A stretch of DNA of 21,076 nt from a virus: the IMG/VR virus record IMGVR_UViG_3300017928_000057, positions 1 to 21,076 of that record, one strand, 5' to 3'. This document shows, piece by piece, positions 1-21,076 of the stretch (positions are counted from its first letter, which is position 1; the number at the start of each line of letters is the position of its first letter). Position numbers and translations under genes: made by a program. The notes beneath the pieces were generated by a model. It was given only the letters and a program-made list of their open reading frames with translations. It made no database searches and was not told where the DNA came from.

Positions 1-1
1 A

Positions 2-340
2 AAGAATTTTGGCACTAACGTTCCATTTGTTATTGGCGCCCTAGATGATAATGGAAACTATGTTGAACCAAATATGAAAATGATCAAGGAGAATAAATAC
101 AAGACTTTGATTATCAGCTTTCCGACTATTGACAATTTAATAGATGGTGCTAAACTATCTCTTATCAAGCAGTCTGCTGAAGAGTTGAAGAAAATGGCAG
201 ATAGATTTCAGTTAATGCATGTGGTCTGTCCACGTCCAGGCGTAGGCATAGGTGGATTAGAGTGGAAGGAAGTTAAGGCAGTATTGGAACCTATTTTCGA
301 TGACCGTTTTACAGTGGTTTCTTTCGAGCATGAAGAATGA
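2..340 (+). CDS. Macro-domain-like protein, C-terminal part (partial at window start)
   Basis: The reading frame is open from the first bases of the window, so the start lies upstream; the internal ATG at 74 is not a convincing start because the frame continues with protein-like sequence before it. The visible part has a beta-strand pattern ending in LIISFPT, then a helix, then PRPGVGIGGLEW and DDRFTVV near the C-terminus. This arrangement matches phage proteins of the macro-domain (ADP-ribose-1''-phosphate processing) type, in which the Gly-rich loop contacts ADP-ribose. The family call is from recognition of these motifs, and the substrate is not known. The stop TGA overlaps the ATG of the next gene (ATGA), so the two are probably translationally coupled. 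Confidence 0.65.
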   Translation, partial: KNFGTNVPFVIGALDDNGNYVEPNMKMIKENKYKTLIISFPTIDNLIDGAKLSLIKQSAEELKKMADRFQLMHVVCPRPGVGIGGLEWKEVKAVLEPIFDDRFTVVSFEHEE

Positions 341-513
341 TTGAAGAAGAGTTTTGTAGCAAATGTGGCGAAGATGTTTGTGAAAAGACTACTAAAGGTA
401 TTTCCAAGCATTTATGCTTTCGTTGTTTAATAGCTACAAGAATTGCAGAAAGTCGTACTTGGGACGATATAGATGGTGATAAGGAATCACCAGATGAAAA
501 TACTCAAGTGTAA
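337..513 (+). CDS. Small zinc-ribbon-like protein, 58 aa
   Basis: This short gene starts at an ATG that overlaps the preceding stop (ATGA) and ends with TAA. The product has two cysteine pairs, FCSKCGED near the N-terminus and LCFRCL in the middle, spaced as in a treble-clef or zinc-ribbon fold. An acidic tail follows (DDIDGDKESPDE). The function is unknown. Small zinc-binding proteins of this kind are common in large phage genomes as transcription modulators or host-takeover factors, but nothing here specifies which. The tight coupling to both neighbours and the paired cysteines are the reasons to treat it as real. Confidence 0.6.
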   Translation: MIEEEFCSKCGEDVCEKTTKGISKHLCFRCLIATRIAESRTWDDIDGDKESPDENTQV

Positions 514-676
514 ATTATGTATGGGCGAAGTAGACATCGTAGGAAACGATCGCGCCATTAACAAGAAAACTAAATGCTGCAAGTGCAACTTTACTATTAA
601 CACCGAGCCCCGTGGACCAGAAGTGGTAGTTATTAACCGAAAAAGGGGATATACCGATTCGGGTGGTAACTTATGA
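494..676 (+). CDS. Small zinc-ribbon-like protein, 60 aa
   Basis: The start is placed at ATG 494, which has AAGGA at 481-485 upstream; an in-frame ATG at 473 has no comparable site. The product begins MKILKCKLCMGEV and carries a second pair KCCKCNF, giving a CxxC...CxxC zinc-ribbon pattern, with a basic C-terminus. It overlaps the previous gene by 20 bases in a different frame, and its own stop overlaps the ATG of the following glycosyltransferase (ATGA). Two consecutive small zinc-ribbon genes may be a duplicated or functionally paired unit. The function is unknown. Confidence 0.6.
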   Translation: MKILKCKLCMGEVDIVGNDRAINKKTKCCKCNFTINTEPRGPEVVVINRKRGYTDSGGNL

Positions 677-1374
677 TTACTATTTTTGTCATGGCATATA
701 ATGAAGAATTGATACTTCAATTTATGATCGATCATTACAGAACCAGATTCCCTGATTGCCATTTCGTCCTATATGATAATCAAAGTACAGATAATACGGT
801 AGCTATTGCTCAGAAAAATAATTGTGAGATCAGAGAATACCATACTGGTGGCGAAGTAAATGATGAGTTATTAAAGCAACACAAAAATACCTGTTGGAAA
901 ACAGCTGCATCAGATTGGGTTCTTATTTGTGATCCTGATGAGCTATTAGATATTACAACTGCTGATTTATCTAGAGAAGGTGTTTTAGGCACTACTATAA
1001 TTAGATCGGAAGGTTATAATATGATTAACCATCAGGATAACTTTGATCTAGCCGGCATGACACATGGTGTCCGAGCACCTATGTATGATAAGTATTATCT
1101 ATTCAATAAATCACTGGTTAAAGAAATAAATTATGTGCATGGTGCCCATATTTGTCGCCCATTTGGAGTGGTAAAACTATCTGATCAGGTCTACAAAGTC
1201 TATCACTACAAGTACATTAACTTACCGTTCTTGTTAGAACGAAGTAAAATGACAGCTAAAAGACATAGTGAAATTAATAATCGTAATAAATGGGGTATAC
1301 AAAATATGCAAAGTGATGAGCAGATAAGTGATTATTGGAATCATCTTAAAGATATTTCTGTCAAAATTAGATAA
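673..1374 (+). CDS. GT2/GT92-like glycosyltransferase
   Basis: A 233-residue GT-A-fold glycosyltransferase. The N-terminus MITIFVMAYNEE is the classical nucleotide-sugar-binding start of GT2-like enzymes. LYDNQSTDNT (about residues 33-42) resembles the 'DNxSxD' stretch of this group, and DPDELL (residues 87-92) supplies the DxD-type metal-binding motif. The protein is cytosolic, with no transmembrane segment visible. It opens the sugar block that runs to about 10 kb and overlaps the preceding zinc-ribbon gene by 4 bases. The likely role is transfer of an activated sugar to a glycan or protein acceptor; donor and acceptor are unknown. The length is short for GT2 but complete for the catalytic domain. 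Confidence 0.7.
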   Translation: MITIFVMAYNEELILQFMIDHYRTRFPDCHFVLYDNQSTDNTVAIAQKNNCEIREYHTGGEVNDELLKQHKNTCWKTAASDWVLICDPDELLDITTADLSREGVLGTTIIRSEGYNMINHQDNFDLAGMTHGVRAPMYDKYYLFNKSLVKEINYVHGAHICRPFGVVKLSDQVYKVYHYKYINLPFLLERSKMTAKRHSEINNRNKWGIQNMQSDEQISDYWNHLKDISVKIR

Positions 1375-1446
1375 GAGAGCATGATATAGGTAACTGAATT
1401 TCAAGCGGTCGTGAAGGTATAAAATTATTGATTAAAAGGATATAAA
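1375..1446 (+). promoter_or_regulatory. Short intergenic leader before the methyltransferase gene
   Basis: This 72-base gap carries the ribosome-binding site AAAGGA about 7 bases before the ATG at 1447. It also holds a tiny ATG-ATA-TAG frame at 1381-1422 that would run on to TAA if the TAG were read. No convincing -35/-10 pair was seen. Confidence 0.3.
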
Positions 1447-2013
1447 ATGAAGATATCGAATACGGGATATTGGGAAAGTAATGAAAAACTTTATCATACT
1501 TGTAGTTTTGCTTTATGTGATTGGATTGCCGATTATCTTAAAGATCAAAAAGATAAACAAATATATGATTTTGGATGTGGTATAGGACAATATTGTAATC
1601 GCTTATCTAAAGCTGGCTTTACTAAATTAATGGGTTTTGAAGGAAGCGCCCATACTCATAATGAGTTTGATAATATCAAACAGCAAGATTTAACGGTTCC
1701 TTTTATTTTGTCCGAAAAAGGTAATGTGATTTTTTTAGAGGTAGCAGAACATATCCCAGCTCAATTTGAAGATCTTATGTTAACCAATGTGACTGGTGCG
1801 TGTGATGATAAATTAATTATGTCATGGGCAGTTCGAGGGCAGCCTGGGAATGGTCATGTTAATTGCTTAAATAATGATGAGGCAATTGCTAAAGTGACTG
1901 CTAAAGGATTTGTCTATTTGCCTAATGAAACCATTAGTGCTCGAAGTAAAATTTTAGATAGTGATCTCTGCCCTTGGTTTAAAAATACAACTTTAATTTT
2001 TAAGAAAGTCTAA
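1447..2013 (+). CDS. SAM-dependent class I methyltransferase
   Basis: A 188-residue protein with the class I methyltransferase motif I, YDFGCGIGQYC (about residues 40-50), which binds S-adenosylmethionine. It is followed by an acidic strand end at LMGFEGS, and the usual motif-IV strand may be VIFLEVAEH. This is a compact methyltransferase fold without an added domain. Within the sugar block it could methylate a sugar or a glycosylated product, but a small-molecule or protein substrate is equally possible. The ribosome-binding site is good. Its TAA stop overlaps the ATG of the SDR gene (TAATG), so the two are coupled. Confidence 0.7.
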   Translation: MKISNTGYWESNEKLYHTCSFALCDWIADYLKDQKDKQIYDFGCGIGQYCNRLSKAGFTKLMGFEGSAHTHNEFDNIKQQDLTVPFILSEKGNVIFLEVAEHIPAQFEDLMLTNVTGACDDKLIMSWAVRGQPGNGHVNCLNNDEAIAKVTAKGFVYLPNETISARSKILDSDLCPWFKNTTLIFKKV

Positions 2014-2765
2014 TGTTAGATCTAGTAATTATTACTGGTGCTAGTAAGGGAATTGGCGCTAATATTGCTAAAGAGTGCTCTAATATCTGTCGAGATATGA
2101 TAATTATAGGATCTTCAGATAAGATTTTAGAAAATAAAATTTCTAACGCCATACCCTTACAATTTGATTTGCATCATTTTTATGAATTAAGATCCGAAGT
2201 AAATGGTATTGTTGCAACCAAATTTCTTAATGTTAAGAGTATTGGAATTGTATTATGTGCCTCTCAAATAGGACAATATGGTGGTTTAGGATCTAATCTT
2301 CAAGATTGGCACGACCAGTATGCTTGTAATGTTTTAGGCAATTTAGCCATTATTCAAGCCTGTGAGCCATTTGTAAAATTAGGTACTAAATTAAGGGTAG
2401 TTTTCTTTGCTGGCGGTGGTGCTGCTTATGGATATCCTGAATTTTCTGGTTATGCCTTAACTAAAGTGGCCACCGTCAGAGCGGTGGAAAACTTGGGAAT
2501 GGAATTTGATAATTTAGGTTATGATGCGTCTATTATTGCAGTGGCTCCGGGAGCTGTGGCTACTGATATGTTAGCAACTGTTAGGGCACATGGTGGCGTA
2601 ATAAAAACTCAAACAGATATTAGTGAGCCCACTAATTTCGTTCGTAAGTTTTTAACTGATGATTTCCCATCTAGAGAAATGAATGGTAAATTTTTACATG
2701 TTCGAGACGATATAACTAAAATAAATACGCAACCAGACATGTTTAAATTAAGGAGGGTCCAGTGA
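2013..2765 (+). CDS. Short-chain dehydrogenase/reductase (SDR) with atypical active site
   Basis: A 250-residue Rossmann-fold oxidoreductase. The NAD(P)-binding motif TGASKGIG is at residues 8-15, the catalytic Asn is in YACNVLG (about 106), and the YALTK pair gives Tyr147 and Lys151. The catalytic Ser normally 13 residues before the Tyr is replaced: the stretch there reads FFAGGGAAYG. Catalysis may therefore be altered, or another residue may help. The substrate is unknown; the position between a methyltransferase and a Gfo/Idh oxidoreductase suggests redox modification of a sugar. The gene ends just after a strong AGGAGGG site, and its TGA overlaps the GTG start of the next gene. Confidence 0.75.
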   Translation: MLDLVIITGASKGIGANIAKECSNICRDMIIIGSSDKILENKISNAIPLQFDLHHFYELRSEVNGIVATKFLNVKSIGIVLCASQIGQYGGLGSNLQDWHDQYACNVLGNLAIIQACEPFVKLGTKLRVVFFAGGGAAYGYPEFSGYALTKVATVRAVENLGMEFDNLGYDASIIAVAPGAVATDMLATVRAHGGVIKTQTDISEPTNFVRKFLTDDFPSREMNGKFLHVRDDITKINTQPDMFKLRRVQ

Positions 2766-3778
2766 AGATTCTCGTTGTTGGAGCTGGACTGATTGGATGT
2801 GAAAGAATCCTGGCTGTTCAGAAACTTTCTGAAGTGGACAGTTCTGTTTCATTAATGGGAGCATATGATCCTGATAGTGATAAATTAACAGTTGTAGGAA
2901 AAAAATTTCAAGTACCTACCATTTATGATTTTGATACTGCTTTAAAAATGGGACCTGACTGGGTTTTTATTTGCACCCCACATGATGTAGTTATTCCTAT
3001 CGTTCGACAGGCTTTTGGAATAGGATCCCATGTGTTAATTGAAAAGCCTTTAGGACGCTCTTTAAAAGAGAGCCAAGAAATAGCAGATAGTAAGCCAGAT
3101 AATTGTAATCTATATGTAGGTTTCAATTATAGATTTTTTGCAGGCGTAGAAGCCCTCCTTCAAGATTGTCGAGCCAAAAAATTTGGTAAATTAATTTCTG
3201 TTACTCTAACGTTAGCTCATGGCAACGCCCCCGGGATGGAAAAATCATGGAAACTGGATCCGGTTAAATGTGGGGGCGGATGTTTGATTGATCCTGGTGT
3301 GCACTTGTTAGATGTGATTAATCAACTTTCCACTGGTACTGTTCATTTAGACTCCATCAAATCTTGGTCCGGCTTTTGGAACACAGGCATCGAAGAAGAA
3401 GCTCACCTGTTATTACACGATGATAATGGTACTATTTTTAATGCTCAAATCTCTTTGAATAGGTGGAAAAGCACTTTCAAACTAGAAGTTAATGGAACAG
3501 AAGGTTATGGTATTGTAGAAGGTCGAGGTCGTAGCTATGGACCACAATCTTACCGCACCGGTGTAAGATGGGGTTGGTTATCTGGCAAATCCCAAGTAGA
3601 GTCAGAAATTGTGGTAGTGGATAAAGATAATTGTGAAAATTCTTTTCTAAAAGAAACTATAATGGTACTGAGCGAAACTATACATTATCCTATGCCATGT
3701 AATCATTCCGAAGCCTTATCAGTAATGAAATTACTGGATAAATGTCAACAGCAGATTACTAATACCGGAGTATTTTAA
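2762..3778 (+). CDS. Gfo/Idh/MocA-family NAD(P)-dependent oxidoreductase
   Basis: A 338-residue enzyme. The N-terminal Rossmann fold has GAGLIG at residues 7-12. The family signature EKPLG is near residue 94. The C-terminal alpha/beta domain contains GGGCLIDPGVHLLDV, in which the Asp and His are typical active-site residues. The start is GTG at 2762, supported by the strong site AGGAGGG about 7 bases upstream and by the 4-base overlap with the SDR stop. Family members oxidise or reduce sugars and inositols, often NDP-sugars. Its place between an SDR and a transaldolase/epimerase group supports a role in making a modified sugar. The exact substrate cannot be read from the sequence. Confidence 0.82.
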   Translation: MKILVVGAGLIGCERILAVQKLSEVDSSVSLMGAYDPDSDKLTVVGKKFQVPTIYDFDTALKMGPDWVFICTPHDVVIPIVRQAFGIGSHVLIEKPLGRSLKESQEIADSKPDNCNLYVGFNYRFFAGVEALLQDCRAKKFGKLISVTLTLAHGNAPGMEKSWKLDPVKCGGGCLIDPGVHLLDVINQLSTGTVHLDSIKSWSGFWNTGIEEEAHLLLHDDNGTIFNAQISLNRWKSTFKLEVNGTEGYGIVEGRGRSYGPQSYRTGVRWGWLSGKSQVESEIVVVDKDNCENSFLKETIMVLSETIHYPMPCNHSEALSVMKLLDKCQQQITNTGVF

Positions 3779-3779
3779 C

Positions 3780-4436
3780 ATGCGAGATTTTTTTGTTTAT
3801 GTTCCTTGTCCTAAAGGAGTTTGTTCCGCCGAACTGTTTGGTGATAATAGACAGTTTGATGTAGCTATTAATGACTACACGGGCAGTAATATGGTCCCTG
3901 AACAAGCAGAATATAAATTCAGTATCGATAAATGGAAATATCCGCATATCAAAGAAGATATGAAAGATATAGTTTCAAACTATAAAGCATGTGCTTTTAT
4001 TGATGATGATATTAAAGTTTCTACAGAGGAACTGAATAGACTATTTACTATCGGTATGGATAATAAATTGAATATTTGGCATCCAGCCTTAACTCTTAAT
4101 AGCCATTCTTCTTGGCAACATTTGTATCAACGACCTAATAGTTCTATACGACCCACCAATACAGTTGAGATTATGGCTCCGTTTTTTAGTAAAGCAGCAT
4201 TAGCTATTTGTTGGGATACCCTGAATGTTAATTATAGTGCTTGGGGTATAGAAATCGTTTGGTTTCATTTGTTAAAACCTAATACCAAAACTATGATTAT
4301 TGATGCCGTTCCCGTCACTCACACTCGTCCAATGCGGGGTCATGCCAAAGTTATGCCAAATGGAAAAACCCCTACGGAAGAAGAGAAATTAATGTTGGAT
4401 CATTATGGTTTAACTAAACCAAAATTATGCTACTAA
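3780..4436 (+). CDS. DUF707-like putative glycosyltransferase
   Basis: A 218-residue protein that resembles the DUF707 family, a GT-A-like group of unproven function. CAFIDDDI (about 71-78) gives an acidic DxD-type motif, followed by an EELNRLF helix, WHPALT, a VEIMAPFFSK stretch, YSAWGIEIVW, and PVTHTRP near the C-terminus. This order matches what I recall of the family. There is no transmembrane segment. It starts one base after the preceding stop, with GGAG upstream, and lies in the middle of the sugar cluster. I infer sugar transfer or recognition; an enzymatic role is not established for the family. Confidence 0.6.
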   Translation: MRDFFVYVPCPKGVCSAELFGDNRQFDVAINDYTGSNMVPEQAEYKFSIDKWKYPHIKEDMKDIVSNYKACAFIDDDIKVSTEELNRLFTIGMDNKLNIWHPALTLNSHSSWQHLYQRPNSSIRPTNTVEIMAPFFSKAALAICWDTLNVNYSAWGIEIVWFHLLKPNTKTMIIDAVPVTHTRPMRGHAKVMPNGKTPTEEEKLMLDHYGLTKPKLCY

Positions 4437-4448
4437 TATTGGAAGAAA

Positions 4449-5165
4449 ATGAAAAACTACATCAAAAATATTAAAATCTATGCTGATGGTGCTGACAAAA
4501 ACTCCCTATTAGAATTAGCTAAAAAAGATTGGATCGCTGGTTTTACCACTAACCCTACTCTGATGAAAAAGGCCGGCATTACAGACTACAAGTCCTTTGC
4601 CCAAGACATATTAGCTGAAATTACCGATCGACCTATCTCTTTTGAGGTGTTCTCGGATGAATTTAGTGAGATGAAGACTCAAGCTTTGGAGATTGCTTCT
4701 TGGGGCAGTAATGTATATGTAAAATTACCAATTACTAATACTAAAGGTGAATCAGCTATTTCTTTAGTACATGAATTATCACACGCTGGCGTTAAACTTA
4801 ACGTAACTGCACTATTTACATTAGATCAGGTATTTCAAACAGCACAAGCATTAAAGGATGGATCACCCAGCGTTATTTCTGTCTTTGCTGGCAGGATTGC
4901 TGATACTGGACGTAATCCCACCCCCATTATGGAAGCGGCTTTAGCTATTTGTCAAGCCACTGATCCCAATATTGAATTACTATGGGCTTCTCCTAGAGAG
5001 CTATACAATATCATTGAGGCAGACAGGGCGGGATGTCATATCATCACCGTCTCTCATGATATCTTGGGTAAACTAGAATCATTAGGAAAAGATTTGACAC
5101 AATTTAGTTTGGAGACTGTGCAGATGTTTTACAGCGATGCACAAAAAGCTGGTTTCAAACTATGA
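4449..5165 (+). CDS. tal: Transaldolase (TalC/fructose-6-phosphate-aldolase-like subfamily)
   Basis: A 238-residue (beta/alpha)8 aldolase. The N-terminus IYADGAD carries the active-site Asp, GFTTNPTLM (about 31-39) is the family signature, and VYVKLPIT places the Schiff-base Lys at residue 92. The length fits the short transaldolase group, although FSA is about 220 aa. Transaldolase moves a dihydroxyacetone unit between fructose 6-phosphate, erythrose 4-phosphate, sedoheptulose 7-phosphate and glyceraldehyde 3-phosphate. Cyanophages carry talC to shift host carbon flow. Here the gene is followed by an epimerase and a heptose-kinase-like gene, which makes sedoheptulose 7-phosphate supply for heptose synthesis an attractive alternative. 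Its TGA overlaps the next ATG. Confidence 0.85.
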   Translation: MKNYIKNIKIYADGADKNSLLELAKKDWIAGFTTNPTLMKKAGITDYKSFAQDILAEITDRPISFEVFSDEFSEMKTQALEIASWGSNVYVKLPITNTKGESAISLVHELSHAGVKLNVTALFTLDQVFQTAQALKDGSPSVISVFAGRIADTGRNPTPIMEAALAICQATDPNIELLWASPRELYNIIEADRAGCHIITVSHDILGKLESLGKDLTQFSLETVQMFYSDAQKAGFKL

Positions 5166-6121
5166 AATATATAATAGTTGGAGGTGCGGGATTTATCGGT
5201 AGTCATTTTACCGACGCCCTTTTAGCCAACCCAGAAACTCAACAAGTTACCTTATACGATAACTTCTCCTCCGGCAGAAAGTGGCATTACCAACATCATT
5301 TAAATGATCCCAGACTGACGGTAGTAGAAGGAGAGGTGGCTGATAACCATCATCTAACCGCAGCTATGAGAGGTCATCGGACAGTTATCCATTTAGCCTC
5401 TAACCCGGATATTGCTAAGGCGGCTACCCAGCCTGATATTGATTTTTGGCAAGGTACTGCCCTTACTAATTCTGTAGTGGAAGCCATGCGTCAATCGGGA
5501 GCTATCCGATTACTATACGCTTCTGGAAGTGGTGTATACGGAGATTTAGGAGAAGAAGAGGCGCAAGAAGATCGCGGTCCACTCTTACCAGTTTCTACCT
5601 ACGGAGCCAGCAAGTTAGCAGGTGAAGTTTTAATCAATTCTTATTGTTACATGTTTGGGTTGACTGCTTGTTGTTTCCGTTTTGGAAATGTAGTGGGACC
5701 AAGACAAACTCACGGGGTAGGTTTCGATTTTGCCAAGAAGCTGTTGCAAAATCCTGAAGAATTATTTATTCTGGGTAATGGCACTCAAAGCAAATCCTAC
5801 ATTCATGTTTCCGATGTGGTTAGGGCAGTTCTTTTGACAAATGACAAAACTACCTCATCTTATCAAGTGTACAATGTGGCTACTGGGGATTATATTACTG
5901 TCAATGAAATTGCTCTGTTAGCAGCCGAATGTTTGGAACTAACTAACGTTAAATTCAATTATGCAGGGGGCGATCGAGGTTGGAAAGGCGATGTCCCTAT
6001 CGTTAGACTAAATACAGACCGTATTAAAAGTTTAGGGTGGGTTTGCCAAAGAACTACTAAAGAGGCATTAAAAGCGTCTATTCTAGCTATGTTACCGGAT
6101 TTAAAGGCTAATAAAATGTGA
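5162..6121 (+). CDS. NAD-dependent NDP-sugar epimerase/dehydratase
   Basis: A 319-residue extended SDR. The cofactor motif GGAGFIG is at residues 7-13, LYDNFSSG (about 31-38) is the typical second-strand region of GalE-like enzymes, YASGSGVYG supplies the catalytic Ser region, and YGASK gives Tyr147 and Lys151. The length is normal for UDP-glucose 4-epimerase/dTDP-glucose dehydratase relatives. The reaction is C4 epimerisation, C4,C6 dehydration or C6 epimerisation of a nucleotide sugar; the motifs do not decide which. It overlaps the transaldolase gene by 4 bases and is 6 bases before the GHMP kinase, so all three are one transcription unit. Confidence 0.85.
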   Translation: MKYIIVGGAGFIGSHFTDALLANPETQQVTLYDNFSSGRKWHYQHHLNDPRLTVVEGEVADNHHLTAAMRGHRTVIHLASNPDIAKAATQPDIDFWQGTALTNSVVEAMRQSGAIRLLYASGSGVYGDLGEEEAQEDRGPLLPVSTYGASKLAGEVLINSYCYMFGLTACCFRFGNVVGPRQTHGVGFDFAKKLLQNPEELFILGNGTQSKSYIHVSDVVRAVLLTNDKTTSSYQVYNVATGDYITVNEIALLAAECLELTNVKFNYAGGDRGWKGDVPIVRLNTDRIKSLGWVCQRTTKEALKASILAMLPDLKANKM

Positions 6122-6127
6122 GGCATA

Positions 6128-7102
6128 ATGATTATTGGTAGAAGTCCATTACGAATCACTTTGGGTGGAGGTGGAACAGATTTACCTAGTTATTATAGAC
6201 ACCATGGTGGTTTTCTAATTTCCGCTGCCATTAACCAGTATGTTTATGCTACTATTCAACAAACTTACTCTGATGAAATGTTAATTAGGTATTCTCAAAT
6301 TGAGAAGGTTAAATCTATTAATGACATTCATCATCCTATTATTAGAGAAGCGTTATTACTAACTAAAATATACGGTCCCAATTTAGAAATTACCAGTATG
6401 GCAGATCGGTCAGCCGGAACTGGTTTAGGTTCATCTAGTAGCTTTACCACTTGTTTATTGAAAGTGCTACACAAATTTAAGAAGTGTCAAATTGCGCCTC
6501 AACAATTGGCAGAGATGGCGTGCCACATTGAATTGGATTTGCTCCAAGAACCTATTGGTAAACAGGATCAATATATTGCAGCTTTTGGTGGGGTTACTGT
6601 TTTCAGTTTCAATTCTGACGATAGCGTCAGTATTCGTCCACTCAATGTCAACGACGCTATCATAAGACAGTTAGAGGATAATTTACTTTTGTTTTCCACT
6701 GGTTTTTATCGTGCTGCTTCCAAAGTTCTTAAAGAACAAGATGATAAAAGTAAGTCTCTTGATCCCGATATGATCAACAATTTACACTATGTCAAAGAGT
6801 TGGGTTATCGAAGTTTAGAAGCATTAGAAAGCGGCAATTTAGTTCAGTTTGGTCGTCTGATGGATGAACACTGGCAACATAAGAAAAAACGTTCCAGTAT
6901 GATGAGTAATCCAGAAATAGACAATTGGTATCAGTTAGCTATGAATAATGGCGCTATTGGTGGTAAACTAATTGGGGCGGGCGGAGGCGGCTTCTTAATG
7001 TTTTACACAGAAGAAAAACGGCGCTTGCAAAAAGCTATGAGAGATATTGGTCTGAAAGAATTGGATATCCAGTTTGACTATGAGGGTGCTAAGATTTTGT
7101 GA
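6128..7102 (+). CDS. hddA: GHMP kinase, D-glycero-D-manno-heptose 7-phosphate kinase-like
   Basis: A 324-residue GHMP-superfamily kinase. The N-terminus RSPLRITLGGGGTDLP (about 5-20) is the HddA/fucokinase-type motif 1. The ATP-binding motif AGTGLGSSSS is at 96-105, GKQDQYIAAFGG follows, and motif 3 IGGKLIGAGGGGF is near 278-290. HddA phosphorylates C1 of D-glycero-D-manno-heptose 7-phosphate on the way to GDP-heptose. The genes for GmhA, GmhB and the nucleotidyltransferase are not in this window. The upstream transaldolase could supply sedoheptulose 7-phosphate. GAGG precedes the ATG. L-fucose or another sugar is an alternative substrate. It converges with the - strand flavoprotein gene with no gap. 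Confidence 0.75.
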   Translation: MIIGRSPLRITLGGGGTDLPSYYRHHGGFLISAAINQYVYATIQQTYSDEMLIRYSQIEKVKSINDIHHPIIREALLLTKIYGPNLEITSMADRSAGTGLGSSSSFTTCLLKVLHKFKKCQIAPQQLAEMACHIELDLLQEPIGKQDQYIAAFGGVTVFSFNSDDSVSIRPLNVNDAIIRQLEDNLLLFSTGFYRAASKVLKEQDDKSKSLDPDMINNLHYVKELGYRSLEALESGNLVQFGRLMDEHWQHKKKRSSMMSNPEIDNWYQLAMNNGAIGGKLIGAGGGGFLMFYTEEKRRLQKAMRDIGLKELDIQFDYEGAKIL

Positions 7103-8392
7103 TTAGCTAGCGTTGAGCCTATCTGCTAATTCGAGAGCGTACTCTACACAAACATCTGAATTGATGTATTCAAATTGACCGAAACGTCCTAACAAGTGAA
7201 TGCCTTGAGATTCAATAATATCATATAGTTCATTAACATTTTTATTGTATTCTAAATCGCACACAGGATATCCAAAGGTGAATTTGATTACCTTGGAATA
7301 GATCACTTTGTCCTTTTGAATAAGCTTCAACTGATCTAGTTCAGAGGACATTTTGTCAACGAGTTTTTCGTTGCTCAGCTTCCAAATGTCATCAGTACTG
7401 TTAGCAGTAATCTCTACCATAATAGCATCTTGATCTGGAGGGGCATTGTATTCGCTGAAATTCTTTAAGAAGGTGATACGATGAGAGGCAATATTAGGGT
7501 CGGCAATATAAACGGTACCATATGGTATGTTGTTGTCGTTTGATGTTCCCAACAATACATTGATTAGTCCATTAAATTTCAACTTACTAACTAGTTCGTG
7601 AGCCTTTGTTGGAAACCCATCCCACATAGTTAATAACTTATGAATTGGAATAGTAGAAACTAATGTCTTACACGAAATCACGTCATTACTGGTAGTTACT
7701 TTCCAGCTATCACCATCTTTATCAATCTTTAGTATTTCCTGGTTTAGTAGTAGCTTATCTTTCACTTGTTCGGTAAAGGCATCAGTGATAGCTTGATAAC
7801 CACCGTGTTTTGGATAATAGAAATACAATTGATGCAAATATCCCTCAGTAGAAATACCAATAGCAGATTTTAACACGTCTTCCATGGGTGGTTTAGGGAT
7901 TCTAGAAACCCAATCTAAAGAAATATTAGAGGGTTCGCAGTTCCAAATTTTTTTATTGTAAGGTAAGAAATATTTTTCGGAAATAGATTTACCAAAGGTG
8001 AAATATGCCCACTCTTCTAGATTTGTCGGCGGCTTGGTATAATCATTAACAATGTAATCTCTAATACATTCGAAACAATCTTCTTTGGGCAAATCAGATA
8101 GTCCATTTTCGAATGGGTATTTGATAAATTTTCCTTTGAATAGTATTTTGCTATTTCTTACTTTCTGATGCACGTTGCTACCCAAAATAGACTTCATATA
8201 TTCTAATACTTTCTTGTTTTTGGAAAATAGAATATGAGGACCCGCTATATCGAAAGTAAAACCATTTTCTTGAAGAGAAGAGCAAAGACCTCCAGCATGG
8301 TTATTTTTTTCAAGAATAACTGAATCTTTCTTAAGATTGGCTGCTAAGGATAGTCCGGAAACTCCTCCGCCTAAAATGCATACATCAATCAT
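7103..8392 (-). CDS. FAD-dependent UDP-galactopyranose-mutase-like oxidoreductase
   Basis: A 429-residue flavoprotein. The N-terminal dinucleotide motif VCILGGGVSGLS (about 4-15) is followed by VILEKNNHAGG, which matches the ExxxxxGG extension of FAD amine-oxidase/UGM-type enzymes. FDIAGPHILF resembles the 'GPHxxH' stretch of UDP-galactopyranose mutases. The C-terminus HLLGRFGQFEYINSD is the second FAD contact typical of this superfamily. The product probably remodels the ring form or redox state of a nucleotide sugar. It lies 10 bases downstream of the methyltransferase-GT92 gene, with which it forms a - strand operon. It is oriented against the rest of the sugar block and so may be expressed at a different time. 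Confidence 0.7.
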   Translation of the reverse strand: MIDVCILGGGVSGLSLAANLKKDSVILEKNNHAGGLCSSLQENGFTFDIAGPHILFSKNKKVLEYMKSILGSNVHQKVRNSKILFKGKFIKYPFENGLSDLPKEDCFECIRDYIVNDYTKPPTNLEEWAYFTFGKSISEKYFLPYNKKIWNCEPSNISLDWVSRIPKPPMEDVLKSAIGISTEGYLHQLYFYYPKHGGYQAITDAFTEQVKDKLLLNQEILKIDKDGDSWKVTTSNDVISCKTLVSTIPIHKLLTMWDGFPTKAHELVSKLKFNGLINVLLGTSNDNNIPYGTVYIADPNIASHRITFLKNFSEYNAPPDQDAIMVEITANSTDDIWKLSNEKLVDKMSSELDQLKLIQKDKVIYSKVIKFTFGYPVCDLEYNKNVNELYDIIESQGIHLLGRFGQFEYINSDVCVEYALELADRLNAS

Positions 8393-8402
8393 TTAACATT
8401 CC

Positions 8403-9998
8403 TTATAAATACAATTTCTTAGTTTTTTCTATAAATCTGAAAATACTTTTGTCTGCACGTTGATACTTAGTATTAGCTTCATGGAACTCATTCATGCCTC
8501 TGGCTGGTGCCGTAGTAGTTTCTTCATCTGCTCTACATATTTGAGATTTTTGGAATTTTTCCTCAAATTCTTGTTTCGATCTGAATAAATAATGATTGAT
8601 TTGTATTTTATTACTAGGAGTATGTGTATGATCTAACATGATGCGTTTACGTTGCTCATCTACCGCATAGAACCCATTTTGATAAGTAAACATATGGGCG
8701 TTAATAATTTTTCCTCCAGCCTTTATTATATGTGGCATATGGCCTATTACTTTAACTAGGGTATCAACCATTGATAATGTATAGTTTTCCATCACTAAAC
8801 CAGCTGGTTTTTGTAAATGTCCATTAGAGGAAAATTTGACCCAAGGAACGCACAGCGCACCATATGGTTGATAGTCTTTTAGAATGTTTTTAATATTATC
8901 CGATGATTTCGGCACTATAAATTCATCAATATCGATAAAGGCACACCATTCTGATTGTGTCTTAAAATTATCTATATAATGCTGATGTGCTTGTAGCTGT
9001 CTACCTGGACCCGGAAAATCTATAACTTCCACAAATCCAGCATCTATATATTTTTTTAAAGTTTCTGTTACTGGAATTTTGCTTAAGTTGTCATAAATAT
9101 AAAAATGTTCTACTCCCACACAACGATGAAAATTTAACCATTCTTCTAAATATGGAGTTTCATCTTTACAATAAGCACAAATACTTAGTCCATATGTAAA
9201 ATTATTGTTAGGTGTAGATGTAGCTCCTGGCTGATAGTGAGTTGATACTGTGGGCGAGCTACTCATTCTTAATGATTTGTGAACTACTGGAATTTTAGAA
9301 TCTAAAAGATGAGAAGAGAAATTACCGGTATTAATAAGTGATGAAAGGTTGTCAACTGTCGATAAATCATGCTCTTTGGTGCAAAACCATAAACGTCGTT
9401 TATGAATATCAAAAGATCTATTGTTAGTGGGAGCCCAATCGTAAATATAGCTACCAGAATTTAGTTTAGCTTTATCTATACGTTTAAAGCTCATCCCACA
9501 CTCTTTAAGTACTCTTTCAATATTTTCCGCAGAGATTTGTGAATTGAAACCATTAAAAGATCCATCATAGGAATTATTCTTATCGGTGTTTACTATAAGA
9601 CCATAAGGATCAGTAGAGTCCAAAACTGCCGTCTCCAAAATTAGATAATTGCTACAAATACAAACAGTTTTTAAGTGGGTTTCGAAATCTTTGAGATAGC
9701 ACAATAGCCCAATATCTATAGTTAGGTCGAAAGTTTTTCCATAAAATGGCCATGGTCCATCTAAATCTGCCTTAACAGTTTTGACGCCAGTATATTTTTT
9801 AGCTACAATCTTAAGATGATCTTGACGGGCATCAACTGCCGTTACCTCTGAACCTAAACGATGTAAAACTCCACCAATATCACCGTGCCCGCAACCTAAA
9901 TCTAATACTTTTTTGTGTATGAAATATGGATGACCATAATACTCCACAATAGCCTTGATTTTTTTCTGGTTCCAATCCAAATACGATCCAGTAAACAT
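8403..9998 (-). CDS. Bifunctional methyltransferase-GT92 glycosyltransferase fusion
   Basis: A protein of about 531 residues with two domains. The N-terminal part has class I methyltransferase motif I, VLDLGCGHGDIGG, and AVDARQDHL for the acidic SAM-binding strand. The C-terminal part (from about residue 265) is a family-92-type glycosyltransferase: LSICAYCKDETPYLEEWLNF, YIYDNLS and AFIDIDEFIVP, in which DIDE is the metal-binding motif. I place the start at 9998 because AAGGA lies 7 bases upstream of that ATG. An in-frame ATG at 10019 would add seven residues and has no such site. The fusion suggests glycosylation and methylation of one acceptor. It is transcribed with the flavoprotein gene. 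Confidence 0.75.
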   Translation of the reverse strand: MFTGSYLDWNQKKIKAIVEYYGHPYFIHKKVLDLGCGHGDIGGVLHRLGSEVTAVDARQDHLKIVAKKYTGVKTVKADLDGPWPFYGKTFDLTIDIGLLCYLKDFETHLKTVCICSNYLILETAVLDSTDPYGLIVNTDKNNSYDGSFNGFNSQISAENIERVLKECGMSFKRIDKAKLNSGSYIYDWAPTNNRSFDIHKRRLWFCTKEHDLSTVDNLSSLINTGNFSSHLLDSKIPVVHKSLRMSSSPTVSTHYQPGATSTPNNNFTYGLSICAYCKDETPYLEEWLNFHRCVGVEHFYIYDNLSKIPVTETLKKYIDAGFVEVIDFPGPGRQLQAHQHYIDNFKTQSEWCAFIDIDEFIVPKSSDNIKNILKDYQPYGALCVPWVKFSSNGHLQKPAGLVMENYTLSMVDTLVKVIGHMPHIIKAGGKIINAHMFTYQNGFYAVDEQRKRIMLDHTHTPSNKIQINHYLFRSKQEFEEKFQKSQICRADEETTTAPARGMNEFHEANTKYQRADKSIFRFIEKTKKLYL

Positions 9999-10022
9999 AT
10001 GGCTGTCCTTATCTTTCAAATG

Positions 10023-10040
10023 ATGCTAAAAGTTTAGCAT
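10023..10040. repeat. Perfect 8-bp inverted repeat between divergent genes
   Basis: ATGCTAAA, a two-base spacer AG, and TTTAGCAT form an uninterrupted palindrome. It sits between the 5' ends of the - strand methyltransferase-GT92 gene and the + strand gene at 10047. It is AT-rich and lacks a T-tract, so a protein-binding operator or an mRNA-leader hairpin fits better than a terminator. Confidence 0.5.
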
Positions 10041-10046
10041 ATTCGT

Positions 10047-10625
10047 ATGTCCCTGACCAAAGTTCGTCTCAAAATGCTGCAAAAGATTGCACAGGCTCAA
10101 GGTGCTCAACCTAATCCTGGTGGCGATCAGACTAATGTTCCTGCTACCAGCAATAATACATCGGTTCCATCCGATCCTTCGCCACCCGCTTCTCAGCTAT
10201 ATCCTATTAGAAATGGATTTGATGCGGCGCGCGTAGTTATTCTGGATGGTTTAGTTAAACAATTAAGTGTGGCGGCTAATGTGGCTACTGGTGGTAAATA
10301 CAATCTTCAAAATTTAAAAAATGAGAATTTTCAATTCGATCCTAGTGAATTTGCTTCGCCAGATCAGAAAAACCTCATGGTCTTCTTTCAAAAAGTTTTC
10401 TTTACCCTATTGAACAGGGGACAAAATTTCAATCAACCAGTTAATGCTGCCCAATTAAATAGTTGGGTCAGCTATCTATTGCAATCTCCAGAATTAGCTA
10501 ATTTATCTCAAATTAACCCAACGGGTCAAATTGCTCAAAAAGCTCCCGTTTCAGGAAACTTTAAAGATACTATTCGAGAGATGTTAGCACGTTTACAGCC
10601 TACAGTCCCAACCCGTAGAGCTTGA
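10047..10625 (+). CDS. Hypothetical protein with basic N-terminal helix and low-complexity linker
   Basis: A 192-residue protein I do not recognise. A short amphipathic, basic N-terminus (SLTKVRLKMLQKIAQ) is followed by a linker rich in Pro, Asn, Ser and Thr (about 17-50). A mixed helical domain with many Asn and Gln and a basic end follows (PTVPTRRA). There is no signal peptide or transmembrane segment. No clear ribosome-binding site precedes ATG 10047. An upstream in-frame ATG at 10023 is followed after three codons by TAG (ATG CTA AAA GTT TAG), so an amber-containing N-terminal extension is possible but unproven. The N-terminal-helix-plus-linker plan recalls the gene at 19323-19721. Confidence 0.65.
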   Translation: MSLTKVRLKMLQKIAQAQGAQPNPGGDQTNVPATSNNTSVPSDPSPPASQLYPIRNGFDAARVVILDGLVKQLSVAANVATGGKYNLQNLKNENFQFDPSEFASPDQKNLMVFFQKVFFTLLNRGQNFNQPVNAAQLNSWVSYLLQSPELANLSQINPTGQIAQKAPVSGNFKDTIREMLARLQPTVPTRRA

Positions 10626-10640
10626 GTTATATTCCTGTAC

Positions 10641-11414
10641 ATGGCTAACTTCAAATTGAAGGATCGAATTGAGTCCTATCAAGCGACCTCCGACTATAAA
10701 CTGTTGCCTCGTGTGCCCATTATTATCGTGGTCAATGGGCGAAGTTTTGCCAAATTAACACAATTGTTAGACAAACCTTTCTGTCCTAAATTATCAGAGT
10801 GCTTATTGTCTACTACTTTACGTTTGTGCACGGAGATTGAGGGGACTCTATTTGCCTATCAACATAGTGACGAGATTGTGCTGATACTACGTAATGATCA
10901 GCACGATACGACAACGCCCTGGTATGATAATCGTATTCAAAAGATTTGCTCCATCAGTGCCTCCCTGGCCACTATGCATTTCAAAGACTGTGCTAACCAG
11001 ATTAATTTGGATTTATCGGGCGATCCGGTTTTTACCTCACAAGTATTCGCGGTCCCTACTGTTGGGGAGGCAACTAATACTATTGTCTATAAACAACAGC
11101 AAAATTTCCATACTTCTATTCAGTTTGCTTGTGTTTATGAACTGATCAAGAAGCACGATAAAAACTCCATCAAAGAAATGCTAAGTGGTCTCACTATGGA
11201 TGAGAAGATTGATCTCCTCCACCAAGAGTGTCAGATCGATTTCAATCAGTATTCTATTTCTTTTCGACGCGGCTCTATGTGTTATCGTGCCCCCAAAATT
11301 ATTGATGATACAATGAAAAATAGATGGAAAACTGATGATGCACCTATTTTCACGAAAGATCAATCGTTTTTAAGTAATTTGTTTAAAACAGGTGTTGATA
11401 TATTTAGAGGTTAA
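10641..11414 (+). CDS. Thg1-like 3'-5' nucleotidyltransferase (tRNA-His guanylyltransferase family)
   Basis: A 257-residue protein of the Thg1/Thg1-like family, which adds nucleotides in the 3'-5' direction to tRNA 5' ends. VVNGRSFAKLTQ (about 30-41) aligns with the 'xDGRxFHxxT' metal and nucleotide site. YQHSDEIVLIL (73-83) aligns with the 'SDE' catalytic pair, Asp77-Glu78. TIVYKQQQNFHTSIQ aligns with the downstream 'WRQQDxxxNSIQ' signature. The first metal-ligand Asp is Asn (Asn32) here, which would be expected to weaken two-metal catalysis. The neighbouring array of odd tRNAs suggests a 5'-end repair or quality-control role in the phage. It is followed after one base by the HNH gene. Confidence 0.75.
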   Translation: MANFKLKDRIESYQATSDYKLLPRVPIIIVVNGRSFAKLTQLLDKPFCPKLSECLLSTTLRLCTEIEGTLFAYQHSDEIVLILRNDQHDTTTPWYDNRIQKICSISASLATMHFKDCANQINLDLSGDPVFTSQVFAVPTVGEATNTIVYKQQQNFHTSIQFACVYELIKKHDKNSIKEMLSGLTMDEKIDLLHQECQIDFNQYSISFRRGSMCYRAPKIIDDTMKNRWKTDDAPIFTKDQSFLSNLFKTGVDIFRG

Positions 11415-11415
11415 G

Positions 11416-12096
11416 ATGCTTAAATTATGTCCACGATGTGGTATCGAAAGGGATGAAAAAGATTATTCATTTTCGCGTTTTAAAATAAAAAGTGGGTGGT
11501 GTAAATTTTGTGTGAAAAATTATAATGACAATTATAAATTGATAAATGCAGATTATGAAAAGAATCGTTACCAACAAAATAAAAGATCATCTTATCATAA
11601 AAAATATAGAGATAGCCACAAAGAGGAAATAAAAAGTTATAATCAACAATACTATCAAGAAAATAAGGTTGAACTTAACTCAGCTCATAATGAATATATA
11701 AAAGATCTTCGAAATAATGATACTCTCTTTAAATTGAAAGATAACATATCAAAATGTATTAACAGAGCATTGAGAAGAAATTTTTCATCCAAAAACGGCG
11801 AATCCAGCTCAGAATATCTTCCATATTCAATTCAAGAATTAAAACAACATCTCGAGAAACAATTCGATCCATGGATGACTTGGAATAATTGGGGCACTTA
11901 TAATAAAGATAGTTGGAAAGACAGTGATCCTACTACTTGGACTTGGAATATAGATCATATAATTCCACGTTCATTTTTACCCTACGCTTCTATGGAAGAT
12001 GATAATTTCAAGAAGTGTTGGGCATTAGAAAATCTCAGACCGCTATCGTCAAAGCGCAATGTAATTGAAAATAATAAAAGATCAACTAATTTTTAA
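11416..12096 (+). CDS. HNH homing-type endonuclease with N-terminal zinc ribbon
   Basis: A 226-residue protein; the start is placed at ATG 11416, one base after the Thg1-like stop, with AGAGG upstream. The N-terminus has CPRCG and CKFC pairs (zinc ribbon). The middle is a Lys/Tyr/Asn-rich helical region typical of phage HNH proteins. The C-terminus contains WNIDHIIPRSF and LENLRPLSSKRNVIENNK, the conserved DH...N...H/N segment of the beta-beta-alpha-metal nuclease fold. The codon content is more AT-rich than that of the Thg1-like gene upstream, consistent with a mobile gene. It lies immediately before the threonine tRNA array, a usual target neighbourhood for free-standing homing endonucleases. 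Confidence 0.8.
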   Translation: MLKLCPRCGIERDEKDYSFSRFKIKSGWCKFCVKNYNDNYKLINADYEKNRYQQNKRSSYHKKYRDSHKEEIKSYNQQYYQENKVELNSAHNEYIKDLRNNDTLFKLKDNISKCINRALRRNFSSKNGESSSEYLPYSIQELKQHLEKQFDPWMTWNNWGTYNKDSWKDSDPTTWTWNIDHIIPRSFLPYASMEDDNFKKCWALENLRPLSSKRNVIENNKRSTNF

Positions 12097-12108
12097 TATT
12101 ATCGTCAC

Positions 12109-12138
12109 TTGACGCGTCTGTTTTAATGGATATATTAT
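12109..12138 (+). promoter_or_regulatory. Sigma-70-like promoter for the tRNA-Thr array
   Basis: TTGACG (5/6 match to the -35 consensus) is separated by 18 bases from TATTAT (5/6 match to the -10 consensus). Transcription would begin around 12145, about 20 bases before the first tRNA. It lies in the only gene-free stretch between the HNH gene and the tRNAs. Confidence 0.55.
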
Positions 12139-12165
12139 ACGCATAATCGAGCATACAAATACTAA

Positions 12166-12241
12166 GCCTCTTTAGTTCAAAAGCAGAATTACTGATTTGT
12201 ATCCAGTAGATGCCGGTGCGATTCCTAGGCAAGAGGCTCCA
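12166..12241 (+). tRNA. tRNA-Thr (anticodon TGT), with irregular T-arm
   Basis: The acceptor stem GCCTCTT/AAGAGGC pairs perfectly and is followed by T73 and an encoded CCA. The D-stem is GTTC/GAAT. The anticodon arm is ACTGA-TTTGTAT-CCAGT, with one A-C mismatch next to the loop, giving anticodon TGT (reads ACA). The T-arm is unusual: TGCC-GG-TGCGATT-CC-TA-GGCA needs a two-base TA bulge on the 3' side, and the loop has TGC instead of TTC. This could be a genuine degenerate phage tRNA or a decayed one. Confidence 0.7.
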
Positions 12242-12245
12242 ATAA

Positions 12246-12322
12246 GCTACTTTAGTCCTCGTAGGAAGACACCAACTTGGTAAGTTGGTATGAGGTGGGT
12301 GCAACTCCCACAAGTAGCTCCA
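12246..12322 (+). tRNA. tRNA-Thr (anticodon GGT)
   Basis: The acceptor stem is GCTACTT/AAGTAGC, followed by T73 and an encoded CCA. The D-arm starts GTCC and contains GTAGGAA. The anticodon arm CCAAC-TTGGTAA-GTTGG is perfectly paired and gives anticodon GGT (reads ACC/ACT). The T-arm GTGGG-TGCAACT-CCCAC is perfectly paired, with TGC instead of TTC in the loop. It begins four bases after the preceding tRNA, so they are one transcript. Confidence 0.88.
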
Positions 12323-12323
12323 A

Positions 12324-12485
12324 ATGCTAACAGATGAAGAGAAAGATGAGTTAGTAGCAAGACTCATTTCTACTGAAAAAGGTAGAAAGTGGTTGGTTAA
12401 TTTTGCCCGTGAAACCGGCACAATGGATAAACTTAGCGAAGCCATTATCGAATCAATTAAAAACGTTGGAAATAAGCTGATATGA
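12324..12485 (+). CDS. Small hypothetical protein, 53 aa
   Basis: An ATG one base after the CCA of tRNA-Thr(GGT) opens a 53-codon frame ending TGA. The product is a charged, probably all-helical polypeptide beginning MLTDEEKDELVARLI and ending SIKNVGNKLI. There is no Shine-Dalgarno site, because the tRNA occupies the upstream bases; translation would depend on an unprocessed transcript or a leaderless message. Its last ten bases overlap the 5' strand of the possible third threonine tRNA. The amphipathic composition looks coding, but the frame is short and I do not recognise a family. Confidence 0.4.
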   Translation: MLTDEEKDELVARLISTEKGRKWLVNFARETGTMDKLSEAIIESIKNVGNKLI

Positions 12486-12544
12486 TCCAAGGGACAATCT
12501 TACTTCGTACGTAAGATGGGTCGGCGCGATACCGACTTTCAGCT
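12476..12544 (+). tRNA. Probable tRNA-Thr (anticodon CGT), reduced D-arm
   Basis: GCTGATA pairs with TTTCAGC at six of seven positions as an acceptor stem, followed by T73 and CAA, so CCA is not encoded. The anticodon arm CTTAC-TTCGTAC-GTAAG is perfect, with T33 and A37 in place, and gives anticodon CGT (reads ACG). The T-arm GTCGG-CGCGATA-CCGAC is perfect. The D-arm is short and poorly paired (about TCC/GGA). It completes the TGT, GGT, CGT set of Thr anticodons, which supports it. It overlaps the end of the upstream small ORF. Confidence 0.5.
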
Positions 12545-12561
12545 CAAACATTTAGGTAAGT

Positions 12562-12819
12562 ATGAATAATTTTCTTTTTGAATTGCACAAACGATCGGCA
12601 CGAGCTATCTTATGGAATCATAAGGCAAGTATTCAGTATGGCACAACAACTTATGCTGAAGCTGGAATATTTATTGCCCTTTGGTTTGTTTCAAGTTTAA
12701 TTTTTTGTCTATTTAGTGGTATTATTCTTGGAACAATCTTATTTTCTGCACTTTTAGTAGGTGAAGCGTTTCTCACTAAATATATTTTCAATATAATTAA
12801 AAATGGAATTTCCCATTAA
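12562..12819 (+). CDS. Small membrane protein, 85 aa
   Basis: An 85-residue protein with an N-terminal basic/polar segment and then two hydrophobic stretches, roughly GIFIALWFVSSLIFCLFSG (about 35-53) and IILGTILFSALLVGEAF (about 54-70), separated by almost no loop. They may act as one long or two hairpin membrane helices. A short polar tail follows. There is no signal peptidase site. The function is unknown; small membrane proteins of this type in phages include holin-like and superinfection-related proteins, but nothing here singles those out. There is no strong ribosome-binding site. It overlaps the following gene by 17 bases. Confidence 0.55.
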   Translation: MNNFLFELHKRSARAILWNHKASIQYGTTTYAEAGIFIALWFVSSLIFCLFSGIILGTILFSALLVGEAFLTKYIFNIIKNGISH

Positions 12820-12982
12820 AATCTGGACCCAAGTTAGACAAAAGTCTGGCGGTTCTGAAATGATTGTCACTTCTTGCCTTAAAAATGCAGATGGTGCCGA
12901 ATGGGTTACTTGCAAATGGAAAGATGGTCGAGAGTTTTATATGACCGATTTCCTAGTAGAAAATCTCGAAATAATAGTTTAA
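12803..12982 (+). CDS. YodC/DUF2158-like small protein, 59 aa
   Basis: A 59-residue protein starting at ATG 12803, overlapping the end of the membrane-protein gene. The stretch VRQKSGGSEMIVTS, followed by WVTCKWKDGREF and a C-terminal DFLVENLEII, matches the pattern of the small YodC-like (DUF2158) proteins, where a 'LKSGGPxMTV' strand is followed by 'CxWF' and a terminal hydrophobic strand. The molecular function of that family is not known to me. It is followed after 8 bases by the next gene, which has its own AAGGA site. Confidence 0.6.
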   Translation: MEFPIKIWTQVRQKSGGSEMIVTSCLKNADGAEWVTCKWKDGREFYMTDFLVENLEIIV

Positions 12983-12990
12983 GGATTAAT

Positions 12991-13218
12991 ATGGACGTAG
13001 AGCGAGTTGCCGAAGTTATTCGTAAAGCCAAAGCTATTTTACCGCAAATTAAGAACCCAGATTACAAATCTTTAGCATCTCTTTTGGTGCATACTATGGA
13101 AGATAGTCTTAAAGTGATTAAGGAGCAAAACATTCCCTGTCCCCCTGAATTGGAAGATAGGTTGGAACAAGCTTTTGTTGTCATCGAAGAAATGTATAAC
13201 AAAAATGCCACTAATTAA
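12991..13218 (+). CDS. Hypothetical helical protein, 75 aa
   Basis: The start is placed at ATG 12991, preceded by AAGGATTAAT; the frame is open upstream, but that part overlaps the YodC-like gene in another frame. The product is an acidic, probably all-helical protein (MDVERVAEVIRKAKAIL, later EDRLEQAFVVIEEMY), with a CPPEL turn in the middle. I recognise no family. It ends 13 bases before the tmRNA. A weak TATAAC (13195-13200) inside its 3' end could serve as a -10 element for the tmRNA, but no good -35 was seen. Confidence 0.55.
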   Translation: MDVERVAEVIRKAKAILPQIKNPDYKSLASLLVHTMEDSLKVIKEQNIPCPPELEDRLEQAFVVIEEMYNKNATN

Positions 13219-13231
13219 ACATTCTTACAAT

Positions 13232-13585
13232 GGGGTCGACTTAGATTCGACGGGGTAAAAACTCGACGGAATGATACAAACGAAGGAGATTACACCTTTC
13301 AAAGTAATCAACGTTTGAATGCCAACGATAACGGCTTCGCAATGGCAGCTTAATCGCTCCATTTGTCCCAAGATGAGATTGTCTTGGTAATCAAGGGGCA
13401 TTAACCACTAAGACTGGATTATGTAGTATGGCTACGGACTATATAATTAAGATAACAGTAGATGATTCGCTTGAATGAGTATCAAGCTTTGTTGTTAATA
13501 ACTAAGCAAATTAACTAAGTTTGTGAATGAATTTCGTTGATGACGTACCTCGGACTCGCGGGGCAGTGCCGCGACGACTCCACCA
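13232..13585 (+). ncRNA. ssrA: tmRNA (ssrA), complete, tag ANDNGFAMAA
   Basis: The 5' end GGGGTCGACTTAGATTCGACGGG is the tmRNA hallmark (GGATTCGACGGG-like), and GGGGTCG pairs with CGACTCC at the 3' end (one G-T pair), followed by A and an encoded CCA. The resume frame at 13321-13353 reads GCC AAC GAT AAC GGC TTC GCA ATG GCA GCT TAA, encoding ANDNGFAMAA, close to the Escherichia coli tag in its first residues and ending in a hydrophobic-Ala-Ala degron. tmRNA rescues ribosomes stalled on messages lacking a stop codon and marks the product for proteolysis with SmpB, which would be host-supplied. The T-arm TCGCGG-GGCAGTG-CCGCGA has a non-canonical loop. The 354-base length is normal. Confidence 0.95.
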
Positions 13586-13626
13586 AAATATTGAACGTTT
13601 CCACCACAACTGATATATAGTTATGT

Positions 13627-14166
13627 ATGGAACCACCGATAAAACTTAGTTGTGCAAATTGTGGTAAAAAATTTGATAAGATAGCCAAAGAATATCGTCG
13701 CCAACTAAAAAAGGGTAACACGAGATTTTTCTGTTCTCTTAACTGTTCTGCTATCAAAAACAATGAAGAAAATCCGAGACCCGGTAATCTTAAAAACCTT
13801 AGACCAAGTAAGAAAGATGAATATACACCATTTAGATGGTTTGTTCTACGAGCCAGATATAGAGATGGTAAAAAACACTACGGTTGCGATATTACTGCCG
13901 AATATATTAAAGATTTGTGGGAGAAACAAAAAGGTATTTGTCCCATTACTGGATGGAATTTGATATTACCAGATGGAACTGATAAGGCTTGGAAAAATGC
14001 TAGTCCAGCTAATGCTAGTTTGGATAGAATAGACAATACCAAAGGTTACATACAAGGCAATGTCCGTTTTGTAGCGGTTATGGCAAATCTTGCACGTCAA
14101 ATTTTTACTGATGAACAACTTATAGATTTTTGTCAGTCAGTTGTGAGCGCCCACCCCAACAACTAA
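13627..14166 (+). CDS. HNH endonuclease with zinc-finger N-terminus
   Basis: A 179-residue protein. CANCGKKF and FFCSLNCSAI give two cysteine pairs at the N-terminus, resembling the zinc-binding segment seen in phage HNH proteins. The C-terminal half has GICPITGWNL and ASLDRIDNTKGYIQGNVRFV, the typical 'sLDRID...GYxxxNVxfV' HNH signature, in which the usual catalytic His region is variant. It starts 41 bases after the tmRNA and is AT-rich. The probable role is free-standing homing at or near the tmRNA locus. The nuclease signature is recognisable, but activity cannot be judged from the sequence. Confidence 0.72.
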   Translation: MEPPIKLSCANCGKKFDKIAKEYRRQLKKGNTRFFCSLNCSAIKNNEENPRPGNLKNLRPSKKDEYTPFRWFVLRARYRDGKKHYGCDITAEYIKDLWEKQKGICPITGWNLILPDGTDKAWKNASPANASLDRIDNTKGYIQGNVRFVAVMANLARQIFTDEQLIDFCQSVVSAHPNN

Positions 14167-14281
14167 TATCTTGATATAGGTATCATCATGAAGGACTATC
14201 TGTAGATTAAAACTCGTGCGCCTCCTTAACAGCCAAATCATCAACTGTTACTTTGTTTTTGATTTTTAAGGAGATACTTCA
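14167..14281 (+). promoter_or_regulatory. Leader region before the 14282 gene
   Basis: This 115-base gap ends with a strong AAGGAGA site 6 bases before ATG 14282. A possible TTAACA...TACTTT pair upstream is weak. It contains a tiny frame ATG AAG GAC TAT CTG TAG (14188-14229 up to TAA), another ATG followed closely by TAG. No tRNA or terminator was found. Confidence 0.3.
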
Positions 14282-14677
14282 ATGGATAATGCACTAAAGA
14301 ATAGTAATACTAAATTTGTTTTGATTGGCAAAATTAATGGCTTGGCGGATCAGTCCAAGAAAGCCAGAATTCATATTAAAAAAGCTAAAACCGAGCAAAG
14401 GGTTTGGAAATTAGCTTATCGTAAGCATGTTGTGGGAATTGATATTCGCCATCACCTATTGGCATATGCCTTTCTGCGTGGCAAGCCGTATCGCAAGGTA
14501 GAAGCTAAATGTAGTGAATTCAACAAGCCCTATCCCTATTTAATCTTTAAAGTTATTGAGCAGCACGCACCGTATTATGTTTCGTACCAGTTTAGAGAGA
14601 GCGGCGTTGGCGTTAGAAACTACCAACCTACCCTGAATGACGTTCAAGGTTGGCTCAGTGGTTTGGAGGGTCTTTAA
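14282..14677 (+). CDS. Hypothetical basic protein, 131 aa
   Basis: A 131-residue protein with a strong ribosome-binding site (AAGGAG). It is basic and Lys/Arg-rich in the first half (SKKARIHIKKAKTEQRVWK). A mixed region with many aromatic residues follows (LAYAFLRGKPYRKVE, PYYVSYQFRESGVGV), and the end is acidic (WLSGLEGL). The basic first half might bind RNA, which would fit its place inside the translation module, but I recognise no family. Its stop lies 3 bases before the amber-containing ATG of the HD gene, so the two are probably co-translated. Confidence 0.6.
   Translation: MDNALKNSNTKFVLIGKINGLADQSKKARIHIKKAKTEQRVWKLAYRKHVVGIDIRHHLLAYAFLRGKPYRKVEAKCSEFNKPYPYLIFKVIEQHAPYYVSYQFRESGVGVRNYQPTLNDVQGWLSGLEGL
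14665..14670 (+). promoter_or_regulatory. Ribosome-binding site placing the HD gene start at 14681
   Basis: GGAGGG lies 10 bases before the ATG at 14681. The alternative ATG at 14708 has no comparable site. The position therefore favours initiation upstream of the in-frame TAG at 14687-14689. Confidence 0.55.
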
Positions 14678-14680
14678 CAC

Positions 14681-15259
14681 ATGCCCTAGCTTGAACTCAT
14701 CCGAGACATGCAACAGTGTCCCCAAACCGAAACGCAATCTGTTTATCAGCATGGTCTCTCTGTTAAAGAGCATATTTTCCAGGTGATTAGCTATCTGGAA
14801 ACTGGATACATCTCTGGTGCGTGGCGATTGCCCCAATGGCTTATTGAATATCGCACACAGATTCTTGATAAACTTCTCCCCAAAGAAATTATTGAAGAAT
14901 ACGCAATTTTTCATGATTGTGGAAAACCTTATTGCCTTATTTTTGATGAAAATGGGAAAAGGCATTTTCCTAATCATGCCGAAAAATCTTATCATACCTG
15001 GCTTTCTATTGGGGGTTCTGAACAAGCTGCAAAATTGATGAGAATGGATATGATGATTCATACAATAAAGTCTTCTAATATTGATGACTTTATTACGCAT
15101 CCTGAAGCGATTACTCTACTAATTGCCGGGCTGGCTGAAATTCACTCCAATGCCAAGATGTTCGGCGGAATCGAATCTGATTCTTTCAAAATTAAGTGGA
15201 ATCAAATTAACAAACGTGGTCATGCTATTTGTCAGAAATTATTCAAACAAGGAAACTAA
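14681..15259 (+). CDS. HD-domain phosphohydrolase with in-frame amber codon at position 3
   Basis: Read with TAG (14687-14689) as sense, the product has 192 residues. The HD-superfamily metal pattern is present: H near YQHGLSVKEH, then FHDCGKP (His-Asp about 78-79), NHAEKS, and MIHTI. After the TAG comes LELIRDMQQCPQT, which resembles the start of HD domains in CCA-adding-enzyme and related phosphohydrolases. That stretch lies partly upstream of the next ATG (14708), so the longer form is likely the true one. A start at 14708 would give 183 residues without a ribosome-binding site. The substrate is unknown; nucleotides or tRNA ends are possible. The gene is followed one base later by PTH2, which has the same feature. 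Confidence 0.65.
14687..14689 (+). other. In-frame TAG at codon 3 of the HD-domain gene
   Basis: ATG CCC TAG CTT GAA CTC: the amber codon is in the frame of the HD protein and comes after the ATG that has a ribosome-binding site. It would need a TAG-reading tRNA, and two tRNAs with anticodon CTA are encoded downstream. Confidence 0.6.
15249..15253 (+). promoter_or_regulatory. Ribosome-binding site of the PTH2 gene
   Basis: AAGGA lies 7 bases before ATG 15261, an ideal spacing. It marks that ATG as the start although an amber codon follows at codon 4. Confidence 0.65.
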
Positions 15260-15260
15260 T

Positions 15261-15596
15261 ATGTGTTTATAGAACGAAAAACTGTATATTATCGTAAGAA
15301 AAGATTTAACCCCAGGAGCTAAACTGGCACAATCAGTGCATGCTGCTTTTAGATTTGCGGATGAGTGGAGATATACTACTCAAAAATGGCTGGACAATTC
15401 CGAATACATTTGTATTTTGGAAATTGAGAATGAAAGTCAGCTAAAAGAATTATTACAACGAGCTCGGGAGCTTGATATTCCTAACTCTAGTTTTACTGAG
15501 CCTGACTTTAATAATTCATTAACTGCCATCGCTCTAGCGCCATGCCCAGAAAGTAAAAAACTTTGCAGTGCACTGCCGTTAGCCCTGAAAGAATAA
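15261..15596 (+). CDS. pth2: Peptidyl-tRNA hydrolase 2 (PTH2-like) with in-frame amber codon at position 4
   Basis: The frame reads ATG TGT TTA TAG, then NEKLYIIVRKDLTPGAKLAQ and SVHAAFRF. This is the conserved PTH2 start, with Lys and the Gln-His-Ala active-site region. SFTEPDFNNSLTAIALAP and ALPLALKE complete the fold. Full length is 111 residues, normal for PTH2 (about 115). No ATG, GTG or TTG occurs between the TAG and GTG 15336, which lies inside the catalytic motif; a start there would remove the first strand. The gene therefore appears to need the amber codon to be read. PTH2 releases peptides from stalled peptidyl-tRNA. A CTA-anticodon tRNA follows 48 bases downstream. Confidence 0.75.
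15270..15272 (+). other. In-frame TAG at codon 4 of PTH2
   Basis: ATG TGT TTA TAG AAC GAA AAA CTG: the amber codon precedes the entire conserved PTH2 domain in the same frame. It is the strongest single case for amber readthrough in the window. Confidence 0.75.
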
Positions 15597-15644
15597 AAGT
15601 TACAGAAACAGTCGACATATAGTGGGAGAGGTTCTTCCATTCAT

Positions 15645-15715
15645 CCGCCTTTGGTATAGTGGCTGTGCCGCCAACTCTAAATTGGCAGAGCTGTGTTCAA
15701 ATCACAGAAGGTGGG
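15645..15715 (+). tRNA. tRNA with anticodon CTA (amber suppressor)
   Basis: The acceptor stem CCGCCTT/AAGGTGG has seven pairs (one G-T), with G73 followed by CAA, so CCA is not encoded. The D-arm is GTAT-AGTGGCT-GTGC. The anticodon arm GCCAA-CTCTAAA-TTGGC is perfect and gives anticodon CTA, which reads TAG. The T-arm CTGTG-TTCAAAT-CACAG is perfect with a canonical loop. The variable loop is short (class I), which argues against Leu, Ser or Tyr identity. The charged amino acid cannot be deduced; G73 is compatible with Gln among others. It lies directly after the PTH2 gene. Confidence 0.85.
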
Positions 15716-15728
15716 CAAAGAAATAATT

Positions 15729-16049
15729 ATGAAATTATCCGAATATTATAAAATGATTAACGAAGTGGATGGTGTTCCTAATCCGCCCGATGACCCTCGA
15801 ATTACTAGAAAAGATTTAGAATTTAATGGTGGTAAAGGCAAAGAAGGGGCTGCTACTATTATTTTTTTGGATGGACAGCCAGTGTATCTTAATTGGTATA
15901 TCTGGGATCTAAATCATGAGTGGATGATTCAACAAGTGGAGTTGGAATTGGGCGGCAAAATAAAGTTATCTAATTGGTCTGGTGGTAATGGTCATGAGGG
16001 TGCAGATTTAGAGATGGTAAAGGAAAATGACACGCCTGCAAATAGCTAA
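15729..16049 (+). CDS. Hypothetical acidic protein, 106 aa
   Basis: The start is placed at ATG 15729, just beyond the suppressor tRNA; earlier in-frame starts would lie inside the tRNA. The product has an N-terminal helix (MKLSEYYKMINEVDG), a Pro/Asp-rich turn, a Gly/Lys stretch (LEFNGGKGKEGA), then aromatic-rich strands (VYLNWYIWDLNHEWM), and an acidic Asn/Gly-rich C-terminus (NWSGGNGHEGADLEM). There is no transmembrane segment. I recognise no family. Its last 23 bases overlap the start of nadA, so nadA translation is probably coupled to it. Confidence 0.6.
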   Translation: MKLSEYYKMINEVDGVPNPPDDPRITRKDLEFNGGKGKEGAATIIFLDGQPVYLNWYIWDLNHEWMIQQVELELGGKIKLSNWSGGNGHEGADLEMVKENDTPANS

Positions 16050-16992
16050 TCAATCTTATATTGATTCGTCTCTAGATTTGGAAGACGAGATCCAAAAACT
16101 TAAGAAGGAGCGCAACGCCGTCGTTCTCGCGCACTACTATCAAGAGAGCGAGATCCAGGACGCCGCGGACTTCATCGGCGACTCGCTGCAACTATCACAA
16201 GAAGCCGCCAAAACCAATGCCGATGTCATTTGTTTTGCAGGTGTGCATTTTATGGCAGAAACTGCCAAAATCTTGAGTCCGACAAAAATGGTGGTTCTAC
16301 CTGATTTAACTGCCGGCTGTTCGTTAGCCGATGGCTGTCCTGCCGACAAATTTGCAGCATGGAAGTCTCTGCACCCTAATGCCATAGTCATTAGCTACAT
16401 TAACTGTTCGGCAGAAGTCAAAGCCCTTTCTGATTATATTTGCACCTCTTCTAATGCGGAGAAGATTGTTCGACATGTCGCCGATCAAGGCAAACAGATT
16501 CTATTTGCGCCCGATAAACACCTGGGCGCACATATTATCAAGAAAACAGGCATCCCTATGACCTTATGGCAAGGAACGTGTGTGGTGCATGAAACATTTA
16601 GTGAGCGTAAGATTATTGCACTAAAAACACAGCATCCCGACGCTTTACTATTAGCGCATCCGGAATGTGAAGAAAGTATTCTGCGTATGGCTGACCATAT
16701 TGCGTCTACTACCGGTATCCTTAAGTTTGCGGTTAGTAGTTCGGCAAAAAAGTTTATTGTGGCAACCGAATCGGGTATTCTGCATCAAATGAAAAAAGCC
16801 GCTCCTGATAAGGAGTTTATTCCGGCGCCACCTGAAGCCAATTGTGCTTGTAATGAGTGTCCCTTCATGAGAAAAAACACTTTAGAAAAGGTATATTTGT
16901 CTTTAAGAGACTTAACTCCTCAGATACTAATATCCGAGGATTTAATGAATCGTGCGAGAGTGTCCATCGATCGAATGATGGCTTTGAGTTGA
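16027..16992 (+). CDS. nadA: Quinolinate synthase (NadA)
   Basis: A 321-residue [4Fe-4S] enzyme that condenses iminoaspartate with dihydroxyacetone phosphate to give quinolinate in de novo NAD synthesis. AVVLAHYYQESEIQDAADF (about 31-49) is the conserved substrate site, and CFAGVHFMAETAKIL follows. The cluster cysteines are Cys98 (AGCSLADGC), Cys185 (WQGTCVVHE) and Cys278 (NCACNECPFM). All three are present and the length is close to normal (about 300-350 residues). nadB and nadC are not in the window, so it would feed a host pathway. About 16100-16190, encoding the conserved N-terminal motif, is visibly richer in G and C than its surroundings. It overlaps the preceding gene, with AAAGGA before the ATG. 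Confidence 0.92.
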   Translation: MTRLQIANQSYIDSSLDLEDEIQKLKKERNAVVLAHYYQESEIQDAADFIGDSLQLSQEAAKTNADVICFAGVHFMAETAKILSPTKMVVLPDLTAGCSLADGCPADKFAAWKSLHPNAIVISYINCSAEVKALSDYICTSSNAEKIVRHVADQGKQILFAPDKHLGAHIIKKTGIPMTLWQGTCVVHETFSERKIIALKTQHPDALLLAHPECEESILRMADHIASTTGILKFAVSSSAKKFIVATESGILHQMKKAAPDKEFIPAPPEANCACNECPFMRKNTLEKVYLSLRDLTPQILISEDLMNRARVSIDRMMALS

Positions 16993-17006
16993 AAGGTATA
17001 TGTATC

Positions 17007-17207
17007 ATGTGGTTATTTGAAATAATGGGTTTAACGGTAGTGGTTGGAACGTTCTTGGGTTTGGGCTGGCGCTTCATGGAAGATTTTTTGGAGAAACGTG
17101 CGGCACGTCGAGCATCAGAGTTAGAGGGCGATGAACAGCCGACAGACAATACACCAGAAATTGTAGTTGTTGCTACCACTGTAGCTACCAATTCTCAAAG
17201 TAATTAA
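17007..17207 (+). CDS. Small single-pass membrane protein, 66 aa
   Basis: The start is placed at ATG 17007; GAAAGG lies about 10 bases upstream. One N-terminal hydrophobic segment (LFEIMGLTVVVGTFLGLGW, about 3-21) is followed by a positively charged stretch (EKRAARRASE). An acidic, then Val/Ala/Thr-rich tail follows. The charge distribution suggests the N-terminus out and the C-terminus in the cytosol. I recognise no family. The frame is open further upstream, but that part lies inside nadA in another frame. It ends 8 bases before the second CTA tRNA. Confidence 0.5.
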   Translation: MWLFEIMGLTVVVGTFLGLGWRFMEDFLEKRAARRASELEGDEQPTDNTPEIVVVATTVATNSQSN

Positions 17208-17215
17208 TTATCAAG

Positions 17216-17289
17216 GTGCTCATAGCTTAAAAGTAAAGCCTCCTTCTCTAAAAAGGATTATCCGGTGGCAGAATCCGGTGGGCACTCCA
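17216..17289 (+). tRNA. tRNA with anticodon CTA (second amber suppressor)
   Basis: The acceptor stem GTGCTCA/TGGGCAC has seven pairs (one T-G), then T73 and an encoded CCA. The D-arm GCTT-AAAAGTA-AAGC is perfect. The anticodon arm TCCTT-CTCTAAA-AAGGA is perfect and gives anticodon CTA, in a seven-base loop identical to that of the tRNA at 15645. The T-arm CCGG-TGGCAGAAT-CCGG is irregular, with a nine-base loop or a T-T closing mismatch. Its different acceptor and discriminator from the first CTA tRNA suggest different origin or amino-acid identity. An HNH gene starts 75 bases downstream. Confidence 0.8.
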
Positions 17290-17364
17290 TTCCTTAAGGA
17301 TCAGATTTATTTTTATAAATTAAAATCTAATCCGGCATTGATATATTTGTCTAAGGAGGTATCA

Positions 17365-17832
17365 ATGCCGTTCAAAGATCCAGCTAAAAGGAAAGCATAT
17401 CAAAAAGAGTGGGGAAAGAAAAATAATAAAAAAGTATGGGAGCGTAGAAAAAACAATCCTGCATATATTGCATATGCAAAATCATATATGAAAGAGTATA
17501 CAAAAGAGTATGGTCTAAAATATGAGAAAACTCCAAAGAGAAGGTTTGCATCAACTAAATGGCAATCTTCCAAAAGAGGTTTAGAGTTTTCTATTTCTCT
17601 GGAAGAGTTTATTTTTGAAATAGAAAAGCCTTGTGTTTATTGTAATAATCTTTTGGGAGAAAAATCTACATATGCATCAGGATTAGATAGAAAAGATAAT
17701 AATAAAGGCTATACAGTTGATAATATTTGTTCATGCTGCTGGGTTTGTAATTCTATAAAGGGAGAACACCTTTCATTCGAAGAGATGAAAGAGGTGGTCG
17801 ATCTTATATTAAAAATGAGGAAAATTAAATAA
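17365..17832 (+). CDS. HNH endonuclease
   Basis: A 155-residue protein with a strong AAGGAGG site before ATG 17365; the frame upstream runs into the tRNA and is not coding. The N-terminus MPFKDPAKRKAYQKEW is a recurrent start of phage HNH proteins, followed by a Lys/Tyr-rich helical repeat (KSYMKEYTKEYGLKYEK). The nuclease half has PCVYCNNLLG, ASGLDRKDNNKGYTVDN and CCWVCNSIKGEH, combining two zinc-binding CxxC pairs with the DR.DN..GY...N signature. Its AT-rich coding differs from nadA nearby. It sits directly after the second CTA tRNA and is coupled to infC through TAATG. Confidence 0.82.
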   Translation: MPFKDPAKRKAYQKEWGKKNNKKVWERRKNNPAYIAYAKSYMKEYTKEYGLKYEKTPKRRFASTKWQSSKRGLEFSISLEEFIFEIEKPCVYCNNLLGEKSTYASGLDRKDNNKGYTVDNICSCCWVCNSIKGEHLSFEEMKEVVDLILKMRKIK

Positions 17833-18374
17833 TGGATGTTGATCTAACAACCAAATCACAATATCGTACAAGAATTAATAACTATATCAGAATACCGCAA
17901 ATTAGAGTTATTTTAAGTGATGGAACTAATGCGGGCATTATGAATACTAATGAAGCGCTTAAATTAGCAAAAGAGCAATCTTTGGATTTAGTTGAAATTA
18001 ATCCTACCGCTAAACCACCCGTCTGTAAAATTATGGACTTTGGTAAATATAAATACGAAGAAAAAAAGAAGGCTCAAGCTGCTAAGAAGAATCAATCGGT
18101 GCAAGAATTGAAAGAGCTTACTTTTCGTCCCAATACGGATCAAAATGATTTGAACCACAAATTAGAACAAGCCAAAGGCTTTCTTGCCGAAGGTAATAAG
18201 GTTAAATTTACCGTGCGTTTTAGGGGCAGAGAGATAACCCACTCTAATTTAGGTCGTGAAAAATTAGATTGGTGCGTTCAGCAACTACAAGGGTTGATTA
18301 CAGAGAAATCACAAATTTCTCTGGAAGGCAAGTTCATGAGCCTAATAGTATCTCCTGTCAAGCCGAGGGGTTAA
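17832..18374 (+). CDS. infC: Translation initiation factor IF-3
   Basis: A 180-residue, full-length IF-3. The N-terminal domain contains IRVILSDGTNAGIMNTNEAL and SLDLVEINPTAKPPVCKIMD, followed by the lysine-rich linker (YEEKKKAQAAKKNQ). The C-terminal domain contains KELTFRPNTDQNDLNHKLEQ, KVKFTVRFRGREITH and a C-terminal strand ending SPVKPRG. IF-3 binds the 30S subunit, blocks 70S reassociation and proofreads the start codon. A phage copy could bias initiation towards phage messages. The start overlaps the HNH stop (TAATG). There is no host-like infC-rpmI-rplT context, which argues that this is not a bacterial chromosome. Confidence 0.93.
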   Translation: MDVDLTTKSQYRTRINNYIRIPQIRVILSDGTNAGIMNTNEALKLAKEQSLDLVEINPTAKPPVCKIMDFGKYKYEEKKKAQAAKKNQSVQELKELTFRPNTDQNDLNHKLEQAKGFLAEGNKVKFTVRFRGREITHSNLGREKLDWCVQQLQGLITEKSQISLEGKFMSLIVSPVKPRG

Positions 18375-18377
18375 GAT

Positions 18378-18668
18378 ATGTTAAAAGAAATTGGAAAAAG
18401 TATATATGGCACTAAATATGCGATGCAGGGGATAATACCATTTAATCTTCCTCGCAATGTTGAATTAAAATGGGGAGATGTTATTATCGATAACGATGGT
18501 AAAGGAATGTGTATGTATGTCAATGAATGTTCTACCTGTCAAAAGAAGTTTTTAGGAGGAACACTTATTTGCGTTTTCTATGAATGCGAAGGGTGCTCTC
18601 GAGAGACGATTATGATGAGTTTAAGTCGTAAAGGAAAGTTAAGTGGTAAAGCTCCGAGCCAGCAATAA
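18378..18668 (+). CDS. Hypothetical protein with possible zinc site, 96 aa
   Basis: A 96-residue protein starting 3 bases after infC, with GAGGGG upstream. Its N-terminal half is a beta-like stretch (GTKYAMQGIIPFNLP). In the middle there are ECSTCQKKF and ECEGCSRE, giving CxxC...CxxC, a possible zinc knuckle. The C-terminus is basic and polar (SRKGKLSGKAPSQQ), consistent with nucleic-acid contact. I recognise no family. Being co-transcribed with infC and followed by tRNA-Arg, it might act on the ribosome or RNA; this is inference only. Confidence 0.55.
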   Translation: MLKEIGKSIYGTKYAMQGIIPFNLPRNVELKWGDVIIDNDGKGMCMYVNECSTCQKKFLGGTLICVFYECEGCSRETIMMSLSRKGKLSGKAPSQQ

Positions 18669-18685
18669 TACCACATTACTATAAC

Positions 18686-18760
18686 GTCCTCGTAGCCTAA
18701 AGGAGAGGCAGCAGTTTCCTAAACTGCTTTATGCTGGTTCGAGTCCAGTCGAGGACTCCA
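18686..18760 (+). tRNA. tRNA-Arg (anticodon CCT)
   Basis: The acceptor stem GTCCTCG/CGAGGAC is perfect, with T73 and an encoded CCA. The D-arm GCCT-AAAGGAG-AGGC is perfect. The anticodon arm GCAGT-TTCCTAA-ACTGC is perfect and gives anticodon CCT (reads AGG). The T-arm GCTGG-TTCGAGT-CCAGT has one G-T pair and a canonical loop. It would help an AT-rich phage decode rare AGG codons. Confidence 0.93.
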
Positions 18761-18824
18761 CATAACTTCCAAACGGGTGATATAGTAGGTAATGAATTTT
18801 ACTATTCACTGATTTGGAGAAATT

Positions 18825-19031
18825 ATGTCAAACAAAAATTTAACTATTGATCTCAAGGCGAGACGTGATAAAGACGGCATGGTATTTTACGTAGGTAAAA
18901 TTAAAGCCCCAGTCATGATCGATTGTTCACAAGGTGTAGTTTTCTTAGCTTTCGTCTCTGATAGTGGTGATGAGCAACTACAAATTGCTCCCATGGATAA
19001 TTCTAAAGATAATAAAGAAATCGATGAGTAA
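18825..19031 (+). CDS. Hypothetical protein, 68 aa
   Basis: A 68-residue protein with GGAG 7 bases before its ATG. It looks like a small beta-rich protein (NLTIDLKARRDKDGMVFYVG, then PVMIDCSQGVVFLAFVSD) with an acidic tail (NSKDNKEIDE). There is no cysteine motif, signal peptide or membrane segment. I recognise no family. Its stop overlaps the start of the next gene, so they are coupled. Confidence 0.6.
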   Translation: MSNKNLTIDLKARRDKDGMVFYVGKIKAPVMIDCSQGVVFLAFVSDSGDEQLQIAPMDNSKDNKEIDE

Positions 19032-19335
19032 TATGCACTTCGAAGAACTGTGGGAACAGTGCGAAAATCTTCATCAAGAGGCAAGTGGTGAGATAGCGGT
19101 TTCTATGCTATTAGATGAGCTATTGTTAAAGATTAATCTATATAAAGCTATCGATGCCAAAACTGACATTCCCGAGGAAGATCGTCAAAAAGCCAAATCT
19201 CGTGCATTAGGCGAGATTTTATTGACTTTGACACACATCTCGTTAAAAGACAATATTAACGTCTTTGAAGCGTTAGGAATAGCGTTTCAGTATCGCAGCG
19301 CTACTTTTTTTAATCAGAAGTATCAGACAACGTGA
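19024..19335 (+). CDS. Small all-helical protein, possibly MazG-like
   Basis: A 103-residue protein. The start is placed at ATG 19024, overlapping the previous gene by 8 bases; ATG 19033 is an alternative. It is predicted to be all helical: FEELWEQCENLHQEASGE, SMLLDELLLKINLYKAID, then KSRALGEILLTLTHISLKDN and INVFEALGIAF. The pattern of acidic residues (E..D...K, then GEIL...LTHI..KDNINVFEAL) resembles the MazG/NTP-pyrophosphohydrolase helical bundle common in phages. The metal-binding ExxE motif is not clearly intact, so activity is uncertain. It converges with and overlaps the - strand gene by 13 bases. Confidence 0.5.
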   Translation: MSNMHFEELWEQCENLHQEASGEIAVSMLLDELLLKINLYKAIDAKTDIPEEDRQKAKSRALGEILLTLTHISLKDNINVFEALGIAFQYRSATFFNQKYQTT

Positions 19336-19721
19336 ACTTTATGTCCGCCCGAAATCTTTTGTGCTGCTTCCAACTTTTGGACGGCGGCGAGAACGGCATC
19401 ATAATTGGCTTGGGTAGCTTGACCAGCCTTAAAAGAAACATTAATCTGACCAGGCTCACCATAAGCAATGCTGGCAACTACGGTAGCCAAATTAGGATTT
19501 TCTGCTACTACTAAAGCTTGCAGATCTTGTTTGGCTGGCTGAGCTGGTTTCACATGTTGTGCTGGCGGAGCTCTAGGTGCCGGTGCACTTTGACCTGGGG
19601 TGAAAGTGGTTCCACTGGTTGGAGCAGCATCAGGCGGTAAGGCTTGGGCTAGTTTGGTGATAATTTTTTGCTGATTTTCAGCGATTTTCAATAGCTTCTC
19701 GAGAACTTTTTTCTGATCCAT
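19323..19721 (-). CDS. Hypothetical protein with Ala/Pro-rich linker, 132 aa
   Basis: A 132-residue protein with AGGAGT before its ATG. It has an N-terminal helix (KKVLEKLLKIAENQQKIITK, probable coiled coil), an Ala/Pro-rich linker (about 28-64), and a C-terminal domain with ATVVASIAYGEPGQINVSF and a final KVHVV strand. The architecture, a helix plus flexible linker plus small domain, suggests a protein that tethers something or is part of a particle. I recognise no family. The gene at 10047-10625 has a comparable helix and linker but no obvious sequence match. Confidence 0.6.
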   Translation of the reverse strand: MDQKKVLEKLLKIAENQQKIITKLAQALPPDAAPTSGTTFTPGQSAPAPRAPPAQHVKPAQPAKQDLQALVVAENPNLATVVASIAYGEPGQINVSFKAGQATQANYDAVLAAVQKLEAAQKISGGHKVHVV

Positions 19722-19765
19722 ATCGTTACTCCTGGTGTATGTAATACTATCAAATTATGAGTAGT

Positions 19766-20215
19766 TTACTCCAAATCTTTTAGTGCCTGTTGCAATAAGT
19801 AAACTGATCCTTCACGATTGCTGGCAATTGCCATAACCATGTCGTCAAGACCTAATGTCAGCTTCCCCTCTTCCTCAAAGCAATTGTAGGCATCAGAGCT
19901 TAATTTAAGAAAATCTTTCTCGATGGCAAGCGACATCGCCAACGGTTCGCCTTCCAGCCCTTTATACTTCAATAGAATTTTGTTGAGCAGGTCGGCTTGC
20001 AATTGGTAGTTTAGGCAGCTGGCACCGAACAATCCAATAAACTTTTCAGCAGCCAAATCTAGATCTTCTAGGGCAGACTTGTAAATTCTCTCGAATAACA
20101 AATGATCGCCATAAAAATTATTTCCCTTAGAGGTCCAATGTGAATTTTGATGGATCAATGCTATGGCTTTTACAGTAGCTATGTAAAGTGCAGCAGTTTT
20201 AGAACACTTGTCCAT
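19766..20215 (-). CDS. dps: Dps/ferritin-like protein
   Basis: A 149-residue four-helix ferritin-like protein. The N-terminal helix contains IHQNSHWTSKGNNFYGDHLL, the Dps signature in which a His and the later acidic residues form the ferroxidase site. The second helix contains ALEDLDLAAEKFIGLFG, with the D...D..AE pattern. Dps proteins oxidise iron with peroxide and protect DNA. The length (about 150) is normal and short of the DNA-binding Lys-rich N-tail. Phage copies may protect packaged or replicating DNA from oxidative stress. It is transcribed from right to left and followed by the Ala/Pro-rich gene. Confidence 0.7.
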   Translation of the reverse strand: MDKCSKTAALYIATVKAIALIHQNSHWTSKGNNFYGDHLLFERIYKSALEDLDLAAEKFIGLFGASCLNYQLQADLLNKILLKYKGLEGEPLAMSLAIEKDFLKLSSDAYNCFEEEGKLTLGLDDMVMAIASNREGSVYLLQQALKDLE

Positions 20216-20270
20216 GGATGATCCGTCAGAAGTTGGGTAAACAGCAATAATATATAGTTTTATTGACAGT

Positions 20271-20876
20271 CTACACTAAAATAGTACGTTGAATACCATT
20301 TCGATCTATCTTAAAAGCGTACACTTGACCTTGTGGCACATTTCCTATTTGAGTAGAATAAGTGTAGAATTTTGGCGCCCATTTGGTAAGTGGCATATTA
20401 CAAATGACATATCCCAAGCCTCCTGAATAGGTTTGGTGTGGATGGGGAACAAAACTAACCTCTACATTGTTTATCAATTGTTCTATCCTGGTAATATGAG
20501 ATGGAATGCCACCATCAACCACTAAGCACCGAAAGCTGCCACCAAAGTCTATTAGCACTACGTTAGATCTTGCGCGCAACCAACCCTCTATCTTAGATTG
20601 GAGCGGATCTAATACATCCAGCGTACTGGCGTAGAGAAGATCTGTACCACCAATATTACAAACTACTTTACCCGTAGACAGTAATTGTTCTCGACGCTTT
20701 ATAGACGTTTCAACAGAATGATGATTATAATGATCAGAAGAAATGTGGTCATTTATTATTATCCAATCGAATTCTGGCAACATTTTCTCTAACTCATCCA
20801 ATTTATCCAATCTGTTGTAAATGGGTCCAACTACTAACACATTTTGTAAATTTTTTGGAAGAGTAAGTAAAGCCAT
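20271..20876 (-). CDS. Metallophosphoesterase-like protein, degenerate, ending in TAG
   Basis: A 201-residue protein that recalls the calcineurin-like phosphoesterase fold: NVLVVGPIYNRLDKLDELEK at the first metal-site position, FDWIIINDHI, CNIGGTDLLYA at the 'GNHD' position, LVVDGGIPSH at the 'HGG.P' position, and PHPHQTYSGGLGYVICN near the 'GH' position. Several metal ligands are replaced (for example DxH by GPIYN, and GNHD by GGTD), so it is probably inactive or altered. It is the only gene in the window that ends in TAG; if the CTA tRNAs read it, the product would gain about 14 residues up to a TGA near 20226. The role is unknown. Confidence 0.55.
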   Translation of the reverse strand: MALLTLPKNLQNVLVVGPIYNRLDKLDELEKMLPEFDWIIINDHISSDHYNHHSVETSIKRREQLLSTGKVVCNIGGTDLLYASTLDVLDPLQSKIEGWLRARSNVVLIDFGGSFRCLVVDGGIPSHITRIEQLINNVEVSFVPHPHQTYSGGLGYVICNMPLTKWAPKFYTYSTQIGNVPQGQVYAFKIDRNGIQRTILV

Positions 20877-21056
20877 TATGTCGATTATAACCTGCGTTAA
20901 TTTTATTTAATATGCTGATGGAGTGTTCGAACTTTCTCTCGACAAAGTCGTGGGGGATCTAGTAGGGGGATTATAGTATAGGGGCACCAACTACCGATCC
21001 TTGGGGTATATTCAGTAATATGAAGAAGCCTAAGACTGTTGATATATAATTAAATA
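20877..21056. other. Gap of about 180 bases with G-runs and a TAG-interrupted frame
   Basis: There is no standard gene. It contains a small hairpin (CGAC-AAA-GTCG at about 20940-20950) and four G-runs: GGGGG, GGGGG, GGGG and GGGG between about 20952 and 21006. On the + strand, the frame from ATG 20912 to TAA 21049 is open except for two adjacent TAG codons at 20960-20965. No ribosome-binding site precedes it. It may hold regulatory DNA for the divergent neighbours or an amber-containing small gene. Confidence 0.35.
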
Positions 21057-21076
21057 TGAAAACGTGTACTGAATGT
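21057..21076 (+). CDS. Start of a further gene (CxxC N-terminus), truncated by the window end
   Basis: ATG 21057 begins MKTCTEC, a CxxC start like those of the zinc-ribbon HNH proteins in this window. Only six or seven codons are visible, so neither the length nor the family can be confirmed. Confidence 0.35.

What the first reader, a model, noticed from the sequence alone, without database searches (positions are those of the whole stretch)
14282..15715. Possible self-contained amber-gated translation-control cassette
The order is basic protein, HD protein (TAG at codon 3), PTH2 (TAG at codon 4), then a CTA tRNA 48 bases downstream, all on one strand and closely spaced. If co-transcribed, release of the suppressor tRNA would permit synthesis of the two upstream enzymes: a positive delay switch. 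If PTH2 or the HD protein acts on the same tRNA, the loop could also be homeostatic. I know of no described system with this architecture.
Basis: inference. Interest (0 to 1): 0.82.

Follow-up and report, generated by a model that had tools for sequence, protein, structure and literature searches.

The report
Stop-codon gates opened by phage tRNA
Many large phages place a stop codon a few codons into a gene for a tRNA-recycling-type enzyme, and usually encode nearby the one tRNA that can read that stop; this looks like a natural translation switch and gives a likely target for phage suppressor tRNAs whose targets had been reported as unknown.

Summary
In the window, the HD gene (ATG CCC TAG) and the PTH2-like gene (ATG TGT TTA TAG) are followed by a tRNA(CUA). 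In all ten related records (nine independent) both genes carry the start-proximal TAG; a genome-wide scan found no other convincing gene with one. Among 102 dereplicated PTH2-like loci, gate and nearby suppressor tRNA match (TAG-CUA, TGA-UCA, TAA-UUA) with no mismatch, and single TGA/TAA gates are nested inside TAG lineages. The base after the gate is a purine in 79 of 80 loci. The loci are not globally recoded. Ungated relatives mostly lack a suppressor tRNA nearby. A third gated element was found: a micro-ORF ending in Pro-Pro-stop (window: MKDYL[UAG]IKTRAPP*), upstream of a small basic protein. Phage Summit, whose suppressor tRNA had no known target, has leader, basic protein and tRNA but no PTH2.

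Best reading: site-specific amber readthrough gates a translation-rescue cassette. Readthrough is strongly inferred, not measured; the feed-forward purpose is hypothesis.

The parts
14188..14229 (+). amber-gated micro-ORF (leader) MKDYL[TAG]IKTRAPP*, TAG at 14203-14205
   Evidence: TAG-gated PP-stop micro-ORFs 24 vs 2 TAA and 1 TGA over about 108 loci; same leader-basic protein order in L008 and L155, and in phage Summit with KPP
14282..14677 (+). small basic protein (131 aa, pI 9.9), normal start
   Evidence: relatives follow the gated leader in several phage groups; profile E 2e-8 to the Summit 069 group
14681..15259 (+). HD-domain protein gene, start ATG 14681, gate TAG 14687-14689
   Evidence: early TAG in all nine independent relatives; HD motif invariant
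15261..15596 (+). PTH2-like (peptidyl-tRNA hydrolase fold family) gene, start ATG 15261, gate TAG 15270-15272
15645..15716 (+). tRNA with anticodon CTA (amber suppressor type)
13232..13585 (+). tmRNA gene next to the cassette (context; also next to the HD gene in L004, L005, L008, L012)
   Evidence: RF00023, 89.9 bits

Best explanation
A site-specific stop-codon gate. Ribosomes start at the ATG, meet UAG after a few codons and terminate unless the phage's own tRNA(CUA) inserts an amino acid; only then are the HD and PTH2-like proteins made, and only then is the leader extended to its R(A)PP end. Shown by sequence: conserved start plus in-frame stop, matching of stop and tRNA anticodon, purine context after the stop, purifying selection immediately after the stop, no global recoding of the loci. 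Inferred: that readthrough happens and is efficient; that the leader arrests ribosomes (RAPP is an experimentally known arrest motif, PMC10951233) and thereby controls the basic protein; and that the purpose is feed-forward control, so that when the suppressor tRNA becomes active (and begins to read ordinary UAG stops) the peptidyl-tRNA and tRNA-end enzymes needed to clean up are made in proportion to it. The confidence given is for the gate itself; for the feed-forward purpose I would give about 0.45.
For: (1) Gate on both genes in nine independent relatives, HD at 62-73% identity. (2) 102 dereplicated PTH2-like loci, automatic call: TAG with CUA 63, TAA with UUA 2, TGA with UCA 1, internal TGA with UCA 1, internal TAG with CUA 1, gated with no suppressor nearby 11, no mismatched pair. 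With full flanks, after re-scoring six loci by hand, 52 gated with and 5 without a suppressor tRNA, against 1 and 10 ungated (Fisher 1e-7). (3) Tree: TGA-gated L249 is sister to TAG-gated L250, and TAA-gated L159 to TAG-gated L176; stop and tRNA switched together. (4) Base after the gate A57 G22 C1 T0; control early codons 64% purine (p 2e-14), real TAG terminators 45% (p 3e-12). (5) pN/pS 0.40 (PTH2) and 0.35 (HD) right after the TAG, against 0.88 and 1.73 in the other frames. (6) Canonical PTH2 paralogues in such genomes are ungated, with one exception. (7) Found in Mycobacterium, Salmonella, Acinetobacter, Cronobacter, Erwinia and Tenacibaculum phages. (8) HD and PTH2 fused in both orders behind one gate. 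(9) TAG-gated PP-stop leaders.
Against: No transcript, ribosome-profiling or peptide data. Some gated genes have no recognised suppressor tRNA: LR756504, L166/L168 and L224 (not fully scanned); LR745206 has only a low-stringency CUA candidate. Three ungated records (L184, L254, L264) hold a CUA tRNA elsewhere, and L167 and L105 have a suppressor tRNA beside an ungated PTH2-like gene. Rows are related by descent, so p-values are indicative. Six loci were re-scored by hand. In mycobacteriophages a GTG follows the TAG directly, so a downstream start is possible there. The leader was noticed after the fact and is absent from many loci. The divergent PTH2 lacks the conserved GK-motif lysine, so hydrolase activity is unproven.
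Confidence: 0.78

Rival explanations
1. Translation does not read the TAG: the ATG-NN-TAG is a mini-cistron and the protein starts by reinitiation or at a non-ATG codon just after the stop.
For: ATT is the commonest codon after the gate (30 of 80) and can serve as a rare start; mycobacteriophages have GTG right after TAG; HD has a conserved Met 7 codons after the TAG.
Against: Reinitiation predicts no match between stop identity and suppressor anticodon, yet TAG/CUA, TGA/UCA and TAA/UUA match without exception. Many codons after the gate (AAC, ACT, GTT) are not starts. Codons between TAG and any ATG/GTG/TTG are under purifying selection. GAP32-type HD has an internal TAG with no such option.
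Confidence: 0.1
2. Readthrough occurs but is not regulatory: the gate makes the gene depend on the tRNA (addiction, or a barrier to use by competitors or hosts), or one particular inserted residue is needed.
For: No expression data; suppressor tRNA and gene are usually neighbours.
Against: Suppressor tRNAs are diverse with different discriminator bases, so one residue is unlikely. The gate recurs on the same translation-related module and on an arrest-type leader, which suggests control.
Confidence: 0.25
3. The phages use genetic code 15 (TAG as a sense codon genome-wide) and these are two of many TAG codons.
For: tRNA(CUA) present; TAG terminators are rare, 4% of genes of 100 aa or more.
Against: No locus of 87 gains coding density specifically with TAG read through; only HD and PTH2 have early TAGs in about 1.3 Mb; TAG still ends 62 genes.
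Confidence: 0.03
4. Sequencing error, pseudogenes or chance.
For: Metagenomic contigs.
Against: Same feature in isolates of several genera (GAP32, ME3, Arash, pT24, I3, Myrna) and in dozens of independent contigs, with purifying selection after the stop.
Confidence: 0.01

Closest known systems
Stop-codon-recoded phages (codes 15 and 4) with suppressor tRNAs (Borges 2022 as cited in PMC10879173; PMC9523058)
   Same: A phage-encoded suppressor tRNA reads in-frame stops; a role in timing phage genes is proposed.
   Different: There many structural and lysis genes carry several stops genome-wide; here one start-proximal stop in one small module of a phage otherwise using the standard code, and all three stops occur, each with its own tRNA.
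Synthetic suppressor-tRNA feed-forward 'leak dampener' (Ho et al. 2020, PMC7969014)
   Same: A stop codon in the gated gene plus a controlled suppressor tRNA forms a coherent feed-forward gate; amber and opal versions were built.
   Different: Engineered; the present one is natural and the gated genes are translation-related.
RAPP arrest-peptide leaders (ApdA, ApdP and others; PMC10951233, PMC12992588)
   Same: Small ORF ending in RAPP upstream of a gene.
   Different: Here very short, amber-gated, with Pro-Pro directly before the stop; most relatives have RPP or KPP; arrest has not been shown.
Pyrrolysine decoding (own knowledge)
   Same: A dedicated tRNA(CUA) serves a few genes while TAG remains a rare stop.
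   Different: Diverse ordinary-looking tRNAs, UCA and UUA versions, and gated genes unrelated to methylamine metabolism; PylRS genes were not searched for.

Membership tests
Phage genetic code 15 | TAG used as a sense codon across many genes, with a gain in coding density | tested here: not met
   0 of 87 loci; only HD and PTH2
Phage genetic code 15 | encodes a tRNA(CUA) | tested here: met
PTH2 (PF01981) | profile match over the curated cut-off | tested here: met
   43.6 bits, cut-off 23; archaeal Pth2 2zv3 E 1e-10 with the family profile; some divergent members fall below
PTH2 (PF01981) | equivalog-level match to Pth2 (NCBIfam cut-offs) | tested here: not met
   28.5 bits vs 126 and 26.4 vs 82
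PTH2 (PF01981) | peptidyl-tRNA hydrolase activity | not testable with these tools
   GK-motif lysine of archaeal Pth2 is not conserved; Q19, H22, E75 and T83 are invariant
HD phosphohydrolase superfamily | H...HD...D metal-binding motif | tested here: met
   invariant H75 D76 H96 D120 H124, H21 nearly so
HD phosphohydrolase superfamily | curated profile match | tested here: inconclusive
   PF01966 in 5 of 25 members, best E 1e-3; HD-region match to the poly(A) polymerase 3wfo, E 1e-3
RAPP-type arrest peptides | C-terminal RAPP-like motif in a small ORF upstream of a gene | tested here: met
   window, L155 and L008 have RAPP; others RPP or KPP
RAPP-type arrest peptides | translation arrest | not testable with these tools
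   needs toeprinting or a reporter

The most novel reading that the evidence does not exclude
A widespread natural regulatory circuit in standard-code phages: a dedicated suppressor tRNA is both signal and key, opening start-proximal stop codons in an arrest-peptide leader and in PTH2/HD enzymes, so that the phage meters its own stop-codon suppression and makes cleanup enzymes in proportion; stop codon and anticodon evolve together as lock and key.
Probability: 0.5. Interest if true: 0.95.

Novelty: new variant of a known kind. Interest (0 to 1): 0.9.

Why it matters
Suppressor tRNAs in standard-code phages have lacked known targets; the XacN1 and Summit papers say so outright (PMC5852040, PMC9022506). 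This gives concrete, testable targets in phages with laboratory hosts (mycobacteriophages I3 and Myrna, Summit, GAP32). It would be a natural counterpart of a synthetic feed-forward gate, and it explains why these genes are annotated as truncated or split in GAP32, Arash, ME3 and XacN1. It also shows a blind spot of gene callers: a stop right after the start hides the true beginning of a gene.

Tried and rejected
UAG as initiation codon: considered because the TAG sits where Met is expected; rejected because a separate ATG, often with SD, lies 1-7 codons upstream in every HD relative. Global recoding: rejected. Sensing of RF1 alone: disfavoured because UGA and UAA versions exist. One special amino acid: disfavoured by tRNA diversity. 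Atu_ph07 (suppressor UCA): its gp680 PTH2 is canonical and has no in-frame stop, so a prediction was not met there. tblastn of the window's basic protein in the phage collection found nothing. A genome-contig scan could not be run with the PTH2 alignment.

Full report
OBSERVATION. The coordinates are right. HD: ATG 14681 CCC TAG; PTH2-like: ATG 15261 TGT TTA TAG; tRNA(CTA) 15645-15716, all on +. The tRNA scores 43.5 bits against RF00005. The window is a 21 kb fragment of a large phage with IF3, Thg1, NadA, tRNAs and a tmRNA at 13232-13585. L003/L150 (43 kb) is the same population at 100% identity and is not independent.

CONSERVATION. A search with the HD protein gave 11 loci; apart from two identical at the protein level, nine are 62-73% identical, and every one has ATG, 1-7 variable codons, TAG, then the conserved protein; all but one of them (the locus cut short, L011) carry a tRNA(CTA) downstream on the same strand. 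I fetched the ten records behind them (about 1.3 Mb) and scanned for start plus SD followed by an early stop and a long frame. HD and PTH2 were the only convincing genes; the remaining hits look like chance or have a normal start just after the stop. In G007 the PTH2 gate was missed by the SD filter and seen on reading (MSL[TAG]IKPGDKLYV).

BREADTH. The PTH2-like gene has the same gate in huge phages LR745206, LR756500, LR756501, LR756504 and LR756511, in Acinetobacter ME3, Salmonella Arash, Cronobacter GAP32, Erwinia SNUABM_19 and Tenacibaculum pT24, and as GTG/ATG-TAG-GTG in mycobacteriophages Myrna, ScoobyDoobyDoo, IkeLoa and I3. Several are annotated as truncated or split. pT24 fuses PTH2-HD, and XacN1 and CM1 fuse HD-PTH2, each behind a single gate. 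GAP32-type HD genes have an internal TAG instead. RaK2 and Hallingskeid have ungated PTH2-like genes and no CUA tRNA nearby.

LOCK AND KEY. Two IMG/VR scans gave 119 loci. Automatic scoring of 136 loci, dereplicated at 90% to 102, gave 63 TAG/CUA, 2 TAA/UUA, 1 TGA/UCA, 1 internal TGA/UCA, 1 internal TAG/CUA, 11 TAG with no suppressor nearby, and 23 called ungated, 17 of them without any suppressor tRNA. Reading the exceptions moved six (L191, L213 and L228 gated; L260, L165 and L259 gated through HD). With full flanks the module table is 52 and 5 gated (with, without suppressor tRNA) against 1 and 10 ungated, Fisher 1e-7. No gated gene had only a non-cognate suppressor. A tree places the TGA and TAA gates singly among TAG-gated relatives, and the ungated genes as several separate groups. 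Rows are related by descent, so p-values are indicative.

CONTEXT AND SELECTION. The gate is codon 2-5 in 76 of 80 loci, and the next base is A57 G22 C1 T0. Control codons 3-5 are 64% purine (p 2e-14), bases after real TAG terminators 45% (p 3e-12). Codons just after the gate are under purifying selection in this frame (pN/pS 0.40 and 0.35), not in the others. TAG ends 4% of genes of 100 aa or more, and no locus looks globally TAG-recoded. Suppressor tRNAs vary widely in sequence and discriminator base.

MISSING tRNAs. A pattern scan and further ARAGORN runs found CUA tRNAs in LR756511 (8 kb away) and in the L164 record, low-stringency ones for L232 and LR745206, and none so far for LR756504, L168 and L224, which were not fully scanned. 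Three ungated records also have a CUA tRNA far from the PTH2-like gene.

THIRD GATED ELEMENT. Summit's authors found no target for its suppressor tRNA. It has no PTH2 or HD match, but just upstream of gene 069 and the tRNA lies SD-ATG AAG TAG GTC TAC AAG CCG CCG TAA. The window has ATG 14188 ... TAG ... CGT GCG CCT CCT TAA, MKDYL[UAG]IKTRAPP*, 52 nt before the basic protein gene. Across about 108 loci, TAG-gated PP-stop micro-ORFs number 24 (22 on the cassette strand; a few overlap or look like chance) against 2 with TAA and 1 with TGA; within 3 kb of PTH2, 13 of 531 against 1 of 1420, p 4e-7. In most cases the next gene is a small basic protein with an AYxxxRG-type motif; profile comparisons link the three groups (E 2e-8, 3e-6, 4e-5 for single comparisons). 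Summit relatives L392 and L396 repeat the leader with a CUA tRNA. RAPP is a known arrest motif (PMC10951233, PMC12992588); arrest here is inference.

MECHANISM. Shown: architecture, stop/anticodon matching, context, selection. Inferred: readthrough by the phage tRNA, feed-forward expression, arrest by the leader. PTH2 is proposed in the literature to free peptidyl-tRNA in jumbo phages (PMC7824862); HD resembles weakly the HD region of a tRNA-end-type polymerase. A suppressor tRNA that also reads ordinary stops would create stalled ribosomes, and a tmRNA sits next door, so a cleanup-on-demand loop is plausible but untested.

NOVELTY. Searches of the open-access library found no description of gated PTH2/HD; subscription papers were not searched. 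Suppressor-tRNA-dependent phage translation is known, so I file this as a new variant; the dedicated, covarying, start-proximal gate is arguably a new kind of circuit if readthrough is shown.

Noticed in passing
L018 (G007:C1:89722-90144): A better-scoring PTH2 paralogue has an in-frame TGA at its GK-A-[TGA]-AQ motif although ARAGORN finds no UCA tRNA in that record; error, or another gate.
   Followed up: partly
L187 8001-8309 (same record as L015): PTH2-like gene with an internal TGA just before the GK-like motif and a tRNA(UCA) 3.3 kb downstream.
   Followed up: partly
L106, L189, L192, L262: PTH2-like genes with two in-frame TAGs in series.
   Followed up: no
L055 13569-13647 (G007): ARAGORN calls a tRNA with a four-base anticodon (taat).
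   Followed up: no
window 12166-12237 and 12246-12322: Two adjacent tRNA genes, the first reported only by Rfam (30 bits).
   Followed up: no
L167; L105: Suppressor tRNA (UCA; UUA) beside an ungated PTH2-like gene; target unknown.
   Followed up: partly
L101 2977-3543 (GAP32): HD gene annotated as separate ORFs because of an internal TAG about 46 codons in, conserved in Erwinia SNUABM_19.
   Followed up: partly

What the first reader, a model, noticed from the sequence alone, without database searches (positions are those of the whole stretch)
15261..15596. PTH2 gene whose conserved N-terminus lies behind an in-frame amber codon
The good ribosome-binding site and ATG are followed by TGT TTA TAG and then, in the same frame, the complete conserved PTH2 domain. 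No ATG, GTG or TTG occurs between the TAG and GTG 15336, which is already inside the catalytic motif. The simplest reading is that TAG is decoded as an amino acid, so an enzyme that handles peptidyl-tRNA would be made only when a TAG-reading tRNA is present. That would be a tRNA-controlled switch on a tRNA-recycling enzyme.
Basis: partly seen in the sequence, partly recalled or inferred. Interest (0 to 1): 0.9.

Follow-up and report, generated by a model that had tools for sequence, protein, structure and literature searches.

The report
Amber-gated phage tRNA-handling gene pair
Many giant bacterial viruses place a stop codon near the start of one or both of two neighbouring genes with tRNA-handling folds, and carry close by the one tRNA that can read through it, so the proteins can probably be made only when the virus's own tRNA is active.

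Summary
The PTH2-like gene starts ATG-TGT-TTA-TAG (15261-15272) behind a good ribosome-binding site. The TAG recurs within the first four codons of 37 distinct PTH2-like loci of huge phages, including cultured Serratia BF, Pectobacterium CBB, Cronobacter GAP32 and Xanthomonas XbC2, where annotators missed or truncated the gene. A tRNA with anticodon CUA lies 48 nt downstream in the window. In the relatives such tRNAs sit at the same locus and, in the two large contigs scanned whole, nowhere else. XacN1 and RAS14 fuse the two proteins behind a single early TAG, which gives XacN1's 'orphan' suppressor tRNA a likely target. The phages use the standard code. Three relatives have a second TAG inside the PTH2 domain, and one has TGA paired with UCA tRNAs, which argues for true read-through and against reinitiation. 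The genes are under purifying selection (dN/dS about 0.03-0.2). Best reading: a dedicated suppressor tRNA licenses a two-gene tRNA-handling module. Read-through itself, and what the proteins do, remain untested.

The parts
14665..14669 (+). Ribosome-binding site (GGAGG) of the HD-motif gene
   Evidence: Read directly; 11 nt before ATG 14681
14681..15259 (+). HD-motif gene read from its upstream start: ATG CCC TAG CTT GAA ... TAA (table-11 ORF callers start it at ATG 14708)
   Evidence: Homology runs upstream of ATG 14708; ATG-(1-7 codons)-TAG conserved in 17 phages; AlphaFold pLDDT 94, nearest solved fold the HD region of Aquifex tRNA-processing enzyme 3wfo
14687..14689 (+). In-frame amber codon at codon 3 of the HD-motif gene
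15249..15253 (+). Ribosome-binding site (AAGGA) of the PTH2-like gene
15261..15596 (+). PTH2-like gene: ATG TGT TTA TAG then the complete domain, stop TAA
   Evidence: PF01981 E 4.7e-11; AlphaFold pLDDT 96.9, Foldseek top hits are PTH2 structures
15270..15272 (+). In-frame amber codon at codon 4 of the PTH2-like gene
15645..15716 (+). tRNA with anticodon CUA (ARAGORN labels it 'Pyl' by anticodon; ordinary cloverleaf): putative amber suppressor
   Evidence: relatives

Best explanation
The phage uses the standard code but hides two adjacent genes, an HD-motif protein and a divergent PTH2-like protein, behind amber codons at codon 3-4. Ribosomes start at the upstream ATG (shown: ribosome-binding site, start and conservation). 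With the host machinery alone, RF1 ends translation after 2-3 residues (inferred). Once the phage's CUA tRNA, encoded 48 nt downstream, is transcribed and charged, it reads UAG and the full proteins are made (inferred from comparative evidence). The tRNA therefore acts as a licence for its own small module. Both proteins have folds of tRNA-handling enzymes, so they probably act on tRNA or peptidyl-tRNA. One consequence would be feedback, in which suppressor activity switches on proteins that limit its side effects (speculative).
For: CUA tRNA 48 nt downstream. Early TAG in 37 distinct PTH2-like loci, none with TAA or TGA there. In two phage contigs, 37 and 52 tRNAs were found and the only CUA tRNAs are at this locus; in the tRNA regions of BF, CBB, GAP32, XbC2 and LR756511 a single CUA tRNA lies within about 3-8 kb, and K64-1 lacks both TAG and CUA. 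HD gene also gated. XacN1 and RAS14 HD-PTH2 fusions have one early TAG. Second in-frame TAGs inside the domain in L006, L049 and L066, in standard-code genomes. L057 has TGA mid-domain and two UCA tRNAs. dN/dS 0.03-0.2. Base after TAG is a purine in 36 of 37 PTH2-like loci, a context favourable to suppression (context rule from my own knowledge). Gated genes never end in TAG. TAG is a rare (about 1-5%) but used terminator in most of these phages.
Against: No protein or read-through measurement. Four gated loci show no CUA tRNA in the sequence held (short or partial flanks). L126 and L073 have CUA tRNAs but no amber codon in PTH2. The HD gene has a conserved in-frame ATG seven codons after the TAG (window 14708) that could serve as a start. 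In mycobacteriophages a GTG follows ATG/GTG-TAG directly at the better ribosome-binding-site spacing. In 5 of 19 HD genes the base after TAG is C.
Confidence: 0.82

Rival explanations
1. Minigene/reinitiation leader: ATG-X-(X)-TAG is a 2-3 codon minigene. Ribosomes terminate or drop off there, and some reinitiate at a near-start codon just downstream. Expression would then sense peptidyl-tRNA drop-off or release-factor activity, not a suppressor tRNA.
For: The TAG is 1-3 codons after ATG, whatever the distance to the domain. Two-codon minigenes cause most drop-off and their product is a Pth substrate (PMC8708949; PMC10192219). ATT, a weak start codon, follows TAG in 17 of 37. In mycobacteriophages GTG follows TAG.
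Against: Other codons after TAG include GTT, AAT, AAC, AAA and CTT, which are not starts. Second in-frame TAGs lie deep inside the domain, and the HD TAG is at codon 47 in BF/CBB/GAP32/XbC2. It does not predict CUA tRNAs or the TGA/UCA pair.
Confidence: 0.1
2. Genome-wide recoding of TAG (code 15), as in some crAss-like and Lak phages; these genes would be nothing special.
For: A CUA tRNA is present; TAG is a rare terminator.
Against: TAG still ends about 1-5% of long ORFs in most of these phages and 14% in G012; reading TAG as sense hardly raises coding density. Early-TAG genes are almost only this pair.
Confidence: 0.04
3. The amber codons are read by chance or by a host suppressor, or the genes are decaying, frameshifted or misassembled. 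In the window, reading from GTG 15263 with one base fewer in the A5 run would also join the frame.
For: The alternative frame reads VFIERK up to the A5 run.
Against: Identical in three assemblies; TAG kept in 37 loci with other flanking codons; strong purifying selection; fold intact.
Confidence: 0.02
4. The PTH2-like protein exists to cope with suppressor tRNAs in general; the early TAG is a secondary refinement in some lineages. (Compatible with the best explanation, so the confidences overlap.)
For: UCA, UUA or 8-nt-loop (UUCA) tRNAs sit beside PTH2-like genes that lack an early stop; L126 has CUA without TAG.
Against: Not in conflict with gating; targets of those other tRNAs are unknown.
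Confidence: 0.35

Closest known systems
Stop-codon-recoded phages (code 15: crAss-like, Lak) with CUA suppressor tRNA
   Same: A phage-encoded suppressor tRNA lets TAG be read within genes
   Different: Here the genome keeps the standard code; one small locus is gated, with the TAG at codon 3-4 and the tRNA next door
Orphan suppressor tRNAs of standard-code jumbo phages (XacN1 CUA, RsoM2USA CUA, Atu_ph07 UCA)
   Same: Same type of tRNA in a large tRNA complement; XacN1 belongs to this set
   Different: Their papers name no specific target (PMC5852040, PMC8504454, PMC6102473); here a conserved target is proposed
Peptidyl-tRNA hydrolase 2 (PF01981; MJ0051 2zv3, AF2095 3erj)
   Same: Fold (TM 0.77-0.84), conserved His and Thr
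   Different: Shorter loops, canonical GKGK lysine missing; a second canonical PTH2 without a stop exists in many of these genomes
prfB autoregulatory frameshift / lambda bar minigenes
   Same: An early stop codon or a 2-codon mini-ORF in a translation-factor context controls or taxes translation
   Different: Here the stop type matches a neighbouring suppressor anticodon and the frame is kept

Membership tests
PTH2 (PF01981) | Profile match above the curated cut-off | tested here: met
   43.4 bits vs 23
PTH2 (PF01981) | PTH2 fold | tested here: met
   pLDDT 96.9; the significant PDB hits are PTH2-family structures, led by 2zv3
PTH2 (PF01981) | Catalytic lysine of the G-K-G-K loop | tested here: not met
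   Loop two residues shorter, Y/L/A in place of K; assignment of the Lys as catalytic is from memory
PTH2 (PF01981) | Peptidyl-tRNA hydrolase activity | not testable with these tools
   Needs an assay
Amber-suppressor-tRNA-dependent gene | In-frame UAG conserved under purifying selection | tested here: met
   37 loci; dN/dS 0.03-0.2
Amber-suppressor-tRNA-dependent gene | Cognate CUA tRNA in the same genome | tested here: met
   34 of 38 gated loci
Amber-suppressor-tRNA-dependent gene | Stop type covaries with suppressor anticodon | tested here: met
   Many TAG/CUA, one TGA/UCA; only one case of the second kind
Amber-suppressor-tRNA-dependent gene | Read-through product observed | not testable with these tools
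   Needs proteomics
Code-15 recoded phage | TAG absent as terminator and common in frame genome-wide | tested here: not met
HD-domain superfamily (upstream gene) | HD motif and HD fold | tested here: inconclusive
   Invariant HDCGK-type motif and further His; no Pfam match; best fold match HD region of 3wfo, prob 1.00 but E 0.002, TM 0.58

The most novel reading that the evidence does not exclude
A self-contained translational circuit in standard-code phages. A dedicated suppressor tRNA turns on two tRNA-handling proteins by reading amber codons at the start of both genes, and those proteins in turn limit or repair the damage that suppression causes (read-through, drop-off, stalled peptidyl-tRNA). 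That would be a homeostatic sensor of amber suppression.
Probability: 0.35. Interest if true: 0.95.

Novelty: new variant of a known kind. Interest (0 to 1): 0.88.

Why it matters
Suppressor tRNAs have been reported in several standard-code jumbo phages without a target; the XacN1 authors looked and found none. This locus gives a likely target in many of them, found in cultured phages that can be tested now. It would show that phages use a stop codon plus a private tRNA as a gene switch without changing their code. It also explains why gene callers miss or truncate both genes.

Tried and rejected
Sequencing error or frameshift at the A5 run: rejected (identical in three assemblies, TAG kept in 37 loci). 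Genome-wide code 15: rejected. Search for relatives in bacterial genomes: none. First alignment too diverse for a collection scan. XacN1/RAS14 first looked like counter-examples (CUA tRNA, no TAG in PTH2) until the HD start upstream was read. A third candidate early-TAG gene in CBB/GAP32/XbC2 (ATG CTA TAG) is probably not gated: its PHROG match begins at residue 27, near a downstream ATG. The automated search for further TAG-spanning conserved frames was swamped by wrong-frame shadows, except for the HD gene. Atu_ph07 and RsoM2USA were not examined.

Full report
The observation. The window reads AAGGA, seven bases, ATG TGT TTA TAG AAC GAA AAA CTG TAT ATT (15249 onward), and the frame continues as a complete PTH2 domain to TAA 15594-15596. 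The first usable start after the TAG is GTG 15336, inside the domain. Two other IMG/VR contigs carry the same 811 bp without a difference; they may be the same population, so they exclude an assembly slip more than they show conservation.

Conservation. Homologues were gathered from virus contigs and phage records. In 37 distinct loci the start is ATG, one to three codons in all, then TAG, then the PTH2 domain. It is always TAG, also in AT-rich genomes where TAA would be the commonest chance stop. The distance from ATG to TAG is nearly fixed, while the distance from TAG to the first strand of the domain varies from 0 to 11 residues. So the TAG is tied to the start codon, not to the fold. dN/dS is 0.03-0.2 in most pairs tested. 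The codon after TAG is ATT, GTT, AAT, ATC, AAC, CTT, ATG or AAA, so no shared start codon lies there. GenBank shows no gene at this place in Serratia phage BF and several Erwinia phages, and truncated ORFs in CBB, GAP32 and XbC2.

The matching tRNA. ARAGORN finds a tRNA with anticodon CUA at 15645-15716, 48 nt after the PTH2-like stop. Relatives have one or two CUA tRNAs near the same gene. In two large phage contigs with 37 and 52 tRNAs, the only CUA tRNAs are at this locus. BF, CBB, GAP32, XbC2 and LR756511 have exactly one in the tRNA regions scanned, within about 3-8 kb; Klebsiella phage K64-1, whose homologue reads ATG TGT ACT GAA, has none there. The bodies of the CUA tRNAs differ widely, from short ones to one with a long variable arm. 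The anticodon is what is kept, so the inserted amino acid probably matters less than read-through itself.

The second gene. A search for conserved frames crossing TAG pointed to the gene after PTH2 in BF, CBB, GAP32 and XbC2: 188 residues with TAG at codon 47 in all four and high identity on both sides. It is homologous to the gene just upstream of PTH2 in the window. That gene's homology starts before its apparent ATG 14708, and the upstream start reads GGAGG ... ATG CCC TAG CTT GAA (14665-14695). Seventeen phages, the window's included, show an early TAG in this gene as a separate ORF. In XacN1 and RAS14 the two proteins are fused, and the fusion has a single TAG, ATG AAG TAG, at its start. 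XacN1's authors reported CUA tRNAs and could find no target (PMC5852040); this fusion is a likely one. The HD gene has a conserved ATG seven codons after the TAG, so its gating is less certain than that of PTH2.

Read-through or something else. Three homologues have a second TAG within the PTH2 domain (L006, L049, L066), in genomes that otherwise use the standard code. Reinitiation after the first TAG could not yield these proteins. One phage (L057) has no early TAG but a TGA in the middle of the domain, and its two neighbouring tRNAs have anticodon UCA. That is a single case, but it is the covariation that a suppressor model predicts. Counting loci, 34 of 38 gated ones have a CUA tRNA in the sequence held, against 2 of 19 ungated (Fisher p 6e-9; relatedness is not corrected for; for XacN1 and RAS14 the tRNA is elsewhere in the genome). 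TAG still ends about 1-5% of long ORFs in most of these phages, so the code is not reassigned.

What the proteins may do. The PTH2-like protein folds with confidence (pLDDT 96.9) and its significant structural matches are PTH2-type, but it lacks the lysine of the usual G-K-G-K loop. Many of these genomes also carry a normal PTH2. The upstream protein has an HDxGK motif, and its nearest solved structure is the HD region of an Aquifex tRNA-processing enzyme, a moderate match. Together they look like tRNA-handling enzymes. The window also encodes tmRNA, IF-3 and a Thg1-like protein. A plausible role is to limit harm from stalled or dropped peptidyl-tRNA when suppression is active, but this is inference.

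Mycobacteriophages. In seven phages of the Bixzunavirus and Myrnavirus groups examined, the PTH2 gene reads ATG-TAG-GTG or GTG-TAG-GTG, with a CUA tRNA a few hundred bases downstream. The ribosome-binding site is better spaced for the GTG after the TAG. These may be escaped, dual-start or coincidental cases and are not counted as gated.

Limits. Everything here is comparative. No read-through product, tRNA charging or enzyme activity has been measured. Contigs share ancestry, so counts overstate independence, although the tree needs several gains or losses of the TAG. The literature search covered open-access papers only and found no earlier report of this arrangement.

Noticed in passing
L120-L125, L127, L128 (L053-type phages), about 0.1-1.5 kb downstream of the PTH2-like gene: tRNAs with an 8-nt anticodon loop around UUCAA (UCA with an extra base, or a four-base UUCA anticodon) beside ungated PTH2-like genes; target unknown.
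   Followed up: partly
L034, L115-L118, L008, L016: Mycobacteriophage PTH2 genes read ATG/GTG-TAG-GTG with a CUA tRNA downstream; annotated start is the GTG after the TAG.
   Followed up: partly
L071:3970-4000: A homologue reads ATG AAG CGG ATC TAA C then PTH2 in the +1 frame: a possible stop-codon frameshift in place of the TAG, or an assembly error.
   Followed up: no
window 13232-13585: Phage-encoded tmRNA (Rfam E 4e-34); relatives also carry one near this locus.
   Followed up: no
window 17832-18374; 10641-11414; 16027-16992: IF-3, Thg1-like tRNA-His guanylyltransferase and quinolinate synthase NadA encoded by the phage.
   Followed up: no
window 12166-12237: Weak Rfam tRNA not called by ARAGORN, apparently with anticodon UGU (Thr), beside tRNA-Thr GGU; relatives have Thr tRNA clusters here.
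   Followed up: no
L005 (LR745208), L068, L030 (Lak-B9): UUA-anticodon (ochre-reading) tRNAs near PTH2-like genes with no early TAA.
   Followed up: partly
L139:4297, L141:3451, L143:5096: ATG CTA TAG before a phrog_22448 gene in CBB, GAP32 and XbC2; real start probably further down.
   Followed up: partly
first 12 codons after TAG, several close pairs: Few or no synonymous changes there although the rest of the gene has many (for example L043/L045, CBB/GAP32): possible RNA-level constraint.
   Followed up: no
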